In this document: positions 1 to 64,000 of the stretch, one piece after another | Position numbering within the stretch: position 1 is the stretch's first letter | Layout of the letters: every line of letters starts with the position of its first letter | NCBI RefSeq assembly: GCF_003427025.1 | Contig: NZ_QVAI01000001.1 | Span: forward strand, 620,001 to 684,000 | Origin: Jiangella endophytica | GTDB lineage: Bacteria > Actinomycetota > Actinomycetes > Jiangellales > Jiangellaceae | Direction of reading: 5' to 3' | DNA length: 64,000 bases | Notes under the pieces: model-generated | What the model was told of the DNA's origin: nothing | What the model saw: only the letters and a program-made list of their open reading frames with translations | The model's database searches: none | Made by a program: the position numbers and the translations under genes

Positions 1-780
1 CTGGTGGTCGACGTCCACGAGGACTATCTGCGGCTGCTCTCCGACCGCACGTGGGCACGTGGCGCCGCGGGCGCCGTCGCCTCCGGAGTCGTTCGCCTGA
101 GCAACCGGCTGGCCGCCAAGGCCGACCTCACCGTCGTCGCCGACGGCCACATCCCGCCGCGCGAGGCCCGCCGGCGCCTCGTCGTCGAGAACATGCCCGA
201 CCTCGGGCTGCTGCCGGCGCCCGGCCCCCGCGACGCGACGCCGCGGGCCATCTACATCGGCGACCTCCGGGCCAGCCGCGGCCTGTTCGACATGCTCGAC
301 GCCGTCGCCGCCGCACCCGGGTGGCGCCTCGACCTCATCGGCCCGGTCGCCGCCGCCGACAGTGACGCCCTGCGCGAGCGGCTGCAGCGCGACGACCTCG
401 CCGGCCGCGTCGACCTGCCCGGCCGGTTGCCACCCGCCGAGGCGTGGCGGCGGGCCGAGGGCGCCTGGGCCGGTCTGGTGTTCCTGCGCGAGACGCCCGC
501 GTTCCGCGAGGCGATCCCGACGAAGCTGTACGAGTACCTCGCCACCGGGCTGCCGTTCCTCACCACCCGGCTGCCGCGGCAGGTCGAGATGGTCGAGCTC
601 ACCGGCGCCGGCGTGGTCATCGACGACCCCGCCGACGCCGCCGACGTGCTGCGCCGCTGGGCCGACGACACCGCACTGCTGGACGACTACCGCAAGCGGG
701 CCATCGCCTGGGCCGACTCCCACCTCGAGACCAGTCCGTACGACACCCTCGCGGGCGCGGTGGCGGGCCTCGCTCGTTGA
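1..780 (+). CDS. Glycosyltransferase family 4, 5' end outside the window
   Basis: The frame is open from the first base, so the gene begins before the window. About 100 N-terminal residues are missing compared with the similar enzyme at 57162-58247, which has the same DVHED motif seen here at residue 4. What remains is the end of the N-terminal Rossmann domain and the complete C-terminal GT-B domain: IYIGDLRASRG opens the nucleotide-sugar-binding half, then LIGP, then PTKLYEYLATGLPF, the acidic loop region typical of family GT4. Such retaining enzymes transfer a sugar from a nucleotide donor to a membrane-linked glycan on the cytoplasmic face. Donor and acceptor cannot be read from sequence. 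The next gene is convergent, across a repeat-filled gap. Confidence 0.85.
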   Translation: MVVDVHEDYLRLLSDRTWARGAAGAVASGVVRLSNRLAAKADLTVVADGHIPPREARRRLVVENMPDLGLLPAPGPRDATPRAIYIGDLRASRGLFDMLDAVAAAPGWRLDLIGPVAAADSDALRERLQRDDLAGRVDLPGRLPPAEAWRRAEGAWAGLVFLRETPAFREAIPTKLYEYLATGLPFLTTRLPRQVEMVELTGAGVVIDDPADAADVLRRWADDTALLDDYRKRAIAWADSHLETSPYDTLAGAVAGLAR

Positions 781-853
781 CGGTTGGCTGGTCTGTTCGG
801 TGGGCCGGGGTTCTGGTGGGCCGGGCGTACGTGCGTTGGGTCTGCCGCGTTCG

Positions 854-983
854 CCGTCCCCCTGCTGCCCATTCTCTTAGCCGCGGGTGCGCGCCTCAAG
901 CGGACTTGTTGGCGCTTCGCGCGGCGACGACCGCTTGACCCGCGCACCCGCGGCCAAGAACGTGGCAGCTATCAGGGGGACGG
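854..983 (-). repeat. Family A palindromic element, copy A1
   Basis: A 130-bp imperfect hairpin. The outer arms CGTCCCCCTG and CAGGGGGACGG pair; inner arms TCAAGCGG and CCGCTTGA pair; the apex holds GCTTCGC at 914-920. The arm carrying GCTATCAGGGGG is on the right, so this copy is inverted relative to A2. It lies in the gap between the convergent genes ending at 780 and 1507, which holds only repeats A1, B1 and A2. Confidence 0.85.
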
Positions 984-1118
984 GGCGAGTCTGGGCACAC
1001 CTCGGGCTCCGCAGCCGACTCACGGTCGTTCGCGGACGTGGACCGGCCCATCGACGGCCGTCGCCTCGACGCCACCGGTGCCGTTGGGGCTGCTGGTGCC
1101 GGTGGTGGCTTGTGGACA

Positions 1119-1249
1119 GCCATGATCATCAACGATCCGCTACCTCGCTAGGCGTTCTCCTCCTCCACCAGGCATGCATGCCTCGCAGAGCGAACACAGT
1201 CCTGGGCATGGCTCCCGAACCACCGTGAAATCTCACCACGTGGACACCA
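1119..1249 (-). repeat. Family B element, copy B1
   Basis: Read on the minus strand it starts with CACGTGGTGAGATTTC, contains CCATGCCCAGGACTGTGTTC and the central GCATGCATGC, then GAGAACGCC, and ends with GATCGTTGATGATCATG. The same order of blocks recurs at 7421-7557 and 52221-52352. It sits between A1 and A2. Confidence 0.85.
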
Positions 1250-1306
1250 CGGCGAACGGCCACCAACCCGGGCGACCGGTGCACTGGTGCGGCTGTGCCC
1301 GCACTT

Positions 1307-1453
1307 CCCCCGTCCCCCTGATAGCTGCCACGTTCTTGGCCGCGTGCGCGCGGGTCAAGCCCAAGGCCCCTCACCACAGCGAACAGCACCCAGCAGAGGC
1401 CGCGGACTTGAGGCGCGCGTACGCGGCCAAGAGAATGGGCAGCAGGGGGACGG
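1307..1453 (+). repeat. Family A palindromic element, copy A2
   Basis: Left arm CGTCCCCCTGATAGCTGCC, right arm GGGCAGCAGGGGGACGG, with GGCCGCG and CGCGGCC blocks between them. The interior is longer than in other copies and lacks the GCGAAGC apex. It is in opposite orientation to A1, so A1-B1-A2 forms a larger inverted arrangement that ends about 50 bp before the stop codon of the minus-strand gene. Confidence 0.8.
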
Positions 1454-1506
1454 CTGACTTGCGCCCCGGCGCACCGCAGCAAACCCCAAGGAACGCGCCA
1501 GACCCG

Positions 1507-2847
1507 CTAGTGACCCGCGTCCCCGCGGCCCACCCTCCGGGCCAGCGCGTCGAGGCGCGGGTCCAGCTGGAGGTCGCGGCGGTAGCGGGCGCCGAACTCG
1601 ACGGCGGCCCGGCGCTGCTCCGGCGTGGCCGTGACCGCCGCCTCGGCGGCCGCCACCAGCGCCGACGCCACGGCGTCCGGGTCGAGCGAGGCGACCGGGA
1701 ACCACAACGGGTGCCCGCGCAGCACGTCAGTGGCGGCGTTGTCGGGGTCGTGGACGGAGACGATCGGCAGCCCGGTCGCGAGGTACTCGAACACCTTGCC
1801 GCTGGTGACGTACCGCCCGGCGGCCAGGATCAGCAGCTGAACGTCGAAGCCGGCGTAGACCTTCGCGACCTCGCCCTTCCCGGCCGGGCCCTCGTAGCCC
1901 ACGCCGTCGCCCGCCGAGCCCTCGATGGCGGCCAGCATCTCCGGCCGTGGCTGCGCGTAGTAGCCGAGGTAGCCGTGGAAGCGGGCCGTGGCCGACGCGA
2001 CGGCGGGGGAGAGGTCGCGCGCCCGCCGCCAGCCGGCCAGGAACTCCGCCAGCGGCACCTTGGGGGTGACGGTGCCGAGGTAGCCGAAGCGCAGCGGACG
2101 GCCCGGCGGCGGCCCGCTGAGCGCCCGGTCGGAGTCCGGCGCGAGGTCGGGGTCGAAGCCGTTGGCGACGGTGTGCATGGCGTCGGCGCGGTCCGGGTAG
2201 AGGCGGCGATGCCAGTCGCGGATCGGGTCGTTGACGAACCACGCCTCGGTGGCCGCGCCGATCAGCCGCCGCTCCAGGCGGGCCGCCCGGCTGCGCGGGC
2301 CGTGCAGCCGCCCGCCGGAGAACACGTCCAGCAGCCAGGCATCGCGGTAGTCCATGACGTACGGGACGCCGAACCTGCGGTGCAGGTGCCCGGCCGCGCT
2401 GAACACGACGTTCGGGTTGGCCGTGGCGACGACGAGGTCGACGGGGTCGGCACGGTGGATGCGGGTCGCCGCCGCCGTCAGCCGGCGCTTCCACGGGCCG
2501 TACGCGATCTCCGGGAACGGCAGTTGGTCGCGCCAGATCCGCAGCTTGCGCCAGACCCGCGGCAACACCCGCCGCAACGGCGACCACCGGCTGCGGTCGG
2601 TCTCCATGGCCGGCCAGTCGAACGGGATGCGGACGACCTCGACGCGCGGGTCGATGCGCTCCTCCAGCGACGGGTCGGCGCCGGTGTAGCGCTCGAACGT
2701 CTCGCGCTCGGCGGTGAGGACGGTGACCCGCCAGCCGCGCTCGGCGAACCGGTTGACGGTGGCGAGCGCCCGGTAGACTCCACCGGCACGGCATGGCGGG
2801 AAGCCCCACGCGACGTACAGGAGGTGCGGCCCGCGGTGCGTGTTCAT
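1507..2847 (-). CDS. Glycosyltransferase family 4
   Basis: A 446-residue GT-B glycosyltransferase. The N-terminus has YVAWGFPPCRAGGVYRA, the usual family-4 opening with a glycine-rich acceptor loop, followed by ATANPN and PYVMDYRDAW in the N-terminal domain. The C-terminal domain starts at RFGYLGTVTPK and contains TSGKVFEYLATGLPI near residue 350, the acidic motif that contacts the nucleotide sugar. There is no signal peptide or membrane segment, so it acts in the cytoplasm on a membrane-bound acceptor. I chose the ATG at 2847; a GTG three codons upstream is possible and neither has a strong ribosome site. It is divergent from the gene at 2886 with only 38 bp between them, so both probably share one promoter region. 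The sugar specificity is unknown. Confidence 0.88.
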   Translation of the reverse strand: MNTHRGPHLLYVAWGFPPCRAGGVYRALATVNRFAERGWRVTVLTAERETFERYTGADPSLEERIDPRVEVVRIPFDWPAMETDRSRWSPLRRVLPRVWRKLRIWRDQLPFPEIAYGPWKRRLTAAATRIHRADPVDLVVATANPNVVFSAAGHLHRRFGVPYVMDYRDAWLLDVFSGGRLHGPRSRAARLERRLIGAATEAWFVNDPIRDWHRRLYPDRADAMHTVANGFDPDLAPDSDRALSGPPPGRPLRFGYLGTVTPKVPLAEFLAGWRRARDLSPAVASATARFHGYLGYYAQPRPEMLAAIEGSAGDGVGYEGPAGKGEVAKVYAGFDVQLLILAAGRYVTSGKVFEYLATGLPIVSVHDPDNAATDVLRGHPLWFPVASLDPDAVASALVAAAEAAVTATPEQRRAAVEFGARYRRDLQLDPRLDALARRVGRGDAGH

Positions 2848-2885
2848 GGCGACCACAGGCTACGGCATCGGAGACGGATCGGCGG

Positions 2886-4046
2886 ATGAGGGACGCGAGG
2901 ATCGTCCGACCGGTCAAGGGGGTCGTGCGCCGGCTGCGGCGCTTCGCCGCCCGGTACCGCCCGGTGCCCGACCTGCCGCCGTTCCCGCCGGCGCCCGAGA
3001 CGCCGGTGCGGCTGATCGCGGGGCCGGCCAACTTCGCCGGTCAGGCCTGGACGTGGAGCCGGGCCGCCGAGCGGCACCTGCCCGGCGTCGGCGCCGTCGT
3101 GTTCCAGCTGATCCGCGAGAACCTGCGGTTCCCGGCCGACTACGAGGTGCCGCGCCCGGTCTACGCGAACCCGTACTGGCAGCGGCGGCAGCAGGAGTAC
3201 GTCACGCAGCACTTCACCCACGTGCTCATCGACGCCATGCGGCCGCTCCTCGGCCCGCACGGCCGCGAGGACTGCGCGCCCGAGCTGCCGGTGCTGCGCC
3301 GCGCCGGGTTGGACGTCGCGCTGCTGGCGCACGGGTCGGAGGTGCGGCTGCCCAGCCGGCACGCCGAGCGCGAGCGCTGGTCGCCGTTCCACGAGTGGGA
3401 CGACTACGCCAGCCGGCTCGAGCGGCAGGCCCGCCGCCTGGGCGGCATCATCAACGACTTCGCCGGGCCGACGTTCGTGTCGACGCCGGACCTGCTGGTC
3501 GACGTGCCGCGCGCCACCTGGCTGCCGGTCGTCGTCGAGCCGCAGCGGTGGGCCGCGCCACCCGTACCGCCCGAGCGCGACAAGCTGGTGGTCCTGCACG
3601 TCCCGTCCAGCACCCGGTTCAAGGGCAGTCACCACGTCGACGCCGCCATGGAGCCGCTGGTCCGGTCCGGGCTGGTGGAGTACCGCCGGCTGGAACGCGT
3701 CCCGCACACCGAGCTGCCCGCGGCGGTCGCCGACGCCGACGTCGTCCTCGAGCAGTTCGTGCTCGGCCCGTACAGCGTCACCGCGTGCGAGGCGATGGCG
3801 GCCGGACGCCCGGTCGTCGCGTACGTCAGCGACCAGGTCCGTGCGCACGTCAAGGAGGCCACCGGCCGTGACCTGCCGGTCGTGCAGGCCGACCCGTCCG
3901 ACCTCTCCGACGTCGTCGCCGGCCTGGCCGCCGACCGCGTCGGCCTCCGGGAACGCGGCGAGGCGGGCCGCGCGTTCGTCGGCGAGGTGCACGACGGCCG
4001 GTACTCGGCCGAGGTGCTGGGCCGCTGGCTGCTCGGCGGCAAGTAA
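2886..4046 (+). CDS. GT-B glycosyltransferase-like protein (paralogue of 13756-15054)
   Basis: A 386-residue cytoplasmic protein closely related to the protein at 13756-15054. Shared blocks are PANFAGQ, RAAER, LPGVGAV, FTHVLI, VSTPDLL, FKGS, LVEYRR and VTACEAMAAGR. The N-terminal half looks like an atypical acceptor domain; the C-terminal half, from about residue 230, is a family-4-like nucleotide-sugar domain with VLEQFVLGPYSVTACEAMA as the acidic signature. I start it at the ATG at 2886 because the paralogue's similarity begins just downstream and the longer frame upstream would run into the divergent gene. The following gene starts 48 bp later on the same strand, so it may lead the operon running to 6795. 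The family has no assigned substrate that I recognise. Confidence 0.8.
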   Translation: MRDARIVRPVKGVVRRLRRFAARYRPVPDLPPFPPAPETPVRLIAGPANFAGQAWTWSRAAERHLPGVGAVVFQLIRENLRFPADYEVPRPVYANPYWQRRQQEYVTQHFTHVLIDAMRPLLGPHGREDCAPELPVLRRAGLDVALLAHGSEVRLPSRHAERERWSPFHEWDDYASRLERQARRLGGIINDFAGPTFVSTPDLLVDVPRATWLPVVVEPQRWAAPPVPPERDKLVVLHVPSSTRFKGSHHVDAAMEPLVRSGLVEYRRLERVPHTELPAAVADADVVLEQFVLGPYSVTACEAMAAGRPVVAYVSDQVRAHVKEATGRDLPVVQADPSDLSDVVAGLAADRVGLRERGEAGRAFVGEVHDGRYSAEVLGRWLLGGK

Positions 4047-4094
4047 GCTGTCCCGGTGGCCGGAAAGGGCCGCCTGTGTCGTGGAGGTCGGGTT

Positions 4095-4712
4095 GTGAGT
4101 GTACGGCTCGTCGACAGTGCTGACGTCGACGAACGGGCCGAGATCGGCGACGGCTCCTCGGTCTGGCACCTCGCCCAGGTACGCGAGCACGCGGTGCTGG
4201 GGCGCAACTGCGTCGTCGGCCGCGGCGCCTACGTCGGCACCGGCGTCACCATCGGCGACAACTGCAAGATCCAGAACTACGCCCTGGTCTATGAGCCCGC
4301 GGTTCTCGAGGACGGCGTGTTCGTCGGACCGGCCGTGGTGCTGACCAACGACACCTTCCCGCGGGCGGTCAATCCCGACGGCTCGCAGAAGTCCGGCGCC
4401 GACTGGGAGGCCGTCGGCGTCACGCTGCGCGAGGGGTCCTCCATCGGCGCCCGAGCCGTGTGCGTGGCCCCCGTCACGGTGGGCCGGTGGGCTACAGTGG
4501 CGGCCGGTTCCGTGGTGACCAAGGACGTCCCGGACTTCGCCTTGGTCGCGGGAGTCCCGGCCAGGCGGCTCAAGTGGGTCGGCCGGGCCGGCGTCCCGCT
4601 GGAGGCCCGCGGCGACGGCCGCTGGATCTGCCCGCGGACCGGTGACGAGTACGTCGAGAGCGATGGCCGGCTGGCGGAGGCCGGTCGCGGAACTGAGGAG
4701 ATCGACACATGA
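4095..4712 (+). CDS. wbpD: Left-handed beta-helix N-acetyltransferase, WbpD/WlbB type
   Basis: A 205-residue acyltransferase of the hexapeptide-repeat family. Repeats such as AEIGDG, AVLGRN, VTIGDN, SSIGAR and VTVGRW form the left-handed beta helix; SVWHLAQVREHAVLG and NDTFPRAVNPDG are typical of enzymes that acetylate the 3-amino group of UDP-2-acetamido-3-amino-2,3-dideoxyglucuronate. The C-terminus has CPRTGDEYVE. Start: GTG at 4095, preceded by GGAGG seven bases upstream, which rules out the earlier in-frame ATG at 4056. Its stop overlaps the next start (ATGA at 4709), so it is translationally coupled to the aminotransferase that would make its substrate. The function is inferred from family and neighbours; a different amino-sugar acetyltransferase is possible. 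Confidence 0.85.
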   Translation: MSVRLVDSADVDERAEIGDGSSVWHLAQVREHAVLGRNCVVGRGAYVGTGVTIGDNCKIQNYALVYEPAVLEDGVFVGPAVVLTNDTFPRAVNPDGSQKSGADWEAVGVTLREGSSIGARAVCVAPVTVGRWATVAAGSVVTKDVPDFALVAGVPARRLKWVGRAGVPLEARGDGRWICPRTGDEYVESDGRLAEAGRGTEEIDT

Positions 4713-5800
4713 GCGCGAGCCCGATCGCGGCGGCCAAGCCGCTCATCGGCGACGAAGAGCGGGCAGCGGTCGACCGCGTCCTGCGCAGCGGCATGCTCGC
4801 GCAGGGGCCCGAGGTCGCGGCGTTCGAGGAGGAGTTCTCCGCCGCCCTGACGACCGGCCGCGCCTGCGTCGCGGTCAACTCCGGTACGTCCGGCCTGCAC
4901 CTCGGCCTGCTGGCGGCCGGTATCGGCCCGGGCGACGAGGTCATCGTGCCCTCGTTCACGTTCGCCGCCACGGCCAACTCCGTCGCGCTGACCGGCGCCA
5001 CGCCGGTGTTCGCCGACATCGAGCCGCACCACTTCGGCCTCGACCCGGCCGCCGTCGAGGCCGCCGTCACCGAGCGGACCGCCGGCATCATGCCGGTGCA
5101 CCTCTACGGCCACCCCGCGGACATGACCGCCCTCGGCGACGTCGCCCAGCGGCACGGCCTGCGCGTCTTCGAGGACGCCGCCCAGGCACACGCCGCCACC
5201 TGGCAGGGCCGCCAGGTCGGCACGTTCGGCGACTTCGCGATGTTCAGCCTCTACCCCACCAAGAACATGACGTCCGGCGAGGGCGGCATGGTCTCGACGG
5301 CCGACGCCGACCTCGAGCGCCGGCTGCGGCTGCTGCGCAACCAGGGCATGCTGCGCCAGTACGAGAACGAGCTGGTCGGCGTCAACAACCGCATGACCGA
5401 CCTGCACGCCGCCATCGGCCGGGTTCAGCTGACGAAGCTGCCCGGCTGGACGAAGCAGCGGCAGGAGAACGCCGCGTTCCTCGACCAGAACCTGCGCGGC
5501 GTGGTCGTGCCGCCGGTCGCCGAGCAGGCCACGCACGTCTACCACCAGTACACGATCCGGGTCGCCGACGACCGCGACGGCTTCGTCAAGGCGCTGCGCG
5601 AGGAGTACGCCGTCGGCTGCGGCGTCTACTACCCCATCCCGAACCACCGGCTGCCGTCGTTCGCGCGCGAGCTGGACCTCCCCGAGACCGAGCGGGCGGC
5701 CGCCGAGGTCGTGTCGCTGCCGGTGCACCCGGCGCTGACCCAGGAGGAGCTGGACCGCATCGTCGCGGCCGTCAACGCGATCGCGGGGGCGGGTTCCTGA
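4709..5800 (+). CDS. wbpE: DegT/DnrJ/EryC1/StrS sugar aminotransferase, WbpE/WlbC type
   Basis: A 363-residue PLP-dependent aminotransferase of the sugar-nucleotide class. NSGTSGLHLGLLA (from residue 57) binds the cofactor phosphate, FEDAAQAHAA (154-163) carries the aspartate that contacts the pyridine nitrogen, and Lys185 in SLYPTKNMTSGEGG is the expected Schiff-base lysine. VNNRMTDLHAAIG is the usual downstream signature. In the WbpB-WbpE pathway it transfers an amino group from glutamate to C3 of UDP-3-keto-GlcNAcA. It overlaps the acetyltransferase upstream by ATGA and the oxidoreductase downstream by one base (TGATG at 5798-5802), a tightly coupled trio. Exact substrate is inferred from this context. 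Confidence 0.9.
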   Translation: MSASPIAAAKPLIGDEERAAVDRVLRSGMLAQGPEVAAFEEEFSAALTTGRACVAVNSGTSGLHLGLLAAGIGPGDEVIVPSFTFAATANSVALTGATPVFADIEPHHFGLDPAAVEAAVTERTAGIMPVHLYGHPADMTALGDVAQRHGLRVFEDAAQAHAATWQGRQVGTFGDFAMFSLYPTKNMTSGEGGMVSTADADLERRLRLLRNQGMLRQYENELVGVNNRMTDLHAAIGRVQLTKLPGWTKQRQENAAFLDQNLRGVVVPPVAEQATHVYHQYTIRVADDRDGFVKALREEYAVGCGVYYPIPNHRLPSFARELDLPETERAAAEVVSLPVHPALTQEELDRIVAAVNAIAGAGS

Positions 5801-6795
5801 TGGCCGCACTGCGCGCCGGTCTCATCGGCCTGGGCATGATGGGCCGCCACCACGCCCGGGTGCTGCGGGCCATCAGCGACGTCGACCTCGTGGCCGTCGC
5901 CGACCCCGCCGGCGACCCGCACAACGTCGCCGGCGGTCTGACGGTCCACCAGGACATCGAGGCGATGATCGCGGCCGGCCTCGACTACTGCGTCGTCGCC
6001 ACCCCGACCGCGTACCACGAGGAGATCGGTCTCGCGCTAGCCTCGGCCGGCGTGCACGCGCTGATCGAGAAGCCGCTGGCCAAGGACACCCTCGGCGCCC
6101 GCAAGCTGGCAGAGGCGTTCGACGGCGCCGGCCTCATCGGCGCCGTCGGGCACATCGAGCGGTACAACCCGGCGCTGCAGAACCTGCGCTTGCGGCTCGC
6201 CGAGGGCGAGCTCGGCGAGATCTACCAGATCATCACCCGCCGGCAGGGCCCGTTCCCGGCCCGCATCGCCGACGTCGGCGTGGTGAAGGACCTCGCGACG
6301 CACGACATCGACCTCACCGCCTGGGTGGTCGGCCACTCCTACCGCACGGTCGCGGCGCACACGGCGTACAAGAGCGGCCGCGCGCACGAGGACCTCGTCG
6401 CCGTCACCGGCAAGCTCACCAACGGCACCGTCACCAGCCACCTGGTCAACTGGTTGTCGCCGATGAAGGAGCGGGTGACCATCGTCACCGGCGATCGCGG
6501 CGCGTTCGTCGCCGACACCCTGCACGCCGACCTCACCTTCCACGCCAACGGCTCCACGCCGACGCAGTGGGACGACCTCGCCCAGTTCCGCGGGGTCAGC
6601 GAGGGCGACGTCATCCGCTACGCCATCGCGAAGCCGGAGCCGCTGCGGGTCGAGCACGAGGCGTTCCGCGACGCCCTCCTCGGCAAGTCCACCGACATCG
6701 TCACGATGCAGCAGGGCCTCGCCACCGTCGCCGTCGCCGAGGCCGTCCTGGTGTCGGCCACCGAAGGCCGCACGGTCACCGTCACCGAGCCGTAG
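5800..6795 (+). CDS. wbpB: Gfo/Idh/MocA oxidoreductase, WbpB/WlbA type
   Basis: A 331-residue NAD-dependent oxidoreductase. GLIGLGMMGRHHARVL at the N-terminus is the Rossmann dinucleotide site; EKPLAKD near residue 90 carries the conserved lysine; GHIERYNPA and KDLATHDIDLTAW, with its histidine, belong to the catalytic C-terminal domain. Enzymes of this group oxidise C3 of UDP-GlcNAcA, providing the ketone that the aminotransferase at 4709-5800 uses. The start overlaps the previous stop by one base. It ends the operon; after it comes a 1.8-kb convergent gap full of repeats. The WbpB role rests on its two neighbours; the family also includes unrelated sugar dehydrogenases. Confidence 0.87.
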   Translation: MAALRAGLIGLGMMGRHHARVLRAISDVDLVAVADPAGDPHNVAGGLTVHQDIEAMIAAGLDYCVVATPTAYHEEIGLALASAGVHALIEKPLAKDTLGARKLAEAFDGAGLIGAVGHIERYNPALQNLRLRLAEGELGEIYQIITRRQGPFPARIADVGVVKDLATHDIDLTAWVVGHSYRTVAAHTAYKSGRAHEDLVAVTGKLTNGTVTSHLVNWLSPMKERVTIVTGDRGAFVADTLHADLTFHANGSTPTQWDDLAQFRGVSEGDVIRYAIAKPEPLRVEHEAFRDALLGKSTDIVTMQQGLATVAVAEAVLVSATEGRTVTVTEP

Positions 6796-6840
6796 TCCAC
6801 GTCCGAGCGGCACCGGGATCCTTGGTGCTCGTGGACGGCG

Positions 6841-6937
6841 TTGATCATCAACGATCGCCTACTTCACCAGGCGTACTCCTGCTCTGCGAGGCGTGCATGC
6901 CTGGTGGAGTGGGAGAACGCCTGGTGAGGTGGCGTGT
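6841..6937 (-). repeat. Family B element, copy B2
   Basis: TTGATCATCAACGATC, then CCAGGCGTACTCC, a central GCGTGCATGCCTGGTGGAGT, and GGGAGAACGCCTGGTG. This copy lacks the CACGTGGTGAGAT block. It opens a 1.8-kb gap between convergent genes (6796-8598) that holds B2, A3, a 17-bp tandem repeat, B3, an 88-bp tandem repeat and A4, and no convincing gene. Confidence 0.8.
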
Positions 6938-7039
6938 GATGTGGCGAGACTGTCGGCGGGCGCGGCCGGTTCACCGGCCGACCCTGGACCGCTGGATGCC
7001 CGGACCACGCCTGCGGAGCCCGACGCCTGCCCAGACTCG

Positions 7040-7172
7040 CCCCGTCCCCCTGATCGCTGCCCGTTCTCAGGCCGGAGGACCGTGGGTCAAGCGGTCGTCG
7101 TCGGTGCGAAGCGCCCAACAGGTCCGCTCGAGGCGCGGTTGTGCGGCTGAGAGGATGGGCAGCAGGGGACGT
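7040..7172 (+). repeat. Family A palindromic element, copy A3
   Basis: Left arm CCCGTCCCCCTGATCGCTGCC preceded by CCAGACTCGC, as in A4 and A7; inner TCAAGCGG; apex GCGAAGC at 7106-7112; right arm GGGCAGCAGGGGACG, one G shorter than other copies. Confidence 0.85.
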
Positions 7173-7217
7173 GGAACGGCACGAACTCGACGCACGGCAG
7201 ATCGGGCCTACCAGCAG

Positions 7218-7337
7218 GCTGAGCCGACGTGTGGGCTGAGCCAACGTGTGGGCTGAGCCAACGTGTGGGCTGAGCCAACGTGTGGGCTGAGCCGACGAGT
7301 GGGGCTGAGCCGACGAGTGGGCTGAGCCGACCGGGTC
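7218..7337. repeat. 17-bp tandem repeat, six copies plus a partial one
   Basis: Unit GCTGAGCCAACGTGTGG. Copies start at 7218, 7235, 7252, 7269, 7286 and 7304, with one inserted G before the sixth, then a partial copy. The first four end in GTGTGG and the last two in GAGTGG. Related single copies may occur at 8340-8370. It lies between A3 and B3. Confidence 0.9.
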
Positions 7338-7420
7338 GCCCGTCCCGCGAACGGTGGCCCTTGCCGCCGATGACTTTCCTGGGGCCCTGGTCGTGGGCCG
7401 GGGCTGTCGTCGCACGTGTG

Positions 7421-7557
7421 GTGTCCACTGGGTGAGATTTCTCGTCGATTCGGGGGCCATGCCTAGGACTGTGTTCGCTCTGCGAGGCATGCATGCCTGG
7501 TGGAGCGGGAGAACGCCTAGTGGCGTACGTGATCGTTGATGATCATCGCTGTCCACA
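7421..7557 (+). repeat. Family B element, copy B3
   Basis: GTCCACTGGGTGAGATTTCT, CCATGCCTAGGACTGTGTTC, CGAGGCATGCATGCCTGG, GAGAACGCC, then GATCGTTGATGATCATCG. It has the same sub-type as B1 and B8. Confidence 0.85.
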
Positions 7558-7584
7558 GGCCACGGCGTCGGTGATCCCGAGGCG

Positions 7585-8125
7585 ACGGTCGCCGAGGGCC
7601 GGTTCACGTCGCCGGTCGGACCACGGCGACGTCGGCCGGCGTTGCGCAGCCGGCGATGGCCGAAACTGCGCCCCGGTCGCCGAGGGCCGGTTCACGTCGC
7701 CGGCCGGACCACGGCGACGTCGGCCGGCGTTGCGCAGCCGGCGATGGCCGAAACTGCGCCACGGTCGCCTAGGGCCGGTTCACGTCGCCGGCCGGACCAC
7801 GGCGACGTCGGCCGGCGTTGCGCAGCCGGCGATGGCCGAAACTGCGCCACGGTCGCCTAGGGCTGGTTCACGTCGCCGGTCGGACCAGGGCGACGGCGGT
7901 CGGCGTTGCGCAGCCGGCGATGGCCGAAACTGCGCCACGGTCGCCGAGGGCTGGTTCACGTCGCCGGTCGGACCACGGCGACGGCGGTCGGCGTTGCGCA
8001 GCCGGCGATGGCCGAAACTGCGCCACGGTCGCCTAGGGCCGGTTCACGTCGCCGGCCGGACCACGACGACGGCGGTCGGCGTTGCGCAGCCGGCGATGGC
8101 CGAAACTGCGCCCCGGTCGCCGACG
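7585..8125. repeat. 88-bp tandem repeat array, six copies
   Basis: GGTTCACGTC begins copies at 7601, 7689, 7777, 7865, 7953 and 8041, exactly 88 bases apart. Each copy contains GGCGACG, GCCGGCGTTGCGCAGCCGGC (two self-complementary GCCGGC blocks eight bases apart in most copies; others have GGTCGGC), GATGGCCGAAACTGCGCC and CGGTCGCC. Copies differ at a few positions only (GAGGGCC, TAGGGCC, TAGGGCT). Because 88 is not a multiple of three, the phase rotates through all frames from copy to copy, so this is not a protein repeat. It has no spacers, so it is not a CRISPR array. Confidence 0.95.
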
Positions 8126-8169
8126 TGAGGGTGGCGTCGCCTGCGAAGCCCGAGGTGTGTCCAGACTCG

Positions 8170-8304
8170 CCCCGTCCCCCTGATAGCTGCCAGTTCTTAG
8201 ACCGCGCGGCCGCGGGTCAAGCGGCCGTCGTCGGCGCGGAGCGCCCAAACAAGTCCGCTTGAGGCGCGGGTGCGCGGCTGAGAAAATGGGCAGCAGGGGG
8301 ACGG
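8170..8304 (+). repeat. Family A palindromic element, copy A4
   Basis: CCAGACTCGC flank, left arm CGTCCCCCTGATAGCTGCC, inner TCAAGCGG and CCGCTTGA, apex GCGGAGC (variant of GCGAAGC), right arm GGGCAGCAGGGGGACGG. It follows the 88-bp array. From here to the stop codon at 8599 I see nothing convincing. Confidence 0.85.
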
Positions 8305-8598
8305 CGAACAGTACGAACCCAACACACGTCCGCCCGGCCTGCCGAGGGGCCGAGTCAACGAGTGGGCCGATCCGGCGAACCGAAGACGTCGCCCGACCAC
8401 CGACCGCTGGACCGTGAACCCCGAACCGTGAACCCCGGACGACCCCAACCACGACGCCGACTACGACCCGAGGCTCGCGGATCGGACCGGACCGGATCGA
8501 CGAGCCACCACGGTGGCGGCGAGCACGATGCGCGACCAGTGGTGCCGGCACCACCGCCCTCCCGCACCGTCCGTACGGCTCGAGGCGGCGGCCCCGCC

Positions 8599-10767
8599 TC
8601 AGCCTCCGGCCGCCGCCTCCGCCGCGTCGACCTGGGCGCCGATGTACGGCGACAGCGCCCGGGAGTACTCCCGGCTGAGGTGGCTGAAGTCGCGGTACAC
8701 GATGACATCGCCGATGAGCGGGTAGCAGAGCTTCTGGTCGCAGAACTGGTCGGTGAGGTCGACCAGGTGCACGCCGGCGCCGGCGCCCTCGGTGGCCGTG
8801 GCGATGGCGTCGTCGGGGAGGTCGTCGGCGAGGGTGGCGCACGCCAGCGGGTCGTCGGCGTTCATGGCGAGGCAGTTGGGGACGTTGTCGCCCTGGGTCG
8901 GCGGGACGTCCTTGAGGACGAAGACCTCTCTGCCGTCGTCGGTCCACTCGCGCCAGACGGCCTGGAAGCCCTGCACCGCCGGCTCCGGCAGGTCGTGCCC
9001 GCCCGCCTCGAACTCGTACGCCGACGAGAACGCGGAGGTGAACACCGCCGAGATGCGGTCGTCGTCGGCGATGCGCTCGCGGACGTCCTCGACCCAGGAG
9101 TCGCAGCTGTCGGCGGCGTCGCCGCCCTGCTCGTCGGGGAGGATGCGGCGGGCCTCGGTGGCCGGGCAGGACGCCTTCGTGTACGTGACGACCATCCAGT
9201 TGCGCTCGCGGCCCAGCCAGTCGAGGGCGCCGAACCAGTGGGTGGCGTGGGAGTCGCCGACCAGCGCGACGACGCGGTCCGGGTGCTCGGTGGCGCCGAT
9301 CTCGCAGCTGACCACCTGGGCGCGCCGAATGGTCTGCTGGCAGTCGCTGTAGTCGGGCTCGGTGTTCTGCTTGATGACCAGCTCCGGCGGCGCGATCTGC
9401 GGGCCGTCGCCGGTGACGGAGTCGCAGCCGTTGCCGGGGTCCAGCGCGGCCGGTCCGACGCACTCGGCCGCGAACGACTGCTCCGACAGGTCGCGATCCG
9501 GGCCGGACTCGGCACCGGTCAGCGACTCGGCCAGCACGGACGACTCCGCCGAGGTGTCGTTGACCTCGTGGTCGATGGCGATGGCCGACGCGATGACGGC
9601 GAGCATGCTGAGCGAGGCGAACGCGAACGTCCGCGACGGCATGATCGACAGGAACCGGCGGCTGCGCAGCGGGTCCTCGACGGCGATCTTGCTGAGCCAC
9701 GCCAGCACCATGGTCCCGGCCAGGATGCCGAGCTTGTCGGCGGTGCGCAGGTCGGAGCCGGTGATGAACGGCAGCACGATGATCAGCGGCCAGTGCCACA
9801 GGTACACCGAGTAGGAGATGTCACCGACGAACGTCATGGGGCGGCGGGCCAGGAACCAGCCCGGCGTGAACCGGACGCCGTCGCTGCCGGCCGCGATGAC
9901 GGCGACCGTGCCCAGCACCGGCAGCAGCGCGATCCAGCCGGGGAAGAGGCTGGCCTCGTCGAACAGCACGGCGGCGACCAGGATCGCCGCCAGCCCCGCG
10001 CCGGACAGCAACCGCCGCAGCGGGGCGCCGAGCCGGACGCCGCCGACGGCCAGGATGGCCAGCAGCGCGCCGGCGGCGAACTCCCAGATGCGCGTCGGCG
10101 TGACGAAGTAGGCGCGGGCCTGGTCGTCGGCGGTGGCCGTGATGGACCACGCCAGCGACACCGCGAAGATGATCGTCAGCCCCACGACCAGCAGCGGCAC
10201 GAGCGGGTCGCGCCGGCCGCCGGGCAGCCGCCGCGCGAGCAGCGCCAGCCCGAGCACCAGGACCGGCCAGAACGCGTAGAACTGCTCCTCGACCGACAGC
10301 GACCAGTAGTGCTGCGCGACCGTCGGGACGTTGTCCTGCGCCATGTAGTCGACGGCGTCGGTGGCGAGCAGCCAGTTCTGGAAGTACGCGGCGCTGGCGG
10401 CGATCTGCCGCGCCGTCATGGCCCACAGGGTGGCCGGCAGGAACAGCACCGTCGCCGCCGCGCTGACGGCCAGGACCAGCAGCGACGCGGGCAGCAGCCG
10501 GCGCATGCGGCGGGCCCAGAACCGCCGCAGCGACAGCGTCCCGGTGGTGGTGACCTCGCGGTGGATGTGCGCGGTGATGAGGTAGCCGGAGATGACGAAG
10601 AACACGTCGACGCCGACGAAGCCGCCGGAGAGCGTGTCGGGCCAGAGGTGGAAGATCACCACCAGCAGCACCGCGACGGCGCGCAGCCCCTGGATCTCCG
10701 GCCGGAACCCGGACGGCGCGGCGGTCTTCGTGGTGGTCCGCGGCTCCGCGGTGGCGGTGGCCGTCAT
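8599..10767 (-). CDS. Membrane O-acyltransferase (OafA/YrhL, acyltransferase 3) with C-terminal SGNH domain
   Basis: A 722-residue membrane protein. Residues about 20-375 are the acyltransferase-3 domain with some ten membrane segments; it begins FRPEIQGLRAVAVLLVVIFH, with His40 the expected catalytic histidine, followed by GGFVGVDVFFVISGYLI and WSLSVEEQFY. The last 300 residues form an extracytoplasmic SGNH-hydrolase-like domain with ALVGDSHATHW (near residue 505) and FSHLSREYS (near 695). Such fusions move an acyl group, often acetyl, across the membrane onto surface glycans. The ATG at 10767 overlaps the stop of the upstream epimerase gene (ATGA), so both are in one operon. The acceptor polymer is probably the one made by this locus, which is inference. 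Confidence 0.92.
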   Translation of the reverse strand: MTATATAEPRTTTKTAAPSGFRPEIQGLRAVAVLLVVIFHLWPDTLSGGFVGVDVFFVISGYLITAHIHREVTTTGTLSLRRFWARRMRRLLPASLLVLAVSAAATVLFLPATLWAMTARQIAASAAYFQNWLLATDAVDYMAQDNVPTVAQHYWSLSVEEQFYAFWPVLVLGLALLARRLPGGRRDPLVPLLVVGLTIIFAVSLAWSITATADDQARAYFVTPTRIWEFAAGALLAILAVGGVRLGAPLRRLLSGAGLAAILVAAVLFDEASLFPGWIALLPVLGTVAVIAAGSDGVRFTPGWFLARRPMTFVGDISYSVYLWHWPLIIVLPFITGSDLRTADKLGILAGTMVLAWLSKIAVEDPLRSRRFLSIMPSRTFAFASLSMLAVIASAIAIDHEVNDTSAESSVLAESLTGAESGPDRDLSEQSFAAECVGPAALDPGNGCDSVTGDGPQIAPPELVIKQNTEPDYSDCQQTIRRAQVVSCEIGATEHPDRVVALVGDSHATHWFGALDWLGRERNWMVVTYTKASCPATEARRILPDEQGGDAADSCDSWVEDVRERIADDDRISAVFTSAFSSAYEFEAGGHDLPEPAVQGFQAVWREWTDDGREVFVLKDVPPTQGDNVPNCLAMNADDPLACATLADDLPDDAIATATEGAGAGVHLVDLTDQFCDQKLCYPLIGDVIVYRDFSHLSREYSRALSPYIGAQVDAAEAAAGG

Positions 10768-11843
10768 GGGCGCTGCGGCGCGTGCGTCCCGTGGAGGAGT
10801 TCTGACGCGGCGCGGTCGGCCGCCTTCCCGTCGCCGTACGGCGTGCCCTGGGCAGCCGTGGGAGCGGGCCGGGTGACGGCTTCGGACAGGGAGTCGAGCT
10901 GCGGGGCGAGCACGTTCCAGCCGCCCTCGAGTGTCTCGACCCACTCCGTCTCGGAGCGGATCGTGGTGCACGGGCGGGCGAGGAGGTAGGCCTCCTTCTG
11001 GAGTCCGCCGGAGTCGGTGACGACGCCGGCCGAACGGAGCACGGTCGCCACCATGGCAGGGTACGGCAGCGGCTCGCCGACGAAGAGCGCGGACCCGGGC
11101 CGGTCGAGGGAGATGCCGAACTCGCGGCACCTCGCGACCAGCCGCGGATGGGCCAGCAGGACCACCGCGACGGGGAGCGCGGCGAGCGCGTCGACGACGG
11201 CCGCCAGGCGGCCGGGGTCGTCGGTGTTCTCGGCCCGGTGGACGGTGCACGCGACGAACTCGTCCGGCACGCCGGCGGGCAGCGGCGCGGTGGCGGGGTC
11301 GACGGTGTCGCGGACCCGGAAGCAGACGTCGGTCATGACGTCGCCGACCAGCACCGAGCGCGCGGCCAGCCCTTCGGACGCGAGATGACCCATGGCGACC
11401 TGCGTCGGCGCGAGCAGGAGGTCGGCGGCATGGTCGGTCAGTACCCGATTGTGCTCCTCGGGCATCCTCCGGTTGAACGAGCGCAGCCCGGCCTCCAGGT
11501 GCGCCACCGGGAGGTGCTGCTTCACCGCGGACAGTGTGCCGGCCAGGGTGGAGTTGGTGTCGCCGTACACGAGCACCCAGTCGGGTCGGTGCTCGGCGAG
11601 GACGGGGTCGAGCGCGGACAGCATGGCGCCGGTCTGCACGCCCTGGCTGCCCGAGCCGATGCCGAGCGAGACGTCCGGTGCGGGGATCTCGAGGTCGGCG
11701 AAGAACACGTCGGACATGTTGGCGTCGTAATGCTGCCCGGTGTGCACGATGACGTGCTCGGCGCCGAGCCGCCCCAGGCTCTCGGCCATGGGCGCCAACT
11801 TCACGAACTGGGGGCGCGCGCCGACAATGCTGAGCACCTTCAT
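10764..11843 (-). CDS. wbpI: Non-hydrolysing UDP-sugar 2-epimerase, WbpI type
   Basis: A 359-residue GT-B-fold epimerase. It starts VLSIVGARPQFVKLAPM and has HTGQHYD, YGDTNSTLAG, HLEAGLRS, EEHNR, HRAENTD and TDSGGLQKEA. The segment SETEWVETLEGGWNVL near the end is characteristic of WbpI-like enzymes and relatives, whereas classical WecB enzymes (as at 19502-20644) have NTERPEA. WbpI converts UDP-GlcNAc(3NAc)A to the manno form. With the wbpD-wbpE-wbpB trio 4 kb away, it would complete the route to UDP-ManNAc3NAcA. It is divergent from the dehydrogenase gene at 11960 with a 116-bp shared upstream region. The substrate assignment is inference. Confidence 0.82.
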   Translation of the reverse strand: MKVLSIVGARPQFVKLAPMAESLGRLGAEHVIVHTGQHYDANMSDVFFADLEIPAPDVSLGIGSGSQGVQTGAMLSALDPVLAEHRPDWVLVYGDTNSTLAGTLSAVKQHLPVAHLEAGLRSFNRRMPEEHNRVLTDHAADLLLAPTQVAMGHLASEGLAARSVLVGDVMTDVCFRVRDTVDPATAPLPAGVPDEFVACTVHRAENTDDPGRLAAVVDALAALPVAVVLLAHPRLVARCREFGISLDRPGSALFVGEPLPYPAMVATVLRSAGVVTDSGGLQKEAYLLARPCTTIRSETEWVETLEGGWNVLAPQLDSLSEAVTRPAPTAAQGTPYGDGKAADRAASELLHGTHAPQRP

Positions 11844-11959
11844 CTTCGTGCGACCCGTCCCGGAATATTCGCGCCCGCGCGGTGGATCGGACTGATGTCT
11901 CTGAACCCGGGTACCCTACATGCGGTCATTCACCGCCGCCAATTTCCGAAGGTCAGTGC

Positions 11960-13261
11960 ATGAGAATCGCCGTGGTCGCTCTGGGCAAGATCGGTCTGCC
12001 CCTTGCCGTGCAGTTCGCCGGCAAGGGTCACGACGTCGTGGGCGTGGACATCAACCCTGACCTGGTCGATCAGGTCAACCGCGGCGTCGAGCCGTTCCCG
12101 GGCGAGGCGCTGCTCGCCGAGCAGTTGGGCCGGGCGGTGACCGACGGCCGGCTGCGGGCCACCACCGACTTCGGCGACGCCGTGCCCGGCAGCGACGCCG
12201 TCGTGGTCGTCGTCCCGCTGGTCGTCGACGACGCCACGTACGAGCCCGACTTCCGCTCGATGGATGCCGCGACGGCCGCCATCGCCCAGCACCTGACGCC
12301 GGGCACGTTGGTGTCGTATGAGACCACGCTGCCGGTCGGCACCACGCGCGAGCGGTGGAAACCGGTGCTGGAGTCCGGTTCCGGGCTGGCCGAGGGCACC
12401 GACTTCCACGTCGTGTTCTCGCCCGAGCGGGTGCTCACCGGGCGCATCTTCGCCGACCTGCGGCGCTACCCGAAGCTGATCGGCGGGCTGTCCGACGCCG
12501 GCGCCGCCGCGGCCACGGCGTTCTACGAGGCCGTCCTCGACTTCGACAACCGGCCCGACCTCGACCGCCCCAACGGCGTCTGGGACCTCGGCAGCGCCGA
12601 GGCGGCCGAGATGGCCAAGCTGGCCGAGACCACCTACCGCGACGTCAACATCGGGCTGGCCAACCAGTTCGCCCGATTCGCCGCCGGCCGCGGCATCGAC
12701 GTCTTCAAGGTCATCGAGGCGGCGAACTCGCAGCCCTACAGCCACGTCCACCGCCCCGGAGTCGCCGTCGGCGGTCATTGCATCCCGGTCTACCCACGCC
12801 TCTACCTGTGGACCGATCCTGAGGCGACGGTGGTCCGGGCGGCTCGCGAAGCCAATCTGGCGATGCCCGAGTACACCGTCGGCCTGCTGGCGGCCGCCCG
12901 CGGCGGCGATCTCACCGGCACGCGGGTCGCCGTGCTGGGCGCGTCGTACCGCGGCGGCGTCAAGGAGACCGCGTTCTCCGGCGTCTACCCGGTGGTCGAG
13001 GCGCTGCGCGCGGCCGGCGCCGACGTCCGCGTGCACGACCCGTTCTACTCCGGCGCCGAGCTCGAGCGGCTCGGCTTCCAGGCCTACGCCATCGGCGAGC
13101 CGGTCGACGCCGCCGTCGTGCAGGCCGACCACGACGAGTACCGCAAGCTGGGCAGCCGCGACCTCCCCGGCATCGCGGTGCTGGTCGACGGCCGCAACGT
13201 CACCGACCCGAGCGCGTGGGACGGCGTCACACGCATCGTCGTGGGTCGCGGCGGCGCCTGA
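11960..13261 (+). CDS. Nucleotide-sugar 6-dehydrogenase (UDP-N-acetylhexosamine type)
   Basis: A 433-residue member of the UDP-glucose/UDP-HexNAc dehydrogenase family. MRIAVVALGKIGLPLAV is the NAD-binding site, then VDINPD, YETTLPVGTTR, FSPERVLTGR, and the catalytic cysteine in VGGHCIPVYPRLY. The residue after IPV is Tyr where the two other dehydrogenases in this window have Asp, and LDFDNRPDLDR is an insertion, so this is a distinct subfamily. The reaction is a two-step NAD oxidation of C6 to a uronic acid. The start at 11960 is the ATG at which similarity begins; no strong ribosome site is visible. It is the only gene on its transcript, ending at a repeat-filled convergent gap. Precise substrate is unknown. 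Confidence 0.87.
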   Translation: MRIAVVALGKIGLPLAVQFAGKGHDVVGVDINPDLVDQVNRGVEPFPGEALLAEQLGRAVTDGRLRATTDFGDAVPGSDAVVVVVPLVVDDATYEPDFRSMDAATAAIAQHLTPGTLVSYETTLPVGTTRERWKPVLESGSGLAEGTDFHVVFSPERVLTGRIFADLRRYPKLIGGLSDAGAAAATAFYEAVLDFDNRPDLDRPNGVWDLGSAEAAEMAKLAETTYRDVNIGLANQFARFAAGRGIDVFKVIEAANSQPYSHVHRPGVAVGGHCIPVYPRLYLWTDPEATVVRAAREANLAMPEYTVGLLAAARGGDLTGTRVAVLGASYRGGVKETAFSGVYPVVEALRAAGADVRVHDPFYSGAELERLGFQAYAIGEPVDAAVVQADHDEYRKLGSRDLPGIAVLVDGRNVTDPSAWDGVTRIVVGRGGA

Positions 13262-13308
13262 GTTGGCTTCAGGGTTGAACGTTGGTCTGGGGGTTGGCGA
13301 CCGTTGGC

Positions 13309-13441
13309 CGGCCCCCTGATGCCCATTCTCTGTGCCGCGGATCCGCGTCTCAAGCGGACCTATGGGGGCGCTTCGCGGCGACGCGTGTCCGATTGACCCG
13401 CGGCTCCGCGGCCAAGAACGGGCACTTATCAGGGGGACGGG
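13309..13441 (-). repeat. Family A palindromic element, copy A5
   Basis: Left arm CCCCCTGATGCCCATTCTC, inner TCAAGCGG, apex GCTTCGC at 13370-13376, right arm GGGCACTTATCAGGGGGACGG. It is inverted relative to A6, with B4 between them, so the convergent gap 13262-13755 repeats the A-B-A arrangement of 781-1506. Confidence 0.85.
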
Positions 13442-13480
13442 GAGTGTGGCGACGCCTCGGCGTGCTCTGCCCCGTCGCCG

Positions 13481-13614
13481 CGTCCACGTGGTGAGATTCC
13501 GCCGCGTTTACTGGGCCGTCCACCAGGCGTTCTCCCGCTCTACCACCCATGCAGGCCTGGTAGAGCGGGAGAACGCCTGGTGATGTACGCGATCCTTGAT
13601 GATCATCGCGGCCC
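13481..13614 (+). repeat. Family B element, copy B4
   Basis: CGTCCACGTGGTGAGATTCC, then a near-perfect palindrome: CACCAGGCGTTCTCCCGCTC on the left and GAGCGGGAGAACGCCTGGTG on the right, with an ATGCAGGCC-like centre, then GATCCTTGATGATCATCG. Confidence 0.88.
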
Positions 13615-13670
13615 ATGGTCCGGCAAACGTGCGAAACGGGCACGCGAACGTCGAGGCGTGCCCGGATCCT

Positions 13671-13733
13671 CCCCGCCCCCGGATAGCTGCCACGTTCGTC
13701 GCGGCAAGAGCATGGGGCAGCCGGGGGACGGGG
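13671..13733 (+). repeat. Family A element, short copy A6
   Basis: A 63-bp copy that keeps only the outer arms: CCGCCCCCGGATAGCTGCC on the left and GGGGCAGCCGGGGGACGGGG on the right, with GTCGCGGCAAGAG between. The inner stem and apex are missing, as expected for an internal deletion. Confidence 0.75.
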
Positions 13734-13755
13734 AGCCACCCAGCGGCCGGCGTTG

Positions 13756-15054
13756 TCAGGACGTCGTCAGGAACGACGAGAGCACGGTGGCGGAGTAGGC
13801 GCCGTCGTGCAGTTTACGGACGAAGCCGGGGCCCTGCGCGGCGATCTTCTGCGCGCGGCCCCGGTCGTCGAGCAGTTCGAGCACGACCTCGCGGATGTTC
13901 TCGACGGTGGTCTCGACGATCGGGAGGTCGTCGCCCGCGGCGTCGCGGACCCGCTGCCGGTTGTGCTCGGTGATGTGGCCGAGCACGACCCGCCCGGCCG
14001 CCATGGCCTCGCACGCGGTGACGCCGTAGCTGCCCAGCCGGAACTGCTCGAGCACGAGGTCGGCCGAGCCGATGATGGCGCGCACCTCGTCGGGCGAGAC
14101 GCCCTCGACGCGGCGGTACTCGACCAGCCCCTGCTCGTGCAGGTCGGTCATGGCCTCGTCGACCTGGTCGGAGCCCTTGAACTTGGAGTTGGTGGGTGCG
14201 TGCACCGCGACCGGGCGGGACCGCTCCAGCGGCGGCTCCGGCGCCTCCCACAGCGCGGGGTCGATGACGACCGGGCACCAGCGCGCGTCGGGGAGGTCGT
14301 CGAGCAGGTCGGGCGTCGACACGAACGCGGGTAGGTCCAGCGAGGCCAGCCCGGCGAGGTTGCGGCGGACCTGGCGCTCGAGCACGTCGACGTCGGCCCA
14401 CTCCTCACGCACGTACGGCGACCACCGGTAGTTCTCGCGGTGCAGACTCGGCAGCCGGACGTCGCGGCCGTGCGCGATGGTGGCCACCCGCACGTCGTAC
14501 CCCGTCAGCACCCGCGCCTCGGTGAACGCGTTGGAACTGAACAGCGACCCGAACATGGGCCGCTGCGCCTCGATGAGCACGTGCGTGAACCCTTGCCGGA
14601 CGTAGTCGAACTGCTCGCGCTGCCACTCCGCCGAGCGCAGGTAGACCTGCTCGGGCACGTGGTGGTCGGCGGAGAAGCGGAAGCCGCCGGGGATGCCGAC
14701 CATGGTGACGGCGCCGACGCCGGGCAGCTGCCGCTCGGCCGCGCGCGCCCACAACCAGCCCTGCCCGGCGAAGTTCGCCGGCGCGACGTAGAGCCGCAGC
14801 GGGGCGCCGGGCACCGGCGGGCGGCCGGCGCGGGCCTGTTCGACCAGCTCCGCGGGCACCGGCGGCGGCGCGGGCCGGACCCGTGGCGAGCCGCCGCCCA
14901 GGCGCGACACGTAGGCGTCGACTCGGCGCGGAAGTCGCCGTCGCACCGCCTTGACCTGCGGGCGGAACGGGCGCAGGAGGGTTCGGACGGGGCCGCGGAG
15001 CGCGCGAAGCGCGAATCGGCGTGGCGCGCGGACCAGGGGCTTGAGCTGCGACAT
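13756..15054 (-). CDS. GT-B glycosyltransferase-like protein (paralogue of 2886-4046)
   Basis: A 432-residue cytoplasmic protein and clear paralogue of the 2886-4046 product, sharing PANFAGQ, ARAAERQLPGVGAV, FTHVLIEAQRP, VSTPDLL, NSKFKGSDQVDEAM, LVEYRR and VTACEAMAAGR. It has a longer, basic N-terminus (many arginines in the first 55 residues) that may bind membrane lipids. The C-terminal half carries VLEQFRLGSYGVTACEAMA as the acidic signature of the donor domain. The ATG at 15054 is the only good start. It is divergent from wecC with a 290-bp upstream gap. With its paralogue it probably adds related sugars or acts at consecutive steps; no substrate is known to me. Confidence 0.8.
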   Translation of the reverse strand: MSQLKPLVRAPRRFALRALRGPVRTLLRPFRPQVKAVRRRLPRRVDAYVSRLGGGSPRVRPAPPPVPAELVEQARAGRPPVPGAPLRLYVAPANFAGQGWLWARAAERQLPGVGAVTMVGIPGGFRFSADHHVPEQVYLRSAEWQREQFDYVRQGFTHVLIEAQRPMFGSLFSSNAFTEARVLTGYDVRVATIAHGRDVRLPSLHRENYRWSPYVREEWADVDVLERQVRRNLAGLASLDLPAFVSTPDLLDDLPDARWCPVVIDPALWEAPEPPLERSRPVAVHAPTNSKFKGSDQVDEAMTDLHEQGLVEYRRVEGVSPDEVRAIIGSADLVLEQFRLGSYGVTACEAMAAGRVVLGHITEHNRQRVRDAAGDDLPIVETTVENIREVVLELLDDRGRAQKIAAQGPGFVRKLHDGAYSATVLSSFLTTS

Positions 15055-15344
15055 CGAATAGCTTTCGTCAGGGTGGTCGGCAAGGCGGGCGAGTGCCGTC
15101 GGTCCGGCCGCTCGGTGCTAGGGTCTGCCTCCCGGGTCCGTGGCCTACCGCGCGACGCCCAGGCGGCGCCTCGCGGCGTTCTCGTCAGTCGTCATAGAAC
15201 CCCGCTATGACTCCTTCCTCGGCCTTGCGAGGCATCCACCTGGACGTCGCTCGCTACGGCCGAGACCCGGGAAGCACACCCTAGACTACTTCGGGACAAG
15301 CGCTCCGGTGGGCGCGTCACAGCGCCCTGTGAGGAGAGAACGAC
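15055..15344. promoter_or_regulatory. Divergent upstream region of 13756-15054 and wecC
   Basis: A 290-bp gap with no gene and no repeat, in contrast to the convergent gaps. TAGACT at 15283-15288 could be a minus-10 element for wecC, with AGGAGAG just before the start as ribosome site. The assignment is tentative; no clear minus-35 was seen. Confidence 0.3.
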
Positions 15345-16592
15345 ATGAGCGCGCAATCGCGCATCGTGGTGCTCGGACTCGGCTACATCGGCCTCCCGAC
15401 CGCCGCCGTCCTGGCCCGAGCGGGATGCCGGGTCACCGGCGTCGATCTCGACCAGCACAAGGTCGAGTCGGTCAACAACGGCACACTGCCCTTCGTCGAG
15501 CCCGATCTGGACCACGTGCTGCGCGACGTCGTCGCGGCCGGCCGCCTCGATGCCACCACCGAGCCGCCCGCGGCCGACACCTACATCGTCGCGGTCCCCA
15601 CCCCGTTCAACGACGACAAGAGCGCCGACCTCAGCTACGTGCTGTCGGCCGCGCGGTCCATCGCGCCGCGGCTGACCGGCGGCGAGCTGGTCATCCTCGA
15701 GTCGACGTCACCGCCCGGCACCACTCGGCGCATGGCCGAGGAGATCGTCGCCACCAACCCGGAGCTGAGCCTCGACGGCGCCGGCGGCCGGCCGGTCATC
15801 CACGTCGCGCACTGCCCCGAGCGGGTGCTGCCCGGGCGCATCATGACCGAGCTGGTCGAGAACGACCGCATCATCGGCGGCCTCACCGACGAGGCGGCGC
15901 GGCTGGCCAAAGAGCTGTACGAGCGGTTCTGCCGGGGCGAGCTGCTGCTCACCGACGCGGTCACCGCCGAGCTGGCCAAGCTGACGGAGAACTCCTTCCG
16001 CGACGTCAACATCGCCTTCGCCAACGAGCTGTCGCTGATCTGCGACCGCCTCGGCGTCGACGTGTGGCGGCTGATCGAGCTGGCCAATCACCACCCGCGG
16101 GTCAACGTCCTGCAGCCGGGGCCGGGCGTCGGCGGCCACTGCATCGCCGTCGACCCCTGGTTCATCGTGGCGGCCGCGCCCGAGCAGGCCCAGCTGATCC
16201 GCACGGCGCGCGAGGTCAACGACGGCAAGTCCGCCTACGTGGTCGGCCGGGCCGTCGAGGCCGTCGCGGGCACCGGCACGTCGACGGTCGCCGCGCTCGG
16301 TCTGGCGTTCAAGGCCAACATCGACGACCTGCGCGAGTCGCCGGCCCGGCAGATCGTCCGCGACCTCGCCGGCGAGCTGCCCGGCTGCCGGGTGCTCGCG
16401 GTCGAGCCGCACGTCGAGAAGCTGCCGGCCGACCTCGCCGAGCTGCGCAACGTCGAGCTGGCCGAGGCGACGGCCGCGCTCGCCGCCGCCGACGTCGTCC
16501 TGCTGCTGGTCGACCACGACGAGTTCCGCGGCATCGACCGCTCGGTGCTCGACGGCAAGCGCGTCATCGACACGAAGGGCCTGTGGCGCTGA
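15345..16592 (+). CDS. wecC: UDP-N-acetyl-D-mannosamine dehydrogenase
   Basis: A 415-residue dehydrogenase with the WecC layout: VVLGLGYIGLPTAAVLA (NAD site), VDLDQHK, ESTSPPGTT, HCPERVLPGR, IGGL, LTENSFRDVNIAFANEL and the catalytic cysteine in GVGGHCIAVDPWF. GLAFKANIDDLRESPA is the C-terminal substrate-binding signature. WecC oxidises UDP-ManNAc to UDP-ManNAcA, using the product of WecB (gene at 19502-20644). It has a clear ribosome site (GAGGAGAG, about six bases before ATG). The next gene starts inside its stop codon (TGATG), and the large glycosyltransferase follows by ATGA overlap, making a three-gene operon. That coupling suggests the glycosyltransferase uses UDP-ManNAcA. Confidence 0.92.
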   Translation: MSAQSRIVVLGLGYIGLPTAAVLARAGCRVTGVDLDQHKVESVNNGTLPFVEPDLDHVLRDVVAAGRLDATTEPPAADTYIVAVPTPFNDDKSADLSYVLSAARSIAPRLTGGELVILESTSPPGTTRRMAEEIVATNPELSLDGAGGRPVIHVAHCPERVLPGRIMTELVENDRIIGGLTDEAARLAKELYERFCRGELLLTDAVTAELAKLTENSFRDVNIAFANELSLICDRLGVDVWRLIELANHHPRVNVLQPGPGVGGHCIAVDPWFIVAAAPEQAQLIRTAREVNDGKSAYVVGRAVEAVAGTGTSTVAALGLAFKANIDDLRESPARQIVRDLAGELPGCRVLAVEPHVEKLPADLAELRNVELAEATAALAAADVVLLLVDHDEFRGIDRSVLDGKRVIDTKGLWR

Positions 16593-17242
16593 TGCCCGCC
16601 TCGCTGCCCCGGCGCGCCGTCCGCAAGGCCCGCCGCATCGTCCGCGCCCGCCGCCGCACCCGCGAGCTGCCCGACTCGCCGTTCCGCGCCGCCGAGCGGA
16701 TCCTGTCGCCGCGCTACCCGGAGCACCTGGTCGCGGAGCCCGACGACGAGCCCGAGACCGACGCCGCCGACGACGCGCCCGCGAACGACCTCGATGCCGG
16801 TCGCGAACCGGCCCCGGCCACCCGGGTGGCCGGCGTGCTGACCCCGTCGACCGCCCGCCGGCTGGGCGACGTCCTGCCCGTCGCCGCGGTGGCGCCGGGG
16901 GCGCGGGCGCTCGGCCTGCGCATCGAAGCCGGCGACGTGCTGGTCGTCGAGCGGGCGGCGCTGCAGTCCGGCCCGTGGAGCACCGCCGAGACGTCGTCCG
17001 GCACGGCCCTGCTGCTCGAGGTCCTGGACTGGTGCACCGAGGCGCGTGAGCTCGGCGCTCCGGTGGTCCTGCTCGACTCCGGCGACCCGCCGAACGTCGG
17101 CACCAACCTGCTGCGCGGCGCCGCCGACGTCGTGCTGCCGCGACCGCAGGAGACCGATCCCGTCCTCGGCCCCGTGCCCATGTCGCCGGTCGTGAGCGTG
17201 CTCGACCGGATCGCCCGCGCCGCCGTCGAGGGAGACCGATGA
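16592..17242 (+). CDS. Hypothetical protein resembling the N-terminal half of CgeB/YkvP-type glycosyltransferases
   Basis: A 216-residue protein. The first 90 residues are basic then acidic and low in complexity. From about residue 95, GDVLVVERAALQSGPW, LLEVLDWCTEARELGAPVVL, LDSGDPPNVGT and AADVVLPRP follow the pattern of the N-terminal domain of CgeB-like glycosyltransferases (a ligand strand, then a WC helix, then a strand ending in a DP motif). The catalytic C-terminal domain is absent. It overlaps wecC by one base and the next glycosyltransferase by four, so it is made with them and may be a partner or scaffold subunit. The family resemblance is my pattern judgement, not a search result. 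Confidence 0.6.
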   Translation: MPASLPRRAVRKARRIVRARRRTRELPDSPFRAAERILSPRYPEHLVAEPDDEPETDAADDAPANDLDAGREPAPATRVAGVLTPSTARRLGDVLPVAAVAPGARALGLRIEAGDVLVVERAALQSGPWSTAETSSGTALLLEVLDWCTEARELGAPVVLLDSGDPPNVGTNLLRGAADVVLPRPQETDPVLGPVPMSPVVSVLDRIARAAVEGDR

Positions 17243-19422
17243 CCAGCCAGTCCACGCCGGTGGAGCGCCGGGTCCTGCTCTACGGCGACGGGAACATCAA
17301 CCTCATCGACGGTTCGACCATCTGGCTGGTCTCCATGGCCCAGGTGCTCGCGCGGACGAACTCGCACGTCACGCTGCTGCTGAAGGCCCGTGTGGTGTCG
17401 CGGAAGATGCTCGAGCCGCTCGACGGCCTCGACAACGTCACCGTCGTCGACCCGTTCGAGGGCCTCGGCGACGCCGTGCCGCCGAACAAGCTGCTCTCGA
17501 TCGATGACGTCGCGCACCGCATCGTCGAGCTGGACCGCGGCCGCCGGTTCGACAAGATCATCGCGCGCGGCTTCGGCATCTGCAACGAGCTGGCCCGCAC
17601 CCGCGAGTTCGACGGCCGCCTGTGGCCCTACGTCATCGACCTCCCCGAGCCGGGCGCCGAGCCCACGCCGGAGCGGCTGCGCGACCTCGAGGAGATCGCG
17701 CTGTCCGCCGAGCGCATGCTGGTGCAGACCGAGGACTCCCGCTCCTACATGGAGTACCGGGTGCCCGCGTCGGCCGGGAAGTGCGTCGTCATCAACCCGA
17801 TGATCCCCGACGACCTCGGGCCGCTGCCCGGCCGGTCCGCCCCGTCCGCCGGACGACTGCAGGGCGTCTACGCCGGCAAGTTCGCCGAGGGCTGGAAGAC
17901 GCTGGAGCTGTGCGAGGTGCCCGGCCGGCTGGCCGAACGCGGCGTCCGGCTGTCGCTGTCGATGATCGGCGACAAGATCATGCACTCGGTCCGCACGCCC
18001 ACCTGGCGCGCCCGCATGAAGGCCGCGGTCACGACCAGCCCGGGCGTCGAGTGGGCCGGTGGGCTGTCCCGCGACGACGCCATGGCGTACTCCAAGACGG
18101 CCGACATCGGGTTCAGCTGGCGGGCGCAGGCGCTGGACTCCACCCACGAGCTGTCCACCAAGGTGCTGGAATACTGCGCCATGGGCGTGGCGCCGGTGGT
18201 CAACCGCATCGCCGCCCACGTCGAGCTGCTGGGCGAGGACTACCCGCTGTTCGTCGACTCCACGCTCGAGTCCGTGCTCGACGCGGTCGAGCGGGTGGCG
18301 CTCGACCCCGACCTGCTCGAGCAGGCGCGCAAGAAGGCGATGGACGCCATCGACCACTACCGCATGGCCAACACCGTCGAGCGCATCCACTCGGCGTTGC
18401 GGGCCTCCGAGGCGCGGCCCCGGGTGACCCTCGAGGGCGGCCGGCCGGTGCTGCTGGTCGGGGCCGACCTGTCGTCGTCGCGCGGCGTGCACGCCGTGCT
18501 GCACCAGACCGCCGGCGACGTCCGGGTGGCCGAGTGGGACCCGTCGCTGAAGGGCCAGGAGCAGGCCCGGTTCGACGAGCTGTCCGCGGCCGGCGTGGTC
18601 GTCGTCGAGGACGCCGGGCCTTATCTGCCGTGGGCCACCCGCCGCAAGCCTCCCGGCCAGCGGCTCGTCGCCCACGTCCGCGATCTGCGCTCCGACGAAC
18701 CGGCCCTGCGCGAGGCGCGGCTGGAGGAGATCGACGCGTTCGTGTTCCAGGCCGAGCCCGACCGCGCCGCGTTCGCCGCCGCGTTCGACGTCCCGGCCGA
18801 GCGGCTGCACCACGCGCCGGCCCCCGTCGACACCGCCTACCTCGACCGTCCCGGCCTGCCCGGTCGCCAGTTCCGCGTCGGCGTGCTCGACCTGCGTCCC
18901 GCCGCGGCCCGGCCGGACACCGCCGTCACCGCGCTGCGCGGCCTGCTCGCCGCCGACGACCGGTTCAGCCTGCACGTCCGCGACGACCTCCCCTGGGAGG
19001 TCGCGGACCTGCGCGAGGACCAGCTGGAACGCGACTACTACCAGGCGCTGCTCTCCGGTCTGGCCGCCGAGCCCGCCGTCGCGGCGCGCATCGCGTTCGA
19101 GCGGCCCGAGGCCGACCTGCCCACCTGGTACCGGAAGATCGGCTGGCTCCTGGTCCCGCGACGTCGCGGCAGCCTCGACCCGCGTGTCTTCGGGGCACAG
19201 GCGTGCGGCGTGGTGGTGCGCACCCCGGCCGAGCCGGGCGCGGCCGACCTGTACGGCGACGACGCTCCGTACGACTCGCTGGACGCGCTGGTCCACTCCA
19301 TCGCCGCCTCCACCGACCCGGCCGAGTTCGCCAAGCTCAGCGCGGCGGCGCGGCTGCGGGCGGGCGCCCACGACCTCGCCGCCGGTGGTGCGGCCTGGTC
19401 GGCCGCGCTGACCGGGAAATGA
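17239..19422 (+). CDS. Large two-domain glycosyltransferase
   Basis: A 727-residue cytoplasmic protein. Residues about 10-400 form a GT-B glycosyltransferase: VLLYGDGNINLIDGSTIW opens it, ARGFGICNELA and VIDLPEPG lie in the N-terminal domain, GVYAGKFAEGWKTLELCEVP starts the donor domain, and HELSTKVLEYCAMGVAPVV is the acidic family-4 signature. Residues about 410-725 look like a second, degenerate GT-B module (VLLVGADLSSSRG, VAHVRDLRSD, APAPVDTAYLD, WYRKIGWLLVPRR) with no obvious acidic motif. The ATG overlaps the upstream stop by ATGA. It ends 20 bp before a perfect 38-bp palindrome. Coupled to wecC, it is a candidate ManNAcA transferase; that is inference. Confidence 0.82.
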   Translation: MTSQSTPVERRVLLYGDGNINLIDGSTIWLVSMAQVLARTNSHVTLLLKARVVSRKMLEPLDGLDNVTVVDPFEGLGDAVPPNKLLSIDDVAHRIVELDRGRRFDKIIARGFGICNELARTREFDGRLWPYVIDLPEPGAEPTPERLRDLEEIALSAERMLVQTEDSRSYMEYRVPASAGKCVVINPMIPDDLGPLPGRSAPSAGRLQGVYAGKFAEGWKTLELCEVPGRLAERGVRLSLSMIGDKIMHSVRTPTWRARMKAAVTTSPGVEWAGGLSRDDAMAYSKTADIGFSWRAQALDSTHELSTKVLEYCAMGVAPVVNRIAAHVELLGEDYPLFVDSTLESVLDAVERVALDPDLLEQARKKAMDAIDHYRMANTVERIHSALRASEARPRVTLEGGRPVLLVGADLSSSRGVHAVLHQTAGDVRVAEWDPSLKGQEQARFDELSAAGVVVVEDAGPYLPWATRRKPPGQRLVAHVRDLRSDEPALREARLEEIDAFVFQAEPDRAAFAAAFDVPAERLHHAPAPVDTAYLDRPGLPGRQFRVGVLDLRPAAARPDTAVTALRGLLAADDRFSLHVRDDLPWEVADLREDQLERDYYQALLSGLAAEPAVAARIAFERPEADLPTWYRKIGWLLVPRRRGSLDPRVFGAQACGVVVRTPAEPGAADLYGDDAPYDSLDALVHSIAASTDPAEFAKLSAAARLRAGAHDLAAGGAAWSAALTGK

Positions 19423-19441
19423 TCACGTGAAGTAGGGGTCT

Positions 19442-19479
19442 TCCCGCTTCACCGGGCATGCATGCCCGGTGAAGCGGGA
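19442..19479. terminator. Perfect 38-bp palindrome between convergent genes (family B core, copy B5)
   Basis: The two 19-base halves, TCCCGCTTCACCGGGCATG and its exact reverse complement, meet at GCATGCATGC. It is the core of the family B repeat (the GAGAACGCC block follows) without its flanks. It lies 20 bp after the glycosyltransferase stop and 22 bp before the wecB stop, so it can act as a bidirectional terminator. There is no T-tract. Confidence 0.8.
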
Positions 19480-19501
19480 GAACGCCTTGGGGGACGCCCC
19501 G

Positions 19502-20644
19502 TCAGCCGGCGAAGTCCGGGAGCCGGCTGCCCAGGCCGAACAGGGCCCGGACGGCGGCGACGGAACGGGCGGTGGCGTGGCCGTCGCCGTAGGGATTGAC
19601 GGCGTGCGCCATGGCCGCGTAGGCCGCCTCGTCGCGGTAGAGCCGGTCGACCTCCTTGACGACACGGTTCTCGTCGGTGCCGATGAGGCGGACGGTGCCG
19701 GCCTCGACCGCCTCGGGGCGCTCGGTGTTGTCGCGCATGACCAGCACCGGCTTGCCCAGGCTGGGCGCCTCCTCCTGGATGCCGCCGGAGTCGGTGAGGA
19801 CGATGCGCGCGGCCGCGAGGACGGTGGCGAACTCCGCGTAGGACAGCGGCTCGGTGATGACGACGTTCGGCCGGCCGGCCAGCATGGGCACCAGCGCCTC
19901 GCGGACCACCGGGTTGCGGTGCACCGGCAGCACCACCGTGAGCTCCGGGTGCGCCGTGCTGATGCGGGCCAGCGCCCGGCCCACGCCGGCCATGGCCGCG
20001 CCCCAGCTCTCCCGGCGGTGGCTGGTGACCAGCAGGATCGGCGCGCCCGACGCGACCAGCCCTGCCAGGTGCGGGTCGGACGGCGGCACCGGGCGGGCGG
20101 CGGTGGCGAGCAGCGCGTCGATGACGGTGTTGCCGGTGACGACGACGGTGTCCGGGTCGATGCCTTCGCGCAGCAGGTTGGCCCGGCTGCGTGCCGTCGG
20201 CGCGAGGTGCAGGGCGGTGAGCTGCGAGGTGAGGCGGCGGTTCGCCTCCTCGGGGAAGGGAGCGGCGAGGTCGCCGGAACGCAGCCCGGCCTCGACGTGG
20301 ATCACGGGGACGCTGCGGTAGAACGCCGCCAGCGCGGCCGCCGTCGAGGTCGTGGTGTCGCCCTGGACGACGACCGCGTGCGGGGCCTCCTCGGCGAGAA
20401 CCGGGTCGAAGCGCTCCATGATGCGCGCGGTGATGCCGGCCAGCGTCTGCCCCGGCTGGATGATGTCGAGATCGTGCCGCGGGACGATCCCGAAGAGGTC
20501 GTTGACCTGGTCGAGCATCTCGCGGTGCTGGCCGGTGACGACGGGTACCGACGTGATGCCGGGCTCGGCGGCGAGCGCCTCGAGCACCGGCGCGAGCTTG
20601 ATCGCCTCGGGTCGCGTCCCGTAGACGGTCATGATCTTCAGCAC
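19502..20644 (-). CDS. wecB: UDP-N-acetylglucosamine 2-epimerase, non-hydrolysing
   Basis: A 380-residue epimerase with the classical WecB/MnaA motifs: MTVYGTRPEAIKLAPVL at the start, VTGQHREMLDQV, VQGDTTTSTAAALAAFY, HVEAGLRSGD, PEEANRRL, TSHRRESWG, TDSGGIQEEAPSLGKPVLV and RDNTERPEAVEAG. It converts UDP-GlcNAc to UDP-ManNAc, feeding WecC. I used GTG at 20644, which has AGAGGT eight bases upstream and fits the usual length; an ATG four codons later is possible. It is on the strand opposite to wecC and convergent with that operon, and divergent from the methyltransferase gene at 20808. Confidence 0.93.
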   Translation of the reverse strand: MLKIMTVYGTRPEAIKLAPVLEALAAEPGITSVPVVTGQHREMLDQVNDLFGIVPRHDLDIIQPGQTLAGITARIMERFDPVLAEEAPHAVVVQGDTTTSTAAALAAFYRSVPVIHVEAGLRSGDLAAPFPEEANRRLTSQLTALHLAPTARSRANLLREGIDPDTVVVTGNTVIDALLATAARPVPPSDPHLAGLVASGAPILLVTSHRRESWGAAMAGVGRALARISTAHPELTVVLPVHRNPVVREALVPMLAGRPNVVITEPLSYAEFATVLAAARIVLTDSGGIQEEAPSLGKPVLVMRDNTERPEAVEAGTVRLIGTDENRVVKEVDRLYRDEAAYAAMAHAVNPYGDGHATARSVAAVRALFGLGSRLPDFAG

Positions 20645-20807
20645 GGGTGATACCTCTGTTCGGTGGGCCGTGGGGGAGCCGCACCCACGGTAGACGGTGC
20701 CCGATGCGCAGGTGCCGCGAGGCCCTGGCGGAAACGGGCGGATTCGGCGCTAAGCTGTGGTCTTTTCCGCCCGGCGGTCGGGTGGACGAGTGCCTGGATG
20801 GTGACCT

Positions 20808-21863
20808 ATGGCTACGGTGCCGGTGCGCAAGGTGGCGCTGGTCGTCGGCGCTGCGGCGGCCGCCGCGTCGCTCGTCACGCTGGGCGTGGTGCTGGCCGGT
20901 GAGATCGCGGTGTCGCAGGGTCTGCTGCTGGTCGTCGCGTTCGGGCTGACCGCCGCGGTCGCCGTCCTCGGCGCGCTGGTGGTGCAGCTCAAGCGCAGTG
21001 TGTCGGCGGTCGCGGCGCGGCACACCCGGCAGTTGTCCGAACTGCACCAGACGCTGCGTGGCACCCTGGCGGTGAACGCCGAGACCGCGCGGGCGCAGGG
21101 GCGGGCGCTGGACGCCGCCGTCGATCAGATCGCCGCCCGGCTGGAGCCGCCGATCACCGCCACCGGGAAGCGGCTGGACGAGGTCGGCGCCGACGTCGCG
21201 GCCGGCCGCTGGGACACCGCCCAGACGTACTGGCAGATCGAGGCGCTGCTCGATCTGCGCACCATGCTGCAGCCGCGGGCCCTGATGCCACCGCTGCGCG
21301 ACTGGGCCGCGTCGCCCGACGTGCTGCGCTGGCTGGCCGAGTACGTGCTCTCCCGCCGCCCGGAACTGATCGTCGAGTGCGGCAGCGGCGCGTCCAGCCT
21401 GGTCCTGGGCTACGCCGCGCAGAAGGCCGGCCGCGGACGAGTGGTCGCGCTCGAGCACGACGCCGCGTTCGCCGAGGTCAGCGCCCGGCGAGTGGCCGAC
21501 CACGGGCTGCAGGACGTCGTCGAGGTGCGGCACGCGCCGCTGGCGCCGTGGGCCGGCCCCGACGAGCGCGACTGGAACTGGTACGACCTCGACTCCGTGA
21601 AGGACCTCGACGGCATCGGCCTGGTGTTCGTCGACGGCCCGCCGGCCGGTACCGGCCCGCTGGCCCGCTATCCGGCGCTGCCGGTGCTGCTGCCGCACTG
21701 CGCCGACGAGGTGACGTTCGTCCTCGACGACACCATCCGGCCCGACGAGGTCGAGGTCAGCGGCCGCTGGCTGCAGGAGCGGCCGGAGTTCGTCCGCCAG
21801 CAGCTGCGCGCCGACAAGGGCATGCACGTCCTGACCCGTCGTCCGGGCGACACCCCCGCCTGA
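20808..21863 (+). CDS. Membrane-anchored class I methyltransferase (paralogue 1 of 3)
   Basis: A 351-residue protein with an unusual layout shared with the products of 56067-57110 and 60585-61775. Two hydrophobic segments (about 8-30 and 38-60) anchor it; residues about 65-145 look like a coiled coil; a Rossmann methyltransferase domain follows. ELIVECGSGASSLVLG is the SAM-binding loop, GRVVALEHD holds the acidic residue that binds the ribose, VFVDGPPAGTG is the usual strand-4 motif and FVLDDTIRPDE follows. The domain resembles Methyltransf_24 enzymes, which methylate small molecules or sugars. The catalytic part would face the cytoplasm. A strong hairpin follows the stop codon. Substrate unknown; O-methylation of a lipid-linked glycan is a reasonable guess. 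Confidence 0.8.
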   Translation: MATVPVRKVALVVGAAAAAASLVTLGVVLAGEIAVSQGLLLVVAFGLTAAVAVLGALVVQLKRSVSAVAARHTRQLSELHQTLRGTLAVNAETARAQGRALDAAVDQIAARLEPPITATGKRLDEVGADVAAGRWDTAQTYWQIEALLDLRTMLQPRALMPPLRDWAASPDVLRWLAEYVLSRRPELIVECGSGASSLVLGYAAQKAGRGRVVALEHDAAFAEVSARRVADHGLQDVVEVRHAPLAPWAGPDERDWNWYDLDSVKDLDGIGLVFVDGPPAGTGPLARYPALPVLLPHCADEVTFVLDDTIRPDEVEVSGRWLQERPEFVRQQLRADKGMHVLTRRPGDTPA

Positions 21864-21877
21864 ATCGGCACGTCCCG

Positions 21878-21905
21878 CTCCCCGCGACCGCCCGGTCGCG
21901 GGGAG
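21878..21905 (+). terminator. Hairpin terminator after the methyltransferase gene
   Basis: CTCCCCGCGACC, loop GCCC, GGTCGCGGGGAG: a perfect 12-bp stem starting 15 bp after the stop codon. It separates the methyltransferase from the amidase gene. No T-tract, as is common in GC-rich actinobacteria. Confidence 0.75.
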
Positions 21906-21993
21906 ATTCGTCTGCGCATTCGGCTTGTGGATACTCCCGAGACGTATGAGACTGCTGTTACTAGTGTGTCGGGGGATTCTGCTGGGGTGCGTC

Positions 21994-24000
21994 ATGTTTC
22001 ACACGAGAGCTTCGCGAACGGGGGTCGGGCTCGTCGTCGCCACGGCGCTGGCCTTACCGGGTCTGGCGCCGCCGTCGGCCGCGGCCGAGCCACCATCGGA
22101 CGCCGTCATGCCGGAGACTGAGCCGGACGGCACACCACTGCGCGGCGCGGAGCCGGTTCCGGCCGACGCCTTCGCACCGGCCGAGTCCACTCCGCCGGCC
22201 GACGCGCCACTCGTGCGGGCCGCGCCCGCCCCGGCCGACGCCGGCCTGCAGACCGTCCCGCTCGTGCCCGCGTCCTCGGATAGCGCCCGGCTGGGCTCGA
22301 CGGCCGTCCGCACCGGCGCGCTGGACGTCGAGCCGTTCCAGGCCGTAGGTGTCACCTGGGCCGGAGCCGCCGACCTGCAGGCCTGGGTCCGAGTGCGCGC
22401 CGACGGCGACGCCGACTGGTCGCCCTGGTACGAGCTGCCCGGCGACGACGAGCACGCACCCGAGCCGGGCACCGCCGAGGCGGCCGCCGGCATCCGCGGC
22501 GGCACCGACCCGCTGCTGGTGCCGTCGTCGGACGCGGTCGAGGTCACCGTGTCCGCGGCCGACGGGGCGGTGCTGCCGCGCGACCTGCGGCTGGATCTCG
22601 TCGATCCGGGTGCGGACCCCGCGTCGGCGGCGAGCGCCCCCGAGGCGATGGCGACCGAGGTCCGGGCCGGCCAGCCGACCATCCGCAGCCGCGCGCAGTG
22701 GGGCGCCGACGAGAGCCTGCGTGCCGACCCGCCGGAGTACGGCGAGGTGCACGGCGCGTTCGTCCACCACACCGTCAGCGCCAACGCCTACGCCGCCACC
22801 GACGTCCCGAGCATGATCCGGTCGATCTACAGCTTCCACGTGCGCTCGCGCGGCTGGAACGACATCGGCTACAACTTCATCGTCGACCGGTTCGGCCGCC
22901 TGTGGGAGGGCCGCTACGGCGGCATCGCCCGGGCCGTCACAGGTGCTCACACGCAGGGGTACAACGACGACGCGTTCGCCGTCTCCGCGCTGGGGAACTA
23001 CGACACCATGGTGCCGAGCAACGCGCTGCTCCGGGCCGTCAGCAGCCTGATCGGCTGGAAGTTCGGCGTGCACGGGGTGAATCCGCTGCGGGCCGCGATC
23101 TACGACGGCGAGCGCTGGACGCCGATCGCCGGGCACCGGGACGCCGCCGCGACCGCCTGCCCCGGGGCACAGCTGTACTCGAGGCTGAGCCTGATCCGGG
23201 CCGGCACCCTGCGTTCCATGGGCATCGGCGGCGACGCCACCGGCGGCCGCGACGTCGACAGCGCCAGCTTCGGCGACATCGTGGCGCGCCAGCGCAGCAG
23301 TGGCTCGCTCTGGCTGTGGCCCGGCCGCTGGGGCGGCGGGTTCGGCTCACCGGTGTCCATCGGCACCGGGTGGCAGGCCATGGACGTCAAGCTGCTGCCC
23401 GGCGACCTCAACGGCGACGGCCACGACGACGTGCTGGCGCGCCGTCGCACCGACGGCACCATGTGGTTCTACCCGGGACTCGACGGCGGACGGCTCGGCC
23501 GCGGCGTCCGGCTGGGCGCCGGCTGGGCGGTGTACGACGCGTTCGCCGCCGTCGGCGACTGGAACGGCGACGGCCGGCCGGACATCGTCGCCCGGCACCG
23601 CAACGGCGGGCTGGTGCTCTTCGCCGGCAACGGCAAGGGCGGGCTGCTCAGCGGCCGGACCATCGGCACCGGCTGGCAGGCGATGACCGCGCTCGTCGGG
23701 CCGGGCGACTGGAACGGTGACGGCGCGCCGGACGTCATCGCCCGCCGCGGCGACGGCGCGCTGATGCTCTATCCGGGCAACGGCAGCGGCGGATTCGGCT
23801 CGCCGCGGCGGATCGGGTCCGGCTGGAACGGCATGGCCGGCATCACCGGCGGCGCCGACGTCACCGGCGACGGCGTGGTCGACCTGCTGGCCTGGACGTC
23901 CGGCGGCGTGCTGTACGCCTATCCCGGCGACGGGCGGGGCGGTTTCCTGCCGCGGGTGCAGTACGGCGGCGGCTGGAACGCTTTCGACCTGCGCAGCTGA
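21994..24000 (+). CDS. Secreted zinc N-acetylmuramoyl-L-alanine amidase (PGRP/amidase_2) with FG-GAP repeats
   Basis: A 668-residue exported protein. With ATG at 21994, the N-terminus HTRASRTG, a hydrophobic stretch and PPSAAAEPP form a signal peptide; an ATG at 21946 would add a second hydrophobic run and is less likely. Residues about 30-230 are an acidic, Ala/Pro-rich region with a beta-rich module. The amidase domain (about 231-405) begins RSRAQWGADESL and has the zinc ligands: His in FVHHTV (near 257), His in IAGHRDA (near 381) and Cys in TACPGAQ (near 389). Four FG-GAP/VCBS calcium-loop repeats follow (DLNGDGHDD, DWNGDGRPD, DWNGDGAPD, DVTGDGVVD). It cleaves the bond between muramic acid and L-Ala in peptidoglycan. 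The SpoIID gene begins two bases after its stop. Confidence 0.9.
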   Translation: MFHTRASRTGVGLVVATALALPGLAPPSAAAEPPSDAVMPETEPDGTPLRGAEPVPADAFAPAESTPPADAPLVRAAPAPADAGLQTVPLVPASSDSARLGSTAVRTGALDVEPFQAVGVTWAGAADLQAWVRVRADGDADWSPWYELPGDDEHAPEPGTAEAAAGIRGGTDPLLVPSSDAVEVTVSAADGAVLPRDLRLDLVDPGADPASAASAPEAMATEVRAGQPTIRSRAQWGADESLRADPPEYGEVHGAFVHHTVSANAYAATDVPSMIRSIYSFHVRSRGWNDIGYNFIVDRFGRLWEGRYGGIARAVTGAHTQGYNDDAFAVSALGNYDTMVPSNALLRAVSSLIGWKFGVHGVNPLRAAIYDGERWTPIAGHRDAAATACPGAQLYSRLSLIRAGTLRSMGIGGDATGGRDVDSASFGDIVARQRSSGSLWLWPGRWGGGFGSPVSIGTGWQAMDVKLLPGDLNGDGHDDVLARRRTDGTMWFYPGLDGGRLGRGVRLGAGWAVYDAFAAVGDWNGDGRPDIVARHRNGGLVLFAGNGKGGLLSGRTIGTGWQAMTALVGPGDWNGDGAPDVIARRGDGALMLYPGNGSGGFGSPRRIGSGWNGMAGITGGADVTGDGVVDLLAWTSGGVLYAYPGDGRGGFLPRVQYGGGWNAFDLRS

Positions 24001-24001
24001 G

Positions 24002-25228
24002 ATGAGCCGGAGCCGAGCGGCCTGGGCCGCGGTGGCGGTGCTGCTGGCGGCACTCGTCCCGGCGGCGCCGGCGGCGGCCGCGGAGGTCGTCACCCTGCCG
24101 TCGTCGGGCGAGGTCGCCATCGAGGGCCGCGGGTTCGGCCACGGCCGCGGCATGTCGCAGTGGGGCGCGTACGGCGCCGCCGTCAGCGGCCTGTCCTACG
24201 AGCGCATCCTCGCCCACTACTACCGCGGCGCCGAGCTCGTCACCCGCGACGACATCCAGCTGCGGGTCCGCGTCACCGCCGACACCGACGACCAGACGTG
24301 GGTGCTGCACACGGCCGGGACGGCGGCGGCCGCGGGCGACGGCGCGGCGCAGACGTTGCCGTCGTCGCTGGGTGGCCGGCCGGTCACGGCGTGGCGGGTG
24401 CTGGCCGGCCGGTCCGGCCTGGTCCTGCAGGGCTACGCCCGCGAGTGGTACCCGGTGTCGCTCGGCGCGGCCGCCGCCCGCGGCCCGATCCGGTTCACGT
24501 CGCCCACCGGTGTCGTGCGGCTCATGCTCGGCCCGACGCATCGCGAGTACCGCGGCGCCGTCGAGGCGGTCGCCGTCGCCCCCGGAGTCGGCACCCGCGT
24601 CGTGACGTCGCTCGAGGCGTACCTGCGCAGCGTCGTGCCGGCCGAGATGCCGGCGTCCTGGCCGGCGGCGGCCGTGCGCGCGCAGGCCGTCGCGGCACGC
24701 AGCTACGCGCGCTGGCAGCGCACCGAGGAACCCGGCGGCTGGTACGACACCTGCGACAGCACCCGCTGCCAGGTCTTCAACGGCGTCGCCGACTACACCG
24801 CCGCGGGAGCGCTCGTGCGCCGGTACGAGCACCCGGACAGCGACGCCGCCGTCGCGGCGACCGCGGGCCGGCTGCTCGTCCACGCCGGGATCCCGGTGTT
24901 CGCCCAGTTCGGTTCGGCGAACGGCGGCTGGACGGTGCGCGGCAGCAGGCCGTACCTGCAGGCGTTCGAGGACCCGTACGACGGCGTGGTGTCCGGCTCG
25001 CCGCACACCTGGCGCTCGTCGTTCTCCGCCGCCGACGTCGCGGCCGCCTTCCCCCGCGTGGGCCGTCCGTCCGCCGTCACCGTCACCGCGCGCGACGGCC
25101 TGGGCGCCTGGGGCGGGCGCGTCGCGGCCGTGGAGATCCGCGGCAGCGCCGGCTCCGCCGAGGTGACGGGCGAGCAGTTCCGCATCGCGCTGGGCCTGCG
25201 CAGCGCCTGGTGGCGCGTCGCAGGCTGA
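24002..25228 (+). CDS. Secreted SpoIID/LytB-domain protein
   Basis: A 408-residue exported protein. A signal peptide (about 1-27, ending PAAPAAAAE) is followed by IEGRGFGHGRGMSQWGAYGA, a strongly conserved SpoIID motif, and by SLEAYLRSVVPAEMP and AVRAQAVAARSYA (about 200-240), the core of the domain. CDSTRCQVFNG has a cysteine pair and SANGGWT is the downstream motif. In Bacillus, SpoIID is a lytic transglycosylase that acts on glycan strands already trimmed by an amidase. Here the gene directly follows an amidase gene (two-base gap), so an amidase-transglycosylase pair acting on the wall is likely. It is not a sporulation marker in actinobacteria. Confidence 0.9.
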   Translation: MSRSRAAWAAVAVLLAALVPAAPAAAAEVVTLPSSGEVAIEGRGFGHGRGMSQWGAYGAAVSGLSYERILAHYYRGAELVTRDDIQLRVRVTADTDDQTWVLHTAGTAAAAGDGAAQTLPSSLGGRPVTAWRVLAGRSGLVLQGYAREWYPVSLGAAAARGPIRFTSPTGVVRLMLGPTHREYRGAVEAVAVAPGVGTRVVTSLEAYLRSVVPAEMPASWPAAAVRAQAVAARSYARWQRTEEPGGWYDTCDSTRCQVFNGVADYTAAGALVRRYEHPDSDAAVAATAGRLLVHAGIPVFAQFGSANGGWTVRGSRPYLQAFEDPYDGVVSGSPHTWRSSFSAADVAAAFPRVGRPSAVTVTARDGLGAWGGRVAAVEIRGSAGSAEVTGEQFRIALGLRSAWWRVAG

Positions 25229-25400
25229 CGCCGTCGCGGTGGCCCGCCGAGCAGGTCGATGATCTGCCGGCGCCGTGATGTCGCAGGCGGTTGCTATGGT
25301 GTTTCGAGTCGGAAGCCGCCGCTTCCCAACCCCCTGAATTGGTGTTCCAGTCCATGGACGCCGCAGGGCAGCCGAAAGGTTGCACGGGGGGAGGGACGCC

Positions 25401-27962
25401 GTGTTCGACACCGTCGTCGTGGCTCGACGCCAGGTGCTGCTCACCTGCCTGCTGGCCGCGGCGCTGGCGGCCGGCGCGTTCGTCGTCAGCGGCATGGTGC
25501 GCGGGACGTTCCCGTTCGGCGAGCTCTCGCGCAACACCAACGACCTCGCCCAGCAGTTCATCCCCATGCACGCGCACCTGCGCGACCTACTCACCGGTGA
25601 CGCCGCCGGCGACCTGACCTTCAACTGGTCCAGCGGGTTCGGCGTCCCGTTCATCGGCGACTACCTGGCCTACTCGGGCAGTCCGCTGTCCTGGATCGTC
25701 GTGCTGTTCCCGCGCGACGGGGTCGACCTGGCGTTGTACGTCATCGCGGCACTGGCGATCGCCCTGGCGGCGGCCGCGATGACGGCGTACCTGCGCGTGC
25801 TCCGCCCGGCGGGGCCGGCCTGGCTCGCCGTCCTCGCCGGGGTCTCGTACGCGCTGTGCGGGTGGGCGATCGACGACGCCGTGTACGTGACGATCTGGCT
25901 GAACGCCCTGGTGGCGTTCCCCGTGCTGTGCCTCGTGTGCGAGTGGATCCTGCGGCGGCGCACGCTGCTGCCGTTGTGCGTGGCGCCGTTCGTCGTGGCG
26001 CTGCTCTGGACGGCGCACTTCTACACGGTCTACATGGCCACGCTCGGCGCCGCGATCGTCGTGCTCGCGCGGGTGCTCTCCTACGACAGCTCGGTCTCGC
26101 TGCGGCATCGGGTCACCGGGGTCCTGCGCTGTGCGTTCGTCCTCGTCGCGGGACTCGGGCTGGCGGCGCCGCTGCTGGCGCCGACGTTCTGGTCGGTGCG
26201 GGACGCGCGGCCCAGCCCGCCGGTCGAGTTCGCGCCGATGGACTGGCTGGACTTCCTGTCCCGCCTGCTGGCCGGCAGCGAGGGCGTCGGCAGCAGCCCG
26301 GGGCTGGCGGTCGGGACGCTGATGCTGCTGCTCGCGCTGAGCCTGCCGGTGAACCGTGCCGTCGCGCTGCGCGAACGGGTGGTCTGGACGGCGGTCATCG
26401 TGCTGACGGTGCTCAGCATGCAGGTCGGGCTGACGCACGAGGTGTGGCACGGGTTCGACGTCCCCAACGGCAGCCCGTTCCGGCAGGCGTTCGTGGTCGC
26501 CGGGATGCTGGTGATCGCCGGCTGGCTGTCCGGCGCCGCCGGGTTGCGCGGCGTCGCCCCGGTGGTGGTGCCGCTCGCGCTGGTGGCGGGCCTTTACCTG
26601 GTGGTACTCGACGGCCCGTACGTCACCGGGACCACGCGGATCGTCGTGCCGGTGGTGACCCTGGTGGCGGTGCTGGCCTGGCTGGCCGTGGGCCGGCGGG
26701 CGCGGCCGCCGTCGTGGGCGGTGGTGACGGCCGTCGTGGTGGTCGGCGCCGCGGTCGTGGCCGAGGCGGCGGCCGGTGCGGTCGCGATCGACGAGGCACG
26801 GTCACGGTCCCTGTTCGCCTTCCCAGGATGGGACGACACCAACGACCAGGCCCGTGCGCTGGTCGCCGAGGCCGACGACTGGCCGGAGTCGCGGGTCTCG
26901 CCCGGCGCGCACTCGTCGTTCAACGACCCGATGCTGATCGGCGGCCAGGGCTCGCAGTACTACTCGAGCACCATCCCCGACGAGGTGTCCGGGACGCTGG
27001 CCGGGCTCGGCTTCGGCTACCGCTCCTACGCCCGGGCCACCATCGACCCGGCGAATCCCGTGGTCGACGCGGTGTTCGCGATCGGCGCGCGGGTGGTCGC
27101 GGAGTCGGGCACGACGCTGCACCTCGACCGCTACGATGTCGCGCCGCTGGTCACCGTCCGGCCGGGGCGGACCTGGGAGTCCGACGACCCGGGCGCGTTC
27201 GGCCGCCAGGAGACCGCGCTGGGCGCCGACGTCTACACGGTCCCCGAGACGGCGCCGGCCGCGAACCCGTCGGTGACCGTCACCACCCAGGGCGACGACT
27301 ACCTCATCGAGCCGGTCGCGGGGGCGGAGCTGCCGGTCGAGCTGACGCTGACGGTGGCCTGCCCGGCGGGGACGCAGCGCTACCTCGCAGCGCCCACGTT
27401 CGTCGGCGACGTCCTCGATCCCGCCACCGACTGGCGGCCCGTGCTGCTCGAGGGCGCCCGCCGGCCCGGGATCTACACCGGCGCGCCGATCCTGCCGATC
27501 GCCACGGCGAGCGAACCCGGCGCCTCCGAGCTGAGGGTGCGCGTGCGGGGCCCGGCTCGGCTGCCGCGCCGCCCGGTCGGCTGCCTCGACCGGTCGCTCC
27601 TCGACGCCGCGGTGGAGGGGTACCAGCGCACCCGCCCGGCGACGATCGACGTGACGTCGCACGGCGTCGACGTCCGGCTGGCGCCCGGGACGGCGGCCGG
27701 CATGGTCGTCCTCGGGGTGATCCGCTCGCCCGGCTGGACCTGCTCGGCCGGCGACGGCCCCGCCCGCACCCCGTCGACCGTCGGCGGGCTGATCGCGGTG
27801 CCGGTCCTGGCCGACGAGACGGACGTGTCGTGCGCGTACCGGCCACGCGGCCTGCGGCTGGGCCTCGCCGCCGGCGCGAGCGCACTGGCCGTCGTCGCCG
27901 CGCTGGCCGTCGTCGCCGTCGTCCGCCGACGGGTCAGCGGACCAGCCGGAAGAACGTCCTGA
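25401..27962 (+). CDS. YfhO-family multi-pass membrane protein (GT-C-like)
   Basis: An 853-residue membrane protein with about 12 hydrophobic segments in the first 470 residues, a large extracytoplasmic C-terminal part, and a final membrane segment near 825-845. The motifs NTNDLAQQFIPMHAHLRDLL, FNWSSGFGVPFIGDYLAY and SPLSWIVVLFP match the first loop of YfhO proteins, GT-C-like membrane enzymes that attach sugars to wall polymers such as lipoteichoic acid. The GTG at 25401 has GGGGGAGGG six bases upstream; an in-frame TTG at 25380 is inside that site and is rejected. The last 29 bases overlap the convergent epoxide hydrolase gene. A role in decorating the surface polymer is likely but inferred. 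Confidence 0.85.
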   Translation: MFDTVVVARRQVLLTCLLAAALAAGAFVVSGMVRGTFPFGELSRNTNDLAQQFIPMHAHLRDLLTGDAAGDLTFNWSSGFGVPFIGDYLAYSGSPLSWIVVLFPRDGVDLALYVIAALAIALAAAAMTAYLRVLRPAGPAWLAVLAGVSYALCGWAIDDAVYVTIWLNALVAFPVLCLVCEWILRRRTLLPLCVAPFVVALLWTAHFYTVYMATLGAAIVVLARVLSYDSSVSLRHRVTGVLRCAFVLVAGLGLAAPLLAPTFWSVRDARPSPPVEFAPMDWLDFLSRLLAGSEGVGSSPGLAVGTLMLLLALSLPVNRAVALRERVVWTAVIVLTVLSMQVGLTHEVWHGFDVPNGSPFRQAFVVAGMLVIAGWLSGAAGLRGVAPVVVPLALVAGLYLVVLDGPYVTGTTRIVVPVVTLVAVLAWLAVGRRARPPSWAVVTAVVVVGAAVVAEAAAGAVAIDEARSRSLFAFPGWDDTNDQARALVAEADDWPESRVSPGAHSSFNDPMLIGGQGSQYYSSTIPDEVSGTLAGLGFGYRSYARATIDPANPVVDAVFAIGARVVAESGTTLHLDRYDVAPLVTVRPGRTWESDDPGAFGRQETALGADVYTVPETAPAANPSVTVTTQGDDYLIEPVAGAELPVELTLTVACPAGTQRYLAAPTFVGDVLDPATDWRPVLLEGARRPGIYTGAPILPIATASEPGASELRVRVRGPARLPRRPVGCLDRSLLDAAVEGYQRTRPATIDVTSHGVDVRLAPGTAAGMVVLGVIRSPGWTCSAGDGPARTPSTVGGLIAVPVLADETDVSCAYRPRGLRLGLAAGASALAVVAALAVVAVVRRRVSGPAGRTS

Positions 27963-29070
27963 TCTCGTCGACGACGGTGGCGGGCTGCTCGAGGGCGGCG
28001 AAGTGGCCGCCACGGGCCGGTTCGCCCCAGTGCCGGATGTCGGTGAACCGGCGCTCCGCCCACCGCCGCGACGGCCGCTGCAGCTCCTTGGGGAACACCG
28101 TGCACCCCGTCGGGACGTCGACGGCGGCGCCGGTGCTGCCGGAGATCCACTCGTCGACCTGGCGGATGCTCTCCCAGTACAGCCGCGCCGCCGAGGCGCC
28201 GGTGGCGGTCAGCCAGTAGAGCATGACGGTGTCGAGCAGCTCGTCGCGGCCGATGACGGGGTCGAGCGAGCCGTCGTGGTCGGTCCAGAACCAGTACTTC
28301 TCCGCGATCCACGCGCACAGCGCCGCCGGCGAGTCGACCAGCCCGTAGCCGACCGTCTGCGGCCGGGTGGCCTGCTGCCGCGAATAGCCGGATTCCCACT
28401 CGCCGGCCTCGCGCAGGTCGTCCAGCGCCGCCCGCTCGGCCTCGGTGAGGTCGTCGAACGTCGCCGGGTCGGGCGGCGCGAGCGGCGGCATCAGGTGGAT
28501 GCCGGCGACGCGGTCCGGGTGCGCGACACCGAGCAGCGTCGACACCGTCGTGCCCCAGTCGCTGCCCTGCGCGCCGTAGCGGTCGTAGCCGAGCCGCTGC
28601 ATCAGCGTCGCCCACGCAGCGGCGATCCGCTCGACGCCCCAGCCGGTGTGGGCCGGCCGGTCGCTGAACCCGTAGCCGGGCAGCGACGGGACGACGACGT
28701 GGAACGCGTCGGCGGGGTCGGGCGGGTCGGTGAGCGGGCCGATCAGCTTGCGGAACTCGAGGATCGAGCCCGGCCAGCCGTGCGTCAGCACCAGCGGGAA
28801 CGCGCCGTCGTGCGGCGAGCGGACGTGCAGCAGGTGGATGCCGAGGCCGTCGATCACCGTCCGGAACTGCGGCAGACCGTTCAGCCAGCCCTCCACCCGC
28901 CGCCAGTCGTACTCCGTCGCCCAGTAGGCGCAGAGGTCGCGCAGGTGGTCCAGCGGCACCCCCTGCGACCAGTCGCCGACGGTGGCCGGCTCGGGCCAGC
29001 GGGTCGCGCGCAGCCGGGCGCGCAGGTCGTCGAGCTGGGCCTGGGGGACGTCGACGCGGAACGGTTCCAC
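27934..29070 (-). CDS. Epoxide hydrolase (EHN domain plus alpha/beta hydrolase)
   Basis: A 378-residue enzyme of the microsomal-type epoxide hydrolase family. Residues 1-110 are the N-terminal EHN domain (FRVDVPQAQLDDLRARLRAT, then the WPEPA element). The hydrolase core has HGWPGSILEF (oxyanion hole), PSLPGYGFSD, the nucleophile Asp in GSDWGTTV near residue 170, and the catalytic His in RGGHFAALEQP near 355. It opens epoxides to diols. It has no evident link to glycan synthesis. The 3' end overlaps the YfhO gene by 29 bp in convergent orientation. Confidence 0.9.
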   Translation of the reverse strand: MEPFRVDVPQAQLDDLRARLRATRWPEPATVGDWSQGVPLDHLRDLCAYWATEYDWRRVEGWLNGLPQFRTVIDGLGIHLLHVRSPHDGAFPLVLTHGWPGSILEFRKLIGPLTDPPDPADAFHVVVPSLPGYGFSDRPAHTGWGVERIAAAWATLMQRLGYDRYGAQGSDWGTTVSTLLGVAHPDRVAGIHLMPPLAPPDPATFDDLTEAERAALDDLREAGEWESGYSRQQATRPQTVGYGLVDSPAALCAWIAEKYWFWTDHDGSLDPVIGRDELLDTVMLYWLTATGASAARLYWESIRQVDEWISGSTGAAVDVPTGCTVFPKELQRPSRRWAERRFTDIRHWGEPARGGHFAALEQPATVVDEIRTFFRLVR

Positions 29071-29185
29071 CCGACGACCCTATTCGGGTGCGCTTCACCC
29101 ACTCATCACCGCGGTGACGGCTGCTGGTGCCCGCCGCTCGTTAGCGTCCCCGGGACACCCACCGCCGCACCCGAGATGAGGCGCC

Positions 29186-30400
29186 ATGGCGCAGCACGAC
29201 CAGCAGCCGAACGAGCAGCAGGCCGAGGCCGGGCCCGGCTGGGACCGGCGCGACTTCGTCCGGATGGGCGGCCTGGGCACGGCGGCGCTCGCGCTCGGCG
29301 CCACGGGTGCGCTCGCGGGCGCGGCCCCGGCCGGTGCGGCCGAGGACGAGCCGCTGCGGTTCAACGGCGACGGCACCTTCAAGATCGTGCAGTTCAACGA
29401 CACCCAGGACGACGAGCGGATCGACCGGCGCACCATCGAGCTGATGGAGAAGGTCCTCGACGCGGAGCGGCCGGACCTCGTCGTCCACAACGGCGACAAC
29501 ATCACCGGCGGCTGCGCGAACGCCACCGAGATGCAGCAGGCGATGAACAACATCGTCCAGCCGATGGAGCAGCGGCAGATCCCGTGGGTGATCACCTACG
29601 GCAACCACGACGAGGACTCCACGCCGGACACCGGGATGGACGAGGAGGACATGCTGGCCTTCTACCGGTCGTACGGCCACAACCTCAACCAGCCCAGCCC
29701 CCGCGGCGTCACCGGCTCGGGCAACATGAACCTGCTGATCCGCGGCGCCCGCGGCCAGCGTCCCGTCTTCAGCCTGTTCCTGCTGGACAGCGGCCGCTAC
29801 GCGCCGTCGACCATCGCCGGGCAGGACTTCGCCGGCTACCCGACGTGGGACTGGCTGCGGATGAACCAGGTGCACTGGTACACCGAGACGTCGGAGCTGG
29901 TGGAGAAGCGGGCCGGGCGGAAGGTGCCGGCGCTGATGTTCATCCACATCCCGCTCTGGGAGTACCGCTTCATGTGGTTCGCCAGCGTCGACAGCCGCAC
30001 CGCCGCCGACCACGAGCGCGCCGTCGCCCGTCACGGCATCGTCGGCGAGCGCAACGAGGACGAGTGCCCGGGCCCGTTCAACAGCGGCATGTTCTCCGCC
30101 ATCCTCGACCGCGGCGACGTGCGTGGCGTTTTCTGCGGCCACGACCACGTCAACACCTACGTGGGCGACTACTACGGCGTCCTGCTCGGCTACTCGGGCA
30201 ACACCGGCTTCGGCACCTACGGCCTCGGCGGCGCCGAGCGGAACCGGCTGCGCGGCGCCCGGGTCTTCAACCTCACCCAGCAGGGTGAGGACGTCGACGT
30301 CGAGACGCACCTGGTGTTCGCCGGCGACCTCGGCATCGACCTGACCGCGAACGACCAGAGCGTCGACCCGCTCCCGCTGCCCGGCTCGCGTCGCAAGTAG
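29186..30400 (+). CDS. Tat-exported calcineurin-like phosphoesterase
   Basis: A 404-residue protein. WDRRDFVRMGGLGTAALALG near residue 22 is a twin-arginine signal followed by a hydrophobic stretch and an AGAAPAGAAE cleavage region, so it is exported folded. The metallophosphoesterase domain has IVQFNDTQDDERID (first metal motif, with an Asn-Asp instead of the usual Asp-x-His), VHNGDNI, TYGNHDED, FIHIPLWEY and CGHDHVN. It probably hydrolyses a phosphomonoester or diester outside the cell, using two metal ions. The unusual first motif resembles a subgroup annotated as phosphohydrolase in soil actinobacteria. It is followed by a palindromic repeat array. Substrate unknown. Confidence 0.85.
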   Translation: MAQHDQQPNEQQAEAGPGWDRRDFVRMGGLGTAALALGATGALAGAAPAGAAEDEPLRFNGDGTFKIVQFNDTQDDERIDRRTIELMEKVLDAERPDLVVHNGDNITGGCANATEMQQAMNNIVQPMEQRQIPWVITYGNHDEDSTPDTGMDEEDMLAFYRSYGHNLNQPSPRGVTGSGNMNLLIRGARGQRPVFSLFLLDSGRYAPSTIAGQDFAGYPTWDWLRMNQVHWYTETSELVEKRAGRKVPALMFIHIPLWEYRFMWFASVDSRTAADHERAVARHGIVGERNEDECPGPFNSGMFSAILDRGDVRGVFCGHDHVNTYVGDYYGVLLGYSGNTGFGTYGLGGAERNRLRGARVFNLTQQGEDVDVETHLVFAGDLGIDLTANDQSVDPLPLPGSRRK

Positions 30401-30430
30401 GGGCGTCGGCGAAGAGTCCGCTGGTGACCC

Positions 30431-30500
30431 CGCCTTGACGGCTGGGCCCGCCCGCCTTGACGGGTAGGTCCGCCCGCCTTGACGGGTAGGCGAGCCCCGC
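30431..30500. repeat. 22-bp tandem repeat, three copies plus a degenerate one
   Basis: CGCCTTGACGGGTAGGTCCGCC-like units begin at 30431, 30453 and 30475; a degenerate copy with CGCCCCGACGG follows at 30499. It lies directly after the phosphoesterase stop codon. Confidence 0.8.
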
Positions 30501-30515
30501 CCCGACGGCTGTGCG

Positions 30516-30600
30516 CCCACCCCGGAGGGTGGGGAGCCCACCCTGGAGGGTGGGGAGCCCACCCTGGAGGGTGGGGACCCCTCCCGGCTGGGTGGGCCTC
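30516..30600. terminator. 21-bp palindromic tandem repeat between convergent genes
   Basis: Units at 30516, 30537 and 30558, then a diverged copy. Each is CCCACCC-TGGA-GGGTGGG plus GAG, so every unit folds into its own 7-bp hairpin. The array ends at the stop codon of the acetoacetyl-CoA synthetase gene. It probably works as a multi-hairpin bidirectional terminator. Confidence 0.75.
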
Positions 30601-30603
30601 ACA

Positions 30604-32583
30604 CTACGGGCGAGCTCCGACAGTCCCCGCGGCGGCCAGAGCGACGAACGGGTCGAGGGCGGCGGGGTTGCGCAGCGCCTCGCGGCTCACGGCCTGCTCC
30701 GCCGCCACTCCGGCGAGGATCCGTTTCACCGGGACCTCGCACTTCTTGCCGGTCAGGGTCCGCGGCACGTCGTCGACCACGAGGAAGCGGTCGGGGACGT
30801 GCCGCGGCGACAGCTCCGCTCGCAGCGACCTGCGCAGCTCCGGCTCGACGTCGGTCAGCGACGTGCCCGGCGCGAGCACCAGGAAGCAGAGCAGCTCGCC
30901 GTCGGACGCGCCGTCGCCCGACGTGTCGATGACCAGCGAGTCGACGACGGCGGGGTGGGCTTCGACGATGCGGTAGAACTCCGCGGTCCCCATGCGGACG
31001 CCGCCGCGGTTGAGGGTGGAGTCGCTGCGGCCGTGGATGACGGCGGACCCGCGCGGCGTGATCGTCACCCAGTCGCCGTGCCGCCAGACGCCCGGGTAGT
31101 CCTCGAAGTAGGCGGCCCGCAGCCGTGAGCCGTCGTCGTCGCCCCAGAAGGAGACCGGCATCGACGGCAGCGGCGCCGTGAGCACCAGCTCGCCGACCTC
31201 GCCGATGACGGGGTGCCCGGCCGGGTCGAACGCGGCCAGCGCGGCGCCGAGCGCGGGCCGGGACAGCTCGCCCAGCCACACCGGCACGTCCGGCGCCGGC
31301 CCGACGAACGCCGTGCAGGCGTCGGTGCCGCCGGAGAGACTGGCGATCTGCACCGACGAGCCCAGGTTGCGGCTCAGCCAGCGGAACCCGTCGGCCGACA
31401 GCGGCGCACCCGTGCTGCCGACGGCGCGCAGCGACGGCCGCGCCGACGGGTCCAGCGTCAGGCCGTCCTTCAGGCAGGCCTGCACGAACGGCGCCGACGT
31501 GCCGAAGACGGCGACCCGCTCGTCGGCGGCGAGGTCCCACAGCGACCGCAGCGACGGATACCCCGGGCTGCCGTCGTACAGCACCACCGTCGAGCCGACC
31601 AGCAGCCCGCCGACGAGGAAGTTCCACATCATCCAGCCGGTGGTGGTGAACCAGAAGAACCGCTCGCCGGGTTGGAGGTCCAGCTGCAGGCCGGCCGCCT
31701 TGACGTGCTCCAGCACGATGCCGCCGTGCCCCTGCACGATGCCCTTGGGCAGGCCGGTCGTGCCGGACGAGTACAGCACCCACAGCGGGTGGTCGAACGG
31801 CACCGGCTCGAACTCCAGCGGCGCGTCGTCGTGCTGTGCCAGCAGATCGTCCCAGTCGAGCGCATCAGGGACGGCCGCGCCGCCGAACGGGATGCCGACG
31901 ACGGCGCGGACACCGGGCAGCTGTGCCCGCAGCGCCGCCACCGTCGGCCGGACGTCGACCGCCTTGCCGTTGTAGACGTAGCCGTCGCAGGTGATCAGCA
32001 CCGTCGGAGCGATCTGCGCGAACCGGTCGGCCGCCGCGCGCACGCCGAAGTCGGGGGAACAGGACGACCAGACGGCGCCGAGGCTGGCCGTCGCCAGGAA
32101 CGCGACCACGGTCTGCGGCGCGTTGGGCACCAGCGCGGCCACCCGGTCGCCGCGGCCGACGCCGAGGGCCGCCAGCGCCGCCCGCATGGCCGCGACCTGC
32201 CGGCGCAGCTCGCCGTAGGTCAGCTCGGTGCGCAGCCCGTCCTCGCGCCGGAAGATCACCGCGACGTCGTCGTCGCCCTTGCCGTCGCCGGGGAGCAGCG
32301 CCTGCTCGGCGTAGTTGAGCGTCGCGCCGGGAAACCAGCGGGTGCCCGGCATCGCGACGTCCGGCAGCACGTCCTCGGGCGGGGTGTGGAACGCGACGCC
32401 GAAGAATCGGGCGATCGAACTCCAGAACGCACCCGGCTCACCGACCGACCAGCGCCACAGCTCGTCGTAGTCGGCGGCATCGACCAGGCCCTCGTCGCGC
32501 AGCCAGGTGCGGAACTGCGTCATCCGGCTCCGCGCCACGGCCGCGGGGTCGGGCCGCCACACGACTTCGGCGTCGTCGGTCAT
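30604..32583 (-). CDS. Acetoacetyl-CoA synthetase
   Basis: A 659-residue ANL-superfamily adenylating enzyme. VLYSSGTTGLPKGIVQGHGG is the P-loop-like phosphate motif, FFWFTTTGWMMWN and SGGTDACTAF are typical of acetoacetyl-CoA synthetases, YPGVWRHGDWV contains the ribose-binding aspartate, GRSDSTLNRGGVRMGTAEFY is the hinge region and LTGKKCEVPVKRIL holds the catalytic lysine. It activates acetoacetate with ATP and CoA, for ketone-body or poly-hydroxybutyrate metabolism. I start at ATG 32583; a TTG three codons upstream is possible. It has no link to the polysaccharide genes and appears to be a metabolic gene embedded in the locus. Confidence 0.92.
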   Translation of the reverse strand: MTDDAEVVWRPDPAAVARSRMTQFRTWLRDEGLVDAADYDELWRWSVGEPGAFWSSIARFFGVAFHTPPEDVLPDVAMPGTRWFPGATLNYAEQALLPGDGKGDDDVAVIFRREDGLRTELTYGELRRQVAAMRAALAALGVGRGDRVAALVPNAPQTVVAFLATASLGAVWSSCSPDFGVRAAADRFAQIAPTVLITCDGYVYNGKAVDVRPTVAALRAQLPGVRAVVGIPFGGAAVPDALDWDDLLAQHDDAPLEFEPVPFDHPLWVLYSSGTTGLPKGIVQGHGGIVLEHVKAAGLQLDLQPGERFFWFTTTGWMMWNFLVGGLLVGSTVVLYDGSPGYPSLRSLWDLAADERVAVFGTSAPFVQACLKDGLTLDPSARPSLRAVGSTGAPLSADGFRWLSRNLGSSVQIASLSGGTDACTAFVGPAPDVPVWLGELSRPALGAALAAFDPAGHPVIGEVGELVLTAPLPSMPVSFWGDDDGSRLRAAYFEDYPGVWRHGDWVTITPRGSAVIHGRSDSTLNRGGVRMGTAEFYRIVEAHPAVVDSLVIDTSGDGASDGELLCFLVLAPGTSLTDVEPELRRSLRAELSPRHVPDRFLVVDDVPRTLTGKKCEVPVKRILAGVAAEQAVSREALRNPAALDPFVALAAAGTVGARP

Positions 32584-32689
32584 GCGGCTCAACCTAACGC
32601 ACCAGGGCGGCGGTCCGGACCGGGCTGGACGAGCGCCTCCCCGGTGCTACATTGAGACAATTCTCTACTTCGTACGTGGAGGTGGGCAG

Positions 32690-33619
32690 ATGCGAACCAT
32701 CGTGACGGCCCTGGTGCTCTCCGTCGTCGCCACCGGCCTGGCCGGCTCGGTCCCCGCGAGTGGCGCCGCCACGGGGGCGGCGCCCGCCGCGGCCATCGAC
32801 TGCGCCGTCAGCATGGCCTCCGTCGGCGACGACGGGCACTATCGCAGCATCGGGGTGAGCGTGAGCACCACCCGCCCGCCGACCGTCACCGACTTCGGTG
32901 CCGTCAGCGGGTTGACGTCGATCAGGTCGCTGTCGACCGGCAGCTTCGACGCCGACACCATGATCCCCGAGGACTGGTTCCAGGAGTCGACCCATCTCGG
33001 CACCGGCACCAACGTGGTCTTCCAGCTGACCGCCCGCGCCGACAACGACGGCCGGCGGGCCACCGCCGAGAACCTCGCGTCGCGGTGGAGCGGGTTCCGG
33101 CGCACGGTCATGGCCAGCTCACTGCTGCCCACCCGCTACCTCTACGCCCTGCACGACAACGGCTCGCTGTACCGCTACGTCATCACGTCCGGCACGGCGG
33201 GTCGCCCGGTCCTCACCGGCGCCGGCCGCGTCGCCGGCTTCGGCACCGTCCGCGACATGACGCTGATCGGCCGCACGCCGCAGTACGACGCGCTGCTCGC
33301 CAACACGACGACCGGCCGGCTGATCCTCATCAAGATCCCGACGACCGCCACCATGACGGCGACGACCACGACCATCCGCAGCCGCACCTGGCAGGCGTTC
33401 GATCATCTGGCGCTCGGCAACTGCGCGACCCCGAGCGGCGGTACCGTGACGACGCTGATCGGCGTGAACAGCGCCAGCGGCGAGGCGTACGCCTACCGCA
33501 TGGGGTTCGTCACCAACTCCAGCACGCCGATCCAGGGCCTCGGCCGGCTGGCCGGGACCTGGCACTACCCGACGCTGGCCAGCGTCTTCGAGGCCACCAG
33601 CCACCCGCGCGGGGCGTGA
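32690..33619 (+). CDS. Secreted protein of unknown function
   Basis: A 309-residue protein with a clear signal peptide (MRTIVTALVLSVVATGLAG, then an Ala/Gly-rich cleavage region about residue 35). The ATG has GGAGGTGGG six bases upstream. The mature part is rich in beta-strand patterns (LYALHDNGSLYRYVITSG, YDALLANTTTGRLILIKIP, TLIGVNSASGEAYAYRMGF), spaced about 45-50 residues apart like blades of a small beta-propeller. There are two cysteines in the mature part (in IDCAVS and GNCATP). It stands alone on its strand, with a perfect bidirectional hairpin after it. I do not recognise the family. Confidence 0.75.
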   Translation: MRTIVTALVLSVVATGLAGSVPASGAATGAAPAAAIDCAVSMASVGDDGHYRSIGVSVSTTRPPTVTDFGAVSGLTSIRSLSTGSFDADTMIPEDWFQESTHLGTGTNVVFQLTARADNDGRRATAENLASRWSGFRRTVMASSLLPTRYLYALHDNGSLYRYVITSGTAGRPVLTGAGRVAGFGTVRDMTLIGRTPQYDALLANTTTGRLILIKIPTTATMTATTTTIRSRTWQAFDHLALGNCATPSGGTVTTLIGVNSASGEAYAYRMGFVTNSSTPIQGLGRLAGTWHYPTLASVFEATSHPRGA

Positions 33620-33639
33620 CCGCCGGCTGACGGACGTGC

Positions 33640-33676
33640 CGGCGCGGCCGGCCCCATCGACGGGCCGGCCGCGCCG
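33640..33676. terminator. Perfect hairpin between convergent genes
   Basis: CGGCGCGGCCGGCCC at 33640-33654 pairs exactly with 33662-33676; the loop is CATCGAC. It lies 20 bp after one stop codon and seven bp before the other, so it can terminate both transcripts. Confidence 0.85.
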
Positions 33677-33682
33677 CGCGAC

Positions 33683-34966
33683 TCACATGTGCTCGACGGT
33701 GTCGCCGAGCGGGGTGATGCCGCGGGTGTCGAAGACCCGCTGCGCCGTCTTGGCGATGAGGTGGCCGTCGTACTCGGTGTGCGGCTGGAGGACGACGGTG
33801 AGGTCGGCCGAGGCCAGCGCAGCGTCGAGGTCGGTGACCGACTCGAGCACGCTGCCGTCGACCTTCCAGGTGGGCACCTTGGGGTCGTGGAAGACGACGT
33901 TGGCGCCGAGCGAGGCCAGCCGCTTCGCCAGCGGGACGGCGGGGGACTCGCGCTGGTCGGCGATGTCGGGCTTGTACGTGACGCCGAGCAGCAGGATGGT
34001 CGAGCCGTTGATGGCCTTGCCGTCGGTGTTGAGGATGTTCATGATGCGCTGGGTGACGTACGCCGGCATGGTGGCGTTGATCTCCTGCGCCAGCTCGACG
34101 AACCGGAACGGGTAGCCGAGCCGCACGCGCACGTTGTGGCTCAGGTAGTTCGGGTCGATCGGGATGCAGTGCCCGCCGACGCCAGGGCCCGGGTAGAACG
34201 CCTGGAAGCCGAACGGCTTGGTCTTGGCCAGCCGGATGACGTCCCAGAGGTCGATGCCGAGCTCGTGGCAGAACCGCGCCATCTCGTTGACCAGCGCGAT
34301 GTTGACGTGCCGGTACGTGTTCTCGAGCAGCTTCGCGGTCTCGGCCTCGCGGGTGCCCTTGGCCTCGACGACGGTGTCGACGAAGCGGCGGTAGAACGTG
34401 GCCGCCCGCTCGGTGCAGGCGGGCGTCTGGCCGCCCACGACCTTGGGGGTGTTGCGCATGCCGAACTTCGGGTTGCCCGGGTCGATGCGCTCGGGCGAGA
34501 ACGCGAGGTGGAAGTCGCGGCCGGCGACGAGGCCGGACGCCTCCTCCAGCATCGGCCGGACCACCTCGTCGGTGGTGCCCGGGTAGGTGGTGGACTCCAG
34601 CACCACCAGCATGCCGGCCGACAGATGCCGCCCGACAGTGCCGACCGCGGCCTTGACGGCGCCGAGGTCCGGTCCGCCCTCGTCGGACAGCGGCGTCGGC
34701 ACGCAGATGACGATGGTGTCCGCGCCGCCGAGGTCGGCCTCGTCCGTCGTCGCCCGGAAGCCCGACGCCCGCATCTCCTCGATGTCGGCGTCGGAGAGGT
34801 CGTCGACATGCGACCGGCCCTCGTTCAGACCTTCGACGACGTTGGTGCTGACGTCGAAGCCCATGACCTGAAGGCCGGACCGGCTGGCCTCCTGAGCCAG
34901 CGGCAAGCCCACGTAACCCAGTCCAACCACTGCGACATCTGTCGACACTGCTTCGTTCCCGTCCAT
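33683..34966 (-). CDS. wbpA: UDP-N-acetylglucosamine 6-dehydrogenase, WbpA/TviB type
   Basis: A 427-residue dehydrogenase. VAVVGLGYVGLPLAQEA is the NAD site, ESTTYPGTTDEVVRPML, FSPERIDPGNP and KVVGGQTPAC are typical of the UDP-GlcNAc dehydrogenase branch (WbpA, WbpO, TviB) rather than WecC, and the catalytic cysteine is in GVGGHCIPIDPNYLS. GVTYKPDIADQRESPA is the C-terminal signature. It oxidises UDP-GlcNAc to UDP-GlcNAcA, the first step of the WbpA-WbpB-WbpE-WbpD-WbpI pathway whose other genes lie at 4-12 kb. I start at ATG 34966, where similarity begins; an upstream in-frame extension into the divergent region is not protein-like. Specificity is inferred from subfamily motifs. Confidence 0.87.
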   Translation of the reverse strand: MDGNEAVSTDVAVVGLGYVGLPLAQEASRSGLQVMGFDVSTNVVEGLNEGRSHVDDLSDADIEEMRASGFRATTDEADLGGADTIVICVPTPLSDEGGPDLGAVKAAVGTVGRHLSAGMLVVLESTTYPGTTDEVVRPMLEEASGLVAGRDFHLAFSPERIDPGNPKFGMRNTPKVVGGQTPACTERAATFYRRFVDTVVEAKGTREAETAKLLENTYRHVNIALVNEMARFCHELGIDLWDVIRLAKTKPFGFQAFYPGPGVGGHCIPIDPNYLSHNVRVRLGYPFRFVELAQEINATMPAYVTQRIMNILNTDGKAINGSTILLLGVTYKPDIADQRESPAVPLAKRLASLGANVVFHDPKVPTWKVDGSVLESVTDLDAALASADLTVVLQPHTEYDGHLIAKTAQRVFDTRGITPLGDTVEHM

Positions 34967-35117
34967 GTGGCGCTCGTGACCGGACGACTTTACAGCAGGT
35001 CTGTGTCGGCGCCGTCTCCCGCGGCCCGCACGGGCCGTCCGGAAGATGAGAACACTCTCATCGAACTCCCATCGAAACCCCGCCTGAACTGCGACGTTGC
35101 ACTGATAGACATATCCG

Positions 35118-36248
35118 ATGCCAGCCGCCTCCGACGCCCTCAGGTCCCTCGATTGGACCGCCGTGATCGAGCGGACGACCGACAGTCTGCCGTCCGCACG
35201 GGGCGTGGCGCGGCTGCGCCGCCGGCACTTCTTCCACGACAACCGCATCGCCTTCTCGGCCCAGCTCGACCCGGCGGCGCCGTTCCCGTCCAGCGGCGTC
35301 TTCGTCGATCAGCGGACGGGCGCCTCGGTGCTCGTCGCGGGTAGCCGGCCGCTGGTGCGATCGGCGGCCGCGGCGGACGTCGTCGTGGCCGGGGCGATGC
35401 GCACGGCCGAGCAGCTGCGGTTCCGGGCGTTCTACGTCACCGAGGTGCACCGGACCCTCGTCGTGCAGCAGCGGTCCGCGCCGGGCACGCCGACGCCGCT
35501 GGTCACGGGCAGCGCGCATCAGCGGACGGTGGCCGGGCGCACGCCGTTCGCCGTCCCGCGCGTGCTGGCGAGCGGCCTGGTCGGGCACGGGCTGCCCGGC
35601 GACGCCGTCGCCGACTGGCTGGTCGAGGAGGCCGTCGACGGCGCGGCGGTCCGCGCCGAGGACGCCGAGGACACCGCTCTCGAACTGCTCGCCCTGCTGG
35701 CCGAGACGTGGCAGCGGCTGGGCGTGACGCACGAGCCACTCGGCGCCGACCCGCGGGCCCGTGCGCTGGCCGCCTTCTCCGGGCTGACCGACGACCCGCC
35801 CCCCGGCAGCTGGCCCGGCGGGCTGGACCCGCAGGTCATGGCCCTGCGAGCCCGCTCCCTGCTCGACGACACCCGCCCGCTCACCGTCGGTCTCAGCCAC
35901 GGCGACCCCGGCCTCGGCAACGTGCTGCGGGTCACCGACGGCCGGCTGGCCCTCGTCGACTGGGAGGACGCCGGCCACCGGCCGCTCGCCCACGACGTCC
36001 TCAAGGTCCTGATGTCCGCGCCCGACCCCCGTGCCCTGGCGGCGACGCTCGAGGCGCCCGCGTCGCTGCGGCCCGCCCTCGCCGCCGCGGGTGCCGTCCC
36101 GTGGCGGCTGCAGGTGGCCGTGGCGCTGCTGCTGTTCCTGAGCGGCTGGCGCAACCGCTACTTCCGCGCCGTCAGGCGGGGCAGCGTCAAGGCCGCCGAC
36201 CGCCGCATGCACACGATGCTGGCCATGCTCGACGACCTGCTGCCCTGA
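35118..36248 (+). CDS. Aminoglycoside-phosphotransferase-fold kinase
   Basis: A 376-residue protein with the APH/choline-kinase fold in its C-terminal half: LSHGDPGLGNVLRV (near residue 260) is the catalytic HxDxxxxN loop and LALVDWEDAGHRPLAHDV the metal-binding loop. The N-terminal 190 residues are a poorly conserved lobe; no clear glycine loop is visible. Such kinases phosphorylate small hydroxyl compounds, sugars, choline or antibiotics. The gene is divergent from the WbpA-type dehydrogenase across 151 bp and alone on its strand. Position in the locus suggests a role in activating a sugar or glycan precursor; antibiotic resistance is not indicated by any specific motif. Confidence 0.75.
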   Translation: MPAASDALRSLDWTAVIERTTDSLPSARGVARLRRRHFFHDNRIAFSAQLDPAAPFPSSGVFVDQRTGASVLVAGSRPLVRSAAAADVVVAGAMRTAEQLRFRAFYVTEVHRTLVVQQRSAPGTPTPLVTGSAHQRTVAGRTPFAVPRVLASGLVGHGLPGDAVADWLVEEAVDGAAVRAEDAEDTALELLALLAETWQRLGVTHEPLGADPRARALAAFSGLTDDPPPGSWPGGLDPQVMALRARSLLDDTRPLTVGLSHGDPGLGNVLRVTDGRLALVDWEDAGHRPLAHDVLKVLMSAPDPRALAATLEAPASLRPALAAAGAVPWRLQVAVALLLFLSGWRNRYFRAVRRGSVKAADRRMHTMLAMLDDLLP

Positions 36249-36257
36249 TCCGGTCGC

Positions 36258-36343
36258 CGTTTCGGGGGCCATCACCAGGTGTTCTGGTGCTTCATGCGGC
36301 TTGCATGCCTCGTGATGCGTGAGAACGCCTGGTGATGTGCACC
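36258..36343 (+). repeat. Family B element, copy B6
   Basis: CATCACCAGGTGTTCTGGTG, GCTTGCATGCC, GTGAGAACGCCTGGTGATG. The CACCAGG and CCTGGTG ends pair. It starts just after the kinase stop codon. It is followed by two copies of a 43-bp direct repeat (GCACCGTTGGCTG at 36339 and 36382), then B7 and A7, which fill the convergent gap 36249-36863. Confidence 0.8.
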
Positions 36344-36434
36344 GTTGGCTGGATGACTGGCGCACTGTTCGCTGTGGTGGCGCACCGTTGGCTGAATGAC
36401 CGGCGCACCGCTCGCTGGGTGTCCGACCTGTGGC

Positions 36435-36567
36435 GCGTCCACGTGGTGAGATTTGCCGGTGTTTCGGGGGCCATCACCAGGCGTTCTGGTGCTTCATGCG
36501 GCTTGCATGCCTGGTGATGCGTGAGAACGCCTAGTGGACTACGCGTTCGTGGATGATCACCGTGGTG
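36435..36567 (+). repeat. Family B element, copy B7
   Basis: GCGTCCACGTGGTGAGATTT, CATCACCAGGCGTTCTGGTG, GCTTGCATGCCTGGTGATG, GAGAACGCCTAGTGG, then GTGGATGATCACCGTGG. The core is nearly identical to B6, only about 180 bp away. Confidence 0.85.
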
Positions 36568-36638
36568 CGCGGGTGCCAACGGCCCACGAAGCGAGCCTGC
36601 CGGCGGCTGCAAAAGCTGGAGCTGTGCCCAGACTCGCC

Positions 36639-36768
36639 CCGTCCCCCTGATAGCTGCCGGTTCTCAGGCCGCGGTGCCGTGGGTCAAGCGGTCATCGCCG
36701 CGCGAAGCGCCGTTCAGTCCGCTTGAGGCACGGTGCCGCGGCTTGAAGAATGGGCAGCAGGGGGACGG
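36639..36768 (+). repeat. Family A palindromic element, copy A7
   Basis: CCAGACTCGC flank, left arm CGTCCCCCTGATAGCTGCC, inner TCAAGCGG and CCGCTTGA, apex GCGAAGC at 36702-36708, right arm GGGCAGCAGGGGGACGG. Confidence 0.88.
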
Positions 36769-36863
36769 CCCACGTGGCCATCCGGCGCACGGCCCGCCAG
36801 CCCACGGGACCATCAATGGGGGTCGTGCCCGTGTCACGACGACCGCGTCACGAGCCCCCAGCG

Positions 36864-39005
36864 TCAGGAGGCCGGGTCGAGCTTGGCGCGCGGTGAGCAG
36901 GCGACGGTGAAGCCGGAGCCGGTGCTGAGGTGGTAGCGCCACAGCGACTCCCCGTTGCCGCAGCGGCCGCGGTAGCCGAGGTCGGCGTCGCCGTCGCCGT
37001 CGACGTCGCCGACGGAGATGCCGAAATGGGCGGTCGAGCCGTCGGCCTCGGGCCAGAACGCGTCGCCCCAGGGGTGCACCGTGAAGCCGTCCTCACCGCT
37101 GACGTGCACCCGGAAGCACGGCTCGCCGGCGTCGCCGCAGCGGCCGCGGTAGGCGATGTCGTCGCGGCCGTCGCCGCTGAAGTCGGCCACGAGCAGCCCG
37201 TACGCGTCGCTGTCGGCGGTGAACGCCGCGCCGTCGCCCCAGGAACGGGCCTGGAAGGATTCGCCGTCGCTGCTCAGCAGCCGCCAACACAGCTCGCCGT
37301 CGTCGCCGCAGGTGCCGCGGTAGAGGAGGTCGTCGCGGGCGTCGCCGTCGAAGTCGCCGACCTGGATGCCGAACCGCGTGGTCTGGCTGGTCGTCCCGCC
37401 GAACCGGGCCCACGGACGCGGCGGCGCGAACCCGTCGTCGCCGGTCAGCGCCACCCGCCAGCAGGTGCCATGGTCGCGGCAGGCGCCGGCCCAGGCGAGG
37501 TCGTCGCGGCCGTCGCCGTCGAAGTCGCCGACCTGGACGCCGAGCTGGGCGGCCAGCTGGGCGCCGCCGACCTGTGCCGGCCATTCCTCGATCTGGACGC
37601 CGTTGCCGGCGCTCAGGTGCGCCCGCCAGTACGGATCCTCGCCGTCGTCGCGGACGAGTTGAACGAAGTCGGACCGCTCGTCGCCGTCGAAGTCGCCGCG
37701 CAGGACGCCGGCGAACGGCTCCTCCCACTCAGGCGCGGCGCCGCAGTCGCTGGTGCGGACGTCGCCCAGGTGCGAGATCAGCGCGGCGTCGCTGTTGCCC
37801 TGGACACAGAACTCGGCCGGACGGTCGGTGGAGACGGAGATCAGCCCGCCGTCGACGAACGTGTTGCCGCCGATGAACACGTCACTCTCCGGCGCCCCCT
37901 GCTGGCCGAGGATGTCCGCGTCGCGCCAGTAGGTCACGCCGCAGTAGTGCCGGCAGCCCGTCGCGCCGCGCATGTCGATGGTGTTGTCGCGCAGCGACAC
38001 CCGGCGGAACACCTCGGCCATGTTGGTGCTGGCGTAGACGTAGCTGAGGATGCCCGACGAACGCAGCCGGTTGCCGACGACGAACGTGTCGGTCTGGTTG
38101 CGCAGCTTCATCGAGCCGCCGGCCGGCGACGCATCCCAGCCGTCGGCCCGGTTATCGACGATCGACAGCCGCCGGCTGCCCCACGCGTACAGGCCGTGGT
38201 CCTGGCAGAACTGGCAGCCGGCCGGCGCGCCGATGCCGGGCGTGCGCCGCCACACGTTGCCGTCGACGATGACCTCGTCGTTGCCCATGCCGGTCGCGAG
38301 GTCGTGGCCCCAGAAGTTGATCGCGGTGCGGAACCAGCCGTCCGGCACGGCCGGGTCGAGGTCGGCGGTGGTGCCGAACCAGGAGTCCTTGACGACGGTG
38401 AGGCGGGTGCTGTCGGCGACGACGCCGCGGCCGGGGTGCGCGCTGTCGCGGAGGAACTCACAGCCGTCCACGGTCACGCCGACGGTGTGGCGCAGCATCA
38501 CGTACGCGACGCCCCACTCGCTGGCCGCCGGCCCGTTGCGGAACGTGCAGTCGCGCAGCGTCACGTCGGTGACGGTGTCGTGGTCGTCCGTGCCGTTCAG
38601 CTCGAGGCGGACGTCGTCGAACTCCAGCCCGCTGATGGTGACGTCGTGCAGTTCGTCGTGGTCGAGGGTGACGCCGTCGTCGCCGAAGCCGCGCAGCACG
38701 ACCCTGGCGCCTTCGGCGGCGGTGTAGTTGCGCTCGGACCGGAACCGGATCGGCCGGTCCAGCTCGTACACGCCGGCGGGGAAGACGACGGTCTGGCCGG
38801 GGTCGGCCGCGTCGATGGCGGCCTGGACGGCGGCCGCGTCGCCCCGGCCGGACGCGAGGAAGACCCCGACGTCGACGGTCTTGGACGGGGGTCGCCGCAC
38901 GTCGCGGGCCGCGTCGGGGTCGCCGCCGAGCCAGCCGGGCGCCCACGCGGTGAGGAGCGCCGCCGCCAGCACAGTCGCCAGAATGACGCCGACCGCACGC
39001 CGCAA
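36864..39005 (-). CDS. Secreted right-handed beta-helix protein with FG-GAP calcium repeats
   Basis: A 713-residue protein with an N-terminal hydrophobic segment (about 5-24) that is a signal peptide or anchor. Residues about 45-440 look like a parallel beta helix of the pectate-lyase type: DVGVFLASGRGDAAAVQAAI, VVFPAGVYEL, then repeated short strands (LHDVTISGLEFDDV, VTDVTLRDCTF, LSIVDNRADGW, VSLRDNTIDMRG). Residues about 445-700 carry five calcium-loop repeats (DFDGDERSD, DFDGDGRDD, DFDGDARDD, DFSGDGRDD, DVDGDGDAD), each followed in most cases by paired cysteines. It probably binds or cleaves an extracellular polysaccharide. No catalytic residues could be assigned. It is on the same strand as rmlB, 75 bp downstream of it. 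Confidence 0.82.
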   Translation of the reverse strand: MRRAVGVILATVLAAALLTAWAPGWLGGDPDAARDVRRPPSKTVDVGVFLASGRGDAAAVQAAIDAADPGQTVVFPAGVYELDRPIRFRSERNYTAAEGARVVLRGFGDDGVTLDHDELHDVTISGLEFDDVRLELNGTDDHDTVTDVTLRDCTFRNGPAASEWGVAYVMLRHTVGVTVDGCEFLRDSAHPGRGVVADSTRLTVVKDSWFGTTADLDPAVPDGWFRTAINFWGHDLATGMGNDEVIVDGNVWRRTPGIGAPAGCQFCQDHGLYAWGSRRLSIVDNRADGWDASPAGGSMKLRNQTDTFVVGNRLRSSGILSYVYASTNMAEVFRRVSLRDNTIDMRGATGCRHYCGVTYWRDADILGQQGAPESDVFIGGNTFVDGGLISVSTDRPAEFCVQGNSDAALISHLGDVRTSDCGAAPEWEEPFAGVLRGDFDGDERSDFVQLVRDDGEDPYWRAHLSAGNGVQIEEWPAQVGGAQLAAQLGVQVGDFDGDGRDDLAWAGACRDHGTCWRVALTGDDGFAPPRPWARFGGTTSQTTRFGIQVGDFDGDARDDLLYRGTCGDDGELCWRLLSSDGESFQARSWGDGAAFTADSDAYGLLVADFSGDGRDDIAYRGRCGDAGEPCFRVHVSGEDGFTVHPWGDAFWPEADGSTAHFGISVGDVDGDGDADLGYRGRCGNGESLWRYHLSTGSGFTVACSPRAKLDPAS

Positions 39006-39080
39006 GTCCTCGAACCCCTCCCGCCTCGCCCCACCGGTCGAGTTCGAGTATCCCCCGGCCGGCGGGCGATCAACCGCCCA

Positions 39081-40055
39081 TCAGCGGTTCTTCAGCGGCT
39101 CCCACCACAGCCGCTGGTCGCGGTACCAGGCGACGGTCCCGGCCAGGCCGGCGGCGAAGTCCTGCCGCGGCACGTACCCCAGCTCGGCGCGGATCTTGCT
39201 GTCGTCGACGGAGTAGCGGCGGTCGTGGGCGAGGCGGTCCTCGACGTGGTCGACGCGGCTCCAGTCGGCGCCGCACGCCTCCAGCAGCAGGCCGGTGAGC
39301 TCCTTGTTGGTCAGCTCGCGGCCGCCGCCGATGTTGTAGATCTCACCGGACCGGCCGGCCGAGCGGACCAGCTCGATGCCCTGGCAGTGGTCGTCGACGT
39401 GCAGCCAGTCGCGCACATTGAGGCCGTCGCCGTACAGCGGCACGTTGCGGCCGTCGAGAAGGTTCGTGACGAACAGCGGGATGACCTTCTCGGGGTACTG
39501 GTACGGACCGTAGTTGTTCGAGCAGCGCGTGACCGACACCGGGACGCCGTGGGTGCGGTGGTAGGCCAGCGCGACGAGGTCGCTGCTGGCCTTGCTGGCG
39601 CTGTACGGCGAGTTGGGCGCCAGCAGGTGGTCCTCGGTCCACGAACCGGACTCGATGGAGCCGTACACCTCGTCGGTCGAGACGTGCACGAACCGCTCGA
39701 CGCCGTGCCGGCGGGCCGCGTCGAGCAGCGTCTGAGTGCCGACGACGTTGGTCTGGACGAACGCGGCCGCGCCCTGGATGGAGCGGTCGACGTGGCTCTC
39801 GGCGGCGAAGTGCACGACCTGGTCGGCCTCGGCCAGCAGCTCGTCGACCAGGCCGGTGTCGAGGATGTCGCCCTTGACGAAGGAGAACCGCGGGTGGTCG
39901 GCGACCGGCTCGAGGTTGGCCGGGTTGCCGGCGTAGGTGAGCTTGTCGAGCACGACGACGTCGGCGCCGTCGAGGCCGGCGTACGCACCGGACAGCGCCT
40001 GGCGGACGTAGTGCGAGCCGATGAAGCCGGCCCCTCCGGTGATCAACAGCCGCAT
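39081..40055 (-). CDS. rmlB: dTDP-glucose 4,6-dehydratase
   Basis: A 324-residue short-chain dehydrogenase-type enzyme. MRLLITGGAGFIGSHYVR is the NAD site; HFAAESHVDRSI, HVSTDEVYGSIE (the TDE catalytic motif) and YSASKASSDLV (the YxxxK motif) identify RmlB; TRCSNNYGPYQYPEKVIPL and NVRDWLHVDDHCQGIE are further signatures. It removes water from dTDP-glucose, the second step of dTDP-L-rhamnose synthesis. AGGAGG lies six bases before the ATG. It is divergent from rmlA with 48 bp between the starts. Confidence 0.96.
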   Translation of the reverse strand: MRLLITGGAGFIGSHYVRQALSGAYAGLDGADVVVLDKLTYAGNPANLEPVADHPRFSFVKGDILDTGLVDELLAEADQVVHFAAESHVDRSIQGAAAFVQTNVVGTQTLLDAARRHGVERFVHVSTDEVYGSIESGSWTEDHLLAPNSPYSASKASSDLVALAYHRTHGVPVSVTRCSNNYGPYQYPEKVIPLFVTNLLDGRNVPLYGDGLNVRDWLHVDDHCQGIELVRSAGRSGEIYNIGGGRELTNKELTGLLLEACGADWSRVDHVEDRLAHDRRYSVDDSKIRAELGYVPRQDFAAGLAGTVAWYRDQRLWWEPLKNR

Positions 40056-40103
40056 CTCGTCCCCTCCTGGAGCGGTCGCTTTCGCGGGCTATCGTAGGCG
40101 CTC
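40056..40103. promoter_or_regulatory. Divergent rmlB-rmlA promoter region
   Basis: Only 48 bp separate the two start codons. CCAGGAGGGG serves as the rmlB ribosome site. TATCGT at 40090-40095 is a possible minus-10 for rmlA; a start about seven bases later would give a leaderless or nearly leaderless rmlA transcript, which agrees with the absence of a ribosome site for rmlA. No good minus-35 was seen. Confidence 0.4.
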
Positions 40104-40976
40104 ATGCGAGGAATCATCCTGGCGGGCGGCTCGGGAACTCGGCTGCATCCGCTCACGGTGGCGGTGAGCAAGCAGATGCTGCCGGTCTACGACAAACCGA
40201 TGATCTACTACCCGCTGACGACACTGATGCTGGCCGGCATCCGCGACATTCTCGTCATCACCACGCCGCACGACGCCGCGCAGTTCCGGTCGCTGCTGGG
40301 CGACGGCTCCGACCTGGGGTTGTCCATCTCCTACGCCCAGCAGCCGAGCCCCGACGGGCTGGCCCAGGCGTTCGTCATCGGCGCCGAGTTCGTCGGCTCC
40401 GAGCACGTCGCGCTGGTCCTCGGCGACAACATCTTCTACGGCGCCGGCCTCGGCACCCAGCTGCGGAAGTACGACGAGGTCGACGGGGGGCTGGTTTTCG
40501 CCTACCACGTCGCCGACCCCACCGCCTACGGTGTCGTCGAGTTCGACTCCGACGGCCGCGCCGTCAGTCTCGAGGAGAAACCGGCCCGGCCGCGCAGCAA
40601 CTTCGCCGTCCCGGGCCTGTACTTCTACGACAGCGACGTGGTCGAGATCGCCCGCGGGCTGCGGCCGTCGGCACGCGGCGAGCTGGAGATCACCGACGTC
40701 AACCGCACCTACCTCGACCGCGGCTCGCTGCACGTCGAGGTGCTGCCGCGCGGCACCGCCTGGCTCGACACCGGCACCTTCGACAACCTCATGGCGGCCG
40801 GCGAGTACGTCCGCGTCATCGAGGCGCGGCAGGGACAGAAGCTCGGCTGCCCCGAGGAGGTGGCCTGGCGCATGGGCTTCATCGACGACGACCAGCTGCG
40901 GGTCCGCGGCGAGGCGCTGGCGAAGTCCGGCTACGGCGACTACCTCGTGGGCCTGCTCGAGGGGGCGCCGGCGTGA
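40104..40976 (+). CDS. rmlA: Glucose-1-phosphate thymidylyltransferase
   Basis: A 290-residue nucleotidyltransferase. [18 protein letters not shown] is the nucleotide-binding signature, [18 protein letters not shown] includes the conserved lysine region, VLGDNIFYG the metal-binding aspartate, and [16 protein letters not shown] and [14 protein letters not shown] are typical. It makes dTDP-glucose from dTTP and glucose 1-phosphate and is usually inhibited by dTDP-rhamnose. Its stop overlaps the rmlC start (GTGA). It heads an operon that runs at least to 44408. Confidence 0.97.
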
Positions 40977-41602
40977 GCGGGCCGAAGATCGAGCCGCTGT
41001 CGGTGCCCGGTTCGTGGGTCGTCACGCCGCCGCTGTTCGGTGACGACCGCGGTGTCTTCCTCGAGTCGTTCCGCGGCGACCTGCTCGCGCCGCACGTCGG
41101 CCACCGCCCGGACGTCGTCCAGACCAACCTGTCCGTCTCGGCCGCCGGCGTGCTGCGCGGTCTGCACTTCGCCGACGTCCCGCCCAGTCAGGCCAAGTAC
41201 GTCACCTGCGTCAGCGGCGCCGTCCTCGACGTCGTCGTCGACATCCGGGCCGGCTCGCCGACGTTCGGCGCGTGGGACTCCGTGCTGCTCGACGACGCCG
41301 ACCGGCGGGCCGTGTACGTGGCCGAAGGACTCGGACACGCGTTCCTGTCGCTGGCCGACGACTCCGCCGTCATGTACCTCTGCACGGCGCCGTACGCGCC
41401 CGGCCGCGAGCACGGCATCGACCCGCTCGATCCGGAGCTGGGCATCGACTGGCCGACGGTGGACCGCGACGGCCGGCCGATCACCCCGATCCTGTCCGAG
41501 AAGGACCGCTCGGCGCCGTCGCTGGCCGCCGCACGGGAGTCCGGACTGCTGCCGGACTACGCCGCGACACAGGAGTTCTACGCGTCGCTCGCGGCGCGAT
41601 AG
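40973..41602 (+). CDS. rmlC: dTDP-4-dehydrorhamnose 3,5-epimerase
   Basis: A 209-residue cupin-type epimerase. [17 protein letters not shown] contains the catalytic histidine, [20 protein letters not shown] and [12 protein letters not shown] the jelly-roll core, [14 protein letters not shown] the second signature, and [16 protein letters not shown] the C-terminal motif. It epimerises C3 and C5 of dTDP-4-keto-6-deoxyglucose. The GTG start overlaps the rmlA stop. The next gene starts 35 bp later with its own strong ribosome site. Confidence 0.95.
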
Positions 41603-41637
41603 CGTCGGCCGGACACCCCCGCCGACAGGAGGACCCG

Positions 41638-43947
41638 GTGTCCGAGCCCGCTGCCCAGCCCCTGCTCGCCTCCGCGACCCGAGCCGCTCACGCGCTGCGC
41701 GACCTCGGTGATCCGCTGCCCGCCGAGGTCACCGGCCGGCTGGCCGAGCTGGCGGCCGACGTAGGCCCCGACGCCGAGGTCGTGCGCGAGGCCGAGGACC
41801 TGCTGCGGCCGTACGTGCTCGTCCAGGTGCGTCTCGACGAGCGCGCGGGGACGACGAGCACGCCCGGCGCCGCGTCGCCGCGGCTGGTCCAGCACGGCTG
41901 GCGCAGCTTCCTCGTCCGGGTCGCCAACCCGCACCGCATCGAGGCCCGGCTGGTCGGCATGACGCCCGGCGTGTTCGGGGTCATCGACCAGAAGAGCCAC
42001 TCCGCCCGCACCGTGCTGCCCGACACCCTCGACAGCGTGCCGCGCATCGAGGGCTCCTGGCTGCAGACGCGGCTCGCGTCGCCGGGCGACCTGTCCGGCC
42101 TGGAGGTCGAGTACAAGGTCGTCAGCGTCTACAGCCGCGACGGCGGCCGCCGCTCCGGCGGTCTGACGTTCACCGCGGCCGTCGAGGAGCAGCCGGAGAG
42201 CCTCACGCGTCCGGCCGACCAGCTGGCCATGCGCCGCATGATGATGGGGACCGAGGAGTACGGCGCGACGTTCGAGTTCGACTGCGCGCCGGCGCGCGAC
42301 GTCCGCATCGACGTCCGTGAGCCCGACGGCGGCAGCAGCGTCGCCGCCATCACGGTGCGCGACGCGCAGGGCCGGTCGTACCCGTCGACGGCGATGCGGC
42401 TGGCCCCGGACATGTTCTTCCACGAGCACGTCTACCGCGCCACCGGCGAGGTGATCCGGCTGCCGGAGGGCGGCTACGAGTTCGCCGCACGGCGCGGGCC
42501 GGAGTACCGCGAGACGCGGCGCGACGTCCGTGTCGGGCCTGGCACCGACGCCGTCGAGCTGCGGCTGGACCGCTGGGTCGATCCCGCCGGCCACGGCTAC
42601 TACTCGGGCGACCCGCACATCCACGCGGGCGGCTGCTCGCACTACAACGTGCCCAGTGAGGGCGTGACACCGGAGACGATGATCCGGCACGTCCGCGGCG
42701 AAGGGCTGTGGCTGGGCAGCGTGCTGACCTGGGGACCCTGCTACTACCACCAGAAGCAGTTCTTCAGCGGCGAGTCGATCAGCCCGCCGGCGCTGCTGGA
42801 GAACCCGGCGATGCAGCGGGCGCAGGGCATGACCTGGGAGCCGCAGACCACCGACCGCGACGGCCAGAGCCTGCTGCGCTACGACGTCGAGGTGTCCGGC
42901 TTCCCGTCCAGTCACTCCGGGCACGTCATCCTGCTCGGGCTGACCGACCAGGACTACCCGGGCACCGAGCTGATCGAGGACTGGCCGTCCTGGAACCTGC
43001 CGATCATGCGCTGGGGCCAGTCGCAGAACGCGCTGACCGGCTACGCGCACTGCGGGCTCGGGCTGGCGGCCGGCACCGACGAGCTGCCGAACTACGTCGT
43101 GCCCGGGTTCCACTCGATCGGGTCCAACGAGATCATCGTCGACGTGCCGCTGGGCGTCGCCGACTTCCAGGCCGGCGCCGAGGTGGCGCCCGCGGCCGAG
43201 CTGAACATCTGGTACCACCTGCTCAACGTCGGTTTCCGCACGTTGATGCTGGGCGAGACCGACTACCCGTGCATCTACGACGAGGGCCCGGGCGTCGGGC
43301 GCACCTACGTCCGGCTGCCCGAGCCGCCGCAGGGCCCGCGGGCGCTGGAGACGTGGATCGCCGGGCTGAAGGACGGCGCGTCGTACTTCGGCGACGGCCG
43401 CAGCCACGTGTTCGACCTGGCCGTCGACGGCGATCTCGCCCGCGAGCACCGTCTGGCGGAGCCGGGCCCGGTGCGGGTGACGGCGACGGTCGCGGCCTGG
43501 CTGCCCGAGGAGCCGCCACCGCCGCCCGAGGCCGGCCGCCCGGCGTACAGCGCGCCGGTGGGCTGGCACCTGGAGCGGGCCCGCGTCGGCGAGAGCCGCG
43601 AGGTCCTGCTCGACCTGGTGGTCAACGGCGTCGCGGTGGCCTCACGCCGGCTGGTCGCCAACGGCACCGAGCACGCGGTGGGCTTCGACGTGACGCTGGA
43701 GCGCTCGTCGTGGGTGGCGCTGCGGATCCTGCACAGCGTGCACACCCAGCCGATCTTCGTCGAGGCCGGCGGCCGTCCGATCCGCGCCTCGAAGCGCAGT
43801 GCGCGGTGGCTGCACGACTCGGTCGACGCCTTGTGGGCGGCCAAGTCCGCGTTCATCCGCGAGAGTGAGCGGGCCGACGCCCGGGCGGCCTACGACGCCG
43901 CTCAGGCCGTGTATGTGACCCGCCAGGACGAGTGCGAGGCCGACTGA
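41638..43947 (+). CDS. CehA/McbA-type metal-dependent hydrolase
   Basis: A 769-residue protein without signal peptide. Residues about 1-315 are beta-rich and hold no recognised catalytic motif. The catalytic domain begins near 318 with YYSGDPHIHAGGCSHYNVPS, a histidine pair of the PHP-like CehA/McbA family, followed by MIRHVRGEGLWLGSVLTWGP, SSHSGHVILLGL and LMLGETDYPCIY, which supply further metal ligands. Known members cleave carbamate or pyrophosphate-like bonds. The GTG start has AGGAGG five bases upstream; frames upstream overlap rmlC and are not real. It sits between rmlC and a small coupled gene, so it is probably co-expressed with rhamnose synthesis, though its substrate is unknown. 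Confidence 0.8.
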   Translation: MSEPAAQPLLASATRAAHALRDLGDPLPAEVTGRLAELAADVGPDAEVVREAEDLLRPYVLVQVRLDERAGTTSTPGAASPRLVQHGWRSFLVRVANPHRIEARLVGMTPGVFGVIDQKSHSARTVLPDTLDSVPRIEGSWLQTRLASPGDLSGLEVEYKVVSVYSRDGGRRSGGLTFTAAVEEQPESLTRPADQLAMRRMMMGTEEYGATFEFDCAPARDVRIDVREPDGGSSVAAITVRDAQGRSYPSTAMRLAPDMFFHEHVYRATGEVIRLPEGGYEFAARRGPEYRETRRDVRVGPGTDAVELRLDRWVDPAGHGYYSGDPHIHAGGCSHYNVPSEGVTPETMIRHVRGEGLWLGSVLTWGPCYYHQKQFFSGESISPPALLENPAMQRAQGMTWEPQTTDRDGQSLLRYDVEVSGFPSSHSGHVILLGLTDQDYPGTELIEDWPSWNLPIMRWGQSQNALTGYAHCGLGLAAGTDELPNYVVPGFHSIGSNEIIVDVPLGVADFQAGAEVAPAAELNIWYHLLNVGFRTLMLGETDYPCIYDEGPGVGRTYVRLPEPPQGPRALETWIAGLKDGASYFGDGRSHVFDLAVDGDLAREHRLAEPGPVRVTATVAAWLPEEPPPPPEAGRPAYSAPVGWHLERARVGESREVLLDLVVNGVAVASRRLVANGTEHAVGFDVTLERSSWVALRILHSVHTQPIFVEAGGRPIRASKRSARWLHDSVDALWAAKSAFIRESERADARAAYDAAQAVYVTRQDECEAD

Positions 43948-44408
43948 TGAGCCACCCGGAGGCGAGCGGCTGCTGCGGCCCGGTCGACACCACGGCGCCG
44001 ATCGCGGTCACCATCAACCCGGAGGCCCGGGTGCACGTCGCCCGCACCGCGACCCGGCTGGGTGCGCTCGCGCCCGGCGACTGGCACACGATCGACGTCA
44101 CCATCGTCAACGACGGCTACGTCACCGGCCCGCTCACCATCGAGAGCGACCCGGTCCGCGGTGTCGAGCTGGACCTCCCGGTGCACCACCTCACCGGCGA
44201 ACCGCGGCAGGACGGTGGCTTCCGGGTCCGCTTCGACGCCCCCGCCGCGGTCGACGTCACGCTGACGTTCCGTGCGCTGGGCGCCCTCGGCGGACTCGCG
44301 CAGCACAGCACGCTCAGTGTGCTGCTCCGCTCCGAACCGCGAGGCAACCCGTCCCTGCCCGTCGTGCGTCTTCTCGCTGAGGGAGCCTCGGGCGACGGGG
44401 CTCGCTGA
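43947..44408 (+). CDS. Small protein of unknown function coupled to the hydrolase
   Basis: A 153-residue protein whose ATG shares a base with the stop of the hydrolase gene (TGATG), so the two are translationally coupled. It looks like a single immunoglobulin-like beta sandwich: IAVTINPEARVHVA, DWHTIDVTIVNDGYVTGPLTI, GVELDLPVHHLTG, FRVRFDAPAAVDVTLTFRAL. There is a cysteine pair in SGCCGP near the N-terminus. No signal peptide. It may be an accessory subunit or substrate-binding partner of the hydrolase. I do not recognise the family. Confidence 0.7.
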   Translation: MSHPEASGCCGPVDTTAPIAVTINPEARVHVARTATRLGALAPGDWHTIDVTIVNDGYVTGPLTIESDPVRGVELDLPVHHLTGEPRQDGGFRVRFDAPAAVDVTLTFRALGALGGLAQHSTLSVLLRSEPRGNPSLPVVRLLAEGASGDGAR

Positions 44409-44476
44409 CGGGCCGGGGGGCCTTGTGACGCCCGAGAAACCGGGGCGAAACGGGACGAGCTGGAACGGCCCGTAGC

Positions 44477-44500
44477 GTCCGCCGCCTGAGCGCGGCGGAC
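44477..44500 (+). terminator. Short hairpin between the hydrolase operon and the glycosyltransferase
   Basis: GTCCGCCGC and GCGGCGGAC are exact complements with a six-base loop. It lies 68 bp after one stop and 21 bp before the next start, so it may end the rml operon or act in the leader of the glycosyltransferase mRNA. Confidence 0.5.
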
Positions 44501-44521
44501 AGCACGGGAAGGTGGCCGGCC

Positions 44522-47500
44522 TTGGGCACAGTCAGTGGAATCAAGAGGCTGCCTCGGCGGGTGCGCTCGGGCCTGATCAGGCGCCGTGTGGCCCTGGGTG
44601 CCGGTGTCCGGGCCTATCGCCGCCGGGCCGGTCAGCCGCTGGGTCCGTGGCCGCCGCGGCGGCCGGCCCGGGTCGAGCCGGTCGGGGAGCTGCTCGCCTG
44701 GAACGTGCTCGATCGGGAGTTCTACGCCGCCCAGACCGGCAAGGAGTTCGCCGACGACACCGTCGCCGCCCGTCACTACCTGCGTTGGGGACTGCAGCGC
44801 GGGCTCTCGCCGCATCCGCTGTACGAGCCGGAGTTCCACGACCCGAAGTACCGGGCGCGCAAGAACGTCGACCCGCTGCTCCGTGCCCGCCGCGTGACCA
44901 GGGGCGCGCTGGGGCCGCTGTTCGACGTCGCGACCTATCTCGAGCGGCACCCCGAGGCGGCCGAGCACCCGGGGGGCGCGCTCGGCCACTTCCTCTCCTG
45001 GGCCGGGCCGCAGACGCCGGTGCCGGTGCGGCCGGACCACGTCGGCGCGGTGCCGGCGCTGGGCGTCGTCCGGGAGCGGGCGACCGCGGCCGCCCGGCGC
45101 TGGCGCGAGCAGCACGCCGTCGGCCACGGCACCCGGCTCAGCGAGGACATCGACGCGGCGGCCGAGCGCGAGTGGATCGCCCGGGTGTCCCGGCTGCCGC
45201 TACCCGCGGCGGGAGACGGGCCGCTGGTCAGCGTCGTCATCGCGGTCCGGAACCGACCGGCGCAGATCCGCGCGGCGGTCGCGTCGGTGCTCGGCCAGAG
45301 TCTGCGCGACCTGGAGCTGATCGTCGTCGACGACGGGTCGTCCGACGCGACGCCGGACGTGCTGCGCGACCTGGCCCGTCGCGACTACCGGCTGCGCGTG
45401 CTGGACGGGCCGTGGCGCGGGGTGTGCGCCGCCCGCAACACCGGGATCGCCGCGGCCCGCGGCCGCTACGTCGCCTTCCTCGACTCCGACGACGTGTACC
45501 GCCCGCGGTTCCTGGAACTGGCGGTCAAGGCGATGGCCGGCGACGGTCTGCGCGCCGCGCACGCCGTGCTCGACCACGGCCCGGACGCGCCGCTTCGCTA
45601 CCTGGCCTTCGACGGCGCCCACGAGCACCTGCTGGTCAAGAACCACGTGAACATGATCTCGCTGATCGTGGAGCGGGCGGTCCTGACGGCGATCGGCGGG
45701 TTCGACGAGTCGCTGCGCCGCTGGGTCGACCACGACCTCGCCATCCGGATCGCCCGCGAGACGCCGCTGCGGCTGCTGCCCTTCGTCGGCGGCGCGGTCG
45801 GCCGTGCCGGATCGGGCACCGACCGCATCACCCTGACCGAGGCGCCCGGCTGGGAGTACGTCGTCCTGGCCAAGCATCACGTGGACTGGGCCGCCGTGGC
45901 GGCAGGGCTGTCCGGCCGCGTGCCTGGGCGTGTGTCGGTGCTGATCCCCACCTTCCAGGACTGGCGGATGACGACGGACGCGGTGGCGTCGGTGCTGGCG
46001 GCGGCGTCGGCCGACGGCGACGACGTCGAGGTGGTCGTGGTCGACAACGGGTCGCGGCGGGCGGTGTCGGCGATCCTGGCGGCCCGGTTCGCCGCGTCGC
46101 CCGAGGTGACGGTGGTGCGGGCGGTCCGCAACCTCAACTTCGCGCTCGGCTCGAACCTGGCGTTCGCGCACTCCACCGGCGCGGCCGTCGTCTTCCTCAA
46201 CAACGACACCGTCGTGCGGCCCGGCTGGCTGCGGCCGCTCGTCGGCGCGCTGGACGACGACGCCGTCGCCGGGGCGCAGCCGTTGCTGGTGTATCCCGAC
46301 GGGACTATCCAGTCGGCCGGCACCGTGTTCGCCGGTGGCGACAGCTTCCCGCACGCGTTCCTGGCCCACCACCCGATGGAGGACGCACAGGCCCTGGGGA
46401 CGATGACCGGCTTCACGGCGGTCACCGCCGCCGTCCTGGCCATGCGGGCCGCCGACGTCGTCGCGCTGCGCGGCTTCGACCCGATGTTCATCAACGGCTG
46501 CGAGGACATCGACCTGTGCCTGCGTGCCGTCGCCGAACTGGGCGGCCGGTTCGCCGTCGTCACCGAGTCCGTCGTCGAGCACCACGAGAGCAAGACGCCG
46601 GGCCGGCTGGCCTTCGGCGGCGCGAACCGGCGGGAGTTCCTGGCGCGGTGGGCCGGCCGGCTGCCGGCGTCGGAGCTCGGCCGGTACGAGGACGCCGGCT
46701 TCGCCGTGGCGCACGTCCAGCCGGGCGTGATCGACCCCGCCGGGCTGCGGACGGCGCTGCCGGTCCTGGTCCGGACGGCGTCGGTGGCCGTCGCCGAACG
46801 GCCGCCCGCGCTGCGCTGGGCGGTCAAGATCGGCGCGCACGCCGGCCCTCGCGGCGACACCTGGGGCGACGTGCACTTCGCCCGCGACCTCGCGGCCGCG
46901 CTGCGCCGGCTCGGCCAGGAGGTCGTCGTCGACCGCCGGCTGGCCTTCGACCGTCCGACCGGCTACCTCGACGACGTCACACTCACGCTGCGCGGGCTGG
47001 AGACGTACGCGCCCGGGCCGGGGCGGACGAACCTGCTCTGGGTGATCAGCCATCCGGACGCCGTCACGGCGGACGAGGCGCGCCGCTACCACGCGGTGTT
47101 CGCGGCCTCGGCGCCGTGGGCGGCCTCCGTGTCGGACCAGTGGGGCCTGGACGTGCGGCCGCTGCTGCAGGCCACCGAACCGTCCCGGTTCCAGCCCGGC
47201 GCGTCGGCCGGTGGCGCGGCCGGGCCGGTGCTGTTCCTCGGATCCGGCCGGCGCGGCGACGTCCGGCCGATCGTCCGCGACGCCATCCAGGCCGGCGTCG
47301 ACCTGCACGTCTACGGGCAGAACTGGCGTGACGAGATTCCGGCGCGGTACCTGCGCGGCGAGTACCTGGACAACGACGCGGCGGGGGCGGCGTACGAGCG
47401 GGCGCGGGTCGTCCTCAACGACCACTGGGCGGATATGCGGGAGCACGGCTTCGTGTCGAATCGGGTCTTCGACGCGGTGGCGGCGGGTGGGCGGGTGGTC

Positions 47501-47722
47501 AGCGACTCGATCGAGGGCCTGGCCGAGCTGTTCGGACCGGCCGTGCGGACGTACTCGTCGCCGGAGGAGCTGGCGGCGCTGTGCGCGCTGGAGCCGGACG
47601 AGTTCTGCCCGCCGGACGCACTCAAGCTGGTGTCCGAGGAGGTCCGGACGGTGCACTCGTTCGACGCCCGCGCGCGAGTGCTGCTGGACGCGGCCCTGGC
47701 GGCGCGCGCGCATGCCTCCTGA
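44522..47722 (+). CDS. Trimodular glycosyltransferase (GT2-GT2-CgeB-like)
   Basis: A 1066-residue cytoplasmic protein with the same layout as the 49035-52187 product. Residues about 50-200 hold a helical N-terminal domain with LDREFYAAQTG, GLSPHPLYEPEFHD and VATYLERHPEA. The first GT2 domain (about 232-440) has VSVVIAVRN, ELIVVDDGSSD and the DSDD metal motif. The second (about 468-700) has VSVLIPTFQD, VVVVDNGS, FLNNDT and HHESKTPGR. The last 300 residues are a CgeB/GT-B-like module (RWAVKIGAHAG, LWVISHPDAV, RPLLQATE, NDHWADMREHGFVSNRVFD). TTG at 44522 is the likely start, with GGAAGG upstream. Such multi-domain enzymes can build a repeating unit alone. Rhamnose is a plausible donor from position, not from sequence. 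Confidence 0.85.
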   Translation: MGTVSGIKRLPRRVRSGLIRRRVALGAGVRAYRRRAGQPLGPWPPRRPARVEPVGELLAWNVLDREFYAAQTGKEFADDTVAARHYLRWGLQRGLSPHPLYEPEFHDPKYRARKNVDPLLRARRVTRGALGPLFDVATYLERHPEAAEHPGGALGHFLSWAGPQTPVPVRPDHVGAVPALGVVRERATAAARRWREQHAVGHGTRLSEDIDAAAEREWIARVSRLPLPAAGDGPLVSVVIAVRNRPAQIRAAVASVLGQSLRDLELIVVDDGSSDATPDVLRDLARRDYRLRVLDGPWRGVCAARNTGIAAARGRYVAFLDSDDVYRPRFLELAVKAMAGDGLRAAHAVLDHGPDAPLRYLAFDGAHEHLLVKNHVNMISLIVERAVLTAIGGFDESLRRWVDHDLAIRIARETPLRLLPFVGGAVGRAGSGTDRITLTEAPGWEYVVLAKHHVDWAAVAAGLSGRVPGRVSVLIPTFQDWRMTTDAVASVLAAASADGDDVEVVVVDNGSRRAVSAILAARFAASPEVTVVRAVRNLNFALGSNLAFAHSTGAAVVFLNNDTVVRPGWLRPLVGALDDDAVAGAQPLLVYPDGTIQSAGTVFAGGDSFPHAFLAHHPMEDAQALGTMTGFTAVTAAVLAMRAADVVALRGFDPMFINGCEDIDLCLRAVAELGGRFAVVTESVVEHHESKTPGRLAFGGANRREFLARWAGRLPASELGRYEDAGFAVAHVQPGVIDPAGLRTALPVLVRTASVAVAERPPALRWAVKIGAHAGPRGDTWGDVHFARDLAAALRRLGQEVVVDRRLAFDRPTGYLDDVTLTLRGLETYAPGPGRTNLLWVISHPDAVTADEARRYHAVFAASAPWAASVSDQWGLDVRPLLQATEPSRFQPGASAGGAAGPVLFLGSGRRGDVRPIVRDAIQAGVDLHVYGQNWRDEIPARYLRGEYLDNDAAGAAYERARVVLNDHWADMREHGFVSNRVFDAVAAGGRVVSDSIEGLAELFGPAVRTYSSPEELAALCALEPDEFCPPDALKLVSEEVRTVHSFDARARVLLDAALAARAHAS

Positions 47723-47850
47723 GCTGCCCCCTGGTCTCCGCACATCAGGGCCGGTGGGTGGGTCCTTCCTGGGGCCGGCTCGGGGTATCCGGATGACTGG
47801 CCGACCACCCGAAGTCAGGCGGATGCGCCCCACCCGGCCCAGGAGCACGT

Positions 47851-47910
47851 CACCCGCGTGGGCGCCGGATACAGCCGGAAGCTCGCCGTGATCCGGCTCC
47901 GACGCGGGTG
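47851..47910. terminator. Imperfect hairpin between convergent genes
   Basis: CACCCGCGTGGGCGCCGG at 47851-47868 pairs with CCGGCTCCGACGCGGGTG at 47893-47910 (16 of 18 positions). It is the only structure I see in the 344-bp convergent gap 47723-48066, which has no family A or B repeat. Confidence 0.6.
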
Positions 47911-48066
47911 AGGTGCGTCTCGCCCGGGTGACGTCGGTGAGCGCGTGCTCGCTTGCCGCATAGGCGACGGATCGCCGGGCGGTGCGTATGGGTGCTCATG
48001 GCAAAGCGCGCGACACACGATCGCTGAACTGCGGCGACTCGCCCCGCCGCGTGCCCATGACGGGGG

Positions 48067-48915
48067 TCAGTTCCGGGAGAGGACGGCGGGGGCGGCGGCT
48101 GCCAGGGCTTCGTCCCAGGGGCGCAGCGGCGGCAGGCCGGCCCGGGCCCAGCCGTCGTGGCCGAGGACGGAGTATGCGGGCCGCGGCGCCGGGCGCGGGA
48201 ACTTGTCGGTCGTGGTGGGCCGGACCCGCTCGGGGTCGAGGCCCAGCTGCGTGAAGACCGCGCGGGCCAGACCGAACCACGTCGTCTCGCCGCCGTTCGT
48301 CGCGTGGTAGACGCCGGGCGGAGCGTCGGCGCGGACCAGCTCGACCAGCCGGGTCGCGACGTCGGCCGACCACGTGGGCTGGCCGCGCTGGTCGTCGACG
48401 ACGTCGAGGGTCTCGCGGTCGGCCGAGAGCCGGGCCATCGTCCTGACGAAGTTGCCGCCGTGCTCGCCGTACAGCCACGCGGTGCGCACCACGTAGCCGG
48501 CGTCGGGCAGCGCCGCCAGCACCGCCCGCTCACCGGCGAGCTTGCCGCGTCCGTACGCCGACCGGGGCGCGGTGGGCGCGTCCTCGGGGTACGGCGTGGT
48601 GGCGGCGCCGTCGAACACGTAGTCGGTGGAGACGTGCACCAGCCGGGCGCCGTGCCGGGCGCACGCCGCGGCCAGGTGCGCCGGGCCCGTGCCGTTGACC
48701 GCCGTGGCCTGCGCCTCGGCCGTCTCGGCGCCGTCGACGTCGGTCCAGGCGGCCGTGTTGACGACGACGTCGTGCCCGCGGACGGCCTGGTCGACGGCCG
48801 CGGCGTCGGTGATGTCGAGCTGCGCGCGACCCAGCGCGGTGACCTCGGCGCCGTCCAGCACCGTCGCCACATCGCGGCCCAGCATGCCCGCCGCGCCCGT
48901 GATCAACCACCGCAC
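48067..48915 (-). CDS. rmlD: dTDP-4-dehydrorhamnose reductase
   Basis: A 282-residue reductase. VRWLITGAAGMLGRDVATVL is the NADPH site; VVNTAAWTDVDGAE, VHVSTDYVFDG and YGRGKLAGE (YxxxK) identify RmlD, with VRTAWLYGEHGGNFVRTM further on. It makes dTDP-L-rhamnose in the last step. The GTG at 48915 has GGGAGGTG about seven bases upstream and fits the family length, so the longer frame to 48978 is rejected. It lies 8 kb from rmlABC on the opposite strand, divergent from the glycosyltransferase at 49035. Confidence 0.94.
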   Translation of the reverse strand: MRWLITGAAGMLGRDVATVLDGAEVTALGRAQLDITDAAAVDQAVRGHDVVVNTAAWTDVDGAETAEAQATAVNGTGPAHLAAACARHGARLVHVSTDYVFDGAATTPYPEDAPTAPRSAYGRGKLAGERAVLAALPDAGYVVRTAWLYGEHGGNFVRTMARLSADRETLDVVDDQRGQPTWSADVATRLVELVRADAPPGVYHATNGGETTWFGLARAVFTQLGLDPERVRPTTTDKFPRPAPRPAYSVLGHDGWARAGLPPLRPWDEALAAAAPAVLSRN

Positions 48916-49034
48916 TCCGGCACCTCCCAGCGTCGTCGAACGTCTAAGATACCGAGCGTCCGAACGCGTCCGATGCACTTGGGTCCGATGGCCTGGGGCA
49001 CCAGGGTCATGATCGTTCCCGAGGAGTTCTTCGC

Positions 49035-52000
49035 ATGAGACTGCCGGTCGGCAGAGTCCGTCGTCTGGTCAAGAAGGTGCTGCCGCAGGCGTACCTCGAC
49101 GACGTCGCGCGGCGCCGCCGCATCGCGTCCGCCATCCGTGCCAGTGGGCTGTTCGACGCCGCCTGGTATCGCGAGCAGCTGGACGAGCCGATCCCGGCCG
49201 GCGTCGACCCCGTCGACCACTACGTCATGGTCGGGTCGGCCTCCGACGTCTCGCCCAACCCGTGCTTCGTCAGCGAGTGGTACCGCGACCACCCCAGGAG
49301 CCCGAAGAAGCTCGACGTCGCGCCGTTCATCCACTACGTCAACCGCGGCATCGGCCGCGGGCTGTCGCCGCACCCGCTGTTCGACCCCGAGTTCTACACC
49401 GAGCGGCACCCCGAGGCGACGTCGCATCGCGGCGGCCCGCTCGGCCACTACCTGGAGACCGGCTGGAAGTCCGGCGCGCAGCCCAGCGCCGCCTTCGACG
49501 TCGCCGTCTACACGGCGAACTTCGGCGACGTGCAGGGCCCGCCGCTGGCCGACTTCGCCCGGCGCACGCGCCGGCTCATGCAGGAGACCCGCGGCTGGGA
49601 GCACCTGCCGCGCACCGCCGACACCTTCGACCACGAGGCCTCCGAGGCGTTCAAGCGCCGCGTCGTCGCCGAGTACGCCCAGCGCGGCGAGGACGCGCCG
49701 CTGGTCACCGTCGTCATCCCGACGAAGGACCGGCGCGAGGGCGTGCTCGCCGCCATCGACTCCGTCGTCACGCAGACCTACCGCAACTGGCAGCTGATCG
49801 TCGTCGACGACGGCAGCACCGACGGCACCGCCGAGGCGATCGAGCCGCTGCTGGCCGACGAGCGCATCGAGCTGGTCCGCCGCGAGCGGGCCGGCGGCGT
49901 CTCCGCGGCCCGCAACGCCGGCCTGGCACAGGCCCGCGGCGAGTACGTCGCCTACCTCGACAGCGACAACCTCTGGACGCAGGACTTCCTCGAGGTCATG
50001 GTCGCGTTCGTCCGCACCCGGTCGCTCCGGTTCGGCTACGCCGTGTCCGAGCTGCTGGAGGAGAAGAAGAACGGCCGCCGGGGCTACCGGTCGCTGCCGT
50101 ACAACCGCGCGGCGCTGGTGGAGCGCAACTTCATCGACTGCATCGTCGTCCTGCACGAGCGGTCGCTGCTCGACGAGGTCGGCGGGTTCGACGAGGACCT
50201 GCGCCGCAACGTCGACTGGGACCTGTTCATCCGGATGTCCGCGGTCACCGACTTCGAGCTGGCGCCGTTCATCGCGACCCGCTACGACGCGTGGGAGCAG
50301 CGCAGCGACCGCATCACCATCAACGAGCTGTTCGGCTACCGATTCGTCATCAGGGCCAAGCACCTGGTCGACTGGGCCGCCGTCGACGCCGGGCTGGCGC
50401 AGCGCCGGCCGGGCACCGTCTCCGTCGTCGTCCACGCCGGCGACGACGCGCAAGCCGTCACCGCCACCGTCGAGGGACTGCTCGCCGAGGCGGGCGACGA
50501 CCTCGAGGTGATCGTCGTCGACGCCAAGGCGTCCGAGGCCGAGGCCATGCGGCTGCAGTTCCTGCCGATCCGGTTCCCGAACGTGCGGGTGCTGCGCCAG
50601 ACCCAGCGGCTGTCGACCGAGCTGTCGCGGACCATCGGCGCCGCGCACTCCACCGGCGAGACCATCGTCTTCCTCCCGCCTGCGAGCTGGGTCGAGAACG
50701 GCTGGCTGGAGCCGCTGACCACCGCACTCGCCGACGGCGCCGCGGCCGCCCAGCCGCTGGTGCTGCTGCGCGACGGGACGGTGTGGTCGGCCGGCGTGGC
50801 GTTCGCCCGCAGTGCCCACCCGCACAACCTCTACCGGCGCTTCCCCGGCGACGCGCCCGAGGTCGTCGCGCCGTCGTCGCCGGCCGGGCTGTCGCCGGTC
50901 GCGCTCGCCGTCCGGGCCGCCGACTTCGCCGCCGTCCGTGGCTTCGACCCGCTGTTCGTCAACGACATCGACAACGCCGACCTCAGCCTGCGGCTGGCCC
51001 GCGAGACCGGCCGCCCGCTGCGCTACGTCCCGGCCAGCCTGGTCGCGCTCACCGAGGCGCCGGAGCGGCGCACCACGGCGTCGGCCACCACCACCGCGAC
51101 GGACAACCAGGAGCTGTTCACCGTTCGCTGGAAGGAGACCGTCGCCCAGGACGACGTCACCGTGTGGGGCGAGCGCGGCTACTCCATCGTCGGCTACGAC
51201 GGCGAGGCGCCGACCCACTGGGGCTTCGACCCGATCGTCGTGCGCGACCGTCCGGAGCGGCCGCTGCGCTGGGCGATCAAGATCGGCGCGCCCGACGTCA
51301 CCCGGCGCACCAACTGGGGCGACTGGCACTACGCCATCGGCCTCAAGGAGGCACTCGAGCGGCTCGGCCACGAGGCCGTCATCGACGCCAAGCGGGCCTG
51401 GTACCGGCCCACCTCCCGGTTCGACGACGTCGCGCTCGTGCTGCGCGGGGTCAGCGTCTACACGGTCAATCCGCAGCAGATCAACCTGTCGTGGGTGATC
51501 AGCCACCCGGAGCGGGTCACCCGCCGCGAGCTGGCCTCCTTCGACGCCGTCTTCGCCGCCTCGACCGGCCTGGCCCGGCGGATGTCCACCGATCTCGGCG
51601 CGCCGGTGCGGCCGCTGCTGCAGGCCACCGACCAGTACCGCTTCCACCCCGTCCCCGCCGACCCCCGCCGCCGCCACGACGTGCTGTTCGTCGGCAACGC
51701 GCGCGGCATGCGAGCCTCGGTGGGTGCCGCACTGGAGGCCGGCATCGTCCCGTCGGTCTACGGCGTGCGCTGGCGCGGCCTGCTGCCCGACGGCGCCTGG
51801 CTGGGCGAGTACATCCCCAACGAAGACCTGCCCGCCGTCTACGCCGGCGCCGGCGTCGTCCTCAACGACCACTGGGACGACATGAAGGCCGAGGGCCTGA
51901 TGTCCAACCGGCTGTTCGACCTCGCCGCCTGCGGCGCCCGCATCGTCACCGACGTCGTCCCCGGCCTCGACGAGGTCTTCGGCGACGTCGTCCTGACCTA

Positions 52001-52187
52001 CTCGACGCCGCAGGAGCTGGCCGCCGCCGTCAACGCCCAACTGGCCGAGACGCCCGAGCGGGCAGCCGCGCGGGAGAAGCTCTCCGAGCTGGTCCGGCGC
52101 GAGCACTCCTTCGACGCCCGCGCCGAGGAACTGATCGAGACGGTGCGCAAGCTGCAGGTCGAGCGGGTCGCCGCCGGGCCGGCCTGA
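49035..52187 (+). CDS. Trimodular glycosyltransferase (GT2-GT2-CgeB-like), paralogue of 44522-47722
   Basis: A 1050-residue protein. The N-terminal domain has SGLFDAAWYREQLD, GLSPHPLFDPEFYTERHPEA and HYLETGWKSGA. The first GT2 domain starts near residue 222 (VTVVIPTKDRREG, LIVVDDGSTDGTAEA, YLDSDNLWTQDF). The second, from about 460, has lost typical catalytic features: VSVVVHAGDDA replaces the usual strand and VFLPPAS stands where the paralogue has FLNNDT. The CgeB-like C-terminus (from about 744) is well kept: RWAIKIGAPDV, WVISHPERV, RPLLQATDQ, NDHWDDMKAEGLMSNRLFD. The ATG has GAGGAG eight bases upstream. It is divergent from rmlD, so it may be co-regulated with rhamnose supply. Confidence 0.87.
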   Translation: MRLPVGRVRRLVKKVLPQAYLDDVARRRRIASAIRASGLFDAAWYREQLDEPIPAGVDPVDHYVMVGSASDVSPNPCFVSEWYRDHPRSPKKLDVAPFIHYVNRGIGRGLSPHPLFDPEFYTERHPEATSHRGGPLGHYLETGWKSGAQPSAAFDVAVYTANFGDVQGPPLADFARRTRRLMQETRGWEHLPRTADTFDHEASEAFKRRVVAEYAQRGEDAPLVTVVIPTKDRREGVLAAIDSVVTQTYRNWQLIVVDDGSTDGTAEAIEPLLADERIELVRRERAGGVSAARNAGLAQARGEYVAYLDSDNLWTQDFLEVMVAFVRTRSLRFGYAVSELLEEKKNGRRGYRSLPYNRAALVERNFIDCIVVLHERSLLDEVGGFDEDLRRNVDWDLFIRMSAVTDFELAPFIATRYDAWEQRSDRITINELFGYRFVIRAKHLVDWAAVDAGLAQRRPGTVSVVVHAGDDAQAVTATVEGLLAEAGDDLEVIVVDAKASEAEAMRLQFLPIRFPNVRVLRQTQRLSTELSRTIGAAHSTGETIVFLPPASWVENGWLEPLTTALADGAAAAQPLVLLRDGTVWSAGVAFARSAHPHNLYRRFPGDAPEVVAPSSPAGLSPVALAVRAADFAAVRGFDPLFVNDIDNADLSLRLARETGRPLRYVPASLVALTEAPERRTTASATTTATDNQELFTVRWKETVAQDDVTVWGERGYSIVGYDGEAPTHWGFDPIVVRDRPERPLRWAIKIGAPDVTRRTNWGDWHYAIGLKEALERLGHEAVIDAKRAWYRPTSRFDDVALVLRGVSVYTVNPQQINLSWVISHPERVTRRELASFDAVFAASTGLARRMSTDLGAPVRPLLQATDQYRFHPVPADPRRRHDVLFVGNARGMRASVGAALEAGIVPSVYGVRWRGLLPDGAWLGEYIPNEDLPAVYAGAGVVLNDHWDDMKAEGLMSNRLFDLAACGARIVTDVVPGLDEVFGDVVLTYSTPQELAAAVNAQLAETPERAAAREKLSELVRREHSFDARAEELIETVRKLQVERVAAGPA

Positions 52188-52220
52188 CCCGTTCGCGTCG
52201 CTGCGCCGCTGCGTCGGTGG

Positions 52221-52352
52221 ACGTCCACTGGGTGAGATCTCCCGGCGATCCGGGAGCCATACCTAGGACTGTGTTCGCTCTGCGAGGCATGCATGCCTGG
52301 TGGTGCGGGATGACGCCTGGTGGGGTAGCGGATCGTTGATGATCATCGCCGC
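52221..52352 (+). repeat. Family B element, copy B8
   Basis: GTCCACTGGGTGAGATCTCC, CCATACCTAGGACTGTGTTC, CGAGGCATGCATGCCTGGTG, GGATGACGCCTGG, GATCGTTGATGATCATCG. Same sub-type as B1 and B3. It starts 34 bp after the glycosyltransferase stop, and with A8 it fills most of the convergent gap 52188-52765. Confidence 0.88.
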
Positions 52353-52435
52353 CCACTTTCCGGCATACGGGGCACAACGGGAGCTAGGCGGGTGTGTGGC
52401 GGGTGTGGCGGGGAGTGAGGCGTGCCCAGATCCTC

Positions 52436-52567
52436 CCCGTCCCCCTGATAGCTGCCCGTTCTTGGCCGCGGGCGTGCGGGTCGAGCGGTCGTCGTCGGCG
52501 CGAAGCGCCCGTCAGTCCGCTTGAGGCGCACGGTCGCGGCAAGAGAATGGGCGGCAGGGGGACGGGG
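52436..52567 (+). repeat. Family A palindromic element, copy A8
   Basis: Left arm CGTCCCCCTGATAGCTGCCC, apex GCGAAGC at 52500-52506 inside GGCGCGAAGCGCC, CCGCTTGAGGC, right arm GAATGGGCGGCAGGGGGACGG. From 52568 to 52765 I see nothing certain. Confidence 0.88.
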
Positions 52568-52765
52568 AGCCCGGGCCCGTCGTCGGGGAGGGCGGCGTGC
52601 GTCCGGAGGTCCGGCCGACGCCAGGGAGTCCGAGTGCGCCGTGCCGTGATCGCGGACGCTGTCGGTGCCCGCCCGTAGGGTGGAACTCTCACCCGGACGG
52701 GCGGGCCATGACCACGGGCGTCTGACGACGGCTGATCGCGACGGCCCCTTGGCGACGGCTGTCGG

Positions 52766-53935
52766 TCAGTCGGTGCGGGCGAAGTACGAGGCGTAGCCGG
52801 GGTCGACCCGGCCGGTGCCGCCGGCCTGCCGCCCACCCGCCCGCAACGCGGCGTCGGTCGCAGCGGCGTCGCGGACCACCCGCCACACCCCGAGGTCGTG
52901 GGTCGCGTACCCGTCGTCGCCGACGTCGACCAGCGTCAGAGGGTCGTCGAGGTCCGCCAGGCCCAGCGCCAGCGCATCGCCCGGCGAGGCGAGCACCGTC
53001 GCCGCGGTCAGCGAGTCCGCCGGTCGCTCCGTGGGCTCTCCCGGTGCCCGCACCGTGGTGTCCAGCGCCGGCAGGAACGTGCGCCGGACCCGCAGGCCGC
53101 TGACCGGCCGCTGGCCGTACCCGCGCCCGAGCACGAGGTCCTCGACGTACTCCGGCGCGTAGCTCAGACCGCTCGCCGGCAGCGTCACGAGGTCGGTCTC
53201 GCACGCCTCCACCGCACGCCGCCGCTCCGCCGCGCCCTCGGCGACCCGGACCGTCAGCGCGGGCCAGGTCTGCCGGCGCAGGTCGCGCAGCAGCACGGCG
53301 TCGCCAGGTGCGACCACGGCGGTGACCGACGGCGGCGAGGAGGCGACGCCGGCGGCCGCGGTGGCGGCGCGCAGGGCGGCTCGGCGGGCCGCGACGGACC
53401 AGCGCTCGCGCCGCACGGGGTCGGCCAAGGTCGACGGCGTCAGCCCGGCCACGAGGTCACCGAGCACCGTCCCGAGCAGCCGCCGGACCACCAGCGGCAG
53501 ATCCGGCGCGTACACCGGGACGCCGCCGACCAGCAGTTGGCGCAGGAACCCGGCCAGCTCGACCGGGCCGGTCGCCGCGCCGAACGGCACCTGCACGCCG
53601 GCGTACGGGCGCACCTGCGCCAGGGCGGTGGTGCTGACGACCGCGGGCCGCCCGAGGTCGGTCAGCCGGGTGCGCCCCGCGTAGAGCCGCAGCGAGCCGG
53701 ACGACGTGGTGCGCAGCTGCGCCAGCGGCCGGGGCGGCGCGCCGGGGCCGTCGTCGTCGAACGCGTCGAACCCGGCGGGGGAGACCAGCGTCGTGTTGAC
53801 CGCGGGCAGCGGCGCCGTGACGACGGCGCTGGCAGCCGCCCGGAGCTCGGCCGGGTCGAGAGCGGCCAATCCGGTCCAGTTCGGGACAAACGCCTCGGAG
53901 ATCGGTGCTGGTGGAAGGTCGGTTTTGGTCGGCAT
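52766..53935 (-). CDS. Protein of unknown function, possibly a degenerate glycosyltransferase-like protein
   Basis: A 389-residue cytoplasmic protein with no signal peptide. Codon use is as GC-rich as the neighbours, so it is expressed-type coding DNA. The first 190 residues hold LRLYAGRTRLTDLGRPAVV and LVVRRLLGTVLGDLVAGL. From about 205 the pattern SVTAVVAPGD, LLRDLRRQTWPALTVRVAEG, RRAVEACETDLVTLPASG and YAPEYVEDLVL resembles a GT2 fold that has lost its DxD motif, much like the C-terminal part of the 54015-55433 product. It is divergent from that glycosyltransferase by 79 bp, so the two may share a promoter and act together. The start may be ATG 53935 or GTG 53938. Confidence 0.65.
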   Translation of the reverse strand: MPTKTDLPPAPISEAFVPNWTGLAALDPAELRAAASAVVTAPLPAVNTTLVSPAGFDAFDDDGPGAPPRPLAQLRTTSSGSLRLYAGRTRLTDLGRPAVVSTTALAQVRPYAGVQVPFGAATGPVELAGFLRQLLVGGVPVYAPDLPLVVRRLLGTVLGDLVAGLTPSTLADPVRRERWSVAARRAALRAATAAAGVASSPPSVTAVVAPGDAVLLRDLRRQTWPALTVRVAEGAAERRRAVEACETDLVTLPASGLSYAPEYVEDLVLGRGYGQRPVSGLRVRRTFLPALDTTVRAPGEPTERPADSLTAATVLASPGDALALGLADLDDPLTLVDVGDDGYATHDLGVWRVVRDAAATDAALRAGGRQAGGTGRVDPGYASYFARTD

Positions 53936-54014
53936 CACAGGGCCCGGTAGGTTCTCAGCGTGTCACCGCCCGGAGAGCGGCGACCCCACACTACCCGGCT
54001 GCAGCGGAGGAACG

Positions 54015-55433
54015 ATGTCGCCCACGGTCCGGACGCCGGTCGCCGTGCCCCGTCAGGAGTGGACCACCGTCGAGGTGCCCGATCTCGGCGCCTGGACACC
54101 GGCTCTGACCGTGACGGTGGTGCTCCCGGCGAAGGACTGCCAGGGAGAGCTCGACCTCACGCTGGCCGCCCTCGCGGCGCAGACCTACCCGGCCGAGCTC
54201 CTGGACGTCATCGTCGTCGACGACGCGTCCGCCGAGCCGCTGCGGCTGCCCGCCGTGCATCCTGAGCGGGTCCGCGTACTCCGGCTGCCGCCCGGCGACG
54301 GGCACGGCTCCGGGCGGGCCCGGCACGCCGGCGCCGAGGCCGCCACCGGCGACATCGTGCTGTTCCTCGATGCCGACATCGTCGCCACCCGTACGCACGT
54401 CGAGGCGCACGCCCGCTGGCACCACACGCTGGCCGACGCCGTCGTGCTCGGGCACAAGATGTTCGTCGACTTCGACGACATCACCGCCGACGACGTTCTC
54501 GCCGCCACCCGCGACGACAGCTTCGACCAGTTGCTCGACGGCCGGAAGCAGAAGAAGCACACCTGGCACGAGGACTTCATCCGCGAGGCCGGCCGGCTCA
54601 CCGCGTACGCCGACGACACCTTCATCGCGGTGGTCGGCGCCAGCGTGTCCGCGCCGCGGGCGCTGTACGCCGAGAGCGGCGGGTTCTCGACGTTCGGGCT
54701 GCGCGGCATCGTCGACACCGAGTTCGGCTACCGCATCTTCACCGCCGGCGCCGTGCTCGTCCCGGAGCCGGCCGCGCGCAGCTACCACCAGGGCGCCCGC
54801 AACTTCGCCACCCGCGGCGACGAGATCAAGCGCGAGCGGTCCGGCCTGGCCGCCAACCACCTGCCGATCCCGCTGTTCCGGCCGTCCGACGTCGGGCGCA
54901 TGTGGCAGGTGCCGGTCGTGCACGCCGTCGTCGACGCCACCAGCGGGACGCCCGAGCAGGTCCAGGTCACCGTCGACAGCATCCTGGCCTCGGCCTACAC
55001 CGACCTCGTCGTCACGGTGTCGCCGAGCAAGGAGCTGCCGCGCTGGATCGAGGACTACTTCGCCGCCGACGCCCGGGTGCGGTTCGCTCCCGAGCCCGTC
55101 CGCACCGGCTTCCCTGCGCCGTTCTCGCTGGTCGTCCCGGCCGGCGTGGCCATCGGGCGGCCGGCGGTCGGGACCCTGCTGGCGCTGTCGGCGTCGGAGC
55201 GGGTTGGGCTGGTGCGCACGACGGTGTCCGACGAGCCCGGCCCGCCGGTCGAGCTGTGGGCCACCCGCGCGCTGCACCGGGCCCGCCGGCACGCCGGGCC
55301 CGAGGGGCTCGACGAGACCGCGCGGCGGCTGTTCGGCGCCCACTGGGTCAGCGGCGCCGAGATCGGTGTGCAGCCCTCCGTCGTCGGCGTCACCAAGCAG
55401 GGCATGCTGGTCGAGGCGTCGGCGGCGGACTGA
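54015..55433 (+). CDS. Glycosyltransferase family 2
   Basis: A 472-residue cytoplasmic protein. TVTVVLPAKDCQGELDLTLA and LDVIVVDDASAEPL begin the GT-A fold near residue 38; RARHAGAEAATGDIVLFLDADIV carries the DAD metal motif near 120; KQKKHTWHEDFIREAG and GIVDTEFGYRIFTAGAVLV (ED-type acceptor region) follow. The C-terminal third (about 315-472) is a second, degenerate GT2-like module without a metal motif. GGAGGAA lies just before the ATG at 54015; upstream in-frame codons fall in the divergent promoter region and are rejected. It is followed immediately by a decayed gene on the other strand. Confidence 0.87.
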   Translation: MSPTVRTPVAVPRQEWTTVEVPDLGAWTPALTVTVVLPAKDCQGELDLTLAALAAQTYPAELLDVIVVDDASAEPLRLPAVHPERVRVLRLPPGDGHGSGRARHAGAEAATGDIVLFLDADIVATRTHVEAHARWHHTLADAVVLGHKMFVDFDDITADDVLAATRDDSFDQLLDGRKQKKHTWHEDFIREAGRLTAYADDTFIAVVGASVSAPRALYAESGGFSTFGLRGIVDTEFGYRIFTAGAVLVPEPAARSYHQGARNFATRGDEIKRERSGLAANHLPIPLFRPSDVGRMWQVPVVHAVVDATSGTPEQVQVTVDSILASAYTDLVVTVSPSKELPRWIEDYFAADARVRFAPEPVRTGFPAPFSLVVPAGVAIGRPAVGTLLALSASERVGLVRTTVSDEPGPPVELWATRALHRARRHAGPEGLDETARRLFGAHWVSGAEIGVQPSVVGVTKQGMLVEASAAD

Positions 55434-55802
55434 TCAGAGCTCGCCGGCCCGGCGCAGCGCGTCGGCGAACACCTCGACCGGTTGCGCGCCGACCACCAGG
55501 TACCGCTCGCCGACCAGGAACGTCGGCACGCCGGTGACGCCCACCCGGCGGCCGAGGTCCTCGTCCGCCCGGACGTCGTCCGCATGCGCGTCGCTCGCCA
55601 GCAGGCGGCCGACGGCGTCGCCGTCCAGTCCCGCCTCGGCGCCGAGCCGGACCAGCTCGTCGCGGTCGGCGATGACGACGCCCTCCGCGGTGTACGCGCG
55701 TAGTCACCGAACCTGCACCCGTTCGGCGAGCCCCACGCTCGCGGCGTACCGGATCAGACGGTGCGCGTCGAAGCTGTTCACCGGACGAGCCCGGTCCAGA
55801 GC
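55434..55802 (-). pseudogene. Remnant of a DsbA-family oxidoreductase (FrnE-like), C-terminal half
   Basis: Read on the minus strand, the sequence gives LDRARPVNSFDAHRLIRYA, then an in-frame TGA at 55704-55706, then LRAYTAEGVVIADRDELVRL, GVTGVPTFLVGERYLVVGAQ and PVEVFADALRRAGEL. These follow the C-terminal half of FrnE/2-hydroxychromene-2-carboxylate isomerase-like DsbA proteins in order. The stop replaces one codon of a conserved helix, and the N-terminal thioredoxin half with its active-site cysteines is missing. It ends exactly where the HxlR-like remnant begins on the other strand. It is a dead gene. Confidence 0.75.
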
Positions 55803-56063
55803 GACTGCCCCGGCCGCCGGGTCCTCGAACGGGTCACCAGCCGGTGGGGCATCCTCGTCCTCGCCGCGCAGCACGACGGGCCGCTGCGGTTCTATCAGCT
55901 GCGCGACCGCATCGGCGGCATCAGCGAGCGGATGCCCTCGCTCAAGCTGCGCGAGCTGAGTCCGCTCGGGCGCGAGCTGACCGTCCCGCTACAGGCGCTG
56001 CTGGACTGGATCGCGCTCCGCACCCTCGACGTCGTCGCGGCGCAGGAGGCGTACGACGCGGCG
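55803..56063 (+). pseudogene. HxlR-family transcription regulator with the wing deleted
   Basis: DCPGRRVLERVTSRWGILVL, GPLRFYQLRDRIGGISERMP and SLKLREL are the first two-thirds of an HxlR winged-helix domain; PLGRELTVPLQALLDWIAL, then AAQEAYDAA, are its end. The roughly 28 residues expected between LREL and PLGREL (recognition helix end and wing) are absent in frame, near 55961. There is no stop codon of its own: the frame runs on antisense into the methyltransferase gene. An open GTG at 55761 could start it, but the upstream codons overlap the FrnE remnant. The protein could not bind DNA normally. Confidence 0.72.
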
Positions 56064-56066
56064 GGG

Positions 56067-57110
56067 CTAGCGCGTGACGGTGAAGAACCGGGTGCGGCCG
56101 ACCATCTCGTCGTCGGCGAGACGGATCCCGTCGACGGTCTCGGCCAGCCAGTCGGCGGCGATGTCGGCCTCGTCCTGCCGCTGGGCGTCGTCGAGCGCGA
56201 CGATGGCGCCGTCGTCCAGAGCGGCCGCCAGCAGCGGGAACGCGGGGAAACGCGACCGCGGCCCGACACTCCCGGGCGGCCCGTCGACGAACAGCAGGTC
56301 GATGCCGCGCAGCTCGTTCCACTGCGGCGCCGCGTACCAGTCGTGCTTCTCGCCGCCGACGGTGACCGGCTCGAGCGGCGCGTCCCGGACTTCGGCGATG
56401 TCGTCCAGCCCGTGCCGGGCCAGCGCCTCGCGGGTGCGCTCGGCGTAGAGCTCGTGGTGCTCCAGTGCGACGACGCGGCCCTTGCCCGCCCGCCGGCAGG
56501 CCAGCGCCAGCCAGACCGTCGAGCTGCCGCTGCCGCACTCCACGATGAGCGCGTCGGCCGGCAGCCGGCGCACCAGGGAGGCCAGCCGCAGCACCGTCCG
56601 CGGTGAGGCCGCGAAGCCGCCGAACGCCGGGACCTCGTCGTCGGCGCCGAGCATGGCGTACAGGTTGGCCAGTGCCGACAGTTCGGCCAGCTGCCGTTCG
56701 GTCAGCGTGGCGTGCAGGTCGGCGCGCAGCTCGTGGTGCAGCGCGACCAGCTCGTCGTGCCGTACGGCGGCGTCGAGGCGCTGCGCCCCGATGATCGCGG
56801 CGAGCGGCCCGCCGCTGGGGTCGTTCTGCCGCTCCGCGACCGCCTGGACCGACGTCCCGACGGCCTCGATCGCCTCGGTGAGCGACCTGACCTGTTTCTC
56901 GGTCCTGCGGGCGCGCTGCTCGGCCTCGCGGGCGCTCGCCCCGACGACGACCAGTCCGATCAGCGTCAGTCCCAGCAGCAGCGCCAGTGCCGCCTGCGCG
57001 AGCCCGCCGGTGGCGGCCATGACGACAGCCACGACGACGGCGGCGAAGGCGCCGAGCATGCCCAGCAGGGGCCAGCGGGAGCCGAGTAGCGCGCGTATCG
57101 CCCGTTGCAT
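56067..57110 (-). CDS. Membrane-anchored class I methyltransferase (paralogue 2 of 3)
   Basis: A 347-residue protein with two hydrophobic segments (about 14-34 and 39-57), a coiled-coil region rich in Glu, Arg and Ala (about 58-90) and a methyltransferase domain. LIVECGSGSSTVWLAL is the SAM loop, GRVVALEHHE the ribose-binding strand, LLFVDGPPGSVGP and AIVALDDAQRQDE follow, in the same order as in the proteins at 20808 and 60585. It starts 51 bp downstream of the glycosyltransferase gene on the same strand and is probably in its operon. A methyl cap on a lipid-linked glycan is possible; the substrate is not known. Confidence 0.8.
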   Translation of the reverse strand: MQRAIRALLGSRWPLLGMLGAFAAVVVAVVMAATGGLAQAALALLLGLTLIGLVVVGASAREAEQRARRTEKQVRSLTEAIEAVGTSVQAVAERQNDPSGGPLAAIIGAQRLDAAVRHDELVALHHELRADLHATLTERQLAELSALANLYAMLGADDEVPAFGGFAASPRTVLRLASLVRRLPADALIVECGSGSSTVWLALACRRAGKGRVVALEHHELYAERTREALARHGLDDIAEVRDAPLEPVTVGGEKHDWYAAPQWNELRGIDLLFVDGPPGSVGPRSRFPAFPLLAAALDDGAIVALDDAQRQDEADIAADWLAETVDGIRLADDEMVGRTRFFTVTR

Positions 57111-57161
57111 CGAATCTCCGTCGTAGGTCTGGTCGGAAGGGGAAACTGTACCGACGCGGGA

Positions 57162-58247
57162 TCAGCGCGCCGTCGCGTGTGCCAGCTTCTCCAGCGAGTG
57201 GACGAACAGATCGGCGTCGGCGTCCCAGCTGTAGTGCGCGATGACGGCTTCCCGCCCGGCGTCGACCATGCGGCGCCGCTCGGCCGGGTTCGCCTTCAGT
57301 GCTCGCACCGCGGCCTCCGCCGCGTCGACGTCGCCGAACGGGACGACGGTGCCGCAGCGGTGCCGCATGATCAGCTCGGCCGAAGCCGGATTGGGCGTGC
57401 TGATGACCGGCACGCCGTGGGCCATGTACTCGACGATCTTGGTGGGTCGCGAGTGTGCGTAGTTCGGCTGCTCGTGCAGCAGGCTCAGCCCGGCGAGGGC
57501 GCCGGGCAGCATCGTCAGCGCCTCGTCGTTGGGGACGAAGCCGTGCCAGGTGACCGCGCCCTCGGCCTGGGCGGCCTCGATGGCGGCCGTGCAGTCGGCG
57601 TCGGCCGGGCCGACCAGGTGCATCTGGATCTCCGGCGCCAGCCGACGGCCCAGTTCGACGAGGTCGAGGCCGCCGCGGGCCGCCGTCAACCGGCCGAGGT
57701 AGATCACCCGGTCGTCGACCAGGGCGCTGACGTCGTCGGGGATGGCGACGCTGTTGCGCACGATGGTGTGCTGCTTGCGGAAGCGGTCGGCGTAGGACTC
57801 TTCGGCCAGCAGCAGCGGCATGCGGCGCTCGGCGCTGCGCTCGATGGCCCGGATCAGCGCCGCGCCAGCCGGGCGGCCCACCTTCGGCAGCCAGGCCTTC
57901 ATCCGCAGCGCCGCGGCGGTGTCCTCGTGCACGTCCCACACCAGACCGGGGACGTTGAGGCCGATGCTGGCCAGCACCAGCTCGGGGTCGTGCATGAGGA
58001 TGATGTCGTAGTCGCGGCCGTGCCGCTTCAGCAGCCGCCGCGCCGTGCGGACCGCGAGCAGCCGGTGCCGGCCGTACGAGCGCGGGATGTCGATGACGCC
58101 GAGGTCCGGCGGGATCGGTCGGCCGGTGTCGCTGAACGGCGCCGCCAGGGTGACCTCGTGGCCGGCATCGCGCAGGGCGACGATCTGCCGATGCCTGATG
58201 CGGGCGTCTTCCGGGTCGTGGACGACGGTCAGGACGAGGACGCGCAT
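57162..58247 (-). CDS. Glycosyltransferase family 4
   Basis: A 361-residue GT-B enzyme. MRVLVLTVVHDPEDARIRHR starts it, with DIILMHDPELVLA and GLVWDVHED in the N-terminal domain, VIYLGRLTAARGG opening the donor domain, and SRPTKIVEYMAHGVPVIS as the acidic family-4 signature near residue 265. It is the closest relative in this window of the partial gene at 1-780. I start at ATG 58247; the longer frame upstream is not protein-like. It lies upstream of the membrane-anchored methyltransferase gene on the same strand. Donor and acceptor unknown. Confidence 0.88.
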   Translation of the reverse strand: MRVLVLTVVHDPEDARIRHRQIVALRDAGHEVTLAAPFSDTGRPIPPDLGVIDIPRSYGRHRLLAVRTARRLLKRHGRDYDIILMHDPELVLASIGLNVPGLVWDVHEDTAAALRMKAWLPKVGRPAGAALIRAIERSAERRMPLLLAEESYADRFRKQHTIVRNSVAIPDDVSALVDDRVIYLGRLTAARGGLDLVELGRRLAPEIQMHLVGPADADCTAAIEAAQAEGAVTWHGFVPNDEALTMLPGALAGLSLLHEQPNYAHSRPTKIVEYMAHGVPVISTPNPASAELIMRHRCGTVVPFGDVDAAEAAVRALKANPAERRRMVDAGREAVIAHYSWDADADLFVHSLEKLAHATAR

Positions 58248-58554
58248 GGCGCTAGCCAGCCCGCCCGCTGACCGTGAGTCGCTCTCGCACGTTGGTCCCC
58301 GATTTCCCGTCGACGCGGCCACACCTGGGAGACGCCTCTGCCCACCCGCGCGGTTGCAGGGCGAAACGTCCCTGTTCCTGCGCCCCCTCGTGGCCGTCGG
58401 CCGCACGAAGGCGGCGCATCCTCGGTGGATCCTACAGCAGGGCTGCTGGTTGCCACAGAGCTGGTTGTATTGTGCTGATGCATCGTGCGGGCGTCGATTC
58501 GGAGGCACCTGGTGCGGAGGCGGGCCGTCCGTCCGGAGCGCCACCCTGGAACAG

Positions 58555-58832
58555 ATGGAGTACCGGCTCACACCCGCCCCGGCGGTTCGCCGGCGCATGT
58601 ACGTTCCCGGGCACACCACGACCTGCGTCGCCCAGCATCCGGAGCAGCCACACGAGTGCCCGAGTCACGGCAACCTGTTCCGGTACAACCGGCTGGAGTC
58701 GGCGTACGCGGGCGGTTTCCGGCCCGGGTTCATCCGCGGCCCGGTGGACCGGACGACATCGGTCCACCCGGCGCCGGGTGCGCGAACGGCGGCCAGGTCC
58801 GGCTCGAGACCATGGGCAACGTCCGGCCGTGA
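58555..58832 (+). pseudogene. Possible decayed small gene
   Basis: The frame from ATG 58555 (MEYRLTPAP, then TTTCVAQHPEQPHECPSHGN and LFRYNRLESAYAGGFRPGF) has GC-rich third positions until about 58750; after that, the high third-position GC moves to the next frame, which ends CANGGQVRLETMGNVRP at a TGA (58830-58832). That switch is what a frameshift leaves behind. I do not recognise the family; two Cys-His-type clusters are visible. The rest of the gap 58248-58880 shows nothing else. Confidence 0.35.
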
Positions 58833-58881
58833 GCCGTGCCGCGTGGTGTCCCGGCCCCCCGCAGCGGGACACCACGCGGGT

Positions 58882-59046
58882 CTAGGGCGCGGCGACGGCG
58901 CCGCGGTGGCGAGGCTCGCTCGCCGCGGGCGCGGCGATGACCCGCTCCAGCCCGGCGACGTCCGGCGCGGGGAGCAGCGCGTCGTACGGCAGGTACCTCG
59001 CCGCCCGCGCGTTGGCGGGCAGCGGCGGTATCAGCACCGACAGCAT
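58882..59046 (-). CDS. Small protein of unknown function, divergent from the TetR gene
   Basis: A 54-residue frame starting MLSVLIPPLPANARAARYLP and continuing YDALLPAPDVAGLERVIAA, with coding-like third positions up to the stop. The start is preceded by a G-rich run but no clear ribosome site. It lies 68 bp from the TetR start on the opposite strand, the position of a typical TetR target. It is too short to place in a family and may be the 5' remnant of a longer gene. Confidence 0.35.
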   Translation of the reverse strand: MLSVLIPPLPANARAARYLPYDALLPAPDVAGLERVIAAPAASEPRHRGAVAAP

Positions 59047-59114
59047 CGCGACGTCCCCCCGGAGTATGTTGGAATGCATTGAAGAGTATTGACTACCTCA
59101 GGAGGTCAGTCAAA

Positions 59115-59756
59115 TTGGCTGAGGCGAAGCGGGCCTACCACTCCGAGCTGCGCGCCAAGCAGGCCGCGCAGACCCGGCAGGCGGTGCTGGCAGCGGCGGG
59201 GACGTGCTTCAGCTCGCGCGGCTACGCCGGCACGTCGCTCACGGACATCGCCCACGAAGCCGGCGTCTCCGTCGAGACCGTCAAGGCGATCGCGCCGAAG
59301 CGGGACCTGCTGCTGATGGCGTTCCGCCAGTCCTTCACCGGCTCGCCAGGGGGTGAGTTGATCGCGGAGAAGGAGGCGGGCGCGCGGCTGCTGGCGATCG
59401 ACGACGGCGAGGAATTCCTGTCCGCGCTGGTCGACTTCCTGGCCGCCGCCAACGCGGCGTCGAGCCGGTTGTGGCGGGCGTTCACGAGCGCGGCGAACTC
59501 GGACCCCGCGCTGGCATCGGCGTTGCGGGAGCACATGGGGCGGCGGCGCGCGGACTGTGAGCACGCCATCGACGCCTTCGCCGCCCGAGGCATGCTGCAC
59601 GGCTCAGTGTCGCGGGACGAGCGTGTGGAGACGTACATCTACCTCGTGGCGCCCGAGACCCACGAGCACTTCGTCCTCGACGTCGGCTGGGCCCAGCCCT
59701 CCTACCGCGACTGGCTCGAGCAGGCGGTGCGGTCCATGGTGCTCCGTTCGGTGTGA
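59115..59756 (+). CDS. TetR-family transcription regulator
   Basis: A 213-residue protein with an N-terminal helix-turn-helix: TRQAVLAAAGTCFSSRGYAG, TSLTDIAHEAGVSVETVKAI and KRDLLLMAF follow the TetR pattern (about residues 20-66), although AIAPKR replaces the usual YYHFGSK-type sequence. The C-terminal ligand domain includes LWRAFTSAANSDPALASAL. I start at TTG 59115, because AGGAGG lies nine bases upstream; the TTG at 59079 has no such site. No full-length target gene lies next to it: the divergent frame is short and the downstream region is decayed. Confidence 0.82.
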   Translation: MAEAKRAYHSELRAKQAAQTRQAVLAAAGTCFSSRGYAGTSLTDIAHEAGVSVETVKAIAPKRDLLLMAFRQSFTGSPGGELIAEKEAGARLLAIDDGEEFLSALVDFLAAANAASSRLWRAFTSAANSDPALASALREHMGRRRADCEHAIDAFAARGMLHGSVSRDERVETYIYLVAPETHEHFVLDVGWAQPSYRDWLEQAVRSMVLRSV

Positions 59757-59837
59757 AGGTGCTTGCTGCGGCGTCAGCCAGCCTGCTCAGGTGCTCGCGG
59801 AATTCCCAGTGCGTCGCTGACGTGGTCGATCCACCTG

Positions 59838-59933
59838 TCACTCGACAGTCGCCAACCGCCGCAGGGCCAACACATCACCGGATCTCGGCTTCTCGCTCGA
59901 GCGCCGGACCACCTTCATGTTCGTCTCGATCAT
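59838..59933 (-). pseudogene. Short frame resembling the start of an Imm26-like protein
   Basis: Thirty-one residues: MIETNMKVVRRSSEKPRSGD, then VLALRRLATVE and a stop. KPRSGDVLAL recalls the KPGDIFA-type opening of immunity protein 26, but the rest of the domain is missing. Its ATG overlaps the stop of the frame above it (ATGA), which suggests both were once in one operon. The match is short and uncertain. Confidence 0.25.
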
Positions 59934-60310
59934 GAGCCCACCTCCAACGTCCGTACGTCCTCGTCGAGCGGCATGGCACTCTTCAGCGCAGAGCGAGCTG
60001 TGGCTGACGCGGTACTCCGCTCGTCGGCGGCTCCAGTATCCGTGGTCTCGGCGCCTGGATCAGCGGCGGAGTGCGTGTCTCGCAGGCCCTGCGGGTCCCC
60101 GTGCTGCAGCTACCGCGTTCTGGCCGCATCCCCCTCGCCGGTCGCCTCCGTGTACCGCAGGAACAGCGGCCAGAGGCGCTGGGCACACGCGGCGGCGAAC
60201 GCCGTCTTCTGGGCCTGGTCGAGCTGGCCCTGCCGCAGGCGGCTTCGTCGTCGTTCGCCACGGGGCCCCAGCGCTCGGATCGAGGATGGCTGGTCGCCCA
60301 GTGACAGGTG
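59930..60310 (-). pseudogene. Decayed gene, possibly DUF416-like
   Basis: On the minus strand, LDQAQKTAFAAACAQRLWPL, FLRYTEATGEGDAARTR, an in-frame TAG at 60110-60112, then a lower-GC continuation (ARSALKSAMPLDEDVRTLEV) in the same frame up to 59930. The FAAACAQRL-PL-Y pattern recalls DUF416 proteins. Codon use is less GC-rich than in the neighbours, as in decaying or imported DNA. The remaining bases of the gap 59757-60584 hold no other gene that I can support. Confidence 0.3.
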
Positions 60311-60584
60311 GCCGGTGCGAATGACAAGTATTGATCATGATTGTCCGGAGATCCAGGAGCAGGATCGGCTCTGGTTCACAGGTCCCGCTGCGGGTGGTCG
60401 CGTAGCGCCTGAGCTGCGGCGGCCCGGTCGACGGCGCGCTCGGCGTGACGGGCCTCAGGGTGCCGCGGGACGCTTCCAGGCGTGGCGTTGGGCCGGTTCA
60501 ATCGCCGTCGGTGTTCGATCTGCCCGACATGGGGGCTTAGGGTTCGGGGGTGAGATTCGGTGGGGCAGGTTCCAGGAGGTCTCG

Positions 60585-61775
60585 ATGAGACTGACGAAGC
60601 AGCGTGCGGCCATGATCGCCGCGGGCATCGCTGTGGTCGTCGTCGGTGTGTCGGCTGGGCTCGGCTGGTGGCAGGTGGCTCTGACGATGGTCGCGGCCGT
60701 CCAGGTGGCGGGCGTCGTCCTGCTCGTGGACATCCGCGGCCGCATGGCGCGTTCGCACGAGGTGCGCAAGGTCTCCGCATCGGTGCGGAAGACGCACCGG
60801 CGGCTCGACAACGTGGGCACGCGGATGCTGGCGGCCGCGGAGAAGAACCGGGTCGAGACGGCCGACGGGCTGGCCTCGATCGGGCAGGCGCTGGACGAAC
60901 GGCGGGTCGCGGAGGCGAGCCTGCAGAAGGAGCTCTCCGACGTCGCGGCCAGCGTCGACGCGCATCGGGCGCGGGTCGACGCCTGGGGGGCGCAGCTCGG
61001 CGACTGGCACGGCGAGCTCGAGGCCGTCCGGACCAGCCTCGCCGAGACCGGTCAGCGGGTCAGCGCCGCCCTGGACGAGGCCGAGCAGGACCGCCGCATG
61101 CAGGACAAGCGGCAGGCCGCCGAGTTGGCCCGGCACGTCCGGCAGACCGAGGCGCTCATCCAGCTCTACGACCGCGTGCAACCGCGCGCCGCCATGCCGT
61201 CGTCCGGTGGGTGGGCGCTGGACCCGACCGGAGTGCTGACGCTGCTCGAGGTCGTCCGGCAGCGCCGCCCCGAGCTGGTGCTGGAGCTCGGTTCCGGCAC
61301 GTCGACGCTCTGGGTCGGGTATGTACTGCAGCAGCTGGGCGCGGGCCGAGTCGTCGCCATCGACCACGAGGAGCGCTTCGCGGAGCTGACCCGCGCCAAT
61401 GTCGCGGCGCATGGCCTCGACGACGTCATCGACGTGCGGGTGGCGGCGCTCACCGACCCGGGGCTTCCCACGCACGAAACCCCCTGGTACGACCACGCTG
61501 CCATGGCCGACCTTCGCGACATCGACCTGCTCGTGGTCGACGGCCCGCCGAAGGCCACCGGCCCGATGGCGCGCTACCCCGCGGTCCCGGTCCTGGCCGG
61601 CCAGCTGCGCGACGACGCGGTGGTCGCGCTCGACGACGCCACCCGGCCCGACGAGCGCGAGGTCTGGCACCGCTGGCGCAGGGAGAACGACGGCCTGGAC
61701 GTGTGGGCCGTGCCGCCTGGCGACGCCCTCAAGGTGCTGGCGCTGAACCGGTCAGCCGGCGACGAGCCGGCGTAG
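60585..61775 (+). CDS. Membrane-anchored class I methyltransferase (paralogue 3 of 3)
   Basis: A 396-residue protein, the longest of the three paralogues. Two hydrophobic segments (about 9-25 and 27-46) are followed by a long coiled coil (about 55-195: TRMLAAAEKNRVETADGLAS, LQKELSDVAASVDAH, VRTSLAETGQRVSAALDEA). The methyltransferase domain starts near 215: ELVLELGSGTSTLWVGY (SAM loop), GRVVAIDHEE, LLVVDGPPKATGP and VVALDDATRPDE. AGGAGGT lies a few bases before the ATG. The 3' end overlaps the convergent glycosyltransferase by 24 bp. The coiled coil suggests oligomers or binding to a partner. Confidence 0.83.
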   Translation: MRLTKQRAAMIAAGIAVVVVGVSAGLGWWQVALTMVAAVQVAGVVLLVDIRGRMARSHEVRKVSASVRKTHRRLDNVGTRMLAAAEKNRVETADGLASIGQALDERRVAEASLQKELSDVAASVDAHRARVDAWGAQLGDWHGELEAVRTSLAETGQRVSAALDEAEQDRRMQDKRQAAELARHVRQTEALIQLYDRVQPRAAMPSSGGWALDPTGVLTLLEVVRQRRPELVLELGSGTSTLWVGYVLQQLGAGRVVAIDHEERFAELTRANVAAHGLDDVIDVRVAALTDPGLPTHETPWYDHAAMADLRDIDLLVVDGPPKATGPMARYPAVPVLAGQLRDDAVVALDDATRPDEREVWHRWRRENDGLDVWAVPPGDALKVLALNRSAGDEPA

Positions 61776-64000
61776 CGCCGCCCGGAACGCACCCGTGCCG
61801 TGGTGCTCGTCGGCCCACCGGCGGGCGCGGCGCTGCTGCTCGGCGAAATCGCCGGGCGAACCGTGCAGCCTGAGGACGACGTCGCGGACCTCGGCTGGCG
61901 CGCAGTACACCGCGCCGGCGCCGTAGACCGGTTGCAGCGACCGCGGCAGCACGACCACGCAGCCGCTGGCCACCGCCTCCAGCACGGCGGTGCCCGGCAC
62001 GGCGGCGGAGTCCCGGTCGAAGTAGACGAAGAAGTCGAGCTGCGCCAGGAACGTGCGCACGTCCACCTGGTCGTCGTAGGAGACCCAGTTCGGCGGGAGC
62101 GCCGAGCCGCCCAGGACACGGGCCGGAGTCCGGTGCCCGCCGTGCAGCCGGACGTCGATCTCGTCGCCGTCGGGATAGGCGGCCAGCAGGTCTCGCCGCT
62201 TGGCCGGCCAGTGGCTCGCATGGTCCGGGACGTGCCGCCCGACGACCGGGCGGCCGGGGCCGGGCCGCCGCACGTGCACCGTCAGACCGGCCGGCTCGAA
62301 CGGCCGGATCAGCGGCTCCGCGGCGATCTCGCCGAACCCGCCGGACTCGAGCGCCGTGCCGACCCGGGCGCTGCGCGGTACCCAGACGGGCTTGCGACCG
62401 AACAGCCGCTGCGCGTTCTCGGCAACGTCCTCGGCGCGGTGGGTGCGGCCCTCCTCGCGCAGCGACACCTCGTCGACCAGGACGGCGACCCGCTCGGCCG
62501 CCAGCCCGCGGCCGTCGACGTCGGGGGCGAACTGCAGCGCCGCCGGGTCCTGCACCAGCAGCAGCCGGGTGGCGGCGGGCTGCGTGGCGTGTGAGACCGA
62601 CACCTCGCCCGCGGCGACCAGATCGAGCACGCGCGCGTCCATCGCCTGGTGGTACCCGTGCCTGGGCGGCGGCTCCAGCGTCTCGCCCTGTGCCACCGCG
62701 ACGCGCAGCCCGGCTCCGGTCATGGCCCGCAGATCGGCGATGACGGCGTCCGGGTTCCGTTTCCCGCGCCGCCAGTCGCCCAGGACGACGACGTCATACG
62801 CGGGCTCGGGTGGCGGCTCGGGCAGCGACGACCACGACGGGTCCGGCAGCGGCAGCATTCGTGCCGCCGGGGCGCCGTTGTAGCGGGCCGGCGCCGACCC
62901 GTCGCGGATGCGCCGGTTCCGCTCGCGGTAGGCGTCGCGGTACAGCGTCCGGGTCCAGTGCAGCCAGCCCGGGGAGACGTGCCCGCGCGACAGCGAATCG
63001 GCTCGCACCTGGTAGACGGCGAGCGGCAGCGACGGCGGCAGGTCCAGCACCGAGCCGGGCGCGGCAGCGGTCAGCCGCTCGGGGTACTCGACGTCGGCCG
63101 AGCGGCGCACCGCGTCGAAGTACCCGGCCAGCTGCAGCGCCGCGTCCCGGCGAAACAGCAGCGACGACGCGTTGACCCGGCCCGGCGGGTACCCGGGGTA
63201 GCTGAAGGTGAGGTCGGGGAAGGCCCGCAGCGTGTGGCTGCGCGTCGCCAGCAGCCGTGGGTCGGTGAGCAGCGGCTCCAACTGCCGTTCCAGCCGGCGC
63301 GGGTGGGACCAGTCGTCGAAGTCCTGGAACGTGACGAACTCGCCGCGGGCGTGGTCCAGAGCCAGGTTGCGGGCCAGATAGGTGCCACCGTTGGCCGGCG
63401 TGCGCAGGACACGCACCCGCTCGTCCAGCGCGGCGACCTCGTCGACGACGGCGGCGAACTCCGGTGGCGACGCATCGTCGACGACGAGCAGCTCGAGGTC
63501 ACGCCAGCTCTGGCCGAGGATCGACCGGGCGGCGGCGAGGATCCCGGGGCCGGGCCGGTAGGCGGACATCACGACGGTCACCGTGCCACTGCCGGTGGCC
63601 GGTGCGGACGCCGTCGCGGCCAGCCGCTCGAACGGCGTCCCCGCAGCGTCGTCGACGGTCACCGGCTCCAGGCCGGCATCGGCGAACGGCGCCGTGAGCC
63701 GCGACCCCCAGTCGCCGGCCGGCGGCTCCTCGATGAGGAACGGGTTGACGGCGTCGGTCGTCAGGGCCCAGCGCACCGGCTCGGACAGCTCGGCCACGTC
63801 GAGCAGCTCGGTCAGCCGCCCGGGCGCGTCTCGCAGCGTGAGCTGGGCGTACAGCTCGGCCGACGCCGCGTCGAAGGCCTCGATGCCATGCCGGTCCCGG
63901 ACGAGGTCGTAGGCGGCCAGCGCCGCGCCGGGGTCGGTGGCGCCGCGGCTCAGCGCGGCGATCCTTGCCAGCGCGAGCAGCCAGGCCGGGTCGGCATCGG
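61752..64000 (-). CDS. Large glycosyltransferase (GT2 plus GT-B-like module), 5' end outside the window
   Basis: The frame stays open and protein-like to the window end (DPAWLLALARIAALSRGA, AAYDLVRDRHGIEAFDA), so the GTG at 63797 is not the start; at least 749 residues are present. The N-terminal part seen here is helical. The GT2 domain follows: TVTVVMSAYRPGPGILAAAR, LELLVVDDASPPEF, and FVTFQDFDDWSHP, whose DFDD is the metal motif. The C-terminal 350 residues form a GT-B-like module (VVVLGDWRRGKRNPDAVIAD, FVYFDRDSAAVPGTAVLEA). It is convergent with the methyltransferase gene and overlaps it by 24 bp. It resembles the trimodular enzymes at 44522 and 49035 in plan but not closely in sequence. 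Confidence 0.85.
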   Translation of the reverse strand, partial: DADPAWLLALARIAALSRGATDPGAALAAYDLVRDRHGIEAFDAASAELYAQLTLRDAPGRLTELLDVAELSEPVRWALTTDAVNPFLIEEPPAGDWGSRLTAPFADAGLEPVTVDDAAGTPFERLAATASAPATGSGTVTVVMSAYRPGPGILAAARSILGQSWRDLELLVVDDASPPEFAAVVDEVAALDERVRVLRTPANGGTYLARNLALDHARGEFVTFQDFDDWSHPRRLERQLEPLLTDPRLLATRSHTLRAFPDLTFSYPGYPPGRVNASSLLFRRDAALQLAGYFDAVRRSADVEYPERLTAAAPGSVLDLPPSLPLAVYQVRADSLSRGHVSPGWLHWTRTLYRDAYRERNRRIRDGSAPARYNGAPAARMLPLPDPSWSSLPEPPPEPAYDVVVLGDWRRGKRNPDAVIADLRAMTGAGLRVAVAQGETLEPPPRHGYHQAMDARVLDLVAAGEVSVSHATQPAATRLLLVQDPAALQFAPDVDGRGLAAERVAVLVDEVSLREEGRTHRAEDVAENAQRLFGRKPVWVPRSARVGTALESGGFGEIAAEPLIRPFEPAGLTVHVRRPGPGRPVVGRHVPDHASHWPAKRRDLLAAYPDGDEIDVRLHGGHRTPARVLGGSALPPNWVSYDDQVDVRTFLAQLDFFVYFDRDSAAVPGTAVLEAVASGCVVVLPRSLQPVYGAGAVYCAPAEVRDVVLRLHGSPGDFAEQQRRARRWADEHHGTGAFRAALRRLVAG

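Follow-up and report, generated by a model that had tools for sequence, protein, structure and literature searches.

Two very probable pseudogenes left from a divergent FrnE–HxlR gene pair in Jiangella endophytica

Introduction

In Jiangella endophytica, a stretch of 633 bp (55434–56066) is flanked by a glycosyltransferase-like gene on one side and a methyltransferase-like gene on the other, and the question that it raises is whether it encodes small proteins on opposite strands or holds what is left of a larger gene pair. All coordinates refer to the window, the whole stretch of 64,000 nucleotides that was analyzed, which is part of contig C1 of a 7.85-Mb draft genome (G000). A sequence-only reading of this DNA had described the stretch as head-to-head remnants of a FrnE-like oxidoreductase and an HxlR regulator. 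Pfam matches on opposite strands and the presence of an intact copy in 2 relatives (G004 and G008) bear this description out, and we conclude that the FrnE–HxlR pair of the window very probably consists of 2 pseudogenes.

The thioredoxin-fold proteins, to which FrnE belongs, include selenoproteins, and DUF24 and HxlR are one family. As described in an excerpt of PMC8945050, FrnE proteins, which owe their name to frnE of Streptomyces roseofulvus, are predicted to be cytoplasmic members of the DsbA family of thiol oxidoreductases, with a CP(W/F)C motif in Deinococcus. YodB of Bacillus subtilis is presented in part of PMC8063818 as a MarR/DUF24 thiol sensor, a regulator that responds to electrophiles via Cys6 and Cys101, and the grecocycline cluster table in an excerpt of PMC4943663 lists the FrnE homologue GreD and the HxlR regulator GreR2 consecutively.

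Results

Each half of the stretch matches part of a protein family

The stretch and its neighbors comprise the following features:

53706–55433, plus strand: glycosyltransferase-like ORF, flanking gene, listed from its first GTG (the name is our reading)
55434–55799, minus strand: FrnE/DsbA-family remnant, corresponding to everything from residue 107 onward in the G004 relative
55704–55706, minus strand: in-frame TGA in the FrnE remnant, a Leu codon in G004 and G008
55799–55800, no strand: deletion junction 1, at which 399 bp are absent relative to the full-length pair
55800–56066, plus strand: HxlR-family remnant, which begins with SDCPGR at residue 21 of the G004 relative
55952–55958, plus strand: deletion junction 2, 66 bp (HxlR residues 74–95) lost at CGAGCT
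56058–56066, plus strand: 2-bp shortening relative to G008 that displaces the HxlR frame
56067–57110, minus strand: methyltransferase-like ORF, flanking gene without internal stops (the name is our reading)

The FrnE remnant has kept its own stop codon (55434–55436), which is abutted by the TGA stop of the glycosyltransferase-like gene, and has lost its N-terminal half together with the CPWC motif. The HxlR remnant has kept its Cys, has lost its start and its presumed wing, and its frame is open beyond the old stop. At the other end, the stop of the methyltransferase-like gene (cta, 56067–56069) falls in the CTAG (56067–56070) that holds the former HxlR TAG. The true start of the glycosyltransferase-like ORF is probably further in than the first GTG, and the window contains paralogues of the methyltransferase-like gene (56067–57110), since stretches at 21366–21773 and 61282–61655 share 68–69% identity with part of it.

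When the FrnE remnant was searched against Pfam, the part after the TGA matched the DSBA family (PF01323, E 5e-17) over profile positions 110–190 of 191 only, and the 34-amino acid part before the TGA, searched alone, matched no family. The HxlR remnant matched the HxlR family (PF01638, E 2.6e-9) over profile positions 2–44 of 91 only. In G004 and G008, FrnE matched DSBA over nearly the full length (E 4e-41 and 3.1e-40, respectively) and HxlR matched its profile over positions 2–85 and 2–84, respectively; in NCBIfam, none of 5 proteins searched matched above the cut-off. The CXXC active site, which reads CPWC in G004 and CPWR in G008, is absent from the FrnE remnant, and we class this remnant as a pseudogene of a DsbA family member and not as a working member of the family. 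The HxlR remnant falls short of a winged helix-turn-helix domain (approximately 90 positions), with a partial profile match and the presumed wing absent.

The DSBA domain is shared with FrnE of Deinococcus radiodurans and other Deinococcus, as is, in the G004 relative, the CPWC motif, whereas the window remnant lacks residues 1–106 including CPWC and G008 reads CPWR (excerpt of PMC8945050). Where the HxlR domain begins, the remnant and both relatives, G004 and G008, have a Cys that resembles the YodB type; as in the YodB described in part of PMC8063818, it stands shortly before the winged-helix domain, within SDCPGR. Unlike that protein, the remnant is without start, wing, and stop, and Cys-based sensing by the HxlR of the window would be an analogy with YodB (PMC8063818, in part).

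Two relatives hold the full-length pair in the same slot

When 40 genomes, G000 included, were searched at the DNA level, the whole pair turned up in 2 others of the genus, G004 and G008. In both, the pair (approximately 1.1 kb) sits between the same 2 neighbors, in a slot of 1112 bp in G008 (L019) and 1081 bp in G004 (L020), and the FrnE and HxlR genes are divergent. FrnE has 224 amino acids in G004 and, as its ORF is listed, 238 in G008; for HxlR the lengths are 133 and 132 amino acids, respectively. The remnants of the window are 86% identical in nucleotides to the full-length G008 pair over 361 bp and 89% identical over 160 plus 116 bp, levels of identity that argue against a chance likeness.

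The start codons listed for FrnE and HxlR in G004 are 21 bp apart. In the 240 bp examined around the starts, GC drops to 0.42–0.47 (40-bp steps), below that of the flanking coding DNA, and G004 and G008 are 88–95% identical per 40-bp block, compared with 42–98% elsewhere in these 240 bp (unaligned ends excluded). Such a profile suggests that a promoter or operator may lie between the 2 starts in the relatives; a search around the starts for palindromes with arms of at least 6 bp found none in G004 or G008. The FrnE gene of G008 (L019:5048–5740) is full length and has CPWR in place of CPWC, possibly an early step of decay.

Four lesions separate the window from the full-length pair

The sequence-only reading had proposed to look for an intact copy in related genomes and to align it, and alignment with G004 and G008 located the breakpoints of both deletions. 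The larger deletion, of 399 bp, comprises FrnE codons 1–106 with CPWC, the 21 bp that separate the starts, and the first 20 codons of HxlR (318 + 21 + 60), and no microhomology was found at its aligned junction. The claim that the FrnE half lacks its active-site half thus holds, and so does the claim that no promoter lies between the halves, insofar as everything that lies between the 2 starts in the relatives has been deleted. A clear deletion junction had also been announced and is there; by alignment it falls at 55799|55800, 3 bases from the place given (55802/55803).

The smaller deletion, of 66 bp, is in frame, occurred at the direct repeat CGAGCT (55952–55957), and removes HxlR residues 74–95, the presumed wing, as had been stated. 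The TGA reported at 55704–55706 is indeed in frame in the FrnE half. Its surroundings differ from G008 at 6 positions inside 12 bases, which makes a single read error an unlikely cause, and FrnE and HxlR are broken even if the TGA is discounted. Near the 3′ end of HxlR, the window has 2 bp fewer than G008, and this shortening puts the CTAG at 56067–56070 out of the HxlR frame. In agreement with the reported loss of the stop, the open frame extends to 56606, inside the methyltransferase-like gene of the opposite strand. G004 also differs near the HxlR 3′ end, where its frame closes at a later TGA. We thus count 4 lesions where at least 3 separate events had been postulated.

Point changes show a non-significant trend toward relaxed selection

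To see how selection has acted on point changes, we compared 118 of 121 FrnE codons and 83 of 86 HxlR codons (201 in total) with 695 codons of the 2 flanking genes. Changes private to the window were distributed over codon positions 1, 2, and 3 as 6:14:19 in the remnants and 21:12:59 in the flanks. When positions 1 and 2 were set against position 3, the Fisher test gave p 0.12 relative to the flanks and p 0.24 relative to the G004 plus G008 pair; 19 of the 39 private changes of the remnants were at position 3, where one third would be expected (p 0.06). The ratio of amino acid-changing to silent changes was 17:12 in the remnants and 33:49 in the flanks (Fisher p 0.13), and dN/dS with G008 was 0.29 and 0.25, respectively. 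Relaxed selection on the point changes is therefore a non-significant trend only, in codon tests of low power. A weak signal is what would be expected if most of the divergence predates the breakage, and the case for pseudogenes rests on the lesions, with the codon changes only leaning to relaxation.

The pair has probably been lost more than once in the genus

The slot could be read in 11 of the 12 genomes of the genus, all 11 of which have the glycosyltransferase-like neighbor; G005 stands outside the count because no such neighbor was seen next to its methyltransferase match. Two readable slots hold the full pair (G004 and G008), 2 hold remnants (G000 and G009), and 7 are without the pair (16–295 bp). 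The search for remnants covered slots of at least 30 bp (those of G001, G010, and G011 are shorter); in the longer pair-less slots (G002, G003, G006, and G007), a match to the pair was looked for and none was found. The 188-bp slot of G002 (L028) contains by eye a GC-rich inverted repeat and has no match to the pair. The sequence-only reading had named an observation that would speak against it, namely that relatives share the short arrangement and that purifying selection maintains it. Of the 10 other genomes of the genus whose slot is readable, none has this arrangement.

The second set of remnants, in G009 (J. muralis; L021 about 4602–5028, and L051), is a separate FrnE–HxlR wreck with its own breakpoints. 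Relative to G004, it has lost 27, 60, 237, 336, and 3 bp, all 5 being multiples of three. It retains FrnE residues 38–62, which are absent from the window; HxlR residues 21–68 are present in the window and missing from G009. Neither wreck can be derived from the other by further deletion.

The slot of G010 has 27 bp and no pair although its sister G004 has it. G010 groups with G004 in the IQ-TREE analyses with support of 99 (flanks), 96 (rpoB region), and 100 (joined), and the FastTree tree likewise pairs the 2 genomes (0.994). G004 and G010 in turn group with G009 (100, 95, and 100, respectively). From these placements, the simplest reading is that the ancestor of G004, G010, and G009 had the pair and that G010 lost it. 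The placement of G000 is poorly supported: 34 (flanks), 47 (rpoB region), and 23 (joined). Near the ends of G008:C1, a single contig, the rpoB region matches 3 times, which resembles overlapping, unclosed assembly ends.

A further FrnE-type gene, 42–45% identical and without internal stops, is present in all 12 genomes of the genus, and the one of G000 carries CPWC.

Deletions of at least 27 bp have lengths that are multiples of three

All 6 deletions of at least 27 bp have lengths that are multiples of three (399 and 66 bp in G000; 27, 60, 237, and 336 bp in G009). In the full-length pair, direct 6-mer repeats that are 10–450 bp apart are spaced by a multiple of three in 239 of 324 cases in G004 and 294 of 439 in G008, and the same holds for 3054 of the 5235 pairs of 8-mer repeats at such distances in the whole window. 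Given this spacing in codon-structured DNA, deletions mediated by repeats would favor multiples of three without selection. Junction homology amounts to 6 bp for the 66-bp deletion, to 5 and 4 bp within 12 bases for the 27- and 60-bp deletions, and to 2 bp or less at the 399-, 237-, and 336-bp deletions. Repeat spacing is a partial explanation because 3 of the 6 junctions have such short homology. The repeated loss within one genus (a wreck in the window, another in J. muralis, loss in G010, and an active-site Cys lost in G008), with these deletions in multiples of three, could mean that truncated products are still translated or that a cost of the intact pair selects for its loss, but such a reading is improbable.

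Discussion

Repeated decay of an accessory redox pair in the genus is the best explanation of these data: a full-length orthologue occupies the same slot in relatives, and the copy in the window carries disabling lesions. The ancestor of G000 and its sister species would have had an accessory divergent pair of a FrnE/DsbA-type gene and a Cys-bearing HxlR gene between the glycosyltransferase-like and methyltransferase-like genes. The 399-bp deletion would have taken both start codons, the intervening region, and the FrnE active site, and the presumed HxlR wing, the FrnE TGA, and the shortened 3′ end of HxlR would go back to separate events. Silencing of both genes by the 399-bp deletion is our inference, as is the order in which these events are given; the intact pair in 2 relatives, the breakpoints, the different wreck in G009, and the absence from G010 are observed. 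By analogy with YodB, HxlR may have controlled FrnE as a thiol-stress sensor, and the pair appears to have been dispensable, perhaps because another FrnE-type gene remains.

If the short arrangement still coded, a truncated C-terminal piece of FrnE or a wingless HxlR would be kept by selection. Residues are largely conserved in both halves with a moderate dN/dS, the HxlR frame is open, and the 6 deletions of at least 27 bp in G000 and G009 are multiples of three, all of which would fit such products. Neither start codon is left, however, nor is the DNA that separated the 2 starts; FrnE has a TGA and no CXXC, and HxlR, without its presumed wing and stop, reads antisense into its neighbor. The arrangement is also seen in no relative with a readable slot, and the multiple-of-three spacing of 6-mer repeats allows in-frame deletions without selection, so we regard retained coding as very unlikely. 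An assembly or sequencing artefact would mean that the real genome has an intact pair. G000 is a draft of 89 contigs, but the deletions lie inside a 985-kb contig and are unlike every relative seen, the point changes are scattered over both halves, and G009 has a similar yet different wreck, which makes an artefact extremely unlikely. Selenocysteine or another recoding of the TGA could draw on the selenoproteins of the thioredoxin-fold class and on the weak match of the G008 FrnE to a seleno-lipoprotein model (31 bits, cut-off 190). Yet the active-site half is missing, and we rejected recoding, whose probability is negligible, on the ground that the codon aligns with Leu in G004 and G008 and not with the active-site Cys.

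With decay as the preferred reading, 55434–56066 is better annotated as 2 pseudogenes than as small genes. One locus in one genus thus offers a clean example of gene decay, with a full pair, 2 separate wrecks, and an empty slot, and points to the FrnE–HxlR pair as a probably accessory and dispensable unit in the genus. For bacterial genomes there is nothing surprising in this; the 2 pseudogenes are of an ordinary kind, and the comparative evidence for them is good.

FrnE and HxlR genes as neighbors outside the genus

HxlR matches at E 1e-25 or better were obtained in 126 of 296 genomes, and a FrnE neighbor was sought at 30 listed loci. Among the matches listed, FrnE lies within the 1.5-kb flanks of 3 of the 27 HxlR loci outside the genus, 2 of which are divergent (G135 and G243). 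These 2 pairs, from other actinomycetes, have FrnE beside HxlR in the same divergent order, whereas the genes of the window are broken. The same contrast applies to GreD and GreR2, listed in an excerpt of PMC4943663, where a FrnE-family gene stands beside an HxlR-family gene as in the Jiangella relatives. In other actinomycetes, HxlR-type matches with one internal TGA were observed at G157:C1:755216–755557, G251:C210:12457–12828, and G288:C4:10665–10997.
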